A stretch of 64,000 bases of DNA from Clostridiales bacterium (GTDB lineage Bacteria > Bacillota > Clostridia > Christensenellales > Pumilibacteraceae), in contig JAIEFT010000044.1 of the NCBI GenBank assembly GCA_029066805.1, positions 1 through 64,000 of the forward strand. The letters run 5' to 3'. Below are positions 1-64,000 of the stretch, piece by piece. The notes beneath the pieces were generated by a model that saw nothing but the letters and a program-made list of their open reading frames with translations, was not told the origin of the DNA and did no database searches. Positions within the stretch are counted from its first letter, which is position 1, and the number at the start of each line of letters is the position of its first letter. The translations under genes and the position numbers were made by a program.

Positions 1-71
1 ACTTTGACTTTGACGTTGCCCCCAACGACTACGAAGAAGACGAAGAGCTGGACGACGATGATGACGAATAA
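1..71 (+). CDS. C-terminal end of an upstream CDS with acidic tail (partial)
   Basis: Frame starting at 3 reads FDFDVAPNDYEEDEELDDDDDE* ending at TAA 69-71, directly followed by a terminator; protein identity unknown. Confidence 0.6.
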   Translation, partial: FDFDVAPNDYEEDEELDDDDDE

Positions 72-75
72 CAAC

Positions 76-101
76 AAAAGCCGCTTTGACAGCGGCTTTT
101 T
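76..101 (+). terminator. Rho-independent terminator
   Basis: AAAAGCCGCT-ttgac-AGCGGCTTTTT, 10-bp stem plus T run. Confidence 0.85.
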
Positions 102-219
102 CGATCCGTAACTTTTTCGACATTTTATTCTTAAACTTTTTTTGACTAATTGTTATATCGGGCATAATAGCGCAACCTCGCGAATATCATATAGCGATAT
201 CTATTTCAAGGAGTGCATT

Positions 220-1692
220 ATGCCCGAAAACATCAATATTAAGAGTGACGAAATTGTGTGGATTGCACGCGGTCAGGCGGTGGTCGAGGCGCGCCAACCG
301 ATAAACAGCGAATGCAAAGTGCTGTCCGTGTCCGCGTCGGCGGTTACTACGCCCAGCGAGGTGTTTGCGGGCGAGGCGCGGTACGTCGGCAAGATCACGT
401 TTGATTGTCTCGTGCTTGTGGATAACGCCGTAAGCAGTGTGACTACCGTTGCCGAGTTCTCCGACAAAATCACATCGCCCGACATAACAGCGGGGACGTC
501 TGTTACGCTTGTTCCCGAAATTGTCAATGTGGAAGCGTCTATCGACGGCGGCACGCTCAAAGCGGTAGCGGTAGTAGATACTGCCGCAATTGCAGTAGTC
601 GATAACGAGTACATGTGCATAGCTCAGCCCGACGACGGAATCTATGCCGAAAAACGCACGATTTTCTATTCCACCGCATGCGCCGAGGAGAGCGAAACAC
701 TGTACGTTACTGACAGCGTCGGTGCGACAAAAATAACCGACGTTATGTGCTCCACGGCGCGCGCGATTGTGACCGGTGCGGACGCTGCGGACGGGGAGAT
801 AAAAGTCTCCGGCGCGGTGTACACCTTTGCCGTGGTCAAGACCGACGACGAGAGCACGTCGTCCGTGCGCATTGTTACGCCGTTTGTCAAGAGCGTTGCC
901 GCGCCCGTCCACGACGGCGATACCGCGTTCGCTTTTGCGCACGTTACGGACAGATCGGCTACGTTGATCGCGGGCGAAAACCGAATAGAGATAGCGGCGA
1001 CGGTCAGGCTTAACGCGGTCGCGCTCACCGCCGCTACGTGCGACGTGGTGACAGACGTGTTCTGCGCCGACAACGAAATACAAACCACAGGCGTTACTGC
1101 CAAGTGCATTACCGTCGAGCCGCTTTGTACGGTTATCGACACGGTGGACGGGCAAGTGCCCATCGAGGCAGACAGGCTTGCCGCCGACAATGTTTTGTGC
1201 GTTACGGGCACGTCGTGCACGCTGACCTCCGCAAAAATCGACGATCGCAGGGTCAATGTGGAGGGCCTGGTCGGCGGCGACATTGTGTACTACAATGCCG
1301 AAAAGAATGCGGTGGACGTTTTACCGTTCCGTCTGCCGTTTAGCATGCCGCTTTCCAACCATACCGAAGCCGCCCATGTCACGGCCACGGCAACCGTAAC
1401 CGACGTGAATGTAAAGATACGGCGCGAGTCGGTGTTCGACATAAAAGCCGAGGTAGCGTTTACGCTTATGCTTTCCTCAACCGCCGAGTGCGAATGTATA
1501 TCGGAAGTGATTAAGGGCGAGCCGCTCGCACGCCCCGACGCGTCGGTTATTATCCACATCGCCAAGGAGGGCGAAACGCTGTGGCAGGCGGCAAAGGCGC
1601 TGTGCTGTTCGCCCGAGCGCGTGACCGAGCAGAATTCCGCAACTGCGCCGTACAGCGGCGGCGAGAAGCTTATAAATTTCTGCAATAAGTAA
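220..1692 (+). CDS. SPOCS (DUF3794) and LysM domain protein, SipL-like
   Basis: Start ATG at 220 preceded by AAGGAG; repeated beta-rich SPOCS-like segments; C-terminal LysM-like IHIAKEGETLWQAAKALCCSPERVTEQN. Confidence 0.75.
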   Translation: MPENINIKSDEIVWIARGQAVVEARQPINSECKVLSVSASAVTTPSEVFAGEARYVGKITFDCLVLVDNAVSSVTTVAEFSDKITSPDITAGTSVTLVPEIVNVEASIDGGTLKAVAVVDTAAIAVVDNEYMCIAQPDDGIYAEKRTIFYSTACAEESETLYVTDSVGATKITDVMCSTARAIVTGADAADGEIKVSGAVYTFAVVKTDDESTSSVRIVTPFVKSVAAPVHDGDTAFAFAHVTDRSATLIAGENRIEIAATVRLNAVALTAATCDVVTDVFCADNEIQTTGVTAKCITVEPLCTVIDTVDGQVPIEADRLAADNVLCVTGTSCTLTSAKIDDRRVNVEGLVGGDIVYYNAEKNAVDVLPFRLPFSMPLSNHTEAAHVTATATVTDVNVKIRRESVFDIKAEVAFTLMLSSTAECECISEVIKGEPLARPDASVIIHIAKEGETLWQAAKALCCSPERVTEQNSATAPYSGGEKLINFCNK

Positions 1693-1710
1693 TTATAAAT
1701 ATTATGCGGC

Positions 1711-1750
1711 AAGAAAGAGTAGTTTGACTTAAACTACTCTTTCTTTTTTT
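1711..1750 (+). terminator. Rho-independent terminator
   Basis: Perfect 15-bp stem AAGAAAGAGTAGTTT/AAACTACTCTTTCTT followed by T run. Confidence 0.9.
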
Positions 1751-1756
1751 GTTGTA

Positions 1757-1785
1757 TTGACAACATTGACAGAGCGTGATAAAAT
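1757..1785 (+). promoter_or_regulatory. SigA-type promoter, predicted leaderless
   Basis: TTGACA(1757)-N17-TAAAAT(1780-1785), then 6 nt, then ATG at 1792; no SD. Confidence 0.75.
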
Positions 1786-1791
1786 TCAATT

Positions 1792-2112
1792 ATGAATATT
1801 TTTATTCTCAAAAAATCGCTGTCCGATCTTAAAAACCCGATTGTCAAATGCGAGTACGACACCGACGCAAAAACGGTGGGCGGTTTTATTTGTGAAATGG
1901 TAGAAAAAAACTACCGAAAAAAGAAACCGAATATGACGCTTGAGGAATGCAAGCAGCTTGCTATGGACGAGTTTTCGGACGGCAGCTATTACATAGTGAA
2001 CACGACCCAAGACATTAAGTATTCGGTGTTGGAGCAGGCGACCGAGTTCTGCGAAGGCGACGAAGTGGTGCTGATAAAATTGAAATACCTGCGAGGAATA
2101 ATATGGATCTGA
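1792..2112 (+). CDS. Hypothetical protein, small partner of downstream DUF4132-like gene
   Basis: 106 aa ORF overlapping the next CDS; no family recognised. Confidence 0.75.
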   Translation: MNIFILKKSLSDLKNPIVKCEYDTDAKTVGGFICEMVEKNYRKKKPNMTLEECKQLAMDEFSDGSYYIVNTTQDIKYSVLEQATEFCEGDEVVLIKLKYLRGIIWI

Positions 2113-5100
2113 TGGGGTTTTTCGGGGAGACCGTGCATGACGAGCGCATACTTGCCGCTTACTCCAAGGTCAAGGATGCGGAAGTCAAAAAGATATTGTC
2201 GGAAAGCAGCCGCACGCTTTGCTCGTTCAAGTTTTTTCGCGAGCGCGAAAAGGCGTTTCGTGATTTGCTGCCGAAGTACTTTGACCTTCTTTTGGGCGCG
2301 TTTGCCAATACGTATTCCCAATACAGCTATATCGGCAGGCGACAGTTTGCGGCGTATATGTGTTTGGAGCTGGGTATAGTAGATCCCACCGATATCACTA
2401 CCGTCAAAAATTTTTCCGCGTCGGGGTTAGACAAAAGCGAGTTTCACAGCGACGCGCCGCGCTCAACCGTGTTTTTGACCGGCTTGAATAAGCGCGGCGG
2501 ATTTTCCGAAAAGGACGTCATAGATTTTATAGACGGCAATCCCGAATATCTGCTGTACTTTATGCCGCTGCTGACGGCGATAGACAGCGAATGCTTTGCA
2601 AACGCTATTTTAGGCTATCTTATAAATGCAGGACTACAGGACACGCTGCGCTACCACCTGCTGCTTGGCATGCTCAAGTCGAGCAATGCCGCGGCGCTTA
2701 AAAGATTTACCGATCTGATCGAAGAGAACAATCTGTATCGCCTGCGCGCCATGAATGAGGTGGCTGTATCTATCGGGAACTATGCGGCGGTGCTTCCGCC
2801 CAAGGAGGTCGTGCCGCTGCTGCGCGACGCGGCGGGGGGCAATTCCGAAAAATACCTAAACGCCGATTTTAGGCACGCCTATTACTTTATCCACACGTAC
2901 GACCGCGTTCAGACGGAAGCGGTTTTTAATGAGTTTGCGCAAAACGTATTATCCCACGGCGGAGTGCGTGCGCGATGGGCGCTGCTTCATTCGCTTTCCT
3001 CCGATACGATAAATCTTGATTATGCGAAAATCGTATTTTCGAGCGAGTTGTCGTTAGAAGATCTGTCGTTCTTTTTTCACAGAGTGGATTGCGGAGCAAT
3101 TGCCGATAAGGACTTGCCTGTGGTGTTCGAGTCGTTGTTCGGCTTGCTTTGCACCATGGACAAAGTGAGTTATCACTATAAGACCGACGAAGATATCATT
3201 TTCGCCCGCGACGTGGACAAGTGGCGTGTGGTGGGCGAGCTTGCCGTAATAGCGGCGCGGAGTAAGGACAAATCGTACACCGAGCGGCTGGATAAGCTGT
3301 TTGACGGTTGGCGTGAGGACGCGCAAGCGAAGTATCTGGAATACAACGGCGACAAAACGCGAATAGACAAGCGCGCCGCGATTGTTCGGCTTTTAAAAAC
3401 GGACGACTATCATGCCGTCAAGTACTACGACAACAGTAAAATTGTTCTTTCCTACGACGAGGCAGTCGTCGCATCCGACTATCTAAAAAGTAAGAAGCAA
3501 TCAATCAAGTCAAAAATTATAAAGGAATTTTTACGCTCTGCGGATAAGGATCGCATTGCCGAATATTTGTGCGGCTGCGCCCAAGATTACAAGGTGCAGG
3601 CAGGCAAGGAAATGCAAGAGAGCGGCGACAAGGTGTCCGCAAAAAAACTCGACAAGGCTACCGCAAGGTACAGCAGGGACTCCGAAAGCGTGTTTGAAGT
3701 GGTAAAGCCGCAAAAGGAAATAGATACGATTTTGGCAGAGAAGCTTTCGCGCGAAAAAATCAAGCCGATATCGTTTGCACGGTTCGAGGCGTTTTGGCGA
3801 GCGCTCGAGAAGCTTCGTGCGGACAATTCCGACTACGAATACGAAGCGAACTACCCCGAAGGTAAGGTAACGCTGGGCAGTACTTTCAGAATGCTTAAAA
3901 GCAGTGGTATTGAGATATACCCCGCATTTTCGCGCTATCCGCTCGGCGAGCAGTTCAAACAAGTCTTTGAGCAATATCTTACAAGCGACGAACTTAAATA
4001 CGTGCTTATTCTTGTGCATTGCGTCGATATGCATAACAAGAAATTGTTTACCGATATGTTCCGCGGCGGCGACGCGCAAAAGGCATACGAGTTTGCGGAA
4101 AATAAAAACAATAGCAATTTCGGTGGAACGTCATATGATTTTGTGTGCTGTCTTTGCAATTGCGCAGTGTACGATCTTGCGACCGACGCGGAGCTCTGCG
4201 ATATTATTTGCATGTTCACCGACAGTCGCGTATTGCCGGCATTAAAGATTAAAAAAGATATATACAGCAGTTACGCTTTGCCGTATCGTTTTATTTGTGC
4301 GCTTACAAGAAGCGACGATAGCGAGTGCGTGCGGCTATTGCTGTTTGCGAGCTGTTTGTTTGCGGAAGCGGAATTGTCCGAAAGCGTTTCGCTCGATCTG
4401 ACCGCAAAGGCGTACGAATTGGGTCTTATTTCGAACGAGCTTGCTCGGTACTTTATTCGCGGCAATTCCCTTAGCGGCTCATTCGTCGGCGACAGCAAAA
4501 GCAACGTAATGCGCCCTGCGTATTCGCACAAAAAGTTCCGCAAATTTCTGCTCGAATATGTGGACATCGCATTTGACAACGAGCTGAAACGCGGCGTCCT
4601 GCAAACGCCGTACAGCAAGATGCTTCTCCATTGTAAACGGCTGTACGGCGCTAAATACTATGTCGCGTCCGTTGCGGCGCTGCGTGGGCTCACCTGGGTG
4701 CGTTCGCCGTACGACTGCGACAAGGGCAGCCTGTTCTCGGCGATAATCAAGATGGCGGTCAAAGCCGACGACGACAGCTACGAAAAATTTGTCTCGCTTG
4801 TCAAGAAGTATGGACTGACAAAGGACGAGCTGATAAAGGCGGCGTTGTTCAATCCCGAATTTGTCGATTACACCGAAAAGTACCTTGGCATACCGGGGTT
4901 AAAGCTTGCCATGTTCTGGTTTGTGGCGCACCTTAACGAAACGCTGTACGGCGACGATAAGGACAGGCGCGAGCAGCAGCTTAAGCAGTTTTCGGACATA
5001 AGCTATCCCGATTTTCAGGACGGTGCGTTCGATTACCGCTGGTACAAGGAGATGAAAGGGCTTGTGCCCGCCGATGAACTGAAGCGCATTTACGACAACG

Positions 5101-6629
5101 CCAAGTACGTGACGGTGGGCGGTCTGCACAAACGCGCACAGCGCTTTTTCGACGCGGTTGGCGGCAAGATACAAAAAAATGAATGCCTCGAAAAAATAAA
5201 CGGTACGCGTAACAAAGACTACTGCCTTGTGTACAGCCTTATTCCCGTAGCCGATAAAGACGATCTGCTCGAAAGATACGGCGTGCTTATGGAGTTTGTT
5301 AGGTCAAGCAAGCAGTTCGGCGCGCAGCGCCAGGCGAGCGAACGCCGCATTGTGGATATAGCGCTGGAAAACCTTGCGCGTGCGGCGGGGTATACCGATA
5401 CCGACGTGTTCATATTCGAAATGGAGTCGCAAAATCCGAGCGACATTTACCGCACGTACAGTATAGGCGAGATCACCGTCACGCCGTATATAGACGGAAA
5501 AACGTGCAAAATTTCGTACACCGTTCAAAAGGACGGAAAAATCATTTCGGCAGTTCCCGCCAAATACGCAAAGAACAGTACCGTAATAGGCTTGCGCGAC
5601 GAGATAAAGGCGCTTAACAAAAAGCTTTCGCGTATCAAGTTCAGCTTGGAAAAATGTATGGTAAATCGCGTGCGCTTCACGGCGGAGCAAATACGCTCAA
5701 TGTGCCGCGAGCCGATAATCGCCGCCGTTATCGGCAAGCTTATTTTGCTCGCGGGCGATAAGCTCGCGGTAGTTAAGGACGGAGAGATTTTCGACATTAA
5801 CGGCGAGCGTTTGTCGGTGGAACAATTATACGTCGCGCATCCTGTAGAGCTGAAAAAGCTAGGGCTATTGTCGTCCGCAATAGAATACGTTGTGTGCAAC
5901 AACATTGTGCAGCCGTTCAAACAGGCGCTGCGCGAAATTTATATTAAGTCGGACGAGGAAAACACGCAAGACGAGGCTATGCGCTTTAACGGTTTTTCGG
6001 TAGACGTAAAAAAGTGCGTGGCGGCGCTAAAAGGCAAGGGTTGGGGCGTGTCCGAGGATATAGGACTTCGCAGGGTGTATTACAAGACCGACACCGTTGC
6101 CGCGATTTTCCGCGAGTTCGATTTGTTTTACACCGTCGATTTTGAAAATGTCAACCGCGAGCTGAGCGGAATATTCTTCCTAAAACGCAAGGACGGCGAG
6201 ATAATACCGTTAAAGGACGTAGACGATATTGTGTTTTCGGAAACGCTGCGCGACGTAGACCTTATGATATCCATAAGCTCCAACGTGGTGTACGATTTCG
6301 AGCTCGCTAAGTCGACGGTTGAGATCCGTCAAGAAATTCTCAAATCGGTTGTAGCTATTTTAAAACTTAACAACGTGTCGTTCCTCAAAGACAATATCAA
6401 GGTGGAAGGGCATTACGGCACGTACGTTATAAATATAAGGACGGGTCTTGTGTTTAAAGAGGGCAAGGGCAATCTGTTGCTCGATACGGTGTACAGTGTG
6501 GAAAAGCCGCTGCTGCTTGACTTTGTTGACGAAGATCCGCTATCTGCCGATATAATATCCAAAGCCGTCGTCCTGTCCGCGGACGAGCGAATAACCGACC
6601 CGAAAATATTGTTCCAAATTAAGGATTGA
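2103..6629 (+). CDS. DUF4132-like large protein (C-terminal DUF4132/DUF7737-type region)
   Basis: 1508 aa; C-terminal FSETLRDVDLMISI...REILKSVVAIL...VEGHYGTYVINIRTG and VQPFKQALREIY resemble conserved DUF4132-family motifs from memory. Confidence 0.6.
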   Translation: MDLMGFFGETVHDERILAAYSKVKDAEVKKILSESSRTLCSFKFFREREKAFRDLLPKYFDLLLGAFANTYSQYSYIGRRQFAAYMCLELGIVDPTDITTVKNFSASGLDKSEFHSDAPRSTVFLTGLNKRGGFSEKDVIDFIDGNPEYLLYFMPLLTAIDSECFANAILGYLINAGLQDTLRYHLLLGMLKSSNAAALKRFTDLIEENNLYRLRAMNEVAVSIGNYAAVLPPKEVVPLLRDAAGGNSEKYLNADFRHAYYFIHTYDRVQTEAVFNEFAQNVLSHGGVRARWALLHSLSSDTINLDYAKIVFSSELSLEDLSFFFHRVDCGAIADKDLPVVFESLFGLLCTMDKVSYHYKTDEDIIFARDVDKWRVVGELAVIAARSKDKSYTERLDKLFDGWREDAQAKYLEYNGDKTRIDKRAAIVRLLKTDDYHAVKYYDNSKIVLSYDEAVVASDYLKSKKQSIKSKIIKEFLRSADKDRIAEYLCGCAQDYKVQAGKEMQESGDKVSAKKLDKATARYSRDSESVFEVVKPQKEIDTILAEKLSREKIKPISFARFEAFWRALEKLRADNSDYEYEANYPEGKVTLGSTFRMLKSSGIEIYPAFSRYPLGEQFKQVFEQYLTSDELKYVLILVHCVDMHNKKLFTDMFRGGDAQKAYEFAENKNNSNFGGTSYDFVCCLCNCAVYDLATDAELCDIICMFTDSRVLPALKIKKDIYSSYALPYRFICALTRSDDSECVRLLLFASCLFAEAELSESVSLDLTAKAYELGLISNELARYFIRGNSLSGSFVGDSKSNVMRPAYSHKKFRKFLLEYVDIAFDNELKRGVLQTPYSKMLLHCKRLYGAKYYVASVAALRGLTWVRSPYDCDKGSLFSAIIKMAVKADDDSYEKFVSLVKKYGLTKDELIKAALFNPEFVDYTEKYLGIPGLKLAMFWFVAHLNETLYGDDKDRREQQLKQFSDISYPDFQDGAFDYRWYKEMKGLVPADELKRIYDNAKYVTVGGLHKRAQRFFDAVGGKIQKNECLEKINGTRNKDYCLVYSLIPVADKDDLLERYGVLMEFVRSSKQFGAQRQASERRIVDIALENLARAAGYTDTDVFIFEMESQNPSDIYRTYSIGEITVTPYIDGKTCKISYTVQKDGKIISAVPAKYAKNSTVIGLRDEIKALNKKLSRIKFSLEKCMVNRVRFTAEQIRSMCREPIIAAVIGKLILLAGDKLAVVKDGEIFDINGERLSVEQLYVAHPVELKKLGLLSSAIEYVVCNNIVQPFKQALREIYIKSDEENTQDEAMRFNGFSVDVKKCVAALKGKGWGVSEDIGLRRVYYKTDTVAAIFREFDLFYTVDFENVNRELSGIFFLKRKDGEIIPLKDVDDIVFSETLRDVDLMISISSNVVYDFELAKSTVEIRQEILKSVVAILKLNNVSFLKDNIKVEGHYGTYVINIRTGLVFKEGKGNLLLDTVYSVEKPLLLDFVDEDPLSADIISKAVVLSADERITDPKILFQIKD

Positions 6630-6658
6630 TTGACTTTATTTTTGTTTGGGTATATAAT
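6630..6658 (+). promoter_or_regulatory. SigA-type promoter for ispE, predicted leaderless
   Basis: TTGACT(6630)-N17-TATAAT(6653-6658), 6 nt, ATG 6665. Confidence 0.75.
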
Positions 6659-6664
6659 TACGAT

Positions 6665-7543
6665 ATGAGTAATACGATCAGGCTTAGAGCTTTTGCAAAG
6701 GTCAATCTTTCGCTTAACATTACGGGGCGGGACGAAGTGCGCGGCATGCATACGTTGGACAGCGTTATGATGTCGGTGGACGCGTTCGATACCGTTACGG
6801 TCACGCCGCGAGAGGATTCCGATATTCGCGTTAAGTTTATCGGAGCTGACTCTGTGCCAGCCGAAAACAACACCGCCCACAAGGCGGCTAAAGCCGTTCA
6901 AGATATAATCGGCGGCAACGGCTTTGATATAACCGTGGAAAAGGGTATACCTATCGGCGCGGGACTTGGCGGCTCGTCTGCGGACGGTGCGGCGGTGCTG
7001 CGTGCGCTCGACGTTTTGTACAGACTGCCCGAACGCGGTGTGGATATGCGTTCTGTCGCGCTTTCCGTAGGATCTGACGTGCCGTTCATGCTGACCGGCG
7101 GGCTTGCGCGCGTAACCGGCTTCGGCGAGCAATTGTTCTTTATAGAAAACAAGCTTAAGCTGTTTATTGTCGGGCTTATGGGAGGCAGTGTGTCCACCGC
7201 GGCGGCGTACAAAAAATTCGATGAGCTTTATACGGGTTTTTCGCACTGTCCGACGGATAACGAAAAATTGTGCGATCTTTTGCTTGACGGCGATCCTAAG
7301 GCAATCGAGCATATGGGCAACGCGCTGTACGAACCGGCGGCTTGTCTGTCGCCCGAAATAAAGAGCAATGCAGAGCTGCTTGCTTCCTACGGTGGGGCGG
7401 TGTGCCTTACCGGCTCGGGCGGAATGACGCTCGGCTACTTTACCGATATGCAAAAGTTTTACGACTGCTACGTCGCGCTAAAGACACGCGGCTGTCGCGT
7501 GTTCGCTCCGGTCAGGACAGGCGTGCTTCACGAGCGGGTATAG
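6665..7543 (+). CDS. ispE: 4-diphosphocytidyl-2-C-methyl-D-erythritol kinase
   Basis: RLRAFAKVNLSLNI N-terminus; GHMP motif PIGAGLGGSSADGAAVLR. Confidence 0.92.
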   Translation: MSNTIRLRAFAKVNLSLNITGRDEVRGMHTLDSVMMSVDAFDTVTVTPREDSDIRVKFIGADSVPAENNTAHKAAKAVQDIIGGNGFDITVEKGIPIGAGLGGSSADGAAVLRALDVLYRLPERGVDMRSVALSVGSDVPFMLTGGLARVTGFGEQLFFIENKLKLFIVGLMGGSVSTAAAYKKFDELYTGFSHCPTDNEKLCDLLLDGDPKAIEHMGNALYEPAACLSPEIKSNAELLASYGGAVCLTGSGGMTLGYFTDMQKFYDCYVALKTRGCRVFAPVRTGVLHERV

Positions 7544-7663
7544 CTCGGGATTCGCGTATTTTCGAGCGCCTCGGCGTTGCAGCCCCTGTTTAATAGAAAT
7601 TATCAAAAAACCGCGTTTTTTCGACTTTTTGCTTCGGTAAATTTAAAATACTGTTAAATTTAC

Positions 7664-7692
7664 TTGCCTTTTGCATTGCTTGTTGATATAAT
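7664..7692 (+). promoter_or_regulatory. SigA-type promoter, predicted leaderless
   Basis: TTGCCT(7664)-N17-TATAAT(7687-7692), 6 nt, ATG 7699. Confidence 0.7.
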
Positions 7693-7698
7693 GAGAGT

Positions 7699-9969
7699 AT
7701 GAAAAGTGTCGATTTAAACTCGAATTGGAGTGTAGCCGTCGGCGAGGAGATCACGTCTTGCGATCTTCCGTATGACGTGACCGCAGGTGCGGCACGCGAT
7801 TACGCATGCGCTTTCGGTGCGCTCAACGGATATATCCCGTCTGCGCAGGCGGTGTTTACCAGGGCGCTGCCGCAGGTCAAAAACGGCAACGGTTTAGTTG
7901 ACATTAAAATAACGGGGGTGTGCGGCTACGGCGAGGTGTTTATCAACGACCAAAGCGTCGGACACCTTAACTACGGTTATGCGCCGCACCTTTTTACGGT
8001 CGATCTTTCCGGTGCGCGCAACACCATTAAAATAGTTCTTTTCACTTCGCCCGAGATGTCGGATAAATATTTGGGATTGGGTATTGCCGGCGGCGTTGAG
8101 CTTGTTTCGCTAGAAAACTCGGCGGCGTACGGCATAGATTATCCGTTTGTCAAAACGGCTACCGTAGGCGACAGAGTGTATGCCGATACCGAGGTCACTG
8201 TTTTTAACGACACGGACAAGCCGCAAAAATTTGTGCTGGACTGCACCGTGCTTAACGCTCGCGGCAAGCGCGCCGGCAAAAAACAGCGCAAGATATTCCT
8301 AAGGGCCAAACAGAACAAAACGCTGGACGTGCGTGTGCGCATAACCGGCGCGTACGAATGGTCGCCGTCCGATCCGTACATGTATTCCATGGTTGCCAAG
8401 CTTGTTCCCGTGACCGACGAGGGCGCGGAGGCTTGCTCGGTCACCACTAGGTTCGGCATTGTATCGCGCATGCTTTCCGCTACGCGCGGGCTGTATATAA
8501 ATAACCGAAAAACATTGCTTATGGGCGCGTACCTCTCGCATGCCGACGTTGCGCTCGGCGCAGTGTCGCTATATTGCAACGAGAGGCGCAAGCTTGAGGC
8601 GTTAAAGGCTATCGGCTACAACGCCGTGCATTTTGTGGGGTGTCCTACCGCCGCTACGCTGGACGCGTGCGACGACGTGGGCATGTTCGCGTTTGTCGAT
8701 CTGTTCCCGCACCTCGGGCAGGCTAAGTCGCCGCTCGGCGGAATCTTTACCGATAGGCGGTACTACTCGGTTTTTCTCAAAATTGCCGAGCTTCGCAACC
8801 ATCCGTCGGTTACGGTTTACGGCGTGGCGGACGACGTGGCGGAATGCTACAACCGTTACGACGGGCACGAGCTGATCAAGGCTATCTCGGACAGAATAAA
8901 GGAGATAGACAACACCCGTCCCGTTACGGTCTCCACGCGCGAGCAAGTGCCGTTTGCGTCCGAGCTGGAAAAGGCGGGCTGCCGCAAAACCGTGTTCGAT
9001 AATGCCGCCGCTGCCATCAATGCGGGCAGAGAGAAAAATCTGTTCGAGGACTTGACGGAGGGCGCGTTCGCCGCGGTGGACGTTTGCGGGTTCAACTATT
9101 TACATTCGCTGTACGAGACGGAGCTTAAAAAGCGCAATAGGCTTATACTCGGTTCGCGTACCGACAGCACGCATGCATTTGACAGTCTTGACGCCACGGA
9201 AAAGAACGACCGCGTAATAGGCGACTTTAACGACTGCGGCATGGACTATCCGGGCGGTGGTAAGCTCAATGAGAACAATACGACGCACGGCGACCTTGAC
9301 GCAATCGGTTGCGAAAAACCGCAAAGCGTGTACAAGCGCGTACTGCTTGGCGAGCGCGGCATAGCGTACATTGTTGTTCGCGACCCCGATACCGACGAGC
9401 CCGTTCATATGTGGAACTGGCCTCGCTATCTCGGTCAAAAAGTCAGTGTGGACGTTTACACTTCCGGTGACGTTGTGGCGCTGTATCTCGACGGCAGAAT
9501 AGTAGGCCGTCGGCTTGCCGGCAAGGTCAATAAGCACATTGCTTCGTTCAGCGTGGATTACTATCCCGGCACGCTAGAGGCGGTTGCGTACTTTAAAGGT
9601 ACGGAGTGTGCACGCTCCACTCTTAAGTCTGCGGGCTCGCCCAAAACGCTCAAGCTTACCGCTTACGCGAAAAACTTGTCCGTAGCGCGCAAGGACGTCG
9701 GGTTTGTGTATATAGACGTATGCGACCGCGACGGCGAGCTTGTTCCGTACGCCATGCGCGAGCTTAACGTCACGGTTACGGGCGGGGAGCTTATCGCGTT
9801 TGTCAACGCCGACCCGATGCTCAGGAAGAACTCGTTTGATTCTTGCCCTGCATACGAAGGCAAAGCGCTTGCGGTCATTCGTCCCGATCCTGCCGAGACC
9901 AAGGCGGTCGTCAAGGTCACAGGCGACGGGCTGCTCGCGGCGCGCGTTTCGTTCAAAATTAAAAACTGA
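7699..9969 (+). CDS. Glycoside hydrolase family 2-like protein (probable pseudoenzyme)
   Basis: GH2 fold signatures NHPSVTVYGV, VIGDFNDCGMDYPG, WNWPRYLGQKVSVDVYTSGDVVALYLDG; catalytic Glu positions appear substituted. Confidence 0.75.
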   Translation: MKSVDLNSNWSVAVGEEITSCDLPYDVTAGAARDYACAFGALNGYIPSAQAVFTRALPQVKNGNGLVDIKITGVCGYGEVFINDQSVGHLNYGYAPHLFTVDLSGARNTIKIVLFTSPEMSDKYLGLGIAGGVELVSLENSAAYGIDYPFVKTATVGDRVYADTEVTVFNDTDKPQKFVLDCTVLNARGKRAGKKQRKIFLRAKQNKTLDVRVRITGAYEWSPSDPYMYSMVAKLVPVTDEGAEACSVTTRFGIVSRMLSATRGLYINNRKTLLMGAYLSHADVALGAVSLYCNERRKLEALKAIGYNAVHFVGCPTAATLDACDDVGMFAFVDLFPHLGQAKSPLGGIFTDRRYYSVFLKIAELRNHPSVTVYGVADDVAECYNRYDGHELIKAISDRIKEIDNTRPVTVSTREQVPFASELEKAGCRKTVFDNAAAAINAGREKNLFEDLTEGAFAAVDVCGFNYLHSLYETELKKRNRLILGSRTDSTHAFDSLDATEKNDRVIGDFNDCGMDYPGGGKLNENNTTHGDLDAIGCEKPQSVYKRVLLGERGIAYIVVRDPDTDEPVHMWNWPRYLGQKVSVDVYTSGDVVALYLDGRIVGRRLAGKVNKHIASFSVDYYPGTLEAVAYFKGTECARSTLKSAGSPKTLKLTAYAKNLSVARKDVGFVYIDVCDRDGELVPYAMRELNVTVTGGELIAFVNADPMLRKNSFDSCPAYEGKALAVIRPDPAETKAVVKVTGDGLLAARVSFKIKN

Positions 9970-10045
9970 TGACGCGACTATAACGAATTAATGCTTGTTC
10001 AAACGGTAATAATTTAAAACGGTTATAATCTTTTTTGGAGTCAAT

Positions 10046-11635
10046 ATGAAGAAAACTCAACTTGCCACATCTATAGCGCTTGCAGCAGTGCTTGCAATAA
10101 CGCCCGCAGCTTTGTTAGCTTGCAGCGGCGACAGCTATTCCGAAATCAAATTCGCGGCGCAGGATACGTCGTATGCCGTCACAAGCCAAGGCGGTTCGGC
10201 TGTGGCTTACGGCAATAATATTTACTTTATCAACGGCTATCGCGGCTATGCGGACAGCGACGGCAAAGCCAACGTTTGGGGCGACGTAGTTAAGGGTGCA
10301 TTGTACCGTGCCGAACTCAACGGCGCGCGCGACGAGGGTGACAAGCTTCTGTTTAGACCGCAGTCGGACAGCGAAGGCATCGAGTTCAAATATACCAAAG
10401 GCAAGGACTATTTCGACGAGGAAATCAACGTTGTCGGTACAACCAAGATTGCGCCCAAAACAATCGGCACGGAAGGGTATAGTGACGGCGGCTTGTTCAT
10501 ATACGATAACTACGCGTATTTTGCTACGCCCAATAACGAAAAGAATAAGACGGGTACTGTTCAGACCATAAGCACCGACTTCTTTATGATGCCGCTTAGC
10601 GGCGGCAAGCCCACCAAGATTTACACTACGACCGAAAAGGTCACGACTTCCTCGTCGGCGTACGCGTTCTACAAGTACAACGGCAGCGTTTATCTAGTTG
10701 TGCTCGAGGATACGAATATTGTGTCGGTCAAAGTCAATCCCGCCAAAGCCAAAGCGGACGATCCTGTAATCTTCAAGGTCAACGCAACAAGCGTATACTT
10801 CCCGGTAAAAGACACGTACTACAGCGGTATCGATACCAACACGCCCGAGGACTTTATCTACTTTGTTCGCGCAGTCACCGACGATGACAAGCAGAACGCA
10901 GGCACGGTCATCGAGGCTATGCGCCCCGACGGAAGCGAAAACTTCAAGGTGTCGCAGACCGGCGCTACCGAAACGATAGAGGCGGTGCGCGACGGCATGG
11001 TGTTCTACCGCTCGACCGAGGTCGGCAAGACTTATATCAAATACACCAACATGCACAACATGCTCATGGAGTATTCGCCGAGCTACAAAAAAGCTCAGGA
11101 GGCTGCGAGCGCCGAGAATAAAATCAGCGACGTCACAGGCAAGTTTCCGTCTGAGATAACAAGCTCTATAACCGCGACTTACGCCTTCCGCGCCGATACA
11201 AAAAGCAACGAGGTGTTCTTTGTCGGCATGACAGGATCGAGCATGAAGCTGTACCAGAGCGATCCGAACAACCCCGTAAAGACGGAATCGCTTTGCAACG
11301 CGTCCGGCACGCCGCAGTTTATCAAGAACGGCTATCTGTACTTTGCGGGCAACAACTCCGACTATATGCGCGTTCCGCTGTTCGAGAACATGAGCGATTT
11401 CGGGCAAGAGCAAATACTTGCGCAGGAAACTACGACTGCCACGTTCGGCTGCGACTACGTGCACGGATACTTTACGTACTTCGGCAAGGTTGACGAGTGG
11501 GCGAGCGGTTATTCGTACTTCGTCAAGGTGGACGGCATGGAAGGCGCAGAACCGATTTTTGTGGGCGCTCGCGCAAAAAGCGACATTCCCACAGCGGAAC
11601 AGATAAAGGAAGCCAAAGGCGAAACCACGGAGTAA
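10046..11635 (+). CDS. Lipoprotein with DUF5050-like repeats
   Basis: Lipobox ALLAC; repeated YFINGY / LYRAELNG / YLYFAGNNSDYMRVPL elements. Confidence 0.65.
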   Translation: MKKTQLATSIALAAVLAITPAALLACSGDSYSEIKFAAQDTSYAVTSQGGSAVAYGNNIYFINGYRGYADSDGKANVWGDVVKGALYRAELNGARDEGDKLLFRPQSDSEGIEFKYTKGKDYFDEEINVVGTTKIAPKTIGTEGYSDGGLFIYDNYAYFATPNNEKNKTGTVQTISTDFFMMPLSGGKPTKIYTTTEKVTTSSSAYAFYKYNGSVYLVVLEDTNIVSVKVNPAKAKADDPVIFKVNATSVYFPVKDTYYSGIDTNTPEDFIYFVRAVTDDDKQNAGTVIEAMRPDGSENFKVSQTGATETIEAVRDGMVFYRSTEVGKTYIKYTNMHNMLMEYSPSYKKAQEAASAENKISDVTGKFPSEITSSITATYAFRADTKSNEVFFVGMTGSSMKLYQSDPNNPVKTESLCNASGTPQFIKNGYLYFAGNNSDYMRVPLFENMSDFGQEQILAQETTTATFGCDYVHGYFTYFGKVDEWASGYSYFVKVDGMEGAEPIFVGARAKSDIPTAEQIKEAKGETTE

Positions 11636-11704
11636 TTAAGAAGCTCCGCTCAAGTTCGTGTGACGACCTTGAGCGGGGATTCTAAGAATTAAAAATGTAG
11701 AATT

Positions 11705-11748
11705 AAACCGTCCGACCGAGTTTACTCGGTCGGACGGTTTTGGGTTTT
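11705..11748. terminator. Strong terminator hairpin
   Basis: Perfect 16-bp stem AAACCGTCCGACCGAG-ttta-CTCGGTCGGACGGTTT then TGGGTTTT. Confidence 0.8.
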
Positions 11749-11787
11749 AATTTAGAAGATCGACGCTCCGTTAGTATATCCTACAAT

Positions 11788-11994
11788 TTAATAGTTGTCT
11801 GTTCGTCCAAGAAGATAGTCTGCAGATACATCAAAAAAGTCACATATTTTTTTGAGTGTCTCAAGCGACGGCTCGCGCATTGACTGCTCATAGTAATTAT
11901 ATGAGCGGACATTTACCTCTATGGCGGTCGCTACTTGCTTTATAGTTAATCCCTCGGAAATACGTAGTTCTTTTATAAGCCTTCCAAATTCCAT
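11788..11994 (-). CDS. Xre-family HTH regulator (cassette copy 1)
   Basis: MEFGRLIKELRISEGLTIKQVATAIEVNVRSYNYYEQSMREPSLETLKKICDFFDVSADYLLGRTDNY; SD GAGGTG; ORF-track start 12024 less likely. Confidence 0.85.
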   Translation of the reverse strand: MEFGRLIKELRISEGLTIKQVATAIEVNVRSYNYYEQSMREPSLETLKKICDFFDVSADYLLGRTDNY

Positions 11995-12018
11995 AATACT
12001 CACCTCGTTAATATTATG

Positions 12019-12089
12019 GAACAAAACGTTCTATAGTGTTTGACAACGAACATAATGTGCGCTATAATAAGGTCGCGAACATATTGTTC
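12019..12089 (+). promoter_or_regulatory. Promoter with three operator-like 13-bp palindromes
   Basis: TTGACA 12040-12045, N17, TATAAT 12063-12068; GAACAAAACGTTC 12019, GAACATAATGTGC 12048, GAACATATTGTTC 12077 (29-bp phase). Confidence 0.8.
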
Positions 12090-12105
12090 TCAGAGCGGAG
12101 GGACT

Positions 12106-12369
12106 ATGTCAATCGAAGAAAAGACATGTGGCAAATGCAGATATTTGGATAGGTACTATACCAAAGAGGAAACAAGGTTTAACAAAACTGAATTTGGGTG
12201 GTGCATGTGCAAGCATAGTAATGTGAACATAAAAGAATATGTTTGCGAAAAGTACGAAATTAAAAAGACGACAAAGATTCCGAGTAGGCGAGTGCAAGCG
12301 TGCTTAAACGATTTAATTATCGAAATATCCGAGATTCGTAAAATACTGGAGGCGGAGAGTGGTGAATAA
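12106..12369 (+). CDS. Small Cys-rich (CxxC) protein A, cassette copy 1
   Basis: MSIEEKTCGKCRYLDRYY...FGWCMCKHSNVNIKEYVCEKYE...IPSRRVQACLNDL; SD GGAGGG; paralogue at 17960. Confidence 0.85.
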   Translation: MSIEEKTCGKCRYLDRYYTKEETRFNKTEFGWCMCKHSNVNIKEYVCEKYEIKKTTKIPSRRVQACLNDLIIEISEIRKILEAESGE

Positions 12370-12601
12370 ATGTAAAGCATGTAACTATAGTAGAATGTTA
12401 TATGTAAGGCGCGGGGTAAAGTATTTTAGTGAAAAGAAGCTATATTGCACATTTCACGACAAGCTACTCGGCGCAGGCGACGATTGCGAAGCGTGGCAAG
12501 CACAAAAAATCGAGTACGACCTTTCCTCCAAAAGGTTTGATGTTGTTGTAGACGATATTAGAGCGTTAATGAAGAATTTAGAATGCATAATGCGGGATTA
12601 G
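12359..12601 (+). CDS. Small Cys-rich (CxxC) protein B, cassette copy 1
   Basis: GTG start overlapping protein A; CKACNYSRMLY...EKKLYCTFHDKL...DCEAWQAQKIEYDLSSKRFD; paralogue at 18216. Confidence 0.85.
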   Translation: MVNKCKACNYSRMLYVRRGVKYFSEKKLYCTFHDKLLGAGDDCEAWQAQKIEYDLSSKRFDVVVDDIRALMKNLECIMRD

Positions 12602-12675
12602 GCGGCTAAATCCGCATTATGAATGAGACCGCCTCACTGCGTTTGGATTTTCCTCCGTGTATATTACATTGAATT

Positions 12676-13212
12676 TTATTCGATATCTCTAAAAGATACT
12701 ATTATATCAGTGATATTAGTAATATCCGACTTATTTACTTGCAAAATATTAAAAATAAAGAAACATACTTCATCCATTTCGGTTAATGTGTAGGGAAATA
12801 TATTCATTACTTCAATTTGTAATGTATTTCCGACAATATAAATATTTTCAACTTGTCTTTTTATGCGTGCATCTGTTGCCCAAAAATAACAAAAAACAAG
12901 CGCTTTATCATTAAAATAATCAACATTAAATTTATTGAATATAACATGATTATACTCTGAAACACAGTGGTCAGTAAAGAATTTTTCTAATTCAGAATAA
13001 GAGTGTATTATAATATTACCATCAAATCCATCAACAATTTGGCTATAAACTACTTGATTTTCAAAGTTAATTGATTTCATGTCAGTTGTTACATTGTCTT
13101 TTCCGCTGACAGACGGTTTTTGCACGTCTTTGTTCGGTGTGCATGCTAAAGCTATACTACTCAGTATAATCAGTAACAGCACAATTGCCGTGTTTTTTAA
13201 AAGCTTTGTCAT
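12676..13212 (-). CDS. Putative lipoprotein, unknown function
   Basis: Signal peptide with lipobox IALAC; AT-rich relative to surroundings. Confidence 0.6.
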   Translation of the reverse strand: MTKLLKNTAIVLLLIILSSIALACTPNKDVQKPSVSGKDNVTTDMKSINFENQVVYSQIVDGFDGNIIIHSYSELEKFFTDHCVSEYNHVIFNKFNVDYFNDKALVFCYFWATDARIKRQVENIYIVGNTLQIEVMNIFPYTLTEMDEVCFFIFNILQVNKSDITNITDIIVSFRDIE

Positions 13213-13349
13213 TTTCTATTCCTACTAATAATATATACAGAATATAACGCTATATTTTTCCATATTTTAAAAATTTTTCCCGACAACTATTAATTATTTA
13301 TATGATTGTATTATAATAATTGTAATATGTCAATATCTTTTGCGAAAAA

Positions 13350-13450
13350 GAGGATGAGACTCTTCGCTGCGCTCTGAGTGACAAAAGGAGTGATATAGTT
13401 TGCGTTGCCAAAAATTGCGCTCGGAGTGACAAAAGAGAAGAAAAGGGTGC
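13350..13450. repeat. CHSERSEE-type dispersed repeat
   Basis: gagactcttcgctgcgctctgagtgacaaaag; minus-strand translation CHSERSEESH. Confidence 0.7.
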
Positions 13451-13541
13451 GAGACTACTCGGCGGGGCAGAAAGCGTTTGGCGTGATAGGATAAAAGGAA
13501 GTCGGAATTCATAATAATTAAGAATTTATTATTAAAATTGC

Positions 13542-13570
13542 TTGACATCCTATATTATCTATGATAAAAT
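13542..13570 (+). promoter_or_regulatory. SigA promoter of rpmG-secE-nusG
   Basis: TTGACA(13542)-N17-TAAAAT(13565-13570). Confidence 0.8.
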
Positions 13571-13579
13571 CTACTAAAG

Positions 13580-13604
13580 CACCGTATTTGCGGTGTTTTA
13601 TTTA
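13580..13604 (+). promoter_or_regulatory. 5'-end hairpin with T run in rpmG leader
   Basis: CACCG-tatttg-CGGTG then TTTTATTT, a few nt after predicted TSS. Confidence 0.6.
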
Positions 13605-13624
13605 GCGACTTTTCGGAGGACGGT

Positions 13625-13783
13625 ATGGAACCTAAAAACGTGCGAATAACGCTTGAGTGCACAGAGTGCAAACAGCGCAACTATGACACCACAAAGAACA
13701 AGAAGAACGATCCCGACAGGATCGAGCTTAAAAAGTACTGCCGTTTTTGCAAAAAACGCACCGTTCATAAGGAAACCAAATAA
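13625..13783 (+). CDS. rpmG: 50S ribosomal protein L33 (not in ORF track)
   Basis: [59 protein letters not shown]. Confidence 0.95.
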
Positions 13784-14103
13784 TGGCTGAAGAAGTCAAG
13801 GAAAATTCCAACCCTAAGGGTAATAAGGAAAAAAACAAAAATAAAAAGCGCAAAGAGCCGGGTAAGGTTAGGCGCTGGTTCAAGGACTTCTTTTCCGAGC
13901 TGAAAAAAGTCACTTGGCCGACGTTTACCAAAGTTCTTAAGCAGACGGGCACGGTGCTTTTGGTGACGATCTGCTTCCTTTTGGTCATACTCGCGTTCGA
14001 CTCACTTTTGGGCTTTTTGTACGAACAGCTGCTCGGCGGACTTAGCGAGGAAAGCGTAGTGATGTTGTCGTCGCTACTTAGCGGCGGAGGAGGGTTGTTA
14101 TGA
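13783..14103 (+). CDS. secE: Preprotein translocase subunit SecE
   Basis: RRWFKDFFSELKKVTWPTFTKVLKQTG plus C-terminal TM; synteny. Confidence 0.93.
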   Translation: MAEEVKENSNPKGNKEKNKNKKRKEPGKVRRWFKDFFSELKKVTWPTFTKVLKQTGTVLLVTICFLLVILAFDSLLGFLYEQLLGGLSEESVVMLSSLLSGGGGLL

Positions 14104-14636
14104 CGGACCAAGAACTCCCCGAAGCGCAGTGGTTTATTCTGCATACCTATTCCGGCTACGAAAATCTTGTAAAGGTCAACCTTGAAACGGCGTTCCAAAA
14201 GAACAACATCGAGGACAGGCTCATAGATATTCGTATCCCGATGGAAGATATTGTCGAGGAGAAGAACGGCAAGCGCAAGGTTGTGCACCGCAGAATGTTC
14301 CCCTCATACGTACTGGTCAAAATGGTTTATACCCGCGACATGTGGCATCTTATAACGGGTACGCGCGGCGTTACCGGCTTTGTCGGTCCGCAGGGCAAGC
14401 CCACTCCGCTCACGGATGAGGAAATCCGTCGTATGCAGCTGGAGAAGGTCACGGTCAGAACGGACTTTGCGGTAGGCGATTCCATTCGCGTAGTAAACGG
14501 ACCGCTCACCGACATGACGGGCGAGATCAAGAGCATCAACACCACCACGGGCAAGTGCATGGTCGATATAAACATCTTCGGTCGGCTTACCCCCGCGGAG
14601 CTTGATACTTATCAGTTAGAGAAAGTTGATTTATAG
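14100..14636 (+). CDS. nusG: Transcription termination/antitermination protein NusG
   Basis: QWFILHTYSGYENLVKVNLE; TRGVTGFVGPQGKPTPL; KOW-like FAVGDSIRVVNGPLTDMTGEI. Confidence 0.96.
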   Translation: MTDQELPEAQWFILHTYSGYENLVKVNLETAFQKNNIEDRLIDIRIPMEDIVEEKNGKRKVVHRRMFPSYVLVKMVYTRDMWHLITGTRGVTGFVGPQGKPTPLTDEEIRRMQLEKVTVRTDFAVGDSIRVVNGPLTDMTGEIKSINTTTGKCMVDINIFGRLTPAELDTYQLEKVDL

Positions 14637-14752
14637 GATGAGATTCCTCACTGCGTTCGGAATGACAAAAGTAATTAGTGCATATCTCTAACAATTTTTG
14701 TCATTCAGAGCGAGAGCGAAGCTCGAAGCGAAGAATCTCAACCATATTTAAC
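14637..14752. repeat. CHSERSEE-type inverted repeat pair
   Basis: ggatgagattcctcactgcgttcggaatgacaaaa ... tttttgtcattcagagcgagagcgaagctcgaagcgaagaatctcaacc. Confidence 0.75.
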
Positions 14753-14774
14753 TATTTATTCACTCAATTCGTTA

Positions 14775-14812
14775 CTTCCGGGAGAGGGTATAACACCTCG
14801 TTAGTACCGCGA
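14775..14812 (+). promoter_or_regulatory. Putative L1-type ribosomal protein leader before rplK
   Basis: CGGGAGAGGGTATAACACCTCGTTAGTACCG resembles the GGGAG...GTTACCAC-type motif upstream of rplK in Firmicutes. Confidence 0.45.
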
Positions 14813-14843
14813 TTGTAAATAAATTTTACAAGGAGAAACTTTT

Positions 14844-15269
14844 ATGGCAAAGAAACTGAATGCAGTTGTAAAGCTGCAACTTCCTGCCGGCAAAGCCACG
14901 CCCGGACCGCCTGTCGGTTCAAGCTTAGGCCCGCACGGCATCAACATCGCAGGCTTCGTTAAGGAGTTCAACGAGCGCACCAAGGATCAAGTGGGACTTA
15001 TTATCCCTGCGGTGCTCAGCATCTATTCCGACCGTTCGTTCACGTTTGTGCTCAAAAGCCCGCCCGCCGCTGTTCTTATCAAAAAGGCTTGCGGCATCGA
15101 GTCTGCTTCGGCTAAGCCCAACCGCGACAAGGTAGCCAAAATTACCAAGGCGCAGATCGAGGAAATAGCCAAAATGAAGATGGCGGACCTTAACGCAGGA
15201 TCGCTCGAAACCGCTATGTCCATGGTTATGGGCACGGCACGTTCTATGGGAGTTGTGGTGGAGGACTGA
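14844..15269 (+). CDS. rplK: 50S ribosomal protein L11
   Basis: [34 protein letters not shown]. Confidence 0.97.
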
Positions 15270-15270
15270 T

Positions 15271-15957
15271 ATGAAACACGGAAAGAGATATACAGCCGCC
15301 GCTGCCGCCGTTGAAAACGGAAAGACCTACGACGTTAGCGAAGCGTTTAACAAGATTCAAGAGATTGCAACCGCCAAGTTCGACGAAACAATCGAAGCGC
15401 ACATCAAGCTCGGTGTTGACCCGCGTCAAGCCGATCAACAGGTGCGCGGCACGGTAGTCCTGCCCAACGGTACGGGTAAGTCTGTGCGCGTGCTCGTTAT
15501 CGCCAAGGGCGAAAAAGCGGATATTGCGGAAAAAGCAGGCGCGGACATAGTCGGCGCGGAAGAGATCATTGCCAAGATCCAGAACGAAAACTACCTCGAC
15601 TTTGACGTAATCATCACGTCGCCCGATATGATGGGTCAGCTCGGTAGAGTTGCGCGTATCCTCGGACCTAAAGGCTTGATGCCCAGCCCCAAAGCAGGCA
15701 CGATCACTCAGGACATCGCCAAAGCGATTGCCGAAACCAAAGCAGGTAAGGTCGAGTACCGCGTTGACAAAACCGCTATCGTTCACTGCATCATCGGCAA
15801 AAAGAGCTTCGGTCCTGACAAGCTCAAAGAGAACTTCGATACGTTAATGGACGCTATCGTAAAGGCCAAGCCCGCAGCCGCCAAAGGCGTTTACCTCAAG
15901 AGCGTTTACGTCGCTCCCGCCATGGGCCCCGGCGTTCGCGTCAACGTTCGCGCATAA
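15271..15957 (+). CDS. rplA: 50S ribosomal protein L1
   Basis: [22 protein letters not shown]...[16 protein letters not shown]; alternative start upstream in ORF track. Confidence 0.96.
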
Positions 15958-16084
15958 TCGACGGTACACTCATCGCGTGATACGGGCTACGTGCAACTCG
16001 CCGCCTTGGTCATGTAGGTGGGTCTACACTCCCGTCGGCGGCTCATCGCCTGTTGCCCGTCTGACGCGCGATTGCGCCGTCGAT
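15957..16084 (+). repeat. Structured intergenic element, copy 1
   Basis: Nested stems ATCGACGG/CCGTCGAT, ATCGCG/CGCGAT, ACGGGC/GCCCGT, GCCGCC/GGCGGC, TGTAG/CTACA. Confidence 0.8.
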
Positions 16085-16129
16085 ATATATGGCAATAGCG
16101 AAAGCCGAATATAACTGCTTTTGCAGTCA

Positions 16130-16295
16130 CGTACTCAAACAGGTTTAAATAGCGAGATGACACTCGCGCCCAAGACACAAGCGGAAACTTAAACGGCTTA
16201 TTCGAGCCGACTTGTCGAGGCAACAAACGATTTAACGTTTTTTAACGCTGAATTTTTTGCGACGCTTCGGTAAGTAAGCGTCGCTTTCTTTATGG
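16130..16295 (+). ncRNA. Ribosomal protein L10 leader with attenuator
   Basis: GCCCAAGACACAAG...CTTGTCGAGGCAACAAACG resembles the L10 leader core; attenuator-like GCGACGCTT...AAGCGTCGCTTTCTTT precedes rplJ SD. Confidence 0.75.
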
Positions 16296-16337
16296 AATTG
16301 TCCAATCAATTTCTTTAAAATCTTTAAGGAGGTTCAC

Positions 16338-16829
16338 ATGTCGGAACACAATATCGATCAGCGCAAAGCGTATGTTGCAGACGTTGTTGAAAAAATCAAC
16401 AATTCCTCGTCCGTAGTTTTGGTCGATTACCGCGGTATCAACGTTGCTCAAGACACGGCTATGCGTAAAGCATTGCGCGAAGCGGGCGTTGTGTATCACG
16501 TAATCAAAAACAGTGCGCTTGCCCGTGCGTTTGAACAGACCGGCAACAACGGCTTTGATGAGTACTTCAACGGTCCTACCGCTGCCGCGTTCGGTCCGAA
16601 AGACGATCCCGTCGCGCCTTGCCGTATTCTTGCCGAGTACGCGGGCAAAACTCCACTGACCATCAAGAGTGGCGTTGTGGAAGGCAAAAAGTTTGACGAG
16701 AACGGCATTAAATCGCTCGCCAGCATACCCGAAAAGCCCGTGCTTTTGGCACAGCTACTTGGCTTGCTCACCAGCCCGATGCGTTCGTTGGCTATTGCTA
16801 TTAGCGAAGTCGCAAAGCAAAAAGCCTAA
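16338..16829 (+). CDS. rplJ: 50S ribosomal protein L10
   Basis: VLVDYRGINVAQDTAMRKALREAGVVYHVIKNSALARA; SD AAGGAGG. Confidence 0.96.
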   Translation: MSEHNIDQRKAYVADVVEKINNSSSVVLVDYRGINVAQDTAMRKALREAGVVYHVIKNSALARAFEQTGNNGFDEYFNGPTAAAFGPKDDPVAPCRILAEYAGKTPLTIKSGVVEGKKFDENGIKSLASIPEKPVLLAQLLGLLTSPMRSLAIAISEVAKQKA

Positions 16830-16838
16830 ATTCGAGCG

Positions 16839-16962
16839 CGTATATGCGTCGTAATACGAACTGCGTGCTTCTCGGCGCTTGGTCATGTAGGTGGTTCTAC
16901 ACTCCCATCGCGCCTCGTCGCCAGCTGTTCGTCTTACTCGCATCTCCGCACTCTCATATACG
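16839..16962 (+). repeat. Structured intergenic element, copy 2
   Basis: Stems CGTATATG/CATATACG, ACGAAC/GTTCGT, GGCGC/GCGCC, TGTAG/CTACA. Confidence 0.8.
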
Positions 16963-17095
16963 TTCTGTAAGGCACAACATTAGTTAATCAACTAATTCCG
17001 AATTCAACGTGTGGCGACGTAAACGCCGAAAAATAATTATCGGGCGAACAGATAGAAGCCCACAAAAAAATTTTTTAAGGAGAAAAAATTCTATC

Positions 17096-17467
17096 ATGGC
17101 AGATTTGGATAAGATGATCGAAGAGATCGAAAAAATGACCGTTCTCGAACTTAACGACCTCGTTAAGAAAATCGAGGAGAAGTTTGGCGTATCGGCTGCG
17201 GCTATGGCTGTTGCCGCTCCCGCAGCAGGCGCTGCCGCTCCCGCAGCAGAAGAGCAGACCGAGTTCACCGTTGTTCTTAAGGACGTAGGTGCTAACAAGA
17301 TCCCCGTTATCAAGGTTGTTCGCGAGCTTACCTCGCTCGGCCTTGGCGAAGCGAAAGCGCTTGTCGACAACGCGCCTTCCACCGTCAAAGAGAACGTCAG
17401 CAAAGCCGAAGCGGAAGAAATCAAAAAGAAATTCGCAGACGTCGGCGCTACAGTCGAACTCAAATAA
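17096..17467 (+). CDS. rplL: 50S ribosomal protein L7/L12
   Basis: [34 protein letters not shown]...[23 protein letters not shown]. Confidence 0.97.
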
Positions 17468-17491
17468 TCACTATTTGCTTAATAACAAAAA

Positions 17492-17526
17492 GACACTCAT
17501 GCAAAACGCATGGGTGTTTTTTGTTA
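17492..17526 (+). terminator. Rho-independent terminator after rplL
   Basis: GACACTCATGC-aaaac-GCATGGGTGTTTTTT. Confidence 0.85.
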
Positions 17527-17571
17527 TTAATGCAGAATTCAGAATTAGTGGTGGCGTTCGCCGCATTAAGG

Positions 17572-17665
17572 ATTAGACCCCTCGACTACGCTCGGGGTGA
17601 CAAAAAGTAGCACGCGATAGTGACACTTTTTTGTCATTTCGAGCAACGCGAGAAATCTTAACCGT
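17572..17665. repeat. CHSERSEE-type inverted repeat pair
   Basis: gacccctcgactacgctcggggtgacaaaaag ... ttttttgtcatttcgagcaacgcgagaaatcttaacc. Confidence 0.7.
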
Positions 17666-17667
17666 AT

Positions 17668-17877
17668 TTAATCCGTTAGTCCTAATAAATAGTCTGCGGA
17701 AACATCAAGGAATTTGCAAATTAAAAATAACGTATCAATGCTCGGGACGATTCTTCCAGATTTATAATCACTGATACACTGTTTTGTAACGTTTATTGCT
17801 TTTGCAAGTTCTACTTGGGTAACATCGGAAAACCGTATGCACTCACAAAATCTTTCTTGAAATTTAGTTGTTTTCAT
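17668..17877 (-). CDS. Xre-family HTH regulator (cassette copy 2)
   Basis: MKTTKFQERFCECIRFSDVTQVELAKAINVTKQCISDYKSGRIVPSIDTLFLICKFLDVSADYLLGLTD; start 17877 preceded by TATACT-N6; ORF-track start 17922 less likely. Confidence 0.85.
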   Translation of the reverse strand: MKTTKFQERFCECIRFSDVTQVELAKAINVTKQCISDYKSGRIVPSIDTLFLICKFLDVSADYLLGLTD

Positions 17878-17909
17878 ACAGTAAGTATACTTTAGTAGTA
17901 CGTTAATAC

Positions 17910-17939
17910 TTGACAAGTTCACTATAAACGAACTATAAT
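17910..17939 (+). promoter_or_regulatory. Promoter of cassette copy 2
   Basis: TTGACA(17910)-N18-TATAAT(17934-17939); palindromes ACTTGACAAGT and AAGTATACTT nearby. Confidence 0.75.
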
Positions 17940-17959
17940 ATACTTATAAGGAGATTACT

Positions 17960-18229
17960 ATGTCAACTGAAAACACAACATGCAGTAGGTGCAGATTTTT
18001 GGATAGGTATTATACAAAGGGTGTAAAGCACTTTGACAAGACGGATTTCGGTTGGTGTATGCATAAGAATAAAAGTATTAATGTGCGAGAAGATTGTTGC
18101 GATAGATACGAATTAAAGAAGAGTGCAAAAATTCCGAGTAGGCGAATACAAGTTTGTCTAAATGATTTACTCACGGAAATAACCGAGGTTCGCAAAATAT
18201 TAGAGGCGGAAAGCGATGGAGAAGTGTAA
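17960..18229 (+). CDS. Small Cys-rich (CxxC) protein A, cassette copy 2
   Basis: MSTENTTCSRCRFLDRYYTKGVKHFDKTDFGWCMHKNKSINVREDCCDRYELKK...IPSRRIQVCLNDLLTEITEVRKILEAES. Confidence 0.85.
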   Translation: MSTENTTCSRCRFLDRYYTKGVKHFDKTDFGWCMHKNKSINVREDCCDRYELKKSAKIPSRRIQVCLNDLLTEITEVRKILEAESDGEV

Positions 18230-18446
18230 AGCTTGCAACTATTGCAAAATGTTGTATACAAAGTGTGGTGTAAAGTATTGGCGCGAAAAGAAGCTTTATT
18301 GTGCTTTGTATGAAAAGCTTGTAGGTCGTGACGGCGGTTGCGAAACGTGGCAAGCACAAAAAACCGAGTACGACCTTTCCTCGCAAAGGTTCGACTCGGT
18401 AGAAGAGGATATAAATATATTGCTTAATATGTTTATTATGCTTTGA
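18216..18446 (+). CDS. Small Cys-rich (CxxC) protein B, cassette copy 2
   Basis: MEKCKACNYCKMLYTKCGVKYWREKKLYCALYEKLVGRDGGCETWQAQKTEYDLSSQRFDSV. Confidence 0.85.
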   Translation: MEKCKACNYCKMLYTKCGVKYWREKKLYCALYEKLVGRDGGCETWQAQKTEYDLSSQRFDSVEEDINILLNMFIML

Positions 18447-20208
18447 CGGTATCTTCCGCTCGTGCAAACTGCGCTTGGTACAGCGAGGCGTATGCGCCGT
18501 TCTTTTTGAGTAGCTCTTGGTGCGTGCCGCGTTCGATTATTTGACCTTTGTCCATTACGAGTATTACGTCCGCATTCACTATTGTGGATAGTCTGTGCGC
18601 TACCACAAAGCCGGTCTTTTTTTCGCCGTTTTCGGGGCGGAGCAGTCTATCGAACGCCGCTTGCACGCGCTTTTCAGTGCGTGTGTCTATGTTGCTTGTA
18701 GCTTCGTCCAGTATCAGCATGGGCGGATCTACAAGCATTATTCGCGCTATGTTTATCAGCTGTTTTTGTCCTTGCGAAATGCCGTCGCCGTCATCGATAA
18801 TTGTGTTGTAGCCGTTTTCCATACGCTCGATAAACCCATCGATATCGGCGGCTTTTGCGGCGGCTTTGACTTCCTCGTCCGTCGCGTCGGGCTTGCCGTA
18901 GGCTATGTTGTCTCGCACCGTCCCCTTGAATATCCAGCTATCCTGCAATACCATACCGAAGTTTTTGCGCACACTGCTGCGGCTGAATTCTTCTGCATCC
19001 ACGCCGTCAAATAGTATGTGACCGCTTGTCGGGTCGTAAAAGCGCATGAGTAGATTGATAAGCGTTGTCTTGCCGCAGCCTGTGCGCCCGACTATTGCTA
19101 CAAGCGTGCCTTTGTTTACCGCTATGTTCATGTCCTGAATGAGCGGACGATCTGGCACGTACGAAAAGTCGAGGTTTTGCACGGCTATGCTTCCGTCCGA
19201 CACCAGCGTTTTGCCGCTGTCGTTTTGCGGTTGAACCTCGGTCAAATCTAGTATGCGTTTTGCGGCGGCGAGCGAGGTCTGGAACTCGGTTATTACGCCC
19301 GTGATCTCGTTGAGCGGACGGGCGAACTGGTTGGCGTACAGCAGCAGCTGTGTTATGCCGCCCACGGTAACCTCTCCGTTTATGGCGAACACAGTGCCCA
19401 TAACGGCGGCTACCGCGTACACAAGCGAGTTGATAAGCCGTGTGGACGGGTTGACGAGCGAGCTAAAGCACAACGCCTTGAACCCGCATTTTTTCAGCTC
19501 GGTATTGGTCTTTTCAAAGTCGCGTTCGGCGCGTTCGCTGTAGCCGTAAGCGGCAACGAGCGTGCGGTTTCGGACTGTCTCTTCGGTGCGCGAATACAGC
19601 TCGCCGCGCACCGCGGTCTGCTCGGTAAAATATTTGTGCGAGCCGCGCGCTATAAAATACGATATTAGCAGTGAAAGGGGAGTGAGCGCAGCTACGGCAA
19701 GCGCTATCCACGGACTTATTCGTATCATGAACACGAGCGTGCCTATAATAGTAACCACGCCCGTAAAAATCTGCGTTGCGCCTTGAACGATCCCGTCGGC
19801 TATCTGGTCGGCGTCCACCGACACGCGCGCGGTAACATCGCCCGGGGACTGCGCGTCTACGTATGATAGCGGCGCGTCCGTGATTGCAGCAAATCCGGCT
19901 TTGCGTACGTCCGCAACGGCAAGGTGCGCCGCGCGCTGCGCGCAAAGGTTCATCAGCCATTGAAACAGCAGTACCGCGCCGATAAGTCCACCGAGCACGC
20001 AAATGTATATAGCAAGCCCCTCGAAATCAACGTTGCCCTTGCCCACAATGCAATCCACAGCGTCGCCGATTATGACGGGCGTAAACAGCATTGCCGCCGC
20101 CGAGACGACAGCGCACAAAAACGCGCACACTATAAGTCCGCTGTGCGGTTTTAAGTATTTCATGAGCCTACGAATAGTAGACTGTTTTTTGGTCGGTTCT
20201 TTCTTCAT
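18436..20208 (-). CDS. ABC transporter ATP-binding/permease (exporter)
   Basis: TM domain plus Walker A GRTGCGKTT, signature ISQGQKQL, LILDEATSNID. Confidence 0.92.
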   Translation of the reverse strand: MKKEPTKKQSTIRRLMKYLKPHSGLIVCAFLCAVVSAAAMLFTPVIIGDAVDCIVGKGNVDFEGLAIYICVLGGLIGAVLLFQWLMNLCAQRAAHLAVADVRKAGFAAITDAPLSYVDAQSPGDVTARVSVDADQIADGIVQGATQIFTGVVTIIGTLVFMIRISPWIALAVAALTPLSLLISYFIARGSHKYFTEQTAVRGELYSRTEETVRNRTLVAAYGYSERAERDFEKTNTELKKCGFKALCFSSLVNPSTRLINSLVYAVAAVMGTVFAINGEVTVGGITQLLLYANQFARPLNEITGVITEFQTSLAAAKRILDLTEVQPQNDSGKTLVSDGSIAVQNLDFSYVPDRPLIQDMNIAVNKGTLVAIVGRTGCGKTTLINLLMRFYDPTSGHILFDGVDAEEFSRSSVRKNFGMVLQDSWIFKGTVRDNIAYGKPDATDEEVKAAAKAADIDGFIERMENGYNTIIDDGDGISQGQKQLINIARIMLVDPPMLILDEATSNIDTRTEKRVQAAFDRLLRPENGEKKTGFVVAHRLSTIVNADVILVMDKGQIIERGTHQELLKKNGAYASLYQAQFARAEDTVKA

Positions 20209-20209
20209 A

Positions 20210-21895
20210 TTAGCTTTGAGACGCGCAAAATTCTGCGTACAATGAACATGAAAGTTTTAGCTGTTCGTGCGTGCCCACGCCCACTATTTTGCCGCCGTCA
20301 AGCACGATAATATTGTCGCAACCCGACACCGCGCTTATGCGCTGGGATACGAAGATTTTTGCGCCGTCAACCTTTTTTACCGCATTGATAAAATCGCGCT
20401 CTGTGCGGTAGTCCAGCGCCGATGTCACGTCGTCGAACAAATACAAAACGTTATCGCGGCACAGCGAGCGCGCTATAGATACGCGCTGCTTTTGACCGCC
20501 GGATAAGTTTTTGCCGTCGTTTTCTATTATGCCGTCCGCGCCGAGCGACTGCCACAGCTCGGTTGCTTGCGCTATTTCCAGAGCGCGCGTCAGCCGCTCG
20601 TCGGTGGCTGTTTCGTCGGCTATGCGCAGATTGGAGGACAGCGTGCCCTTTAAAATAGCGGCGCGCTGCGGTACATAGCCTATCACGCTGCGCACGGCGG
20701 CTATGTCGTATTCCGATAACGGTTTGCCGCAGAACGATATCGTGCCCTTGTCGGGCAGATAGAACTTTTCGGCAAGGCTGATTATCGTGGACTTGCCGCT
20801 GCCTGTGCCGCCGATTATGCCGAGCATTCCGTTCTTTTTGAGCGTGAACGATATGTCGCGAACGTCGTAGTCGCCGTCGTAGGCGAACGACACGCCGTCA
20901 AAGCGCAGGATTTCGTCGCTGTCGTTGATTTGCGTTTCCGTGCCGTTTTGCGGTTCGGGCGCGTCCAGTATTTCGTTTACGCGCGCGGCGCACGCCGACG
21001 AGCGTGTGAACGTAGAAAACACGTTACCGATGTTGACTATTACAAAAAACGCTTGCTGTAGGTAGTTGATAAGCGCAAATGTTTCGCCCTGCGTGAGCGT
21101 GCCGATGTTGACCTTGATCCCGCCGAACCACAGCACGGCGATTATTGCAAGATTTACGACGGCAAAGGTCAGCGGAGTGAGAAGCGCCGAAATGCGCGCC
21201 GCGCCGATGTTGGTTTTGGCTGTTTCGTTTGCGACCCCGTTAAAGTCGGCTTTTGTGTCCGACTGTTTGGAGAACGCGCGAACGACGCGCGAGCCGGAAA
21301 TGCTCTGCGCGGTTGTGCGGGAAATTTCGTCCAGATTTTTTTGCGCCCGCTTTACGCGCGGCATGGTGAGTCTGAGAACAAGCCAGATTGTGACGGACAA
21401 TATAATCGTCATGGCAAAGAACATCAGCGATAATACCGGGTCGATTATCATGCTCATGACAAACGCGCCTATTACCACAAACGGCATGCGCAGTACTAAC
21501 CGCAAAAACAGATTGAGCGCGTTTTGACAGGCGAGTACGTCGCCGGTTACGCGCGTAACAAGCGACGCGCCGCCTATCTTGTCGGTGGCGGATATGGGCA
21601 GCTTGTTAATCTTTTTGAATATAGCGTCGCGTAGGCGCGTGCCGAAGCCGATCCCCACCTTGGCGGCGAGAAACTGTCCTGTTATGGATATCAAAAAACC
21701 GCCGACGGCGAGCGCGCCTATCAGTGAACAGTATTTTATAACATACGACTTGTCGCCGTTTTCTATGCCTATATCGATCACGCTCGCGATTATCATCGGC
21801 ACGGCAAGCTCGAATATAGCCTCTATCAGTTTGCACAGCGGCGCAGCGATCGTCGCGGGAATATGTCCCTTTAAAAACCGCACAAGCTTAAACAT
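20210..21895 (-). CDS. ABC transporter ATP-binding/permease (exporter)
   Basis: Walker A GGTGSGKST, LSGGQKQRVSIARSL, YLFDDVTSALD; 1-nt gap to next gene suggests heterodimer. Confidence 0.92.
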   Translation of the reverse strand: MFKLVRFLKGHIPATIAAPLCKLIEAIFELAVPMIIASVIDIGIENGDKSYVIKYCSLIGALAVGGFLISITGQFLAAKVGIGFGTRLRDAIFKKINKLPISATDKIGGASLVTRVTGDVLACQNALNLFLRLVLRMPFVVIGAFVMSMIIDPVLSLMFFAMTIILSVTIWLVLRLTMPRVKRAQKNLDEISRTTAQSISGSRVVRAFSKQSDTKADFNGVANETAKTNIGAARISALLTPLTFAVVNLAIIAVLWFGGIKVNIGTLTQGETFALINYLQQAFFVIVNIGNVFSTFTRSSACAARVNEILDAPEPQNGTETQINDSDEILRFDGVSFAYDGDYDVRDISFTLKKNGMLGIIGGTGSGKSTIISLAEKFYLPDKGTISFCGKPLSEYDIAAVRSVIGYVPQRAAILKGTLSSNLRIADETATDERLTRALEIAQATELWQSLGADGIIENDGKNLSGGQKQRVSIARSLCRDNVLYLFDDVTSALDYRTERDFINAVKKVDGAKIFVSQRISAVSGCDNIIVLDGGKIVGVGTHEQLKLSCSLYAEFCASQS

Positions 21896-22036
21896 ATCTT
21901 AAACATTATATTATATGTCTTTTAGCAATGTCAAGTTAATTGGGAATTCAGAATTCATAATTGCAATAAGCTCGCTTGACAATATGCGAATATTGTCGTA
22001 TAATATTACAGTATTCTATAATAGGGTAATATCGGT

Positions 22037-23854
22037 TTGGAAGTATTTATCAGTGTTCTATCGTTAATAGCGGGTCTGGGTGTGCTCATGATCGGCATGA
22101 AAATGCTCAGCGACGGCTTAGAACGAAGCGCGGGCAAGGGCATGCGCAAGATGTTCGGCAAAATCAGCGATAACCGCTTTGCCGGCATCGGCGTGGGCGC
22201 TGTTGCTACCGTGCTTGTCAATTCCTCCGCCGCTACTACCGTTATGGTCATCGGCTTTGTCAACGCGGGGCTGATGACGCTTTTCCAAGCTACGTCCATA
22301 ATAATGGGCGCGAATATCGGCACAACGCTCACCGGCGTTATCATTGCGCTTTCCGGCTTCGATATAGGCGCGTATATGGCTATACTTGCGTTTATAGGCG
22401 TAGCCATGATGATGTTCTCTAAACACGACACGGCAAAGAAAATCGGCTCGGCTATCGCCGGTCTGGGTTTGATGTTTGTGGGTCTTTCGTTTATGAGCGG
22501 CGCGCTTAAGGATTCGGAAGTTCTTTCCGGCGCGTTGCAGGACTTGTTCGCCGCGGTCGACTTTCCGTTGCTTTTGATTTTTATAGGGCTTGTTTGCACC
22601 GCGCTGTTCCAGTCGTCTACGGCTATGACCGCGCTTGTCGTAACTATGGCCGCGCCGATTATGATAAACGGCGTGCCCGGCGCGCCCATCATACCCATGC
22701 AGAGCGCGCTGTTTATAATACTCGGTACAAATATCGGCACGTGTATTACCGCTATTATCGCGTCGTTCGGCGCGAGCACCAACGCCAAGCGTACGGCGAT
22801 AATTCACTTGCTGTTTAACGCCATCGGCACGATTGTTTTTACAACCGTCATTTGGATTTTCCGAGACGGCGTAGTGTGGCTGTTCTCTCGGATGACGAGC
22901 AGTACGCAAATGCAGGTCGCGCTGTTCCACGTGTTCTTTAACGTCATAACAACGCTCATGCTTGTGCCGTTTATCAAGCCGCTGACCAAGCTTGCAACCG
23001 CGCTTGTCAAGGAGAAACGCGGCGGGGACGACGAAGCGCCGCACATGTACTTTATTGACGAACGCTTCCTTCAAACGCCGCCTATTGCAGTTGCGCAGGT
23101 CAAGCGCGAGGTCGATCACATGGCGGCTATGGCAAAAACAAATCTCAAACGCGCCATGATAGCGGTGTTCACGCAAGATCTTGTCGATCGCGAAAAGGTG
23201 GAAAAAGACGAGCATCGCATCAACTTTATCAACAAGGGCGTAGCAAAATACCTTATCAAGCTAAGCTCGCTTGCTTTAGTGCGTTCGGACGAGAAGTTTG
23301 TAGGATCGCTCCACCACGTAGTCAGCGACATCGAGCGTATTGCCGACCACGCCGAAAACTTTATGGAAGTAGCCACCGCTATGCGCGAGAACGATTGCAA
23401 GTTTACGCAGGAGGCGTTGGACGAACTGGAAGACATGTACGATAAAGTAACCGCCATGTTCGACGAAGCTATGTACATATTCGAGAACAACGCTGTGGAT
23501 AGGCTGAATGGCTTTGCCGCGCGCGAGGAGGAAGTAGACATGACAAAGCGTCTGCTCGGCAACAACCATATCGCGCGACTGAATGCGGGCGGATGTTCGG
23601 TTGAGAGCGGTACGTATTTCTATTCCATAATCAGCGCGCTCGAGCGTATTGCCGATCACCTTACCAATATAGCGTTTTCCATAAAATCGCCGTCGGGCTC
23701 GCAGCGCGAGGCGATGGAGAAAATATCGGACGAGCAAAAACGCCGCACGCACGAGCGCAAGCATAGCGGAAAAAGCTTGCTGGCAGAGCACGGCGACGCG
23801 TCGGATCAAACGAACAAAGGAGAAGTCGATGATTTACGTTCTGGGCAGCATTAA
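22037..23854 (+). CDS. Na/Pi cotransporter family protein with PhoU-like C-terminus
   Basis: NSSAATTVMVIGFVNAGLM, GANIGTTLTG, QSSTAMTAL, GTNIGTCITA; TTG start uncertain. Confidence 0.9.
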   Translation: MEVFISVLSLIAGLGVLMIGMKMLSDGLERSAGKGMRKMFGKISDNRFAGIGVGAVATVLVNSSAATTVMVIGFVNAGLMTLFQATSIIMGANIGTTLTGVIIALSGFDIGAYMAILAFIGVAMMMFSKHDTAKKIGSAIAGLGLMFVGLSFMSGALKDSEVLSGALQDLFAAVDFPLLLIFIGLVCTALFQSSTAMTALVVTMAAPIMINGVPGAPIIPMQSALFIILGTNIGTCITAIIASFGASTNAKRTAIIHLLFNAIGTIVFTTVIWIFRDGVVWLFSRMTSSTQMQVALFHVFFNVITTLMLVPFIKPLTKLATALVKEKRGGDDEAPHMYFIDERFLQTPPIAVAQVKREVDHMAAMAKTNLKRAMIAVFTQDLVDREKVEKDEHRINFINKGVAKYLIKLSSLALVRSDEKFVGSLHHVVSDIERIADHAENFMEVATAMRENDCKFTQEALDELEDMYDKVTAMFDEAMYIFENNAVDRLNGFAAREEEVDMTKRLLGNNHIARLNAGGCSVESGTYFYSIISALERIADHLTNIAFSIKSPSGSQREAMEKISDEQKRRTHERKHSGKSLLAEHGDASDQTNKGEVDDLRSGQH

Positions 23855-24773
23855 TCAAGACATATCGCTCGAAATGGAGCGTCTGCCCAAAAAGGGCGAA
23901 ACGCTGATTGCCGACGGGTGCAGAATGGGACTCGGCGGCAAGGGCGCAAACCAAGCCGTAGCGATTGCAAGGCTTGCGCGCAAGTACGACGATGGGCGCA
24001 AAGCCGTGCACATGATAGGCAAGGTGGGGGCTGACGCTGTTGGCACAGAGCTTATAAACAAGCTCAACGAGTACGGGGTCGGCACGGATTACGTCGGGCA
24101 GGTTAACAGAGCTACGGGCACGGCGGTAATAACCGTAAGCGGCAAGGACAACCGCATAATGGTTTACGGCGGCGCAAACCTCGGAATAACCAAGTCTGAC
24201 GTGGACGAAGCGTTGCAGAACGCGACAAGCTCGGACACTTTGCTTTGCCAATTGGAAGTGCCCACTTATATCGTGGGCTATGCGCTTAGACAGGCGCGCT
24301 CCTACGGCATGACTACAATACTCAATCCCGCTCCCGCCAAGGAGCTGCCCGACGACTTTTATTACAATGTGGACATAATCGCGCCCAACGAGACCGAAAC
24401 GCAAATTCTTACGGGCATCAACCCCAAGGACTGGGATTCGCAGTACGCCGCCATGCAGGAATTTCACCGCCGCGGCGTGCGATACGTGGTGCTGACGCTC
24501 GGCAGTAACGGCTGTGCCATATCGGACAACGGCAAGCTGATAGCGCACTTGCCCGCAAGAAAAGTCACGGCGGTTGACACGACCGGCGCGGGCGACACGT
24601 TTGTGGGTGCGCTCGCCCTTACATATCCGCATGTTGGTATGTACTCGTTCCAGGAAGCGTGCCTGTTCGCAACGCGTGCGTCGTCGCTTACCGTGTCACG
24701 GCGCGGCGCGGCGGAGAGCATACCGACGTTCGACGAGGTTTGCGAATTATACAGTAACAAAATCGGGCGATAG
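23829..24773 (+). CDS. rbsK: Ribokinase (PfkB family)
   Basis: GSINQDISLEMERLPKKGET, GGKGANQAVAIARL, DTTGAGDTFVGAL. Confidence 0.88.
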   Translation: MIYVLGSINQDISLEMERLPKKGETLIADGCRMGLGGKGANQAVAIARLARKYDDGRKAVHMIGKVGADAVGTELINKLNEYGVGTDYVGQVNRATGTAVITVSGKDNRIMVYGGANLGITKSDVDEALQNATSSDTLLCQLEVPTYIVGYALRQARSYGMTTILNPAPAKELPDDFYYNVDIIAPNETETQILTGINPKDWDSQYAAMQEFHRRGVRYVVLTLGSNGCAISDNGKLIAHLPARKVTAVDTTGAGDTFVGALALTYPHVGMYSFQEACLFATRASSLTVSRRGAAESIPTFDEVCELYSNKIGR

Positions 24774-24785
24774 CCCGATTTTTTA
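24761..24785 (+). terminator. Rho-independent terminator
   Basis: AATCGGGC-gata-GCCCGATTTTTT. Confidence 0.85.
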
Positions 24786-24788
24786 GTG

Positions 24789-24880
24789 AATAGATAAGAG
24801 TGAATAATGTCGGACTGCGGCTTTGCCGCCCTTATTAAAATAAATTAAATTTTATCCGACATTATTATCTCTTATCTATT
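24789..24880. repeat. MITE-like inverted repeat (GTGAATA heptamer family)
   Basis: Arms AATAGATAAGAGTGAATAATGTCGGA / TCCGACATTATTATCTCTTATCTATT, 24/26 matched. Confidence 0.75.
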
Positions 24881-24903
24881 AAATTAGGCGACGCAGTCGC
24901 CGC

Positions 24904-25176
24904 TCAGCTTTTGCCCGTGTCGCAGGTGTCGTTATCGGGGTCTATCATTTGGTAATTGTTGTTGGTGGGGCGGGTGCGCTTGCTTGCAGGCTTCTTCGTG
25001 CAGCCGTTTTTGTCTACCGTCGATTTTTTTGCGGTAGGCGATTTTGTTGGTGCTTTTGCGGTCTTGGGGAAAACTTCTTTTTTTACCACCTCGTCCGCGC
25101 CCAGCTCGCTGTCTGTCGTTTTGGCGCTGCCCGTCATGCGTTTCCACGCCGATTTGATTTTCTGTTTGATATCCAT
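24904..25176 (-). CDS. Small Lys-rich hypothetical protein
   Basis: SD CGGAGA upstream; low-complexity K/T/P-rich. Confidence 0.5.
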   Translation of the reverse strand: MDIKQKIKSAWKRMTGSAKTTDSELGADEVVKKEVFPKTAKAPTKSPTAKKSTVDKNGCTKKPASKRTRPTNNNYQMIDPDNDTCDTGKS

Positions 25177-25415
25177 GTTTTTCTCCGTGTACTTTGTGTA
25201 ATATTAGTATTTGCTTTACGTAATAGAATATTCTCAAAGCAGGGTTGCAATTTTTACAATATTCTTGCAATAATTGCATGCATTTGTAATTGACGGCACT
25301 AATACTGTTATATATAATTAAATGATGGATATACGAGTGTTTATTCCTTTACAAATTTGAATAAAAAGTGTATAATACTTCAATATCCCCGAATATACCG
25401 ATGTGAGGTTGTTTT

Positions 25416-28133
25416 ATGCTGGAACTCAAGAATATTACAAAGGATTACAAAGTAGGTGACGACAAGGTTCACGCGCTCAAGGGCGTGTCGTTGACGTTTC
25501 GCGAGAGTGAGTTTGTGTCGATACTCGGTCCGTCCGGCTGTGGAAAAACCACGATGCTCAATATTATTGGCGGACTCGATCACTACACAACGGGCGATTT
25601 GCAAATAGACGGGGTCAGTACCGAAAATTACAACGACAGGGATTGGGACACGTACCGTAATCACCGTATTGGGTTTGTGTTCCAGTCGTATAATCTTATA
25701 CCGCACCAGACCATACAGGCTAACGTTGAGCTTGCGCTTAATATTTCGGGCGTGGAAAAGTCCGAACGTATACGCCGTGCGCGCGAGGCGTTAGACAAAG
25801 TGGGGCTTGCCGGACTGTATAACAAAAAACCCAATCAGTTGTCCGGCGGGCAGATGCAACGCGTGGCAATAGCGCGCGCGCTTGTAAACGAGCCTGAGAT
25901 TTTGCTTGCCGACGAACCGACGGGCGCACTCGACAGCGAAACGTCCGTGCAAATAATGGACCTTATCCAAGAAATTGCAACGCATTGTTTGGTTATTATG
26001 GTCACGCACAATCCCGAGCTTGCCGAAAAGTATTCTACCCGTATTATACGCCTGCTTGACGGTGAAGTTCTGTCCGATTCCAATCCGTATGTTAAGGAAG
26101 AGGAAAGCGAGCAAAAAGCTACCGAAGATGCAGTTGACGCCGACGCGGTTTCCGTCGCCGACGAACAGAAAAAGGATCAAAAGCCGCGCAGCAAAAAATC
26201 CAGGCTGTCTATGTGGAGCGCGTTTAAGCTTTCGGCAAAGAATTTGCTTTCCAAGCTCAAGCGCACCATACTTGTGTGTTTTGCCGGTTCGATAGGCATA
26301 ATCGGCGTGGCTACAGTGCTTGCCGTATCGAGCGGCGTACAAGACTACATAGAAAGCATGCAGGACGATATGCTGTCCGGCAATCCCGTAACCGTCAGTA
26401 CTTCGGCTTTCGATTTCGGTTCGATCATGAAAAGCATGAGCGGCGTTGACAAGGCGGACATGGTGAAGCAATCGGTCAAAGACGGTTATGTCAACGTCAG
26501 TCAGATGATCGAGTTCTTGGCGGCACGCGGCAAGGATATGGATAACGCCATGATCTCCAACAATATAACAAAGGAGTATGTTTCGTACGTCAAGGCTATG
26601 CCCAAGGCGTACTATGCGGACATAACCACCGATTACGGCATTAACCTATCCAACAACCTGTATACCGACTTTGATTTAGAGGGGCTTGGCAAAACCAGAA
26701 TGTCGCTTACGGCGGCGCTCGATATGTACACGGAGCTGCTTGGCAAAACCGATTTTGCGCAATATACGTCGTACATTTCCATGGTGACGGAAAGCTTTAA
26801 GCAAGCGCCGAGTAATATCGACTTTATCATGTCGCAGTACGAGTTTGTGTCCGCCCCCGAGACGAGCAAGGTGGCTACGGCGGCGGACGAGATAATGATA
26901 GTGGTGGACGACGACGTGTCGCTTACCGATCTATTGCTCGCGCAGTTCGGATACTTTTCGCAAAAAGAATTTTTGAACCTTGCATACAAAGCGGTGGGCG
27001 ACGAGGATTATGACGAAGCGCTGTGGAAAGACAAATTCTCGTACGACGAGCTTATAGGTAAGGAGTTTGTGTGGTATCCCAACGACACCGTGTTTACTCC
27101 CGCGGCGACTGCCGATAGCGCCAGGATCAATCCTTTTACATACAATCCGACTGCGAGCGCAAGCTGGACAACGGGGAAAAAGCTTAAAATTACCGCTATA
27201 CTCAAGCCCAAAGCGTCGGTGTCCTACGGCAGCTTGAGCCGCGGCTTCTTTTACACGAGCGCGCTCACGCAAGAGATTTTAAACGATAGCGCTACGTCGC
27301 AAATAGTGCAATACTTTTCGGCGCACAACGACGCGGATATTACCGGCATGATCGTAAACGGCGCGCCTACGGGCGTCACTTACAGCTATTCGTATATGCA
27401 CAACGGTGTAACGTACGACCGTACTTCGATGTTGGGCAGCGCCAGCTCACTTGGCTTTTTGTCGAGCTTTATGCCCGGACTGTCGTCAATGCCGACCATG
27501 TACACGCTTACCAAGCGCAATGTGGGCGGAGTAGATACGCCGCAAAAGATATCCATATATCCCAAAAACTTCGAGCTTAAGGACGAGGTTTGTGCGTACC
27601 TCGACGTGTGGAACAGCGACAATGTTATAACCGTCGACGGCGAGCAAATTGCGCCGAGTAGCAGAGAGGACATTACATATAGCGATAATCTGGCTATAGT
27701 CATTGAAATGATCAGCAGCTTTATAGACATAATTACCGTTGCGCTTGTGGCGTTTACGTCGTTGTCGCTTGTTGTTTCCACCGTCATGATCGCCATAATC
27801 ACTTACGTGTCGGTAATAGAGCGAATAAAGGAAATCGGCGTAATACGCTCGCTCGGCGGCAGAAAGCGCGACGTATCGGCTCTGTTCAATGCGGAAACGT
27901 TTATTATAGGCGCTATATCGGGCATACTCGGTATTGCCGTCACCTACATTATTCAGGGAATACTCAACCTGATAGTGGGCAACGCGGTGGGCATATACGG
28001 CATTGCGGCTTTGCCTATCCCGACGGCGCTGATCATGATAGCTTTGTCAATTGCGCTTACGCTTATTTCGGGACTGATCCCCGCGAGGTTGGCGGCTAAG
28101 AAAGACCCCGTAGAGGCTTTGCGCAGTGAATAA
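25416..28133 (+). CDS. MacB-like ABC transporter, fused ATPase and FtsX-like permease
   Basis: GPSGCGKTTMLNIIGGLD, LSGGQMQRVAIARALVNEPEILLADEPTGALD; C-terminal IKEIGVIRSLGGRKRDV permease motif. Confidence 0.9.
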   Translation: MLELKNITKDYKVGDDKVHALKGVSLTFRESEFVSILGPSGCGKTTMLNIIGGLDHYTTGDLQIDGVSTENYNDRDWDTYRNHRIGFVFQSYNLIPHQTIQANVELALNISGVEKSERIRRAREALDKVGLAGLYNKKPNQLSGGQMQRVAIARALVNEPEILLADEPTGALDSETSVQIMDLIQEIATHCLVIMVTHNPELAEKYSTRIIRLLDGEVLSDSNPYVKEEESEQKATEDAVDADAVSVADEQKKDQKPRSKKSRLSMWSAFKLSAKNLLSKLKRTILVCFAGSIGIIGVATVLAVSSGVQDYIESMQDDMLSGNPVTVSTSAFDFGSIMKSMSGVDKADMVKQSVKDGYVNVSQMIEFLAARGKDMDNAMISNNITKEYVSYVKAMPKAYYADITTDYGINLSNNLYTDFDLEGLGKTRMSLTAALDMYTELLGKTDFAQYTSYISMVTESFKQAPSNIDFIMSQYEFVSAPETSKVATAADEIMIVVDDDVSLTDLLLAQFGYFSQKEFLNLAYKAVGDEDYDEALWKDKFSYDELIGKEFVWYPNDTVFTPAATADSARINPFTYNPTASASWTTGKKLKITAILKPKASVSYGSLSRGFFYTSALTQEILNDSATSQIVQYFSAHNDADITGMIVNGAPTGVTYSYSYMHNGVTYDRTSMLGSASSLGFLSSFMPGLSSMPTMYTLTKRNVGGVDTPQKISIYPKNFELKDEVCAYLDVWNSDNVITVDGEQIAPSSREDITYSDNLAIVIEMISSFIDIITVALVAFTSLSLVVSTVMIAIITYVSVIERIKEIGVIRSLGGRKRDVSALFNAETFIIGAISGILGIAVTYIIQGILNLIVGNAVGIYGIAALPIPTALIMIALSIALTLISGLIPARLAAKKDPVEALRSE

Positions 28134-28140
28134 GCATTTC

Positions 28141-28258
28141 TGCGGTCGCGTATGCATCGGCGGATACGGGCTACGTGCTTCTCGCGCTCGGTCATGTACG
28201 TCTTTGTACACTCCCGTCGCGCTCGTCGCCTGTTGCCCGTCTGCGCCGCGCCTCCGCA
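28141..28258 (+). repeat. Structured intergenic element, copy 3
   Basis: TGCGG/CCGCA, ACGGGC/GCCCGT, GCGC/GCGC, TGTAC-gtcttt-GTACA. Confidence 0.8.
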
Positions 28259-28317
28259 ACCATCGCAATATTCAGTATCATTAAAAAGTTAATAAATATT
28301 GTTAAAAGGATTACATC

Positions 28318-30273
28318 ATGCCTAACAAGAAGAAGTTTTACATCACAACGCCCATATATTATGCGAGCGGCAGTCTGCACATAGGGCACTGCTACACTAC
28401 TGTCGCATGCGACGCGATAGCGCGGTTCAAGCGGCTTGACGGCTACGACGTTTACTACCTTACCGGCACGGACGAGCACGGACAAAAGGTGCAAAAGGCC
28501 GCCGAGGAGAGGGGCTTATCGCCGCAAGTTTTTGTGGACGGGCTTGCCGACAAAATCAAAAAGCTGTGGGAGCTTATGGATATAAGCAACGACGGCTTTA
28601 TCCGCACAACGGACAAGGCGCACGAAAAGGCGATAGAGAGTATCTTTACGCGCCTGTACGAAAAGGGCGATATTTATAAGTCCGAGTATTCGGGCAAGTA
28701 CTGCGAGCCGTGCGAATCGTACTGGACGCCGTCGCAGCTGGTGGACGGAAAATGCCCCGACTGCGGCAGACCCGTTCGCGACGAAAAGCAGGAGTGCTAC
28801 TTTTTCCGTTTGAGCAAGTATGCAAGTCGGGTGCGCAAGCTGCTCACCGAAACAGACTTTTTACAGCCCGATTCGCGCGTAAAGGAAATGGTCAACAACT
28901 TTATAGACAAGGGACTTACCGACCTTGCCGTCACGCGCACGTCGTTTGATTGGGGCGTAAAAGTTCCGTTCGACGATAAGCACGTCGTGTACGTGTGGAT
29001 CGACGCGCTTCCAAACTACCTGACCGCGTTAGGTTACGGCAGCGATAACGACGAGCTTTACAAAAAATACTGGCCGTGCGATATGCATATGATGGCTAAA
29101 GAGATCGTTCGTTTCCACGCTATTGTGTGGCCCGCAATCCTAATGGCGCTTGACGTGCCGCTGCCTAAACGCGTGTACGGTCACGGCTGGATCATGTTCG
29201 ACGGCGACAAGATGAGCAAGAGCAAGGGCAACGTAGTAGACCCGTTCATTCTGTCCGACAGATACGGCGTGGACGCGCTTAGGTACTACCTGCTGTCCTC
29301 CATGCCGTTCGGCGACGACAGCAATTATACAAACGAGCTGCTTGTAACGTCCATAAACAACAACCTTGTAAACGACCTAGGCAACCTTGTGCGCCGCACG
29401 TTCGCTATGAACAGACAGTACTTTGAGGGCAAGCTCACTCGTCCCGAAAAAGTTGACCCGCGCGACGCGGAGTATGTGGGCGCGATAGATAATCTTTTGG
29501 GCGAAGTGCGCGTGTGCATGGACAAGCCCGAGCTTCACCTCGCGCTTGCTAAGATTTTCGGTGTGATCGACTTATCTAACAAGTACATCGACGCGAACAA
29601 GCCGTGGGAGCTTAACAAACTTGGCGAACAGGATAGGCTAAACGCCGTTATGTACAACCTTACCGAGGGCATACGCGTTGTCGCGGGACTGCTTTTGCCG
29701 TTCCTCACCAAATACCCCAAACGCATTTTTGCAGGGCTCGGTCTGCCTGTGCCCACCGACCTTAAGGGCGCAAAATTCGGCGTGCAAAAGTCTTACCAAA
29801 CGTCCGAAATAGAGCCCATTCTTAACAGGCTAGACATAAAAAAGGAGCTTAAGGAATTGGAAGAATTGGCGGAGCAAATGAATAAAAAAGAAGCCGCGGT
29901 GCAAAAGCCCGCTGCCGTCGAGAATAAAAAACCGCAGGAGGAAGCCGCACCCGAGCAGATTGCGATCGACGAGTTTTTCAAGACGCAGCTTTTGGTCGGG
30001 CAGGTAGAGGCTTGCGAAAAGATAGAAAAGTCCAAAAAGCTACTCAAGCTGACGGTGTTTGACGGCACGCGTCGCCGCACGATTGTGTCCGGAATAGCGC
30101 ACGCGTACACGCCCGACGAGCTTGTTGGGCGAAAGGTCGCGCTTGTCGCCAATCTTAAACCCGCAAAGCTGTGCGGCGTTACATCCGAGGGCATGCTGTT
30201 ATGCTCGGTGGGCGAGGACGGCTTGCCCAAGCTTATAGCGCCCGAGGGCAGCGCCGGTGATAAGATATGCTAA
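28318..30273 (+). CDS. metG: Methionyl-tRNA synthetase with C-terminal tRNA-binding domain
   Basis: ITTPIYYASGSLHIGHCYTT, KMSKSKGNVVDPF, C-terminal VGQVEACEKIEKSKKLLKL. Confidence 0.96.
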   Translation: MPNKKKFYITTPIYYASGSLHIGHCYTTVACDAIARFKRLDGYDVYYLTGTDEHGQKVQKAAEERGLSPQVFVDGLADKIKKLWELMDISNDGFIRTTDKAHEKAIESIFTRLYEKGDIYKSEYSGKYCEPCESYWTPSQLVDGKCPDCGRPVRDEKQECYFFRLSKYASRVRKLLTETDFLQPDSRVKEMVNNFIDKGLTDLAVTRTSFDWGVKVPFDDKHVVYVWIDALPNYLTALGYGSDNDELYKKYWPCDMHMMAKEIVRFHAIVWPAILMALDVPLPKRVYGHGWIMFDGDKMSKSKGNVVDPFILSDRYGVDALRYYLLSSMPFGDDSNYTNELLVTSINNNLVNDLGNLVRRTFAMNRQYFEGKLTRPEKVDPRDAEYVGAIDNLLGEVRVCMDKPELHLALAKIFGVIDLSNKYIDANKPWELNKLGEQDRLNAVMYNLTEGIRVVAGLLLPFLTKYPKRIFAGLGLPVPTDLKGAKFGVQKSYQTSEIEPILNRLDIKKELKELEELAEQMNKKEAAVQKPAAVENKKPQEEAAPEQIAIDEFFKTQLLVGQVEACEKIEKSKKLLKLTVFDGTRRRTIVSGIAHAYTPDELVGRKVALVANLKPAKLCGVTSEGMLLCSVGEDGLPKLIAPEGSAGDKIC

Positions 30274-31034
30274 TCGATTCTCACGCGCATATCTATGACG
30301 AAATGTACGGCGAGAACGGCGCGCAAAACATAATTTCAAGCATGGATGACGACGGCTTGGAATATATTGTGTGTGTGGGCTGCGATATGCCGTCATCCGA
30401 GATTTGCGTGAGCTTGGCTAAAGAAAACCCGCGCATTTATGCGACGGTGGGCGTTCACCCTTATGATGCGGACACCGTAACGGAGGAGAATATAGAGGTC
30501 TTGCGTAAGCTTGCCGCCTGCGACAAGGTCGTGGCTATCGGCGAAATCGGACTCGATTTTCACTACCCGAATGCGGACAAGCCGTTACAGATTGCGGCTA
30601 TGGAAATGCAGTACAACCTTGCGCGCGAGCTTAAGCTGCCTATGGTGTTTCATATCCGTGACGGATTCGGCGATTTTTATGAGTTTGCAAAGAACCGCGA
30701 TTTCCCGCAGGGCGCGGTATTGCATTGCTTTTCCGGCTCGACGGAGATAGCCGAATACTACGTGCAGAAAGGTTTTTATATTTCATTTTCGGGTACGGTC
30801 ACGTACAAGAATGCGGTCAAGCTTGCGAGGGCGGCTTCTAACGTCCCGCTCGGTCGCTTGCTGATAGAAACGGACAGTCCGTATCTTTCGCCCGAAGGTC
30901 ACCGCGGCGAAGTGAATATGCCAAAGAATGTTGTGTGTGTGGCGAAAAAGCTCGCCGAGCTACACGGCGAAACGCTCGACGATATCAAGCTCATAACCGC
31001 CGACAATACCAAACGCATTTTCGGGATAAAATAA
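30267..31034 (+). CDS. tatD: TatD family deoxyribonuclease
   Basis: LIDSHAHIYDEMY, VGVHPYDAD, AIGEIGLDFHYP, LIETDSPYLSPEGHRG. Confidence 0.94.
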   Translation: MLIDSHAHIYDEMYGENGAQNIISSMDDDGLEYIVCVGCDMPSSEICVSLAKENPRIYATVGVHPYDADTVTEENIEVLRKLAACDKVVAIGEIGLDFHYPNADKPLQIAAMEMQYNLARELKLPMVFHIRDGFGDFYEFAKNRDFPQGAVLHCFSGSTEIAEYYVQKGFYISFSGTVTYKNAVKLARAASNVPLGRLLIETDSPYLSPEGHRGEVNMPKNVVCVAKKLAELHGETLDDIKLITADNTKRIFGIK

Positions 31035-31642
31035 TGAATAACTACGCATACATCCTTGACGGCAAGGCGTACATAAACCTGACAAACAAGTGCAGCAACG
31101 CGTGCACGTTTTGCATTCGCAATACGGGCGACGGCGTAAAGGACACTGTGTTGTGGTTGGACGACGAGCCGACGGACGGAAAAGAAGTGCTTGCCGCGTT
31201 TGACGCACTGGAGTTCGAGGGGCGTGAAGTGGTGTTTTGCGGTTACGGCGAGCCCACCGAAAATTTGCCTGTACTGAAAGAGGTTACCCGCGAGCTAAAA
31301 TCGCGCGGATACTTTATTAGGCTGAACACCAACGGCTTGGGCAATCTTGTGAACGGACGGAACATCGCGCCCGAGCTGAAGGATATTGACGCTGTGTCGG
31401 TGTCGCTTAACAGCTGCACGGCGGACAAGTACCTTGCCGTCACGCGATCTGCGTTTGGCGTTAAAGCGTTTGACGGGGTGTTGGAGTTTGCGCGTTGCTG
31501 TAAAGCGGGAAATCTCGACGTAATTTTTACTGTTGTGGACGTAATCGGCGAAAAAGATATTGCAAATTGCAAAAAACTGTGCGATAATATGGGCATACCA
31601 CTGCGCGTGCGCAAGTACGTTGCCGACAACTATACCGGATAA
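31034..31642 (+). CDS. TatD-associated radical SAM protein
   Basis: YINLTNKCSNACTFCIRN (CxxxCxxC), VVFCGYGEPTENL; adjacent to tatD. Confidence 0.88.
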   Translation: MNNYAYILDGKAYINLTNKCSNACTFCIRNTGDGVKDTVLWLDDEPTDGKEVLAAFDALEFEGREVVFCGYGEPTENLPVLKEVTRELKSRGYFIRLNTNGLGNLVNGRNIAPELKDIDAVSVSLNSCTADKYLAVTRSAFGVKAFDGVLEFARCCKAGNLDVIFTVVDVIGEKDIANCKKLCDNMGIPLRVRKYVADNYTG

Positions 31643-31677
31643 CAAAGTATTTATCACTTAACCTAAAGGAGCTTTCA

Positions 31678-32676
31678 GTGGACTGGTTGATTTATATCGG
31701 GTATATAGCGATGGTCGCGATTATAGTGGCGCTGTCTATCAAGCTGGGCAAGTACGTCGATATCATGGACGCCAAAAGCAATATTTCGGGCGCGTTTATC
31801 GGCGGCGTCATGCTTGCCGCGGTCACAAGCTTGCCCGAGCTGTTCACCTCGCTTTCCGCAGTGTGGATAGTAAAGCAAAACTCCATGATCATCGGCAATA
31901 TCCTGGGCTCGGACTTGATCAACCTCGCGTTTTTCGGCGTGATATTGCTTATATTCGGGCGCGGACTTAAAAAGGCGAGCTTCAGTAAATTCTACTACGT
32001 TGCGCTGTCCGTGGCGTGCGGCATGTATGCGCTTGTCGCAATCGGGCTGTACTTTGCCGAATACATGCAGTTTACTTGGTTTTCGGTCGTGTCGCCCGCG
32101 ATACTCGTACTGTACATACTGTTCGTGAGCAAAATGCCCAAGACCTCCGAGGCGGATGACGACAAGTCGGACGACGGACTTACGCTAAAGCAAGCTGTTA
32201 TAAGATTTGTTATTTGCGCGGTCGTGCTTATAGGCGCGTCAATCGCCATGACATACCTGACCGATATGGTTGCGGAGCTTTTGAAGCTTGGCAAGACCTT
32301 TGCGGGCGCGTTGTTCCTCGGCATTGCCACAAGCCTGCCCGAACTGATTTCGTCGGTCACTCTGTGCTACCGCGGAAACTACAACGCCGCAGCCGGCAAC
32401 ATTATCGGCTCAAATGTGTTTAACTTTGCAATACTTTTCGTGGCGGACGTGTTCTCGTTTGTGCCAAACAGCTCGGGCATATACATTCTGAACACCGACT
32501 CAAAGTGGCTTTTGATACTCGGAGTGATAGCAACTGTGACTACACTCGGCATGCTTTTGCTCAAAAACCGCTGCAACAAAAAATATGTCATGCTCGGCGT
32601 GCAGGCAGTAAATGCCGTGCCGCCCGTACTGTACGTAATATATTTGTTGATATCTACCGGAATAATTATGGGGTAA
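31678..32676 (+). CDS. Calcium/sodium antiporter family protein (CaCA)
   Basis: Duplicated TSLPELFTSL / TSLPELISS and GNILGSDLINLA / GNIIGSNVFNFA motifs; GTG start with SD AAAGGAG. Confidence 0.9.
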   Translation: MDWLIYIGYIAMVAIIVALSIKLGKYVDIMDAKSNISGAFIGGVMLAAVTSLPELFTSLSAVWIVKQNSMIIGNILGSDLINLAFFGVILLIFGRGLKKASFSKFYYVALSVACGMYALVAIGLYFAEYMQFTWFSVVSPAILVLYILFVSKMPKTSEADDDKSDDGLTLKQAVIRFVICAVVLIGASIAMTYLTDMVAELLKLGKTFAGALFLGIATSLPELISSVTLCYRGNYNAAAGNIIGSNVFNFAILFVADVFSFVPNSSGIYILNTDSKWLLILGVIATVTTLGMLLLKNRCNKKYVMLGVQAVNAVPPVLYVIYLLISTGIIMG

Positions 32677-32682
32677 ATAAAT

Positions 32683-32870
32683 TTGAAAGCCCATTCATCG
32701 CGTGATACGGGCTACGCAGCCACAGGCTGACCCTTCGCAAACTTTGGTGTAATATCGAAGTGAGCGATAAACCGAGGTGCGTGCAACATTTGGTTGCTCA
32801 TGTAGGTGGGTCTACACTCCCGTCGGCGGCTCGCCCCTGTTGCCCGTCTGACGCGCGACTGAGCTTTCAA
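32683..32870 (+). repeat. Structured intergenic element, copy 4 (with extra arm)
   Basis: Outer TTGAAAGC/GCTTTCAA; ATACGGGC...GCCCGTCT; TGTAG-gtgggt-CTACA; right half nearly identical to copy 1. Confidence 0.75.
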
Positions 32871-32893
32871 AACCGTCAATCTGTAAGGAGGTC

Positions 32894-33508
32894 ATGGTAA
32901 TAATCATGGAAATCACAACTAATGAAGATAATATCGTAGACGGGAATATCGTCGAGGAGGCGGAAGTCGTCAAGCCGACTGCCGTTTCGGAAACAACCGA
33001 AGACGGGGGCGATAGCGACGTAGTTAACGAGGAAATTATGTTTCAGCGCATAATGAGCTACAAGGCGTATCGCAGGGGCATGATTATGACGCGCGCGCTG
33101 ATTACGATCGTGGCGGCGATAGCGCTTGTTTTTACAAGTCGGTTTTATATTATTCTGGGCATAATATTGCCGATAATGGCTATCATTGCCGGCGCAATAT
33201 CGATACTTGTTTCTATGGGCAACGAGCGCAGCTATACCGTGTACAACACGCGCATTGTAATCAAGCGTCGCGGCGACGATACCAGAAAGTCAGTGCCGCT
33301 GGAAAACATTGTGTCGGTCAAGTATAAAAGCGCGTTTTACGAAAAACGCATGTGCGTGGGCACTGTCACTATCGGAGCAAAAGACGCCAAGGGTAAGGTA
33401 AAAAGCTACAAGCTCAAGCATGTTTTTGACGCTAAGCCCGTAGTAGAGTACTTGACGGGCGCAATCGACGGGAGAAATACAACAGATGTCGACAATAATA
33501 GAGAATAA
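32894..33508 (+). CDS. PH-domain-like membrane protein
   Basis: Two TM segments, then SYTVYNTRIVIKRRGDDTRKSVPLENIVSVKYK; SD AAGGAGG. Confidence 0.6.
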   Translation: MVIIMEITTNEDNIVDGNIVEEAEVVKPTAVSETTEDGGDSDVVNEEIMFQRIMSYKAYRRGMIMTRALITIVAAIALVFTSRFYIILGIILPIMAIIAGAISILVSMGNERSYTVYNTRIVIKRRGDDTRKSVPLENIVSVKYKSAFYEKRMCVGTVTIGAKDAKGKVKSYKLKHVFDAKPVVEYLTGAIDGRNTTDVDNNRE

Positions 33509-34352
33509 AACACTGGACGAGGAGCGCGCGCTGTACGGGCTCGAATATGTTCAAGTAGAAAACTGCAAATTCAGCGGTCCTGCCGACGGCGAGAGCGCGC
33601 TAAAGGAATGCGGCACGGTGGAAGCAAAGAACAGCTATTTTGATTTGCGCTATCCGCTGTGGCACGACCGCGCCGTCACGCTTGATAATTGCGAGCTTAC
33701 CGGCAATTGCCGAGCAGCGCTTTGGTATTCCCAAAACATCAATATAGTAAATTCCAAGCTGCACGGAATAAAGGCGCTTAGAGAATGCAAAAATTCCGTC
33801 ATACGCGACTGTGACATAATTTCGCCCGAGTTCGGGTGGTTCTCGGACGGAATTAGGCTAACCGACAGCTCCGCCACCAGCGAATACTTTATGCTGAATG
33901 CAAAAAACCTTGCTTTGCGGCGTTTGGACTTTAAGGGTAAGTATTCCTTTCAGTACGTTGAAGGAGCTATTATCATGGATAGCACGCTGCATACCAAGGA
34001 CGCGTTTTGGCATAGCAAAAACGTTACGGTGGAAAACTGCATCGTGATAGGCGAGTATCTTGGTTGGTACAGCAAGAATTTGACGTTTAAAAACTGTACG
34101 ATAATAGGCACGCAGCCGCTTTGCTATTGCAAAAACCTGAAGCTTATAGACTGCGTCATGCAGGAAACCGACCTAAGCTTCGAACGGTCGGAGGTTTGCG
34201 CCGTGCTCCGCGGCAAGATCGACAGCATTAAGAACCCGACAAAAGGCGTTATAAAAGCGCCGGAGGTGGGCGAGATAATCCGTGACGATCCCAACGCAAA
34301 GTGCAAGATACTTATCGATCCCAATCTTTTGCGTGGCAGAAAACATGACTGA
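33486..34352 (+). CDS. DUF3737 family protein
   Basis: Right-handed repeat with NCKFSGPADGESALKEC...FDLRYPLWH...ALWYSQNINI. Confidence 0.8.
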   Translation: MSTIIENKTLDEERALYGLEYVQVENCKFSGPADGESALKECGTVEAKNSYFDLRYPLWHDRAVTLDNCELTGNCRAALWYSQNINIVNSKLHGIKALRECKNSVIRDCDIISPEFGWFSDGIRLTDSSATSEYFMLNAKNLALRRLDFKGKYSFQYVEGAIIMDSTLHTKDAFWHSKNVTVENCIVIGEYLGWYSKNLTFKNCTIIGTQPLCYCKNLKLIDCVMQETDLSFERSEVCAVLRGKIDSIKNPTKGVIKAPEVGEIIRDDPNAKCKILIDPNLLRGRKHD

Positions 34353-34674
34353 CACAACCGATACGAATGTCAGTAAGTTCGCCGCCGACGTGTATAAAGC
34401 GGTGAGCGAAATTCCAAAGGGCAAGGTGGCGACTTATGCGCAGGTCGCGCTTATGAGCGCACACCGCGGCGCGGCGCGTGCTGTCGGCAATGCCTTGCAC
34501 GTAAACCCGTTTTTCGGCAGCGTGCCCTGTCACAGGGTGGTAAACGCCTCGGGGAGGCTCGCGCCCGACTTCGCGTTCGGCGGGGCACGGCAGCAACAGC
34601 GCATGCTGGAAGACGAGGGCGTAGTGGTGAAAGACGGCAAGGTCGATTTATCCGTCTATCAGTGGCGAGGGTAA
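34345..34674 (+). CDS. MGMT-like DNA alkyltransferase domain protein (PCHRVV)
   Basis: IPKGKVATYAQVA...AARAVGNALHVNPFFGSVPCHRVVNASGRLAPDFAFGG. Confidence 0.85.
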   Translation: MTDTTDTNVSKFAADVYKAVSEIPKGKVATYAQVALMSAHRGAARAVGNALHVNPFFGSVPCHRVVNASGRLAPDFAFGGARQQQRMLEDEGVVVKDGKVDLSVYQWRG

Positions 34675-34685
34675 GAGAAGTGAAT

Positions 34686-34768
34686 AGATAAGAGTGAATA
34701 GTGACGGACTGCGCACTCCGTGCGCCCTTATTAATAAAAATTTTTTCCGTCATTCTTATCTCTTATCT
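34686..34768. repeat. MITE-like inverted repeat (GTGAATA heptamer family)
   Basis: AGATAAGAGTGAATAGTGACGGA ... TCCGTCATTCTTATCTCTTATCT. Confidence 0.7.
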
Positions 34769-34813
34769 TGTATTTCTTATTTTTTATCTAAATTCTAAAT
34801 TCTGCATTATTGA

Positions 34814-35953
34814 TTATACTACGTATTTCTCAAGTTTCCCTGCTTGCTTTAAAAAAGAGAGCAGGGAATTTGATTTAAATACGTCGGGCGCGAGCGCAAC
34901 GCACAGCGGCGCGTCGGTTTTGTCTAAAACGGTCTTTAGACTGTACCCGTCGTCCGGATACAGGCGCTTAAAGACCTGCCACGCCGCCGACCTGCGCTTT
35001 GCTATGTCGTACAGCATGCGCAATAGCTCGGTGCGGAATTCGTTTACACGATACTCGCAAAGCTTTAGTCTTTGCGGCGAGTATATGGGCGAAACTGCAA
35101 CGCACGCGCGGCGTATATCCGCGCCCAAATATTCGCACACGCTGTCTATGCGTTTGTTGTTGTTCGGCGGAAAATCGAACGACTTTTGCGTGAGGCTCTT
35201 TATGTAAAAATCCGTGACGTACGCGCCGAACAGCATTTCGGTCTCGCCGCGCATGCCGTACGGTCTGCCCTCGGCGGCGCACAGCATGCGGTGCGCTTCC
35301 GCCGCTTGCGCAGCGCCCGACGCGTGCAAAAGCTGCGGATATTCCGTTACGATTTCCGCCGCGCAGCGCCCTGCGTTCACCAATGCTTTTGCCTGCGCGG
35401 AAACGTCCTTTTCGGCGGATCTCAGCTCGGTCGTAAGCGATGTTATCAGTCGGGAAATCTCGTCCGCCGCAGCGCTTTCAGGACGCTGCCCGTTCATTCT
35501 AGCGCCGAACGAAGCGTCAAACGAGCATAGGTCGAGCGACACGATTTCGCCGAACAGTGAGGCGTGGTTTGAGTGCGCTTTTCTATAGTCAAATGCGACG
35601 GCATGCGGTTTTTCGCCTGTCACGAGCCGCGCAAACGATTTAATTTCCGTGCGGTAAACGCTACAAACTGCGGCGCAGTGCGAGTGAGTGGGGAGCAGTA
35701 TAAGCTTTTTGTGCGGAATTTTTCGCGCCGCCGCAAACTCGGCTTCGCCGCCGCAAGCGATACTTACGTCGGCGTTGTTTTCGGTGACGCGATATCCTGC
35801 GCGCAAAAATAAATCGGCGCTTTCAAAGCCGATCAACCGCACCGTACTGCCCTCGGGTGCGACCGCCTTTAGCGCGGTCATAACGTCGTCAAAGTACAGG
35901 GTTTTCTGTTCCGCGTGCGTTATTTCGTTTGTATCTTCCAATGCAGTCGACAT
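34814..35953 (-). CDS. Hypothetical; weakly resembles glycerol-1-phosphate/Fe-dependent dehydrogenase fold
   Basis: VSIACGGEAEFAAARKIPHKKLILLPT and LHASGAAQAAEAHRM segments; start chosen at 35953 after TATAAT-N6. Confidence 0.45.
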   Translation of the reverse strand: MSTALEDTNEITHAEQKTLYFDDVMTALKAVAPEGSTVRLIGFESADLFLRAGYRVTENNADVSIACGGEAEFAAARKIPHKKLILLPTHSHCAAVCSVYRTEIKSFARLVTGEKPHAVAFDYRKAHSNHASLFGEIVSLDLCSFDASFGARMNGQRPESAAADEISRLITSLTTELRSAEKDVSAQAKALVNAGRCAAEIVTEYPQLLHASGAAQAAEAHRMLCAAEGRPYGMRGETEMLFGAYVTDFYIKSLTQKSFDFPPNNNKRIDSVCEYLGADIRRACVAVSPIYSPQRLKLCEYRVNEFRTELLRMLYDIAKRRSAAWQVFKRLYPDDGYSLKTVLDKTDAPLCVALAPDVFKSNSLLSFLKQAGKLEKYVV

Positions 35954-36163
35954 AACGATATTATAACAAAGCGGCAAAGTCGAATGTCGGCTTTGATTAG
36001 CAACTTTTATACACTTATGTCGTACTGCAGATAAAAATTTTTAATCAAATTCTAATGTTGTACTTATGGATTTTTCATGTTAAATGTTGTAAAATGGTAT
36101 TAGCAGACGTGTTGACCGCGAGTGTGCCCGTAAAAATGTATCTCTCGGGGTTGAACGCCCGCC

Positions 36164-36691
36164 TTACTGTAGGCATCGGATTATGCGTTCGGCTATTTCG
36201 CTTGCCAGTGCGTAAACAGTGCCGAGTCTGACTGCGGACAGCGGTGTTTTGTGCGGGTCGGTCACGGTTGCGGTAATGGAAACGTCGCCTACCTTTGGCA
36301 GCTTTTTGCCGTCGGCGCTGCCCGGCGCAATCGAGCCGAACGCAATTCGTATTTTGCCGACGTCGGAGAGCCGTCCGACGGACGAATCGATTGCGAGAAC
36401 CTTTTTGTCGCCGTGCACGTCCTTTATATGCCCAATCGCGTCCTTCAGGTTAAGCGCGGTAACAGGCGAGGACAGCGTTCCGTATACCACGGCGTCGGCT
36501 TTGCGCTCTACCAGCATTTGCCCGACTATCGGACCGAGGCAATCGCCGGTCACGCGGTCAGAGCCGATGCACAGCACGATAGGCTGCTTGCCGAGCACAG
36601 TAAAGGCACATTCAAACTCGAAGTCGCGTTCTTGTGCCGTTTGCGCGGAAGTCATAGGTGTTTCGGACATTATAAAATCGTTGTAAGGCAT
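36164..36691 (-). CDS. yyaC: Spore protease YyaC family protein
   Basis: PIVLCIGSDRVTGDCLGPIVGQML...VYGTLSSPVTALNL...VLAIDSSVG. Confidence 0.88.
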   Translation of the reverse strand: MPYNDFIMSETPMTSAQTAQERDFEFECAFTVLGKQPIVLCIGSDRVTGDCLGPIVGQMLVERKADAVVYGTLSSPVTALNLKDAIGHIKDVHGDKKVLAIDSSVGRLSDVGKIRIAFGSIAPGSADGKKLPKVGDVSITATVTDPHKTPLSAVRLGTVYALASEIAERIIRCLQ

Positions 36692-36696
36692 GATCG

Positions 36697-36726
36697 GAGT
36701 TTTGCCGCTTTGCGCGCCGATTATAC
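36697..36726 (-). promoter_or_regulatory. SigF/SigG-like promoter of yyaC
   Basis: Minus strand GTATA-N15-GGCAAAACTC, 5 nt, ATG. Confidence 0.65.
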
Positions 36727-36791
36727 CAAAACCTTAGAGATGGGGTTTATAAATATCGTATCAAGGCAATAAATAATCGGAGGTATTACGT

Positions 36792-38258
36792 ATGTCTTGG
36801 ATTGATGTAGCAATATTAGCCGCAGTGGTTCTGGTTGGAGTCATCGGAATATTCAGGGGCGTTCAAAAGAGCGCGGTTGCATTAGGCGCGTTTCTTGTAT
36901 CGTTCATCCTGGCGTTCTTCCTTGCCAACGTCATTGCGGAAGCTATGCTCGGCATTGACGGCATTAAGATGTTTGTGCTGGGCGACGGAGTGGGCGAGGG
37001 CGCGCAGTGGTCGCTTGCCAAATGGATTTACAGCGGAATCAACGGAATACAGGACGATAAATCGTTTATATTTGTCAACTTCTACAAGCCCATTTACGAT
37101 ATTGTTAACAGCGCGCAAGTCGCTATACCTGCCGGTGCGGGAGTATCGCCCCAAGCCGTCGGCTTCTCTATGTACGGCGCGTTCATGATACTTTCAGCCA
37201 TTTGCGGCGTGGGCATATTCATAATAGTGCGTTTCCTGCTGATAATCGTAACAGTCATTATTAAGTCGTTTATCGGCAAAAAGAAAACGGCGCTCAGCCG
37301 TGTGTTCGGATTTGTGCTCGGCGCAGTGCGCGGCGCGCTGTGGATGTTTGCAATAACCGTCGTGTTCAGCTGCTTCGGCGGTTACACATTCGTGTCGGGC
37401 ATTCAGTCTATGGAAAACGAGTACGAAAACAACGCCGTTGTGTGCGGTTACTTTAACGAATGGGCGTACGGATTGCGCAACAAGCTGCTCCTGCCCGATA
37501 GGGACGCTTACGGCAGGATCGTGGAAATGGTCTACAAAAAACAAGCCGGCACAGACCCCAATGCCGAGCCGCTCCCGTACGAGAGACTTAGAGTGTTTGT
37601 CGGTGCGAGCAATGCCGGATACGATACTAACCCGTGGAGCATAACCGAACAAAAGAAACGCGCGTTCGACGAGTCCGTCGCAGGCGGCAAAGAACGCACC
37701 GCAAGCGAGTTTGCAAAGACCGGATTTGACGCCGCTATTCAAGCGATTCTCGATTACAACAAAGCCATTTACGAAAAAATAGGCAATATGTCCGACGCAG
37801 ACCTGAGCAAATTGTCCACCGACGAATTCAAGAAGATGGCGGATTTGTTCGACAACAATTCGGAAAACGACAATGTAAACATGCGTATGGATAACCTGTG
37901 GAAAGCGTTGCGCGACTATGAACGCGACTACGCTACGCTTCCCGACAAGAACGCGCCCAATGCTGAAAGCATATTTAACAGCACGCTTAGCGGCGACTAC
38001 AACGCAGTCAAGCTCGCATGGAATGATTTAAAGAGCAAATACTCGGCTTACGAGGAATTGTTCGGTGCGTTCCCCAATAACGAACTTCCCGAAAGAAAAA
38101 CGTATGACGAAGCTGTGGAAGCAGCTAAGACGCCTCCGATCGTCAAGCCCGAAGACGAGAGTGGCAAACCCAAGGACGAAGAAAGCAAGCCCGAAAACGA
38201 GGGAAGTAAACCCGAAGATGAGGGAGAAAAATCCGAGTCGAGCGGCGACGGCGAATAA
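36792..38258 (+). CDS. CvpA family protein with low-complexity E/K/P tail
   Basis: SWIDVAILAAVVLVGVIGIFRGVQKS N-terminus; C-terminal SKPENEGSKPEDEG repeats; SD GGAGG. Confidence 0.75.
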   Translation: MSWIDVAILAAVVLVGVIGIFRGVQKSAVALGAFLVSFILAFFLANVIAEAMLGIDGIKMFVLGDGVGEGAQWSLAKWIYSGINGIQDDKSFIFVNFYKPIYDIVNSAQVAIPAGAGVSPQAVGFSMYGAFMILSAICGVGIFIIVRFLLIIVTVIIKSFIGKKKTALSRVFGFVLGAVRGALWMFAITVVFSCFGGYTFVSGIQSMENEYENNAVVCGYFNEWAYGLRNKLLLPDRDAYGRIVEMVYKKQAGTDPNAEPLPYERLRVFVGASNAGYDTNPWSITEQKKRAFDESVAGGKERTASEFAKTGFDAAIQAILDYNKAIYEKIGNMSDADLSKLSTDEFKKMADLFDNNSENDNVNMRMDNLWKALRDYERDYATLPDKNAPNAESIFNSTLSGDYNAVKLAWNDLKSKYSAYEELFGAFPNNELPERKTYDEAVEAAKTPPIVKPEDESGKPKDEESKPENEGSKPEDEGEKSESSGDGE

Positions 38259-38271
38259 TAATACACCAAGC

Positions 38272-38300
38272 AAAGCCTTTGCTTATGCAATGGCTTTTTT
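38272..38300 (+). terminator. Terminator after CvpA gene
   Basis: AAAGCC...GCttatGC...GGCTTTTTT. Confidence 0.65.
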
Positions 38301-38413
38301 CGTGCTTGAAAACAATCGACAATAATTGCGGTAAAAGGTCATAAACGCAGTGATACCCGACATATTATACATAGTAAAATATTGTATAATCATGTACATA
38401 TAAGCGGTGGTGT

Positions 38414-39625
38414 ATGCTGTACGAGAAAAAGATGTTGATACTGTCGGGCGAGGGCAAGGGCGTCGTGCTTATAGAAAAGAGCGCGCGCGGACTGCGGTTT
38501 TCGCTGAGTACCTTTGATATGCCCACATGCGGCGAGCTCAAGGCGGGCGTAATCACGCGCAAGGCCGTATTTGTGCGCGACCTGCCGCAGCGCGACAATC
38601 CGTCGGCGGTGTTTATTGTGGAGGCGGACGATGTAAGCGATTTGCACTTTGCCGTGTTTGACGCCAAGCTCAGATTGTACGGCACAAACGGCAAGCGCAT
38701 GTGGGAATCAAACGTCATGGACTTGCTGTGCAAAAACGACCGCAAAGCGCAGATAGACGACTCTCCGCAGCTTGCCGCGCTTCCGCCGATTTCTACGCCG
38801 CCAAAAGTGCTGCCAATGCCCGACGGCACGGGTATTCCGCAGTCGCGGCTGGAGCTGTACGGCGACGAGCAGATAGCCGAGAGCAATTTTTACACGCCTA
38901 TCGACTTACAGGCGCATTTGCCCAAGGTGGATAAGTTCTTGGAAGAGCCGCGTGTTCTTGACGGGCTTGCGCCTATGATAGAGCGGCATGCGCCCGCGCT
39001 TGAAACTACAGCTATATTCGACGTGCAAGAGGTGACGGAAGAGGCCGCTGCGCCTGCCGAAAACGACGGAAAAAAAGAGGGGCTTGAAATGAACATCAAT
39101 CACGGTAAAGCAGAAGTGACCGTTGCGCCCGCGCGCGCCGCAGAACAGAGCGAGGACGGCGCAATGCCCGCTGCGGCGGCAGCGGCGGATTTTTCCGCTC
39201 GTCCGTGCGATATGGAGGCGCGGTGGTTACTGTCGCGATCTAAGCGCACGGTTAGAATCGAGAGCGCGGCTGTTAAGCCGGTAGTGTCCGATGCGCAAAA
39301 GGTTAAGCCGCTGCGAGAAGTGTCGTTTATCGAGCGCGCGGCTGCCGACGTAGAAAAGCTGTTTGACAATGCCGAAAAGGACGAAAAGCTGTGCGCGATG
39401 CTCCCCGATATCGCTTGGGTCAAAGTGCCTATCGACAATAACGTAATTTCGGTAGGGCGCGGCGGTAACGACTTTTTGTGCTATGCCGTGTTCGGCACGT
39501 ACGAAAAAGTTTCGCCGCTCGGCGACGAGGCTCAGTGGCTGCCCGAAAACAAGAGTATTCCCACAGGCAAGGGCTACTGGTTGATTTTTCAGAGCCTTAA
39601 GGATGGAAAGATAATAGCGAATTAA
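38414..39625 (+). CDS. Hypothetical protein
   Basis: 403 aa; defined N- and C-terminal segments joined by Ala/Glu-rich linker; SD GGTGG. Confidence 0.7.
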   Translation: MLYEKKMLILSGEGKGVVLIEKSARGLRFSLSTFDMPTCGELKAGVITRKAVFVRDLPQRDNPSAVFIVEADDVSDLHFAVFDAKLRLYGTNGKRMWESNVMDLLCKNDRKAQIDDSPQLAALPPISTPPKVLPMPDGTGIPQSRLELYGDEQIAESNFYTPIDLQAHLPKVDKFLEEPRVLDGLAPMIERHAPALETTAIFDVQEVTEEAAAPAENDGKKEGLEMNINHGKAEVTVAPARAAEQSEDGAMPAAAAAADFSARPCDMEARWLLSRSKRTVRIESAAVKPVVSDAQKVKPLREVSFIERAAADVEKLFDNAEKDEKLCAMLPDIAWVKVPIDNNVISVGRGGNDFLCYAVFGTYEKVSPLGDEAQWLPENKSIPTGKGYWLIFQSLKDGKIIAN

Positions 39626-39712
39626 GAATTAAGAATGCAGAATTAGGCGGCGAAGCCGCAACCGATATCACTCTGACGCAGGCAGAATTAAATTCTACAT
39701 TCTGCATTGTAT
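39624..39712. repeat. AGAATTA-heptamer intergenic repeat
   Basis: aagaattaagaatgcagaattaggcggcgaagccgc...aaattctacattctgcatt. Confidence 0.7.
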
Positions 39713-39743
39713 AAATCCCATACACATGGTAATAATCGTATGT

Positions 39744-40271
39744 ATGGAAAAAACAGTAAAAATCATTAAAAGAAGCGTATGCGTATTATTGTCGGTCGTA
39801 ATAATTTTTTGTATTTCGGCTATATTTTTGGGTTGTAAAGATAATAATACCTATGACGGCGAATTGCTGCGATTGCATATTCGCGCCAACTCCAACGACA
39901 CCGCCGACCAAGCGGTCAAGCTGAAGGTGCGCGACGCAATCAACGCATATATCACGGACAACATTGACAAGTCCACTTTTTCCGAAGCGTATGCCGAGAT
40001 AGAAAAGCATTTGGACAAGCTTTCCGCTATTGCCGATTATACGCTTCGCGCTAACGGCTACAACTACGGCGCAACGGCGCGACTGTCCAACGAGTACTTT
40101 CCGTCGCGCATGTATCACGACGTAACAGTGCCCGAGGGGTTCTACGACGCGCTCATAATCGAGCTGGGTAGCGGTACGGGCGACAACTGGTGGTGCGTAA
40201 TCTATCCGCCGCTGTGCTACGGCGAGGACTTTAAGTACAAGTCGTTCTTTGCGGAGCTGTTCGGCGGTTAA
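39744..40271 (+). CDS. spoIIR: Stage II sporulation protein R
   Basis: LLRLHIRANSNDTADQAVKLKVRDAI; WWCVIYPPLC; N-terminal signal/TM. Confidence 0.92.
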   Translation: MEKTVKIIKRSVCVLLSVVIIFCISAIFLGCKDNNTYDGELLRLHIRANSNDTADQAVKLKVRDAINAYITDNIDKSTFSEAYAEIEKHLDKLSAIADYTLRANGYNYGATARLSNEYFPSRMYHDVTVPEGFYDALIIELGSGTGDNWWCVIYPPLCYGEDFKYKSFFAELFGG

Positions 40272-40315
40272 GATATAAAGCGAAAATTCGTCGATTAAAC
40301 AAAAGGGAAAAACTT

Positions 40316-41461
40316 ATGACACAAACGAAAAAACGCGCGCAACTCTCTATACTTATTGCTACGTTGTTTACTGTGCTTGCGGTATTGACTTTGCTCCCCG
40401 CAACGCCTGCTTACGCAGATATTGTAAACGGCAACACCTACGGCAATGTCGCCGCCGTTCAGGCGCGGCTGTCTACGCTCGGCTATTACTCGTCCACCAT
40501 AGACGGCAGATGGGGCAGTCGCACCACAACCGCCGTTAAAAAGTTCCAGTCGGACAACGGGCTGAAAGCCGATGGTATTGTCGGCGCTACCACGGCGAAC
40601 AGACTAAAAGTCAAGCTGCCCGTATCGGGCGGTATCAGCTACGGCAAGACCGATTTCAACGTCGCCGCAGTGCAGGCTCGACTAAAGACGTACGGCTACT
40701 ACACCGGCACGGTTGACGGCATGTGGGGCAACGGCACGCTGCGCGCGGTGCTTAGGTATCAGTCGGACAAAGGTATGACCGTGGACGGCGTGGTGGGCAG
40801 CTCTACTGCCGCCAAGCTCGGCATAACGCTTTCCAAAACGGCAAAAAGCGGTGGGATATCCAAGGGCAAGACATCCGCTAACGTAAAAGCTGTTCAGGCC
40901 GCACTAAAGAGCGCGGGATATTATAAGTCTGCCGTCGACGGCGCTTGGGGCAGGCGCACTATGTGCGCGGTCATGCATTTCCAGTCGGACTGCGGTTTGA
41001 CCGTGGACGGTGTTGTCGGCAGCGGCACTGAAAAAAAGCTCGGTATAAGCTTGTCGTCGGGCGGCGGTTCGACCGGTTCGACGGGCACGGGCACTACGTC
41101 CAATATATCGGACAGCGACCTTAACCTTTTGGCGCGATGCGTGTACGGAGAGTCGCGCGGCGAGCCGTACAACGGTCAGGTGGCGGTTGCGGCAGTCGTC
41201 CTTAATCGCGTCAGATCGAGCAAGTTCCCCAACTCTATTTACGGCGTTATCTATCAAAAGGGTGCGTTCACCGCAGTGGACGACGGACAGATAAACCTTA
41301 CGCCCAACGAGTCGGCATATAACGCCGCGCGCGACGCGCTCAACGGTTGGGACCCTACGGGCGGCTGTCTGTATTACTATAATCCCGCGACTGCTACTTC
41401 AAGCTGGATTTGGTCGCTGACGGTTCACATCAAAATCGGTAAACACAATTTCGCTTTATAA
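40316..41461 (+). CDS. sleB: Spore cortex-lytic enzyme-like, three PG_binding_1 repeats plus hydrolase_2
   Basis: VQARLSTLGYYSSTIDGRWGSRT repeats; LNLLARCVYGESRGEPYNGQVAVAAVVLNRV. Confidence 0.88.
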   Translation: MTQTKKRAQLSILIATLFTVLAVLTLLPATPAYADIVNGNTYGNVAAVQARLSTLGYYSSTIDGRWGSRTTTAVKKFQSDNGLKADGIVGATTANRLKVKLPVSGGISYGKTDFNVAAVQARLKTYGYYTGTVDGMWGNGTLRAVLRYQSDKGMTVDGVVGSSTAAKLGITLSKTAKSGGISKGKTSANVKAVQAALKSAGYYKSAVDGAWGRRTMCAVMHFQSDCGLTVDGVVGSGTEKKLGISLSSGGGSTGSTGTGTTSNISDSDLNLLARCVYGESRGEPYNGQVAVAAVVLNRVRSSKFPNSIYGVIYQKGAFTAVDDGQINLTPNESAYNAARDALNGWDPTGGCLYYYNPATATSSWIWSLTVHIKIGKHNFAL

Positions 41462-41577
41462 TTTTAATGCAGAATTATGAATGCAGAATGCAGAATGAAA
41501 TAAGGATAGAATTAAAATAATAATGGCGCGAAGCGCATTCCGAAATTCTTAATTCTGCATTCTTAATTCTTATTTTG
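41462..41577. repeat. AGAATTA-heptamer intergenic inverted repeat
   Basis: aatgcagaattatgaatgcagaat ... attcttaattctgcattcttaattctt. Confidence 0.7.
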
Positions 41578-41608
41578 ATTATTGAAAATACTAATAAAAG
41601 AGGAAAAT

Positions 41609-42730
41609 ATGAATTACAAACAAACAAAAAAGGACTACCGCGTTATTATTGCCGCCGTGGCGGTAACGGTAATCGTCATGCTGGGCGGCATGATTTCGGG
41701 GCTTGTTTTGGCGATTCGCCAGCGCAGCGAAAACGCGGCATTTAACGATTCGTCTAAGCTGATGGCTGAGAGTCTTCTACGCGATTCGGCGATCGAACTT
41801 AGGAGCACGATGTCGGCGCTCAGACTGTGCAACGAGGTAGAGCCTGCCGAAAACCTCAATCGCACGGGGCTTGTGTTTGCCGTGCGTGCGGAAGCGGCGC
41901 TCGAATGCCACTCTGACGATTGGGCGGACAGCCGTGCCAAAGAGCAATTCTTAAATGATATTTCCACCGTTCTGCACACGTACACGGCGGAGCGCACAAT
42001 GGAGATGTCGGACCTGCTGTATGAGTATTCGAGCAAGTTCTGCGATTGGGTATTGGGCGGCGCGGAGTTTGAATATAACGGCGAGCTTATTCCCGCGTCC
42101 GGCGGCGATCACGATCAAGAAGTAAGCGAGGATGATATTACCGCGGCGGCGGAGCTTGTAAAATCCGCGCTCGAAACGACCAAAGCCGAATATGTCGGCG
42201 ACTACGGCGGACACATAGAGTTCAACGTCGAGCGTAACGGCAAAACCGGCTATGCCGTGGTGTGCGGAACTAAGATTATAGAGTTCGCGTTTGTGCGCGG
42301 GGAAGGCGCGGATACAGATACCGAAACAGCCAAAAAGGTCGCGCTGGAAGCGGCTGCCGCGTGCGGTTACGACGGATTAGAGGTAAAGTGGTGCGAAACG
42401 ACGGGCAAGTCGGTCAGCGTAATAATGTGCAAAAGCTACGACGGCGCGATCGCGTGTGACGACAGTGCAATCGCCGTCGTGTACGGCGGAGAGACTGTGG
42501 CGTTCACCGCGGGCGGATGCGACGCCGAACACAAGAATATACCGTCGGCAAAAAAGACCGAAACGCAAGCGCACAAGGCGTTAAGACGCGAAACGGATAA
42601 CGGCACGCTTGTGGTACGTACGATGAACGGCGAGGAACGCATTTGCTACGAATACCGTTATGAGCTAGACGACGGCGTTCACTACGTTTATGTGTGCGCA
42701 GAAAGCGGAAAGCAAATAGATGTAAAGTAA
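41609..42730 (+). CDS. ypeB: Germination protein YpeB-like
   Basis: N-terminal TM, position next to sleB, C-terminal PepSY-like repeats (ALRRETDNGTLVV...CYEYRYELDDGVHYVYVCAESGKQ). Confidence 0.75.
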   Translation: MNYKQTKKDYRVIIAAVAVTVIVMLGGMISGLVLAIRQRSENAAFNDSSKLMAESLLRDSAIELRSTMSALRLCNEVEPAENLNRTGLVFAVRAEAALECHSDDWADSRAKEQFLNDISTVLHTYTAERTMEMSDLLYEYSSKFCDWVLGGAEFEYNGELIPASGGDHDQEVSEDDITAAAELVKSALETTKAEYVGDYGGHIEFNVERNGKTGYAVVCGTKIIEFAFVRGEGADTDTETAKKVALEAAAACGYDGLEVKWCETTGKSVSVIMCKSYDGAIACDDSAIAVVYGGETVAFTAGGCDAEHKNIPSAKKTETQAHKALRRETDNGTLVVRTMNGEERICYEYRYELDDGVHYVYVCAESGKQIDVK

Positions 42731-42841
42731 CCGCCTCGGTCGCGGGTTGCGTATAGCTGAAAATATGGCGGAAATATGTCGGTAAATTCTACGTTATTTC
42801 GACATATTTTCGTTTTTAATTAAAATATTCTCATTCAAAGA

Positions 42842-42870
42842 TTGACAAACAACGGCGATTGAAGTATAAT
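42842..42870 (+). promoter_or_regulatory. Consensus SigA promoter, predicted leaderless
   Basis: TTGACA(42842)-N17-TATAAT(42865-42870), 6 nt, ATG 42877. Confidence 0.8.
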
Positions 42871-42876
42871 ACCAAT

Positions 42877-44316
42877 ATGGTAGATTTTAGCAAAATCTTC
42901 AATATCGTGTTTGTGTCGGTGTGCGCGGGACTGTTGCTGCTGCTTTTGGCGTCGGTAATAGCTGTTGCCGCAAAGGGCAAACGTAAATGCGGAGCGGTAG
43001 ACGTGCTTTTGCGCATAGTCAGCTCGCTCGCGCTTGTTGCGTCTGCCGTAATGGTCGTGTGCTCGATACTTACCATGCTGAACACAGTAGACGGAAGTAT
43101 GTGCATTGTGGCGGCGCAGGAAGGCGACGTCGCGACTGCGTGGCTCGTTATGGGCGGGGAGATAACAGAACTCCCGATTCCGGAGCTGTTTGTCGCGCTG
43201 TCTACTGTAATCGGATTCGGGCTTTCGGCGGTGCTTTTTATACTGTCTCTGACCGCACTGATTGTGGATTGCCTTGTAGCTAACAAAAAAGACGGAAATA
43301 ACCGGAAAAAACAAAGCAAAGAACCCGTCGCAAAAAAGACTCCCGAGCAAATAAAACGCGAAAAGGAACTCGAGCGCATTAGGCGCATAGGCGAGTCCGC
43401 CGTTAGGAAGACAAGCAGCGTAGCCAGCGCCGAAAAGACCGAAAAGTCCGAAGCGCCCGTCGCTGAAAATAAGGTTGAACAGAATGCGCAGGAAACGCTC
43501 GGTCAAGATGCAGCCGAGGAACAAAGCGACTTCGACTGGCGCGCGCCGGAGCAAAAGCAGGAGCAGACGGGCTTTGTCGGGATAAAGGACGACGAGCAGG
43601 ATTCGTTTGACACCTTCGATTCGTTTGACGACGAGCCCGCCCAACAGAGCGAAGACCAATCGCAAGGTGTGGCGGACGAGGACTACGGCGAGGAAGTAGT
43701 CGAAGAAGCTGCCGAAGAGCAAGCTTACGACGCCGCAGAAGAAAGCGAAGAAATATTCTACGATGACGACGAAGCGTACACGCTTGACGACGCCGAGACA
43801 TACGCCGAGCAAGGCGAGGCCGACGAAGTCTACGATGGCGACGCCCAAAAGAATTTTGACGCGTACGACGAGCCGATAGCCGAAGAAAGCGAACAGGCGT
43901 ACGGCGAGCAATCGGTAGATACGACAAGCGAGGTCGAAAATCCCTATCAGTCGGTTGAAAATACTGTTGACGAGAGCATCGATATAGAGCCCGACCGCGG
44001 CATTTATATACCCAAGATAAGAACTGTCACGCCGCAACAGTCCGAGGTCAAAAAAGCAGGGGCAAAAGCGGCTAAAAAGCCTGCGGCAAAAAAGGCGACT
44101 TCGGCTAAGACTGCCAAGCCCAAAAAGTCGGGCGGCGGGCAAAAGCCGTCTGTTGCCACAAACATTCCGCCGGAAAAGAAGCTGCCCGTTACGCGGCGAT
44201 ACGTTATTCTTGATAGGCATAACGCCGTTAACATGTTTGGCGAGTACCTGAAAGAGCGCAACCAAGCGGAAAAAGATAAGCTCAAATCTTCTATAAATAC
44301 AATCATTATCGAATAA
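42877..44316 (+). CDS. Hypothetical membrane protein with acidic linker and Lys/Ala-rich tail
   Basis: Four probable N-terminal TM segments; E/D-rich middle; KKAGAKAAKKPAAKKATSAKTAKPKK. Confidence 0.7.
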   Translation: MVDFSKIFNIVFVSVCAGLLLLLLASVIAVAAKGKRKCGAVDVLLRIVSSLALVASAVMVVCSILTMLNTVDGSMCIVAAQEGDVATAWLVMGGEITELPIPELFVALSTVIGFGLSAVLFILSLTALIVDCLVANKKDGNNRKKQSKEPVAKKTPEQIKREKELERIRRIGESAVRKTSSVASAEKTEKSEAPVAENKVEQNAQETLGQDAAEEQSDFDWRAPEQKQEQTGFVGIKDDEQDSFDTFDSFDDEPAQQSEDQSQGVADEDYGEEVVEEAAEEQAYDAAEESEEIFYDDDEAYTLDDAETYAEQGEADEVYDGDAQKNFDAYDEPIAEESEQAYGEQSVDTTSEVENPYQSVENTVDESIDIEPDRGIYIPKIRTVTPQQSEVKKAGAKAAKKPAAKKATSAKTAKPKKSGGGQKPSVATNIPPEKKLPVTRRYVILDRHNAVNMFGEYLKERNQAEKDKLKSSINTIIIE

Positions 44317-44325
44317 ATTACACAT

Positions 44326-44348
44326 ACCATAGCTTTTGCTATGGTTTT
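44326..44348 (+). terminator. Rho-independent terminator
   Basis: ACCATAGC-tttt-GCTATGGTTTT. Confidence 0.75.
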
Positions 44349-44390
44349 GCTTTGCTCGCATTATGCACATAATTGAATACGGAGGGAGTT

Positions 44391-45338
44391 ATGTATTGCG
44401 TAGGTGTTGATATCGGCGGTATGTCCGTCAAAATCGGTGTTGTCGACGAGAACGGTAAAATACTCAAAAAGGACAGGGTAGCTACCGACGTCGCGGGCGG
44501 CCCGCACAAGATAATTAATGATATCGGGCAATTGATACGTTCGCTCGTCGATATAAACGACCGCGATTTTGTGGGTATCGGCATTGGTTGCCCGGGCGCT
44601 ATCAATTCGGCGCGAGGTACGGTTGACCGCGCGTTCAATCTTAATTGGCATCACGTCGCGCTTGTGGACGAGCTTTCGCGAATTGTAAATCGGCGTATCA
44701 AGGTGAGCAACGACGCTAATGTTGCGGCGCTCGGCGAAACTATGTTCGGCGTGGGGCGCGCGTACACCGACACGATTTTCCTCACGCTCGGCACGGGCGT
44801 AGGCGGCGGCATTGTGCTTAACGGCAAGCTGTACGAAGGCAACGAGAGTAAAGGCGCGGAAATGGGACACATGGTGCTTGTGGTGGACGGCGAGCCGTGC
44901 TCATGCGGCAGGCGCGGTTGCATGGAAGCGTACTGTAGTGCGACGGCGCTAATCCGCGAGACCAAAAAGGCAATGCTCGCGGACAAGTCCTCGGCTATGT
45001 GGCAGTTCGCCGGGGCGATTGACGAGGTGGACGGCAGAACGGCTTTCGAGTGCAGCAAGCAGGGCGACAAAGCGGCAAGCGCTGTTGTCGATTACTTTGT
45101 AAAATATCTCGGCGAGGGCATGCTCAACTTTGCAAACATCTTCCGTCCGCAGGCGATCATATTAGGCGGCGGCGTGTGCGCGCAAGGCGACTACCTGATT
45201 TACAAGCTCAAGGACTACTGCAAGGATAGAAACTACGGCTTTGCCGACACTCCCAGATTCGATATACTGACGGCGCAGCTCGGCAATGATGCCGGCATGA
45301 TCGGCGCAGCCGGACTGATTTATTCGGAGATCAAATAA
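44391..45338 (+). CDS. ROK family glucokinase-like protein
   Basis: GVDIGGMSVKIGVVDENGKIL; LGTGVGGGIVLNGKLYEG; CSCGRRGCMEAYCS; SD GGAGGG. Confidence 0.92.
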   Translation: MYCVGVDIGGMSVKIGVVDENGKILKKDRVATDVAGGPHKIINDIGQLIRSLVDINDRDFVGIGIGCPGAINSARGTVDRAFNLNWHHVALVDELSRIVNRRIKVSNDANVAALGETMFGVGRAYTDTIFLTLGTGVGGGIVLNGKLYEGNESKGAEMGHMVLVVDGEPCSCGRRGCMEAYCSATALIRETKKAMLADKSSAMWQFAGAIDEVDGRTAFECSKQGDKAASAVVDYFVKYLGEGMLNFANIFRPQAIILGGGVCAQGDYLIYKLKDYCKDRNYGFADTPRFDILTAQLGNDAGMIGAAGLIYSEIK

Positions 45339-45367
45339 ATTAGGAATTCGGAATTAGTGGTTCTATT

Positions 45368-46678
45368 ATGAGTGATACTCGGTGTGCTAAAGAGAATGCC
45401 GAAAATGCTTGGCATTCGGCTTACATAGATATTTTAAGAGAGGAGCTTTTGCTCGCTACAGGCTGTACCGAGCCGATTGCTATAGCGTATGCGTCGTCAA
45501 TACTCGCGCATGTTTTGGATCACGCGCCCGCGTCGGTTGATATAGGGCTTTCGGGCAGTATTATCAAAAACGTAAAAAGCGTGGTAGTTCCGGCAACGGG
45601 CGGACTGCACGGCATTAGCGCTGCCGTTGCGGCGGGCGTTGTCGCTAACAGCCCCAAGCTCGGCTTGAATGTTTTGAGCGTGCTCGGCGAGCGGCACTAC
45701 GGATCGATCAAAGAGTATATGCGCACTACTGCGTTCAAGATTTATGACGCGGATTCCGCCGACGATTTTGAAATCGACATAAAAGGGCGGTATCTGGAGC
45801 ATACGGCGCGCGTGCATGTTTTAGGCAATCATACCAACGTCGTTGCCATCGAGCTTGACGGCGTAAATATAACGGACAACTACATCAAGATCCACCGCCC
45901 CGTTGTCAAGCATTGCGATCACAAAGTTCTGAATATGAAAAACATCGTCGAGTTTGCCAACACGGTCGATCTCGACGAGCTTAAGGTTTTGCTTAAACGC
46001 CAAATCGAGGTGAATTTAGCCATCGCCGAAGAGGGCTTGCACGGCAATTACGGTGCGTCGATAGGTAAGCTGCTGTATAATGACGGCAATTGCTCGGTGC
46101 GAAACCGCGCGCGGGCGTATGCCGCCGCAGGTTCGGACGCGCGCATGAGCGGCTGTGAAATGCCGGTGTGTATTGTGTCGGGCAGCGGCAATCAGGGCAT
46201 GACGGCGTCCCTGCCCGTTATTGTGTATGCCAAGGAAATGAATGCGAGCGAGGACGCGCTGCTTCGCGCGCTTATCGTCGCCAATCTTACTACCATTTAC
46301 CAAAAGACGGGGATAGGCTGTCTTTCCGCGTACTGCGGAGCAATCTGCGCGGGGTGTGGCAGCGGTTGCGGCATTAGCTATTTGGAGGGCGGCGATTATG
46401 ACGAAATCGCGCAAACGCTGATCAACAGCGTTGTAATTTTGTCGGGCACGATCTGCGACGGCGCAAAGGCGTCGTGTGCCGCTAAAATAGCCATGGCTGT
46501 CGAGGCGGGAATTATGGGCTGCGAAATGGCGCGCGCGCACAAAAACTTTAATGCCGGCGACGGCGTCGTCAGCGGCGACGTGAGCTGTACGATTGGCAAC
46601 ATAGGCAGAGTCGCCAGCGAGGGCATGTGCCAGACCAACAAAACGATCATTCAAATAATGACCGAGACCGAAGAATAA
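45368..46678 (+). CDS. UPF0597/CyuA-like L-cysteine desulfidase or serine dehydratase alpha family
   Basis: LLATGCTEPIAIAYA; CGAICAGCGSGCGISYLEGG; GTICDGAKASCAAKIA. Confidence 0.88.
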   Translation: MSDTRCAKENAENAWHSAYIDILREELLLATGCTEPIAIAYASSILAHVLDHAPASVDIGLSGSIIKNVKSVVVPATGGLHGISAAVAAGVVANSPKLGLNVLSVLGERHYGSIKEYMRTTAFKIYDADSADDFEIDIKGRYLEHTARVHVLGNHTNVVAIELDGVNITDNYIKIHRPVVKHCDHKVLNMKNIVEFANTVDLDELKVLLKRQIEVNLAIAEEGLHGNYGASIGKLLYNDGNCSVRNRARAYAAAGSDARMSGCEMPVCIVSGSGNQGMTASLPVIVYAKEMNASEDALLRALIVANLTTIYQKTGIGCLSAYCGAICAGCGSGCGISYLEGGDYDEIAQTLINSVVILSGTICDGAKASCAAKIAMAVEAGIMGCEMARAHKNFNAGDGVVSGDVSCTIGNIGRVASEGMCQTNKTIIQIMTETEE

Positions 46679-46767
46679 AATTTTGCGCGCGCAAGCGCGC
46701 TCATTCCGATTTATTTAGCATTTTAGTTTTAAAACTCGACATTGTTTTTTGTGCGCTATGTGTTATT

Positions 46768-46798
46768 ATACTCCTACATAATTTTCATGTAGGAGTAT
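46768..46798 (+). promoter_or_regulatory. Stem-loop sequestering rubrerythrin SD
   Basis: Perfect 12-bp ATACTCCTACAT-aattttc-ATGTAGGAGTAT; SD AGGAG 46791-46795 lies in the 3' arm. Confidence 0.8.
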
Positions 46799-46802
46799 TT
46801 TT

Positions 46803-47342
46803 ATGAAAAGTCTCAGAGGTACGAAAACGGAAGAGAATTTAATGACCGCATTCTCGGGCGAAAGCATGGCGCGCAACAAGTACGACTATTATGCGTCTCG
46901 CGCCAAAAAGGACGGCTACGAGCAGATAGCGGCTATCTTTGCCGAGACCGCCGCCAACGAGAAGGAGCATGCCAAAATTTGGTTCAAGCTGTTGCATGAC
47001 GGCATCCCCGAAACGCTGACCAACTTGAAAGACGCCGCCGACGGCGAGCACTTCGAGTGGACGGATATGTACAAAACGTTCGCCGAGGAGGCTGACGCGG
47101 AAGGCTTTGCGTCCATTGCCGAGCTGTTCCGCAAGGTCGCGGTAATAGAAAAAACGCACGAGGAGCGTTACGTCAAGCTCGCAGCCAATATCGAAAAGAA
47201 CGAGGTATTTTCTAAGGGCGTGCAGGTCGTTTGGGTTTGCCTTAACTGCGGACACATGGTGGTTGCCGACTCCGCGCCCGAGGTGTGCCCGGTGTGCGCA
47301 CACCCGCGCGCGTTCTTCGAGATGAAAGCGGAAAACTATTGA
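46803..47342 (+). CDS. Rubrerythrin
   Basis: Ferritin-like EExxH motifs; C-terminal rubredoxin-like [20 protein letters not shown]. Confidence 0.94.
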
Positions 47343-47417
47343 AAATGCAGAATTAAGAATAAATTCTGCAATTGAGTTTGCGTTTTTCATTCGGTGAAAA
47401 CGCCGTACACGCGATTA

Positions 47418-47446
47418 TTGACATGCACTTAATTCCGTGGTATACT
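47418..47446 (+). promoter_or_regulatory. SigA promoter of sensor kinase
   Basis: TTGACA-N17-TATACT, 11 nt to ATG 47458. Confidence 0.7.
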
Positions 47447-47457
47447 TCGATTATACC

Positions 47458-49029
47458 ATGGACAACAAAAGCGAAAACAAGATCAATGAAATTGCCGAGC
47501 CGCCAAAAGAGCGCGACAAGTGCGACGCCGTGTCGGACGCAAAAGCCGCGCCCGCCGCTTGTGACGCGCCCAACAAAAATAAGTGCGACAAGAAGAGGCT
47601 GCCGCTTATCAAATCGGTAGCCATGAACGCTATGGTGTCGTACTGCTTGTACTCGCTTATAATTTTGATATTGTTTTTTGCCGTATTTTTTACGTGCATA
47701 TATTGGATTTACGGCGAGCTTACAGAGCAGGATACGGAACAAATAGAGCGGTCTGCCGCCGCGGGCTTCCCCAAGCGAATAGGCGATAACAGCATGGTAT
47801 TGCTGTACAAGCGCAGACTTGTAGAGGTAGCGCGAAACAACAAACCCGTTGCCATAGCCGTATTCGAGGCTGACGAAAACGGCGAGTATGATATTTGCGT
47901 GATTGTGGACGATATGGGCAACGGTATAAGTGACAACAGTGATTTTTTTGATAGCGTAATGGCGGACTTGGATTTTGCGGTTGTTTTCGATAACGGAAAG
48001 ATGGGCAAGGCGAACACGCCGTTCGGTACGTATTTATGCAAGGGCAGCAAGCACATCACGGAGGATTGCGGCACGACGTATCTTTTGGTGATGAAGCCTT
48101 ACGACGTATGGAATAATCAGACGGTTAAGATTATTTACGTTCTGATAGTATGTACTGCGATCGTGTTTATTTTGGCGTGTGCATTCGCGTTTTTTGCGTC
48201 GCGGCACGAGACCAAGCACTTAACCGACTTTTCCCAAAAAGCCAAGCGGCTTGCGGACGGCGACTACAACGTCGTGTTTTCGGGCTACGGCTATACCGAG
48301 TACGAAAACCTTGCATGCGCGCTTAACTCCGCCACGCAAAACATTCAAAAGGCGGAGAACCTTCAGCGCGACATAATAGCCAATGTGTCGCACGATATAA
48401 GAACGCCGCTTACCATGATTCGCGCATATGCGGAAATGCTGCGCGACATGCCGATGGGCGATGACAAACGACAAAAAACAGCTAACGTTATTATCACCGA
48501 GGCGGACAGGCTTACTTCGCTTGTGAGCGACGTGCTCAATTATTCCAAGCTGGAGTCGGGCGTTATCGATTATAAGCTCGAGCCTTGCGACCTTGCTTTT
48601 GTCGCGTCCGCCGTGCTGGACAGGTTTGACATCGTGCGCGAACGCGACGATATTAAGCTGTTGCATGATATTGACGACGGCGCGGTCGTTTTGTGCGACA
48701 AACAGAAAATAGAGCAGGTTTTTTACAACCTGATCGGCAACGCCGTCAATTACTGCGGCGACGACAAAACCGTAATACTGCGCGTAAAGCGTCGGGACGG
48801 CGTTGTCCGCGTGGAGGTGACCGACCACGGCAGCGGCATTGACGAAAAAGATATCGATTCGGTTTGGGACAGGTATTACCGCTCGCCGCATTCCACCCGC
48901 ACGGTCGTGGGCACGGGACTCGGACTTTCTATCTGCAAGAGCGTGCTAACCGCACACGAAGCCAAGTTCGGAGTTGTGTCTGAAATAGGTAAGGGCAGCA
49001 CGTTCTGGTTTGAATTAAAGCAGAATTAA
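47458..49029 (+). CDS. HAMP-containing sensor histidine kinase
   Basis: Two TM, HisKA IIANVSHDIRTPLTMIRAYAEMLRD, HATPase DHGSGIDEKDIDSVWDRYYR, GTGLGLSICK. Confidence 0.93.
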   Translation: MDNKSENKINEIAEPPKERDKCDAVSDAKAAPAACDAPNKNKCDKKRLPLIKSVAMNAMVSYCLYSLIILILFFAVFFTCIYWIYGELTEQDTEQIERSAAAGFPKRIGDNSMVLLYKRRLVEVARNNKPVAIAVFEADENGEYDICVIVDDMGNGISDNSDFFDSVMADLDFAVVFDNGKMGKANTPFGTYLCKGSKHITEDCGTTYLLVMKPYDVWNNQTVKIIYVLIVCTAIVFILACAFAFFASRHETKHLTDFSQKAKRLADGDYNVVFSGYGYTEYENLACALNSATQNIQKAENLQRDIIANVSHDIRTPLTMIRAYAEMLRDMPMGDDKRQKTANVIITEADRLTSLVSDVLNYSKLESGVIDYKLEPCDLAFVASAVLDRFDIVRERDDIKLLHDIDDGAVVLCDKQKIEQVFYNLIGNAVNYCGDDKTVILRVKRRDGVVRVEVTDHGSGIDEKDIDSVWDRYYRSPHSTRTVVGTGLGLSICKSVLTAHEAKFGVVSEIGKGSTFWFELKQN

Positions 49030-49125
49030 GAATCAAGAATGCGGAATTTAGGTTGACAAAAGTATATAACTGTGTTACAATTAAGTTCATTCAAAAATAA
49101 ATACGGAGTTTAACATTCGTCCATT

Positions 49126-50385
49126 ATGGACCCATCTCAAATAGGAATATTAGTAGTATTAATCGTTTTGGTTTTTTTGTCGGCGTTCTTTTCTGCGGCG
49201 GAAACGGCGTTCACCAGCGTAAATCGCGTTAGGCTTCACACACTGGAAAGCGACGGAGTTAAGTGGGCAAAGCGCGTCGGCAAAATGATAGACGCTTACG
49301 ATAAGTTGATTACGACTATACTTATCGGTAACAATATCGTAAATATTGTTGCGTCATCGCTTGCTACGATATTGTTTGTGGGACTTATCAAGGACAGCTC
49401 CACCGCAATAACAACTTCCACGGTGGCAATGACGCTTGCCGTACTGATATTCGGCGAAATTACGCCAAAGACGATTGCAAAGGAACACCCCGAAGGCTTT
49501 GTACGCGCATTCGGCGGTATTCTTTGGACGCTTGAGATTTTGTTCTTTCCGCTCACCTTTGTTTTTTCGCAGTGGAAAAAACTGCTGCTAAAGGTGTTTA
49601 AGTTCAAAAAGACTCCCGGCATAACCGAGGACGAGCTTTTGACATACGTGGAAACGGCGCACAGCGAGGGCGGTATCGACGAGCACGAGTCCGAGCTTAT
49701 CCGCTCGGCTATCGAGTTTGAGGACTTGGATATAGGCGACATAATGACTCACCGCGTAAACGTGGTCGCCGTGAGCGACGACGAGAGCATGGACGATGTC
49801 GCAAAAAAGTTCCGCGAAAACAGTTATTCGCGCATGCCGGTGTACAGCGGCACTATTGATACGATTATAGGCATAGTGCACGAAAAGGACTTCCTTATTG
49901 CCTCGCTCGACGGCGCAACCGATTTTAAGGCGTGTATACAGAACACAGTATGCCTGTCCGAAAACATGAAGATTTCCGCGGCGCTACGCATGATGCAAAA
50001 GGGCAAGATCCACATGGCAGTGGTTGTGGATGAGTACGGCGGCACGAGCGGCATAGTCACTATGGAGGACATCCTGGAAGAGCTTGTCGGCGAAATCTAC
50101 GACGAGCACGACGAGGTGGAGGAGTTTATCAAAAAGACGGGCGACAATACGTACGTGGTTAACGGCAACGCGCCGCTACTTGACGTATTCGACTATATCG
50201 GCGTGGACGTCAGAGAGGATTTCGAGTCGGCGTCCGTCGGCGGCTGGGTCACCGAGCAAATGGAAAAAATTCCGATCGCGGGAGAGTGCTTCGACTACGA
50301 GAGCCTGCACATAACCGTAACGCGCTCCACGCAAAAGCGCGTGTCCGAAGTTAAAATATCCGTCACTCCCGAGGAAGAAGAATAA
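49126..50385 (+). CDS. Hemolysin/CorC family (DUF21, CBS pair, CorC_HlyC)
   Basis: SAFFSAAETAFTSVNRVRL; DIMTHRVNVVAV; VVDEYGGTSGIVTMEDILEELVGEIYDEHD. Confidence 0.93.
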   Translation: MDPSQIGILVVLIVLVFLSAFFSAAETAFTSVNRVRLHTLESDGVKWAKRVGKMIDAYDKLITTILIGNNIVNIVASSLATILFVGLIKDSSTAITTSTVAMTLAVLIFGEITPKTIAKEHPEGFVRAFGGILWTLEILFFPLTFVFSQWKKLLLKVFKFKKTPGITEDELLTYVETAHSEGGIDEHESELIRSAIEFEDLDIGDIMTHRVNVVAVSDDESMDDVAKKFRENSYSRMPVYSGTIDTIIGIVHEKDFLIASLDGATDFKACIQNTVCLSENMKISAALRMMQKGKIHMAVVVDEYGGTSGIVTMEDILEELVGEIYDEHDEVEEFIKKTGDNTYVVNGNAPLLDVFDYIGVDVREDFESASVGGWVTEQMEKIPIAGECFDYESLHITVTRSTQKRVSEVKISVTPEEEE

Positions 50386-50401
50386 CAAAAAAACAGTAAA
50401 C

Positions 50402-50429
50402 AAAAAAATCCGCAGCGGCGGATTTTTTT
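50402..50429. terminator. Bidirectional terminator between convergent genes
   Basis: AAAAAAATCCGC-agcg-GCGGATTTTTTT. Confidence 0.88.
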
Positions 50430-50432
50430 GTT

Positions 50433-51080
50433 TTACAGATTGCGAATTATTTTAACTACCTCTGCGGGCGTAGCGGCAATATAGTCCGCGCCCGCTTCCG
50501 TAAGCTCCGCCATGTCGCCGTAGCCGTACAGCACGCCCATGGACTTGAGCCCGTTACTCTTTGCGCCCAGTATGTCGTGGTTACGGTCGCCGATCATTAA
50601 GGTTTTTGTTTTGTCGAAACCCGTATTTGAAATAGCATATTCTATTACTTGCGCCTTTTGCGCGCGACTTGTATCCATTGACGCGCCTGCGACAAATACG
50701 AAGTATTCGTTTAGTCCGAAATGCTCGGTTATTCTGCGGGAGAAGTGTTCGGGCTTGCTTGTGGCTACCGCCATGGTTTTGCCCATGTCTTTCAGTTGGT
50801 GCAGCATTTGTTTTACACCGTCGTACACGCGGTTTTCCTTCCAGCCGCGCTCGGAGAAGTATTCGCGGTAAAGAGTAACGGCGCGGCTAACTTGCGTCTC
50901 GTCGCCGTTGAAAATCTTTCCGAACGAATTAAAGATAGGCGGGCCTATAAAAAAGTTTAAATCGGCTTTGGTGTAGGAATTTACGCCCAAATTTTCGAGC
51001 GCGTACAGCGCGGCGTTTGCTATGCCCTCAAACGAGTCGGTCAGCGTTCCGTCCAAATCAAATAATATACTGTCGAACAT
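50433..51080 (-). CDS. HAD family hydrolase (phosphoglycolate phosphatase-like)
   Basis: SILFDLDGTLTDSFEGI; VATSKPEHFS; MIGDRNHDILGAK. Confidence 0.9.
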   Translation of the reverse strand: MFDSILFDLDGTLTDSFEGIANAALYALENLGVNSYTKADLNFFIGPPIFNSFGKIFNGDETQVSRAVTLYREYFSERGWKENRVYDGVKQMLHQLKDMGKTMAVATSKPEHFSRRITEHFGLNEYFVFVAGASMDTSRAQKAQVIEYAISNTGFDKTKTLMIGDRNHDILGAKSNGLKSMGVLYGYGDMAELTEAGADYIAATPAEVVKIIRNL

Positions 51081-51082
51081 AT

Positions 51083-51811
51083 CTAATCCTTTTTATTCGG
51101 TTTAATCAAATTGTTGCGCTCCGGGTGGGTGAGCGCCGAGTGCGCACGCTCGAAAGCGTCGGGCGTGACGCGGCACATATCGGCTATAAGCGACTTCATG
51201 GTTTCGCGTTCGGTGTTGCCGTTGGCGGGACATGGGTTGTGTACTACATGTATGTCGTTTTCTCGCACAAACGCCGCCGTCTCTTTTTCGCGCACGTACA
51301 GAAGCGGGCGAATGAGCTTTATTCCCGAGCGGTCGAGATACGACTTGGGCTGTAAAGTGCTAAGCCGTCCCTCGTACAGCATGCTCAATAGAAATGTCTC
51401 CACCATGTCGTCTGCGTTGTGCCCGAGCGCGAGCACGTTGTAGCCGAGTTCGTTCAGCTTGTTGTCCAGCGCTCCGCGCCGCATTTTTGCGCACAGAGAA
51501 CACGGATTTTTCTCCTTGCGCTCCTCGAAGACTATGGGCGCGATCTGCGTCTCCACGATGTGCAGCGGAACGTTCAGCTGTTCGCACACGGGCACGAGCG
51601 TGGAGAAGTCGCAGCCCGCGCCCGCGTCGATAACCACCGCGCACAGCTCGAACGGGTTAGGGCAAAACCTTTTGTAGCCGCTTAGAGCATACAAAAGCGC
51701 GAGCGAATCTTTGCCGCCCGAAAGCCCCACCGCTATTCGGTCGCCCGACTCTATCAATCCGAAGTCGGCGTCGCACTTGCGTGTTAAAGATAGTAGCTTT
51801 TGCAGTTTCAT
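51083..51811 (-). CDS. TtcA-like tRNA thiolation ATPase
   Basis: IAVGLSGGKDSLALLYAL; CSLCAKMRRGALDNKLNELG; LGHNADDMVETFLL. Confidence 0.85.
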   Translation of the reverse strand: MKLQKLLSLTRKCDADFGLIESGDRIAVGLSGGKDSLALLYALSGYKRFCPNPFELCAVVIDAGAGCDFSTLVPVCEQLNVPLHIVETQIAPIVFEERKEKNPCSLCAKMRRGALDNKLNELGYNVLALGHNADDMVETFLLSMLYEGRLSTLQPKSYLDRSGIKLIRPLLYVREKETAAFVRENDIHVVHNPCPANGNTERETMKSLIADMCRVTPDAFERAHSALTHPERNNLIKPNKKD

Positions 51812-51818
51812 TATAGAT

Positions 51819-51847
51819 ATTATAATTCAACTAAAAAAATATTGCAA
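51819..51847 (-). promoter_or_regulatory. Predicted leaderless promoter for TtcA-like gene
   Basis: Minus strand TTGCAA-N17-TATAAT, 7 nt, ATG. Confidence 0.6.
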
Positions 51848-51868
51848 TAAAATTAGCGTCCTAAATCC

Positions 51869-51936
51869 TTGACTTAAACGCCGTTTTAAGGTATAATTAA
51901 TCGGTATAATTATTATGCGGTGTATTCCGCATTTTT
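51869..51936 (+). promoter_or_regulatory. rpmH promoter and 5' hairpin
   Basis: TTGACT-N17-TATAAT (51892-51897); hairpin ATGCGG-tgtatt-CCGCAT then TTTT (51915-51936). Confidence 0.75.
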
Positions 51937-51946
51937 GGAGAACATC

Positions 51947-52096
51947 ATGAAAAGAACTTATCAACCGAAAAAACGTCAACAGCGCAAGGTTCACGGCTTC
52001 CGTCAGAGAATGAAAACACAGGGCGGCCGCCGCGTGCTTAAAAACCGTCGCAACAAGGGTCGTAAAAATCTTACGCCCGCGCCGCTCGGCAAATAA
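51947..52096 (+). CDS. rpmH: 50S ribosomal protein L34 (not in ORF track)
   Basis: [49 protein letters not shown]. Confidence 0.97.
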
Positions 52097-52432
52097 TTGC
52101 TAAGCAAAGCAAACAGACTGAATAAGCACGGCTCGTTCGCATACGTTTACCGCAAGGGCAAGCGTGTTTCCGAGCCCGACGTAGTTTTGATTTTTACCGC
52201 CGCCCCCGCGCATTCCGTTCGGGTGGGGTTTTCGGTATCAAACAAAGTGGGCAAGGCTGTTGTCCGCAACAAGGTCAAAAGGCGATTGCGTTCGGCTGTG
52301 CAGGCGCGTATTCCGTCCATGCGCGGCTGTCAGGCAATTGTGCTGGCTAAGCCCGGCGCGGCGGACAAGTCGTTTGAGACGCTGTCCTGCGAGCTTGAGC
52401 GGCTATTGTACAAAGCGGAGCTGCTGAAATGA
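52097..52432 (+). CDS. rnpA: Ribonuclease P protein component
   Basis: RLNKHGSFAYVYRKGKRV; GFSVSNKVGKAVVRNKVKRRLR; TTG start abutting rpmH stop. Confidence 0.94.
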   Translation: MLSKANRLNKHGSFAYVYRKGKRVSEPDVVLIFTAAPAHSVRVGFSVSNKVGKAVVRNKVKRRLRSAVQARIPSMRGCQAIVLAKPGAADKSFETLSCELERLLYKAELLK

Positions 52433-52713
52433 CCCAAAAAGTCAAGCGCGTCATTATTAGCATAGTCACGTTTAGGTGGTTATTTTTGGGGCTGGTGTAC
52501 TTTTACAAAAAGTGCATTTCGCCGCTGACGCCGGATGTGTGCATTTACACGCCCAGCTGTTCCACGTACATGGTGGAGGCGATCAAAAAGTTTGGCGTGA
52601 TACGCGGCATATTTTTGGGCACTAAACGTCTGCTTAGGTGTGTTCCTTGGAAAGCGGGAGGGTTCGATCCCGTTCCCGACAACCCCCACGGAGATATGAA
52701 ATGGCTGTTTTGA
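52429..52713 (+). CDS. yidD: Membrane protein insertion efficiency factor YidD
   Basis: YKKCISPLTPDVCIYTPSCSTYMVEAIKKFG...RLLRCVPWKAGGFDPVP. Confidence 0.94.
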   Translation: MTQKVKRVIISIVTFRWLFLGLVYFYKKCISPLTPDVCIYTPSCSTYMVEAIKKFGVIRGIFLGTKRLLRCVPWKAGGFDPVPDNPHGDMKWLF

Positions 52714-54176
52714 ATTCCGTATTTGCATTTTTGGGCGCAGTGCCGACATCTATTACGCCGTCGGTAGCCGCGCCCGGGAGTATGTGGCACTTGCTCATAC
52801 TGAATGTGTTCGCGTTTGTCGCAGACTACGGTTGGCGCATTGTCGTGTTCACTTTGCTGTTAAAGCTGGTGCTTTCGCCGCTCGATTTTTATCAGCGGTA
52901 CAAAATGCACAAAAACCAAAAAATAACCGAGCGCCTCAAGCCGACTATGGAGAAGATCCAAAAACAGTACGGCGGCGATAAACAGGCGTTCTCGCAAAAA
53001 CAAATGGAGCTTAACCGCAAAGAGGGTTACAGCTATTTTTCGTCGTGTCTGCCTATGATAGTCACCATGGTCGTGTTCATTACGCTGTGGATCTCCATGC
53101 AGACTATTGCGGAGTACATGACTTTTAAAGAATACACTACCATGTACGACGAGTACCGCTATGTTCGCTGTCAGATATACGACCCCGACGAGGCGCACGA
53201 GGATTTGACCGAAGCGCAATGCGCGCAGTATGACGCCATCGCCGTGCGCGTCGGTCAGGACGTCGTTTACCAAATGTACTACTACGGACTGGACGAAGGC
53301 TACACGCAAAAGCTGCTCGATAACGCCGAGTACAAAGCTGTAATTCCCAAAGGCTTCACGGTAATGCGCGAGGGGACAAGCAGTGTAAGCAAGGTTCAAA
53401 AGTCATTCCTTTGGATCAAAAACATATGGGCGCCCGACGTGCCTTGGGGCGATCGTGCCATACTCGATTGGGACACGTTCTACAAAAGCGTAGACGATTA
53501 CAAGGACGCGGATACGAGCAAAGTCCCGACCGGCGAGCACACCAAAGCGTTCAACGCCAAAATGTACAACGAGGTTATGGGCAAGCTGTTAAACGACAAG
53601 ACTGCAAGCCGCACCAACGGTTATTTGATTTTGCCCATACTTGTAGTATTGCTGTCGCTCGGCTCGCAAATCCTGACTATGGTGCAGCAAAAGCGCGCCG
53701 GACAGGTCAACGCGCAGGGCGGAACTGCCACGACCATGAAGGTTATGATGGTTATTATGCCGATAATGATGGCTGTGTTCGCATTGCAATACGCGTCGAT
53801 TTTCGCACTGTACATGGTAATGAACAGCGCAACAACTCTGTTCTTTAACGCGCTGTTCAGCGGCATTATCAAACTGATGGACAACCGTAAGCGCAACCGT
53901 AAATACGGCATAGTCTCTGGCAGTACCAGAAGCGCCGCAAAAAGCTCGCCTATTATCCATTACGTAAAAGGCGCAAATCCTAATGCTGGCGCAAAAGAAA
54001 GTGCGCTCGACACGATTGCCGACGCTACGTCTGTCGGTGACGCGGGTGACGGAGGGAACGGCAAAAAGAGTAAAAAAGCCAAAGCCTCAAGGGCTGCGGT
54101 CGTTCAGCGCGGCGGCAGACCCGACCCCAACGATCTTATGGGCGTCGATATGTCAAAGAATAACAGAAAAAAATAA
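52701..54176 (+). CDS. yidC: Membrane protein insertase YidC
   Basis: WRIVVFTLLLKLVLSPLDFYQRYKMHKNQKITERLKPTMEKIQKQYGGDKQAFSQKQMELNRKEG; start within yidD end. Confidence 0.92.
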   Translation: MAVLNSVFAFLGAVPTSITPSVAAPGSMWHLLILNVFAFVADYGWRIVVFTLLLKLVLSPLDFYQRYKMHKNQKITERLKPTMEKIQKQYGGDKQAFSQKQMELNRKEGYSYFSSCLPMIVTMVVFITLWISMQTIAEYMTFKEYTTMYDEYRYVRCQIYDPDEAHEDLTEAQCAQYDAIAVRVGQDVVYQMYYYGLDEGYTQKLLDNAEYKAVIPKGFTVMREGTSSVSKVQKSFLWIKNIWAPDVPWGDRAILDWDTFYKSVDDYKDADTSKVPTGEHTKAFNAKMYNEVMGKLLNDKTASRTNGYLILPILVVLLSLGSQILTMVQQKRAGQVNAQGGTATTMKVMMVIMPIMMAVFALQYASIFALYMVMNSATTLFFNALFSGIIKLMDNRKRNRKYGIVSGSTRSAAKSSPIIHYVKGANPNAGAKESALDTIADATSVGDAGDGGNGKKSKKAKASRAAVVQRGGRPDPNDLMGVDMSKNNRKK

Positions 54177-54207
54177 TTTGCCTCAGAGCAAAAGGTAGGT
54201 ATATAAA

Positions 54208-55077
54208 GTGGCTAACGAATTTACCGCAAAAAAAGTGGACGACGCCATCAAGCTAGGTCTTGCCCAGCTTGGCGCGAGCCTTGATGAAGTTAAAGTAGAA
54301 GTACTAGATCAGGGCGGACTGTTCCGCAAGGCAAAGGTTCGCCTTACTTTAGAGCGCGAGGAAGAACCCAAAAAGGAAGAGATCGCGCCCGAGAAAATAC
54401 AGAAAAAGCCCGAGCCGCCGACCGAGAAAAAGCCCGAGCCCAAGCATACGGAAAAACAAAAGTCTGCGGAGAAGGTAGAACCCAAGCCCGAAAAAAAGCC
54501 GACTGAAAAGGTTGAGCACAGCGCCGAAAAAAAGACTGAAAGCAAAAAGGCGCATAGTGCAGACAAGGTTAAAAACGCGGAAGCGGGCGAAGTCGCCGAG
54601 TCGCACCCTGCAAAGACATCCGAGGAGACCAAGCAGGCAATCGCGCGCGCGACGGAATTTATTGCCGAGCTTGTTAAAAAAATGGGCTTTACCGAAGCTA
54701 CTGTCGAGGCGCAGGAAAACGGCGACGTAGCGATTACCGCGCCCGACGGCGACGATTCGCTCATTATAGGCAGACACGGCGAAACGCTTTCCGCTATATC
54801 GTTCCTTGCCGAAACATTGGGGCGTGCGGAAAAACAGCATGTTAATATAGTTGCCGACTGCAACGGTTATCGCGGACGTCGCGCCGCGTCGCTCACCGCC
54901 ATGGCAAAACGCCGCGCGGGAGAGGCTGTTGCCAAACACCGCAAAATCAAGCTCGAGCCTATGGAGCGCGTGGATCGCCGCACCATTCACAATGCACTCG
55001 GCGACGACGACAGAGTTACCACCGCGTCCGAGGGCAAAGAGCCGTACAGATATATTGTAATTATACCTAAGAAATAA
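54208..55077 (+). CDS. jag: Jag/KhpB-like R3H and KH domain protein
   Basis: LGASLDEVKVEVLDQGGLF; IIGRHGETLSAISFLAE; R3H RRTIHNALGDDDRVTTASEGKEPYR. Confidence 0.92.
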   Translation: MANEFTAKKVDDAIKLGLAQLGASLDEVKVEVLDQGGLFRKAKVRLTLEREEEPKKEEIAPEKIQKKPEPPTEKKPEPKHTEKQKSAEKVEPKPEKKPTEKVEHSAEKKTESKKAHSADKVKNAEAGEVAESHPAKTSEETKQAIARATEFIAELVKKMGFTEATVEAQENGDVAITAPDGDDSLIIGRHGETLSAISFLAETLGRAEKQHVNIVADCNGYRGRRAASLTAMAKRRAGEAVAKHRKIKLEPMERVDRRTIHNALGDDDRVTTASEGKEPYRYIVIIPKK

Positions 55078-55192
55078 TTTAATGCAGAAGAATGCAGAAT
55101 GAAGAATTAGGGATAGGATGATTTAATAAGGGCGGCGTTGCCGCAGTCTATAACTATTCACTATTATTTATTCACTAAAATATCGGGTATTT

Positions 55193-55768
55193 ATGAAGTT
55201 CAGAAAAGGCATTTACATAATATTCTTTTTTGTCGGGCTGACGCTGTTTGCGTTCAGCCTTATGCCGTTTTTCAGGGAGTTTCATGACGATACGTTTTGG
55301 ATAATGACTCTTGTAAGCGTTGCGCTTATGATATTCTGCCTTGTTGCGCTTTTTTACAAGCCGAGGGAGAAGGTCAAGCTCAACTCCAAATACGAGCGAA
55401 AGCAATTGCTTTTGACGCCGCCGGAGTACAACTTTCTTTTGGTTCTGCGCCAAGTCAAGCCCGAAAAGTACGAGGTTGTACCGCAGGTCGCGCTAAACAG
55501 CGTTATCGAAAAAAAGACAAACACGTCCTACCGCAGCGAGCTGTTCCGCGTGTGCGATTATTGCTTTGTGGACAAGGATACATTCGAGCCGTTGCTGCTG
55601 GTCGAGCTTAACGACAGATCGCACCTGCGCGCAGACAGGCAGGACCGTGACGCCAAGGTCGCCGCAATTTGCGCGGCGGCAAAAATCCCGCTTGTTACGT
55701 TCTGGCAGGACGGGGATTTGAGCTACCCGACCGTGCGCAAGACGGTGCTCAAGGCGATACTTAAATAG
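55193..55768 (+). CDS. DUF2726 family protein
   Basis: Two N-terminal TM; LLVELNDRSHLRADRQDRDAKVAAICAAAKIPLVTF. Confidence 0.8.
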   Translation: MKFRKGIYIIFFFVGLTLFAFSLMPFFREFHDDTFWIMTLVSVALMIFCLVALFYKPREKVKLNSKYERKQLLLTPPEYNFLLVLRQVKPEKYEVVPQVALNSVIEKKTNTSYRSELFRVCDYCFVDKDTFEPLLLVELNDRSHLRADRQDRDAKVAAICAAAKIPLVTFWQDGDLSYPTVRKTVLKAILK

Positions 55769-55929
55769 AAGAACCTCTGCACAAGTTCGTGCGCGGTATT
55801 GCTATAAATTTTCGTGCTACGTGCGTCTATATGTTGTGGACGTAGCGCTGCTACGACCGACAACATATATCCTTCGTATCACACAAATTTCCGACGCAAC
55901 TTTCACGCGTCACTTATGCAGAGGTTCTT
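55769..55929 (+). repeat. Large imperfect palindrome filling the whole intergenic gap
   Basis: Outer 13-bp AAGAACCTCTGCA/TGCAGAGGTTCTT plus inner TATATGTTGT/ACAACATATA and CGTAGC/GCTACG stems. Confidence 0.85.
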
Positions 55930-56769
55930 ATGAAATGCTATGATTGTCCGCGCGCGTGCGGCGCTGACCGCGAGGGTGGAAAAACAGGCGTATGCGGCGG
56001 CGGAAAAAATGCTCGCGTCGCAAAAATAATAGAAAACTTTTCGTATGAAGAGCCGTGCTTAGGAAAAGAAGTGACCGCCGTGTTTTTCGGTGGGTGCGCG
56101 CTCGGCTGCTCGTACTGCCAAAATTACAAAATCAGTCGCGGCAGCATAGGCGAGCAGTACGACGACTCTGCGCTTGCACAGCTGTTTGACGGTGCGAAAA
56201 ACGCGATTGATTTGATCACGCCGTCGCACTATCTTTATGCGATAGAGCGTGCGGTGCATTTGTGTAAGCATGAACACGTGTTCATATATAACACGTCTGG
56301 CTACGAAACGCTTAGCGCGGTGGATAGAGCAAGCGCGTTTACCGACGTTTTTCTTGCCGACTTTAAGTATGCGGACAGCAAGGCTGCCGTACGCTTCTCC
56401 CGCGCGCCCGATTACTGCGACGTTGCTACTGCGGCTATACAAAGAATGCGGGCGAATATAAAAGACGTTTGGACGGAAACGAACGGAGAGCGCATGCTCA
56501 GGCGCGGGCTTATTGTGCGGCATTTGGTGCTGCCCGGGCATGTCGAAAATTCGATTGCCGCGCTCGATATTATTAAGGAGCGTTTGGGCACGGACACAGT
56601 TATTTCGCTTATGAGCCAGTTCACGCCAAACGGCGTGGGCGAGCCGAATGAGCGCTTGCGCAAGATAGAGTACAAGCTTGTTGTGGAGCATGCGCAAAAA
56701 CTCGGATTTAATAGCGGATATATACAAGAGTTTTCTTCGGCGGACGGGAAGTACACGCCCGATTTTTAG
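55930..56769 (+). CDS. Radical SAM protein (AmrS/PflA-like)
   Basis: CYDCPRACGADREGGKTGVCGGG; GGCALGCSYCQNYKIS. Confidence 0.85.
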   Translation: MKCYDCPRACGADREGGKTGVCGGGKNARVAKIIENFSYEEPCLGKEVTAVFFGGCALGCSYCQNYKISRGSIGEQYDDSALAQLFDGAKNAIDLITPSHYLYAIERAVHLCKHEHVFIYNTSGYETLSAVDRASAFTDVFLADFKYADSKAAVRFSRAPDYCDVATAAIQRMRANIKDVWTETNGERMLRRGLIVRHLVLPGHVENSIAALDIIKERLGTDTVISLMSQFTPNGVGEPNERLRKIEYKLVVEHAQKLGFNSGYIQEFSSADGKYTPDF

Positions 56770-56815
56770 TGAATAGATAATAGTGAATAGTGAATAATGA
56801 CGGACTGCGCTTTGC
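56768..56815. repeat. GTGAATA heptamer repeat
   Basis: agtgaatagataatagtgaatagtgaataatgacggactgcg. Confidence 0.65.
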
Positions 56816-56934
56816 GCCATTATTAAATCGATCGAATTCTAATCTAAATGCCGAATTATCTTACAAGTACTTGATTTTTAATGCACAAAATTGTATAATA
56901 GAAGTGCTATAAATTTCACCGAAGGGAGGGCAAA

Positions 56935-57642
56935 ATGGCGGTTTGGATATTTGCGTTGATCGTTTTGGTAGCTGTTTTTCTTATTGTTGCTACCTTGGTT
57001 TTGCCTAAACTTTTTTTACACAACAAGTGCGCGCTTACAGGATCTATCGACAGAGGCATAAGGCGCACGGTCACTCGGAACGGGGAGAGCTGTTTGTACG
57101 AGCCGTCGCCGTCTATACGCAAGTACATAAAAAAATACGTGCTTACAGTTTGCGACGACAAAAAAGCGCTTGTGTGCAAGCTTGGCAAAAGCTTTAAATT
57201 TTTGGACTACGATATAGTCGTATTCGACAGTCAAAATAAAGTACGGTGCATACTAAACGTTAAAGAGGCGTTGCGGGACAGCGGTTACACGCGCGTAATC
57301 CGCTTGCCGGACGAGGCGGCGTATGTGTCGCTGAACATTAACGGTGTTGACGACATTATTTTCCCGCGGCGCGTGCTCAGCCGCGTATCAAGCGTTAAGG
57401 TGCTCCTGTTTGCATTGTGCAGTGCGGCGCTTGTGCTTTTTACAGTTGTGGGAATAAGGGTTTGTTGTTCGTATCTGTTAGGAGGGGTGTTTAGCGAAAG
57501 TCTTTTGGTGGAGGGGCGCAGCGCTGTCTTCACCGTTATTATCGGCAGTGTTGTGGCGTTTGCGGATTTGGCATTGACGCTGATTTTTGTGTTCATTATT
57601 AATAATAAGAGCGCGAGCAAGAAAGAAAGGAAGCCCGAATGA
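56935..57642 (+). CDS. Hypothetical membrane protein
   Basis: N-terminal TM plus two C-terminal TM; SD GGGAGGG; ATGA overlap with next gene. Confidence 0.75.
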   Translation: MAVWIFALIVLVAVFLIVATLVLPKLFLHNKCALTGSIDRGIRRTVTRNGESCLYEPSPSIRKYIKKYVLTVCDDKKALVCKLGKSFKFLDYDIVVFDSQNKVRCILNVKEALRDSGYTRVIRLPDEAAYVSLNINGVDDIIFPRRVLSRVSSVKVLLFALCSAALVLFTVVGIRVCCSYLLGGVFSESLLVEGRSAVFTVIIGSVVAFADLALTLIFVFIINNKSASKKERKPE

Positions 57643-60600
57643 CCGATAAAAAGAAAAAATACGATATAGTACATAAAGGCGTTTGCTCGTACCCGCAGAC
57701 CGAAAACTTTGTTGCAGTCAAGCAGTTCTTGATTATCAACGAGGACGGTAAGCGGTATCTTTTGGTCAAGCTTACCAACAACCGTACCGAAAACGTGACG
57801 GGCGCTACTCTTTTTGTCGAGCAGTATGACGACCGCGGCGATAAGATTTCGGCGGACAGCGTGCATGTAGGAGGATTTGACGGATATCCGCAAAAGTCGT
57901 TTGCCGTAGAGCGGAAAATCCCTGTTGCGTCTACGTGCGTTGACTGCCGCGTAACCGTGACGGACGCGGAGTTCGGAAAGTATACTTATTCGGCAGGCGA
58001 CGAGCTTGGGCAGCCGGGGTATATATTTGAGCCCGATGAGCCCGAAGTGAAAGTCCCTGCCGAAATAATGAAAAAAGCGGGCAAGAGCGGTGTGACCGTC
58101 GAGCCGCGTTCGCTTAAAATGCCCGTGTTGATTTTGCTTATTTCGCTCGTCATGATTGTGGCGGCTTTTGTGTCCATTTGGATTTACACCGACAGGTTTG
58201 TCCAAACCGAAGATAGATTTTTGCATGACGGAGTATACTACTCGTTTGAAGGCGGCGACCGCTCCGACGGCAGTGATATATATGTAGTCGGTGTGCGCGG
58301 TGCGCGCTCGGAAATATCCGTACCCGCCGAAATCGAAGGGCACAAGGTCGTTCGCGTGGACGCGGGCGCATTCCTTGGCAATAAGTACATCAAAAAAGTT
58401 GCGTTTGGCGGCGAGATCGCAATCGGCGTGCGTGCATTTTTCGGTTGCACGGCGCTTGAAAGCATAGACCTCAAAAACGTGACGCATATAGCTACCGACG
58501 CGTTTAGCGGCTGCACCGCTCTGCGTTCGGTCGAGCTGGAAAAAATATTCGACATCGGCAGTGGCGCATTCAATCGCTGCACCGCGCTTACTTCGCTTAA
58601 GATAGCCGACGGCGATTCCGACCTTACCGTAGGTAAAGCCGCTTTTTCCGATTGCGAAAACCTGCGCACCGTGGATATTTCCCGTACCGTCATTTACGGC
58701 GGAAGCTACGCGCTGTTCGATAACTGCCTTAACGTCACAAGCCTGCACCTGAAAAACTTTGAGTGCGGACGTTCCGAACGGAACATAACGGCGCTGTTTG
58801 GCGGCAAGCCGGCGCTGTCGTCTATTATTATAGACAATATAGACACCGTGGGCGCGGGGCTGTGCGAGGGGCTTACCGCATTGACTGCCGTGCGGTTCAA
58901 TGACGTTACTACTCCGAATATCGGTGCGTGTGCATTTAAGGCTTGCGAAAATCTGAAAGAGGTAGTTGTGCCCGCGGCTGTGACTGCGGTGGGCGACGAG
59001 GCGTTTTGCGGCACTGCCATTACTGCGTTTGACGGTAGCGCGCTCGAATTTGTCGGATACAAAGCGTTTTTCGAGTGCAAAAGCCTTGCTACATTCACTA
59101 TGAATAAGGATACCGAGCTGACCGCCATCGGCGAGCAGGCGTTTTTCGGTTGCGAGCGGCTTAGGTCGGTCACTATCCCAACGCAGGCGATAGCCATCGG
59201 CGAGCAGGCGTTTAGCGGCTGTAAGCAGCTTTCGACGGTAACATTTGATGACGAAAGCAAGATTGCCGCCATCGAAAATTCGATGTTTGAGGGCTGTGAA
59301 AGGCTTAACAGCATAAACATTCCCGCGGCGGTGCGAGCAATTGGCGATCGCGCATTCTCAGGCTGTGCCGCGCTGGCCGACATTGCGCTGCCTTTTGAAC
59401 TGGCTTATATAGGCGAGGAGGCTTTTTCGGGCGCGGGTCTGATCGAGGCAAGACTGCCTGCGTCCGTTGTCGGTATAGGGCTCGGCGCGTTTGGCGGTTG
59501 TGAAAAACTGCGGTTGCTTTCCGTTCCGTTTGTGGGCGGTTCGCGCGGTGCAAATTCGTACCTGCCTTACATATTCGGCGCGGAGTCGACGGACGACAGC
59601 GCCGCCGTAATGCCTGTTACGCTTAATACCGTTTTCGTCACCCAGTCCGATATCGCGCCAAACAACGCGTTTTACGGTTGCGCCGGATTGACGAGTGTTG
59701 TCTACAACAACGGCCCGACCGCCGTCGGCGAAAATGCGTTTCGCGGTTGTCGCGCGCTGACGAAAATAGAGTTTGCGGACGGATTGGAAAGCATAGGCGC
59801 GCGCGCATTTTCGGGCTGCGAGTCGCTTATCGATATTACGCTGCCCGACACGCTTACGAGCATCGGGCGCAACGCGTTTAGCGGCTGCACTTCGCTCCAA
59901 ACACTGACTACCCCGTTTGTGGGCGCGTCGCGAAGCAGCAACGGATTTTTGGCGTACATGTTCGGCGGAGAATCGTCCGAGGATTTCGATAAAGTCCCTG
60001 CGTCGCTCAAAAAGGTTGAGCTGACGGACACAGTTACCGTCGGTGCGGGCGCGTTCAGCGGCACGGCTATCAGAGAGGTTGTGCTGGGCAACGCTACCAC
60101 GGCAATAGAAAGCAATGCGTTTATGGGCAACAGAAAGCTCAATGTAATAACGCTGCCCGTTAATCTTGCGGATATAGGCAACGACGCGTTTTTGGGCTGT
60201 TATTTTCTGTATGAGGTGTACAACTTTAGCGGACTGCCGCTGACTGCGGGCGAGCCCTACTACGGCTATGTGGCGTACTATGCGCTCAAGGTTCACGTCA
60301 TCGAAGAACCGCGGCTTTCCGTGGCGAGCTGCGACGGCTACGACTTTGTGCAAAACGAAGATAAGTGGTATCTTGTGCGCTATCCCGATGAGACCGAAGA
60401 GCTTGTTCTTCCCACCGCCGTCGTTACGGACGATTTCAGCTTTACCGAGTACGCGGTTCACGACAGATTGTTTATAGACGACAAAAATATCACGTCAGTT
60501 CAAGCTCCTTCCAACGTTACAAGCATAGGGCGCGGCGCGTTTTACGACTGCATTAAGCTTGAGACGTTTGCCTTCCCGTCGGGCATTACTACGGTTGCGG

Positions 60601-63600
60601 ACGAGCTGTTTTTCGGCTGTGCCGCACTCGGGCAGGTAAGCCTGCCGTCTGCCGTAGACCGCATAGGCGACAGCGCGTTTTTCGGCTGCGCCGCACTAAA
60701 GGAAATCACTGTTCCGAGCGGATGCTCAAGTATAGGCATCGCCGCGTTTGGCGGTTGCGTTTCGCTGATAAAGGCCGATTTGCCGAGCAGCTGTTATGAG
60801 ATAGGCGCAGGTGCGTTTGGCGGTTGTATAATGCTGTGCGACGTGGGAATCCCAAATACGTGCAGAATAATAGGCGACGGCGCGTTTTCCGATTGCAGGC
60901 GCATTAAGTCCGTAACGCTGCCCGTGTCGCTCGAGCGCATCGGCGGCGGCGCGTTTTCCGGCTGTATCAAGCTGTTTGAGGTGTACAATCTTTGCCGCTA
61001 TGTGCTCAATCCCGGCGACGAGCACTGCGGCGGTGTTGCCTACAACGCCTATGCCGTGCATAGCAGTGTGGACGAAGCTCCGCTCGACAGCGTAATAATA
61101 AACGGTCTGCACTATTACAGATTGGGCGGCAAGTGGTATCTTGTAGATTACTACGGTGTTGACGGCGATATCGATATCGGCGGATTTGTGTTCGGCACGG
61201 AAAGAGTGGACGACATTATCGTAATGAACGACGCGTTTAGGCTTTACGATAACATTAAGTCGATCAAGATAGGCAAAGAGGTTTCGCGTATAGGCAGTCG
61301 TGCGTTTGGCGAGTGTAAGTCGCTCGAGTCGCTTGTTATCGCTTCAGACAAGTTGATCGTAAACGGCGGCGCATTTTCAAAATGCGCAATGCTTACCGTG
61401 CTTACCGTTTTGTCGGGCGACGTCGAGTTTGGGGCAGAAGCATTTATGGAATGTGGGCTGACCTCCGTATCGCTCACGGGCGGCGACATCGTAATTATGG
61501 ATAATGCGTTTAGCGGTAACTTCGAGCTTGACAAGCTAACCGTCGATTGCAAGTCGCTCGCGGTATACGAAACGGCGTTTTTTGACGCATTGCGCGAGGC
61601 GGAAATCAAATGCTCGGGCGGCTTTACCGCAGAGTACGGCGCGTTTTACGGCTCGTTGATTTATAAGCTGAGATTGCAAGCCGACGACGTTGTTATTTCC
61701 GACCAAAGCTTTTTCGGCTATGATATAGCTCAAGTAGATATTGCAGGTTACAAATCGGTATACATATCGACGGGCGCGTTCAATTCGTGCGGCAACCTTG
61801 CGGCGCTTAGTATATCCGGCAAGGTGATAGATATAGCGGAGGCGGCGTTTGATAATTGTGCCGATTTCTACTCGAATACCGGTGTCGGGGAAATGAGCAT
61901 ATCTGCCGAAGAGATCAATATATCTGCTTTCGCATTTACGTCATGCATTATGGACAGCTTGGCGATAGAGGGCAATCGGCTTGCGCTTTCGGCTTCGGCG
62001 GTCTATGCGACGAATATAGGCAAGCTTGGAATAACATGCTACGGCAATCAAATCACCGTCGTAGGCTTGCTTGATAGCTCGACGGTTTCCGAGCTTGTTG
62101 TGCGCGGCAAAAAGGTAGAGATTGCGGATAGCGCGTTTTATATGTCCGGGAATTTTACTTCCGTAGATATTGCCGCCGAGGATTTGATTATTGCAGACAG
62201 CGCGTTTTTCAATCAGACTGCGCTTGAAACGATTACGCTCGCGGCGAGTAAGACCGCCCAAATCGGACGTAATGCGTTTGCCGTGAGCGGCAAATTTAAA
62301 AGCCTCGTGCTGCCGAATGCGCTTACAACCGTTAGCGAAAGCGCGTTTGCACAGTGCGCGTCATTGCAGTCCGTCGTTATTCCGAACGGCGTGACAGGCA
62401 TAGGCGATAATGCGTTTAGCTATTGCTTCGGATTGGAAGAGCTTACGCTGCCTAACGGGCTGGTTTCCATAGGAGATTATGCGTTCCAAAACTGTAGCAG
62501 GCTCAAGTCTCTGACCATACCCAACACCGTGGAGAGCGTCGGTATCGGAGCATTTATGTCCTGCAACAGCCTGGAGCGGCTTGTGCTTTCGAGCGCGCTC
62601 ACAGAGATATGCGAGTATACATTCTGCAACTGCGAAAGCTTGACCGAAATCAATCTTCCCGCAAATATCACCGCGATGGGGCAGAGCGCATTTTTCGGCT
62701 GTCGCACGATCAATTCGCTTACAATCCCGCACGGCGTTACGGAAATTCCGGCAAGCGCATTTGCGGGCTGTAATTCGCTTACCGATCTAACTATCCCCAA
62801 CAGCGTTACTTCAATCGATTTTTATGCGTTTAGCGGGTGCGAAAAGCTTACGTCGCTCAATCTTCCTTCAACGCTGAGCTATATAGGCGGCAACGCGTTC
62901 AGCGACTGCAATTCGCTTACAAAGCTTACTATTCCGAGCGGAGTGTCGAGTATAAACTTCGGATCGTTTGCATACTGCTACGCGCTTACCGAGCTGACTC
63001 TGCCTAACGGACTTACTACAATAGGCGACAGCGCGTTTATCGATTGTTCGGCGCTAACTAAGCTAACGCTTCCGAGCAGTTTGACTTCTATCGGCGATCG
63101 CGCGTTTAGCGGTTGTGTCGCGCTTACCGAGCTTACCGTCAACGCGTCATCTGCGCTCGGCATAGGAGACAATGCATTCAGCGGTTGCAGTTCGCTCACA
63201 AAGCTCGAGCTGAAAAACATCAGAGAAATCGGCTTTGCGGCATTTAGCGGTTGCACTAAGCTGGAAAGCCTTTCGTTGCATTTGACGGAAAGAAATAACT
63301 TCTCTTGTTGGATCGGTTCTCAAGCGTTTGAAAATTGCTTCGTACTAAAAAACATAGATATATCGTCTGTCGCAAATATCTATGTATATATAGACAACTA
63401 TGCGTTTTCCGGATGCGGCGAGCTTACAACGCTTGACCTTCCGTCCACGCTTTACTATATAGGGGCAGATGCATTCCGCGGATGTTCTAAGTTGCAGTAC
63501 TTAGAGCTCCCGTCATTGCTCAGCACAATCGATGATAGGGCTTTCTATGGTGCGAAATCGCTGTTTGCGGTGTGCAACAAGTCCAACTTGAATATTCGGG

Positions 63601-64000
63601 TGGGAAGCGAGAACTACGGCGGCGTTGCCAAGTATGCGGTTGTCGTGACCGACGATCCCGAAAGAGCAAGGCTGACCTACGTAGAAAGCGGCACGAACAA
63701 GTTTGTTATTGCCAACGGCGTTTGGTATCTTTACGAATGCGAAATCGACAATAGCGGCTATGGCTTGCCCGAAAGCGTCACTACATCCGCAGGCGTGATC
63801 GATTCCTACGTGATCAAGTCCGGAACGTTTGATTATTTGACCCGAATCGTCATTCCCAAATCGGTCTCGAGGCTGCAAGACTACGCGTTTGAAGCGGGTG
63901 TTGGCATTGTTTATTATAGGGGTACGGCGGAAAAGTGGAGCGAAATTTGCGGAAGCTTTTCCGAAGAACATATTTATTTCTACGCGCCGTGCGTGCACTA
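57639..64000 (+). CDS. Giant BspA-type leucine-rich repeat protein (partial at window end, absent from ORF track)
   Basis: MTDKKKKYDIVHKGVCSYPQTENF...; TM MPVLILLISLVMIVAAFVSIWIY; then many GxxAFxGCxxLxxIxLPxxxxxIG repeats; ends mid-frame with YYRGTAEKWSEI. Confidence 0.9.
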   Translation, partial: MTDKKKKYDIVHKGVCSYPQTENFVAVKQFLIINEDGKRYLLVKLTNNRTENVTGATLFVEQYDDRGDKISADSVHVGGFDGYPQKSFAVERKIPVASTCVDCRVTVTDAEFGKYTYSAGDELGQPGYIFEPDEPEVKVPAEIMKKAGKSGVTVEPRSLKMPVLILLISLVMIVAAFVSIWIYTDRFVQTEDRFLHDGVYYSFEGGDRSDGSDIYVVGVRGARSEISVPAEIEGHKVVRVDAGAFLGNKYIKKVAFGGEIAIGVRAFFGCTALESIDLKNVTHIATDAFSGCTALRSVELEKIFDIGSGAFNRCTALTSLKIADGDSDLTVGKAAFSDCENLRTVDISRTVIYGGSYALFDNCLNVTSLHLKNFECGRSERNITALFGGKPALSSIIIDNIDTVGAGLCEGLTALTAVRFNDVTTPNIGACAFKACENLKEVVVPAAVTAVGDEAFCGTAITAFDGSALEFVGYKAFFECKSLATFTMNKDTELTAIGEQAFFGCERLRSVTIPTQAIAIGEQAFSGCKQLSTVTFDDESKIAAIENSMFEGCERLNSINIPAAVRAIGDRAFSGCAALADIALPFELAYIGEEAFSGAGLIEARLPASVVGIGLGAFGGCEKLRLLSVPFVGGSRGANSYLPYIFGAESTDDSAAVMPVTLNTVFVTQSDIAPNNAFYGCAGLTSVVYNNGPTAVGENAFRGCRALTKIEFADGLESIGARAFSGCESLIDITLPDTLTSIGRNAFSGCTSLQTLTTPFVGASRSSNGFLAYMFGGESSEDFDKVPASLKKVELTDTVTVGAGAFSGTAIREVVLGNATTAIESNAFMGNRKLNVITLPVNLADIGNDAFLGCYFLYEVYNFSGLPLTAGEPYYGYVAYYALKVHVIEEPRLSVASCDGYDFVQNEDKWYLVRYPDETEELVLPTAVVTDDFSFTEYAVHDRLFIDDKNITSVQAPSNVTSIGRGAFYDCIKLETFAFPSGITTVADELFFGCAALGQVSLPSAVDRIGDSAFFGCAALKEITVPSGCSSIGIAAFGGCVSLIKADLPSSCYEIGAGAFGGCIMLCDVGIPNTCRIIGDGAFSDCRRIKSVTLPVSLERIGGGAFSGCIKLFEVYNLCRYVLNPGDEHCGGVAYNAYAVHSSVDEAPLDSVIINGLHYYRLGGKWYLVDYYGVDGDIDIGGFVFGTERVDDIIVMNDAFRLYDNIKSIKIGKEVSRIGSRAFGECKSLESLVIASDKLIVNGGAFSKCAMLTVLTVLSGDVEFGAEAFMECGLTSVSLTGGDIVIMDNAFSGNFELDKLTVDCKSLAVYETAFFDALREAEIKCSGGFTAEYGAFYGSLIYKLRLQADDVVISDQSFFGYDIAQVDIAGYKSVYISTGAFNSCGNLAALSISGKVIDIAEAAFDNCADFYSNTGVGEMSISAEEINISAFAFTSCIMDSLAIEGNRLALSASAVYATNIGKLGITCYGNQITVVGLLDSSTVSELVVRGKKVEIADSAFYMSGNFTSVDIAAEDLIIADSAFFNQTALETITLAASKTAQIGRNAFAVSGKFKSLVLPNALTTVSESAFAQCASLQSVVIPNGVTGIGDNAFSYCFGLEELTLPNGLVSIGDYAFQNCSRLKSLTIPNTVESVGIGAFMSCNSLERLVLSSALTEICEYTFCNCESLTEINLPANITAMGQSAFFGCRTINSLTIPHGVTEIPASAFAGCNSLTDLTIPNSVTSIDFYAFSGCEKLTSLNLPSTLSYIGGNAFSDCNSLTKLTIPSGVSSINFGSFAYCYALTELTLPNGLTTIGDSAFIDCSALTKLTLPSSLTSIGDRAFSGCVALTELTVNASSALGIGDNAFSGCSSLTKLELKNIREIGFAAFSGCTKLESLSLHLTERNNFSCWIGSQAFENCFVLKNIDISSVANIYVYIDNYAFSGCGELTTLDLPSTLYYIGADAFRGCSKLQYLELPSLLSTIDDRAFYGAKSLFAVCNKSNLNIRVGSENYGGVAKYAVVVTDDPERARLTYVESGTNKFVIANGVWYLYECEIDNSGYGLPESVTTSAGVIDSYVIKSGTFDYLTRIVIPKSVSRLQDYAFEAGVGIVYYRGTAEKWSEICGSFSEEHIYFYAPCVH

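Follow-up and report, generated by a model that had tools for sequence, protein, structure and literature searches.

A 161-nucleotide palindrome between two clostridial genes belongs to a dispersed hairpin family that is probably a non-coding mobile element

Position and structure of the palindrome

The window analysed here is a stretch of 64 000 nucleotides (positions 1–64 000 of the forward strand of contig JAIEFT010000044.1) from a Clostridiales bacterium of the family Pumilibacteraceae. On its + strand, a DUF2726 gene (55193–55768) and a radical SAM gene (55930–56769) are separated by a palindromic element of 161 nt (55769–55929), which fills the gap entirely: its first base lies directly 3′ of the DUF2726 stop codon and its last base directly 5′ of the radical SAM ATG. 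The identity of the DUF2726 gene is backed by Pfam, and its C-terminus (ILK*) is identical with or without the element. The radical SAM gene is a gene call with weaker Pfam support (Fer4_12 barely above the cut-off and Radical_SAM below it). The extent of the element was assigned from the sequence, the fold and alignment with other copies, including that of a related genome (G008), and is uncertain by ∼3 nt, with the proper start probably at 55767–55771 (AG(A)AGAACC) and the end at 55928 (GGTTCT).

The outer stem is a perfect 13 bp helix formed by a 5′ arm (55769–55781; AAGAACCTCTGCA), which covers the first nucleotides after the stop codon, and its exact complement, the 3′ arm (55917–55929; TGCAGAGGTTCTT); both arms are supported by sequence, fold and covariation. 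Further in, a variable stem pairs 55828–55837 (TATATGTTGT) with 55860–55869 (ACAACATATA), the two sides of which covary among copies in keeping with the fold, and encloses the apical hairpin CGTAGC-GCT-GCTACG (55841–55855), which alignments show to be conserved and common to relatives in other phyla. The only Shine–Dalgarno (SD)-like site before the radical SAM ATG, AGAGG (55920–55924), is located in the outer 3′ arm five bases 5′ of the start codon and is paired in the outer stem when the element is folded with its flanks. In all of these particulars the preliminary description of the locus is borne out. The palindrome is real and foldable: its minimum free energy as RNA is −63.2 kcal/mol, compared with −36.9 ± 3.7 kcal/mol for dinucleotide shuffles (z = −7.1; 0 of 200 shuffles). 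The window has no match to Rfam 15 at the gathering score, and a search at E < 1 around seven copies of the element returned nothing relevant.

The window contains other repeats. An AT-rich dispersed repeat of the TTCACTATT..TTCACTAA type (24774–24886/55075–55187 and 41518–41565/56778–56825) is found on both sides of the palindrome locus and is unrelated to the palindrome. Between 58400 and 63300, periodic repeats of ∼69 bases (GCATAGGCG..GCGTTTAGCGGTTGC) read on the + strand as BspA-type leucine-rich-repeat-like protein, and may belong to a large surface-protein gene that runs past the window end.

A dispersed family of hairpins

The palindrome is one copy of a dispersed family of ∼160-nt hairpins, present in high number in a group of gut bacteria, and not a locus-specific regulator. 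A homology search, suggested in the preliminary description and run here, placed its kin elsewhere in its own genome: BLAST found six more copies with 70–81% identity. The seven copies were aligned by sequence alone and a covariance model was then built, with which at least 13 strong copies were found in the same genome. The model has matches in 18 of the 20 genomes of the genus, its own included, and none at all in the other two. Across the order the distribution is patchy (15 of 297 genomes and eight of 125 genera). In the window itself, a search at E < 1 on both strands returned the palindrome alone, so that a proposed distant kinship with a structured-element family of four copies did not hold up; the shared string GCTACGTGC, which also occurs at positions 1033, 15986 and 28170, is accordingly no sign of such kinship.

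The family has relatives in other phyla. An exact 21-mer of the apical hairpin (CGACGTAGCGCTGCTACGACT) matched 102 stretches in named genomes, with carriers among Bradymonadales, Desulfosarcina, Desulfuromonas, Geobacter, Selenomonadales, Thermoanaerobaculales and Clostridia. Identity in the 21-mer follows from the construction of the search, and the independent observation is the surrounding architecture: by fold and alignment, the DNA around it in other phyla again forms a long hairpin of the same design, whereas the arms and inner loops differ. At least 40 copies that are 90–98% alike are present in Bradymonadales CSSed10_215. Phage, plasmid and viral collections gave no match to the element, the viral collection having been probed with the exact 21-mer only. 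Two irregular copies were seen in the own genome (G000): a shortened one between tRNA-like genes at a contig end (L079, 81–151, on C7), and one on C61 with a second, partly N-masked copy in tandem behind it.

Arms that change and continue to pair

In the seven-copy alignment, both sides have changed in 27 of the 57 pairs. Double-changed cells number 63, compared with 21.7 ± 3.9 after shuffling (0 of 500 shuffles), and 92.9% of cells are paired in the true structure compared with 27–44% in slid structures. The double changes cluster in two helices, the outer stem and the one beneath the apical hairpin; sequence conservation is found in the stretches around the inner loops and in the apical hairpin. 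Throughout the genus the arms differ among copies while complementarity is kept within each, and arm sequence is conserved only within subfamilies, such as that of Bradymonadales.

The comparison of copies at the same and at different loci bears on what maintains the pairing. Between copies that occupy a single locus in different species, one compensated change was counted against 33 that break a pair, whereas between copies at different loci there were 20 compensated and 47 pair-breaking changes (P = 0.0014 for the difference between the two sets, which are imperfectly matched in divergence, with mean identities of 0.943 and 0.903, respectively). Because compensation is common between loci and rare within one, pairing seems to be maintained as the lineage moves and not by a function at this site; that pairing is needed for movement and decays after landing is the simplest reading of these sequences. 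Between same-locus copies, paired columns nevertheless diverge more slowly than unpaired ones (0.046 versus 0.085, P = 0.004), which counts against a purely neutral fate and leaves room for a function in place. Directly behind one and the same terminator, two relatives (L120 in G019 and L130 in G010) carry elements with wholly different arms; either elements have been inserted at this spot more than once or the arms have turned over to an extreme degree.

Sense placement at stop codons

Genes around the copies were called by us with a codon-usage filter in place of longest-ORF calls; these calls are rough, and the names DUF2726, radical SAM, YbeY-GTPase, aminotransferase and rpsE are backed by Pfam, the others having been read by eye from translations. 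A sense stop codon of the upstream gene lies at −17 to +15 nt of the element 5′ end in 64 of the 103 genus copies, or in 46 of 75 when same-locus copies are merged. The stop codon of an antisense gene is equally close to the element 3′ end in one copy (binomial P = 7e-13 for the merged set). An excess this large and this one-sided cannot stem from rough gene calls. Many of the stops are built from the first bases of the element (T + AG) or from TAAG, which is conserved at the base of the outer stem, and several of the remaining sense copies are located directly behind the T-run of an apparent intrinsic terminator. The downstream start is well past the element in most copies, with room for an SD of its own. 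Among 12 Bradymonadales copies that were checked, no sense bias was apparent; the bias is thus a feature of the genus and not of every relative.

Some individual sites are worth recording. In several genomes different elements (L065, L067, L069 and L075) occupy the stop codons of rpsL, rpsG and fusA, an operon that holds up to three copies. In the own genome, two long single ORFs end at an element: CarB fused to DapF as read by eye (L078, 480–4523, on C61) and YbeY fused to an Era-like GTPase according to Pfam (L082, 3190–4524, on C59).

Empty sites and target duplications

Three loci can be compared with empty sites, and at each the new stop occupies the codon of the old one. In most of 18 relatives the orthologous radical SAM locus has no element, and at this empty site the stop codon of DUF2726 and the start codon of the radical SAM gene overlap as ATGA (..CTCAAATGAAGTGC). 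G008 carries a shortened copy between perfect AAAT flanks where the empty site has a single AAAT. From these sites, AAAT at 55763–55766 in the window is the putative left copy of a 4-bp target duplication, and its T (55766) together with the following AG forms the TAG stop codon (55766–55768); the right copy has decayed and is presumably represented by TAT at 55929–55931. The G008 copy has a mismatched outer stem and an apical deletion (L091), in which the whole inner hairpin has been lost between two AAATTT stretches while the outer parts remain. The element at this locus is shared by the own genome and G008 and is absent from closer relatives of G008, a distribution that calls for its precise loss, for gene transfer or for two independent insertions at one stop codon. 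Behind a metG-like gene (..AAC TAA..), the site is empty in G004, G005 and G012 and filled in G000, G008 and G015, with TAG at the same codon and no clean 4-bp duplication. Behind the aminotransferase gene, the site is empty in G015, G019 and G010 (GAT TAA) and filled only in G000, as GAT TGA.

Target duplications are clearest in the Bradymonadales relative, in which seven of 12 fully flanked copies have perfect 4-bp duplications, where 0.74 would be expected (P = 2e-4); the genus copies, which are older, retain a weak statistical trace (P = 2e-4). A mariner-type TA-dinucleotide target was considered and set aside, as the flanks of the Bradymonadales copies and of the G008 copy agree better with 4 bp. 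Two derivatives of 44–51 bp with little beyond the two ends were also noted in Bradymonadales G061 (L307, 228–272, and L300, 293–343), one with a perfect 4-bp duplication (TATT) and the other with a near-perfect one (TAAT/TAAC).

Effect on the two flanking genes

The element gave a new stop to the DUF2726 gene and probably a ribosome-binding site to the radical SAM gene. Insertion separated the ATGA overlap, with DUF2726 ending at the same residue, now via TAG, and translation of the radical SAM gene probably depends on the AGAGG of the 3′ arm. When a ribosome terminates at TAG it would sit over the 5′ arm, which should expose the AGAGG; with the SD freed in this way, the two genes may stay coupled. 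Such coupling would be an accident of the insertion rather than the purpose of the element. The copy nearest to that of the window among those at different loci (L045 in G011) precedes a surE-like gene and has the same arrangement, with TAG made with the first two bases of the element and CAGAGGTTCTT-ATG at its other end.

The palindrome was described at the outset as burying the ribosome-binding site of the radical SAM gene. The geometry of that claim stands, both in the filling of the gap and in the position of AGAGG; a dedicated switch for the radical SAM gene does not. Absence or loss of pairing in close relatives had been named as what would speak against regulation, and the palindrome is indeed absent from most orthologous loci and decayed in G008, the one relative that has it here, which weakens the regulatory reading. 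Nor is the burial itself conserved, since the stem in G008 is imperfect and the SD there is GGAGG.

Alternative explanations

That a cis-regulatory RNA switch evolved here, hiding the radical SAM ribosome-binding site and gating translation, is improbable. Full pairing of AGAGG within the 13-bp outer stem is what such a switch would show, and the stop/SD layout recurs at a second locus, before the surE-like gene in G011; however, a dozen unrelated loci in the genome carry the same element, most orthologous loci are without it, the outer stem has decayed in G008 and the downstream start is some distance past the element in most copies. Rather unlikely, though deserving of more weight, is a structured RNA useful to the host at gene ends, such as an RNase III or RNase E site or an mRNA-stabilizing hairpin, selected wherever it was placed in the manner of ERIC and BIME effects in enterobacteria. 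This would account for the strong sense bias at stop codons, for structure conserved with covariation, for the presence, in several genomes, of elements that differ in sequence at the same ends of ribosomal genes and for the slower divergence of paired columns in place, and it has a precedent in the orientation-dependent, ribosome-exposed RNase E site of ERIC (PMC2229807). It is at odds with the near absence of compensatory changes between same-locus copies, with presence or absence that varies among close species, with the two genus members that have no match and with the several copies behind intrinsic terminators, where transcription would be poor.

Two further readings take the element for a known kind of repeat. 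A REP moved by a RAYT (Y1 tyrosine transposase) would likewise be a short dispersed palindrome, mostly 3′ of genes and with GTAG in the apical hairpin. The element is four times the length of a REP, lacks an unpaired terminal tag and has target duplications, and PF01797 is scarce in the genus; this reading is very improbable and largely refuted. Target duplications are not a known outcome of Y1 transposition. An integron-like attC site or other cassette boundary would share conservation of structure with variable sequence, and pairs of copies in the same orientation do lie 0.8–5 kb apart; the intervals between them, however, hold conserved operon genes and no cassettes (by eye rpsL-element-rpsG-element-fusA, recA and ftsK), and the element ends are not conserved, which leaves this origin with next to no probability.

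A probable mobile element and its mobilizer

We consider it probable, with good confidence, that the family is a MITE-like non-coding mobile element of ∼160 nt with sense insertion directed to stop codons. The observations behind this are dispersal in many copies, empty sites at three loci, 4-bp duplications at the young copies of a relative, sense placement at 3′ ends in the genus and covarying arms. A single strand of the element would fold into one long hairpin, and copies would move as DNA through an enzyme acting in trans, for which pairing of the ends and the conserved inner loops may matter more than any fixed sequence at the termini. New copies would be placed at a stop codon or just behind a terminator; as many copies start with AG or GG and carry TAAG at the base of the outer stem, the stop would be remade at or near its old place.

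A search over several enzyme families did not yield a mobilizer. Among the 20 genus genomes, the Y1 transposase (PF01797) occurs in three and is absent from the own genome, DDE_Tnp_1 (PF01609) occurs in none and reverse transcriptase (PF00078) in three. RAYT, DDE_Tnp_1 and reverse transcriptase were rejected as partners, being absent from most element-carrying genomes. Most of the genomes are probably metagenome bins, from which repeated mobile genes may be missing, but G016, which is likely to be from an isolate, is also without PF01797 and PF01609. No transposase was seen on ten Bradymonadales stretches, and when the subfamily ends from Bradymonadales were used to look for a longer, autonomous version, they led to nothing but full-length copies, short copies with internal deletions and ordinary genes. 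A possible link to IS5, suggested by a resemblance of some ends to those of IS5, was dropped because no DDE_Tnp_1 was found.

Comparison with known repeats

MITEs that occur in operons include ERIC, Correia/NEMIS, RUP and Chunjie, some of which are transcribed within operons and, in the case of ERIC, have an orientation-dependent effect on mRNA, according to two reviews (PMC10969869, PMC2229807). As described there, they resemble the palindrome family in their length of 100–235 nt, lack of an ORF, hairpin form, dispersed and intergenic location and target duplications. The palindrome family, in contrast, conserves an inner core and not terminal repeats, its ends varying and covarying; it has a strong sense bias at stop codons, and no related insertion sequence was found. 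It is MITE-like by behaviour and fails one usual feature of MITEs, namely terminal repeats whose sequence is conserved from copy to copy. BOX elements of Streptococcus pneumoniae, in the part of the account cited here (PMC3049150), frequently extend over the very 3′ end of a gene and provide the stop codon for 36 CDSs without evident truncation. The supply of a stop codon at gene 3′ ends is thus a likeness by description; BOX differs in its modular make-up (boxA, B and C), and a sense-only stop-codon target is not among the features described in that part. REPs of the GTAG and CGTC classes, of which the latter has no dedicated transposase, are found chiefly 3′ of coding regions and are 20–40 nt long with an unpaired terminal tag and stems of 5–13 bp (PMC3733652). 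The likeness is that of palindromic repeats mostly 3′ of coding regions, whereas the present element has ∼160 nt and four stacked helices; at 161 nt and with PF01797 absent from its own genome, the palindrome is not a REP.

Implications

More tentatively, and with less than even confidence, the family may represent a previously undescribed class of mobile element spread over several phyla, with an enzyme that reads the hairpin and the inner loops, which would explain the covarying ends, rather than a fixed terminal sequence, and that in at least one clostridial genus is aimed in sense at stop codons and terminator ends and remakes the stop. This raises the questions of which enzyme moves an element whose ends change freely while they continue to pair and of how stop codons in the correct orientation are located. 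Such a hairpin, when seen in one genome, is easily misread as a regulator of the next gene. An insertion of 160 nt can enter packed operons, at an ATGA overlap or between ribosomal protein genes, with neither gene broken.
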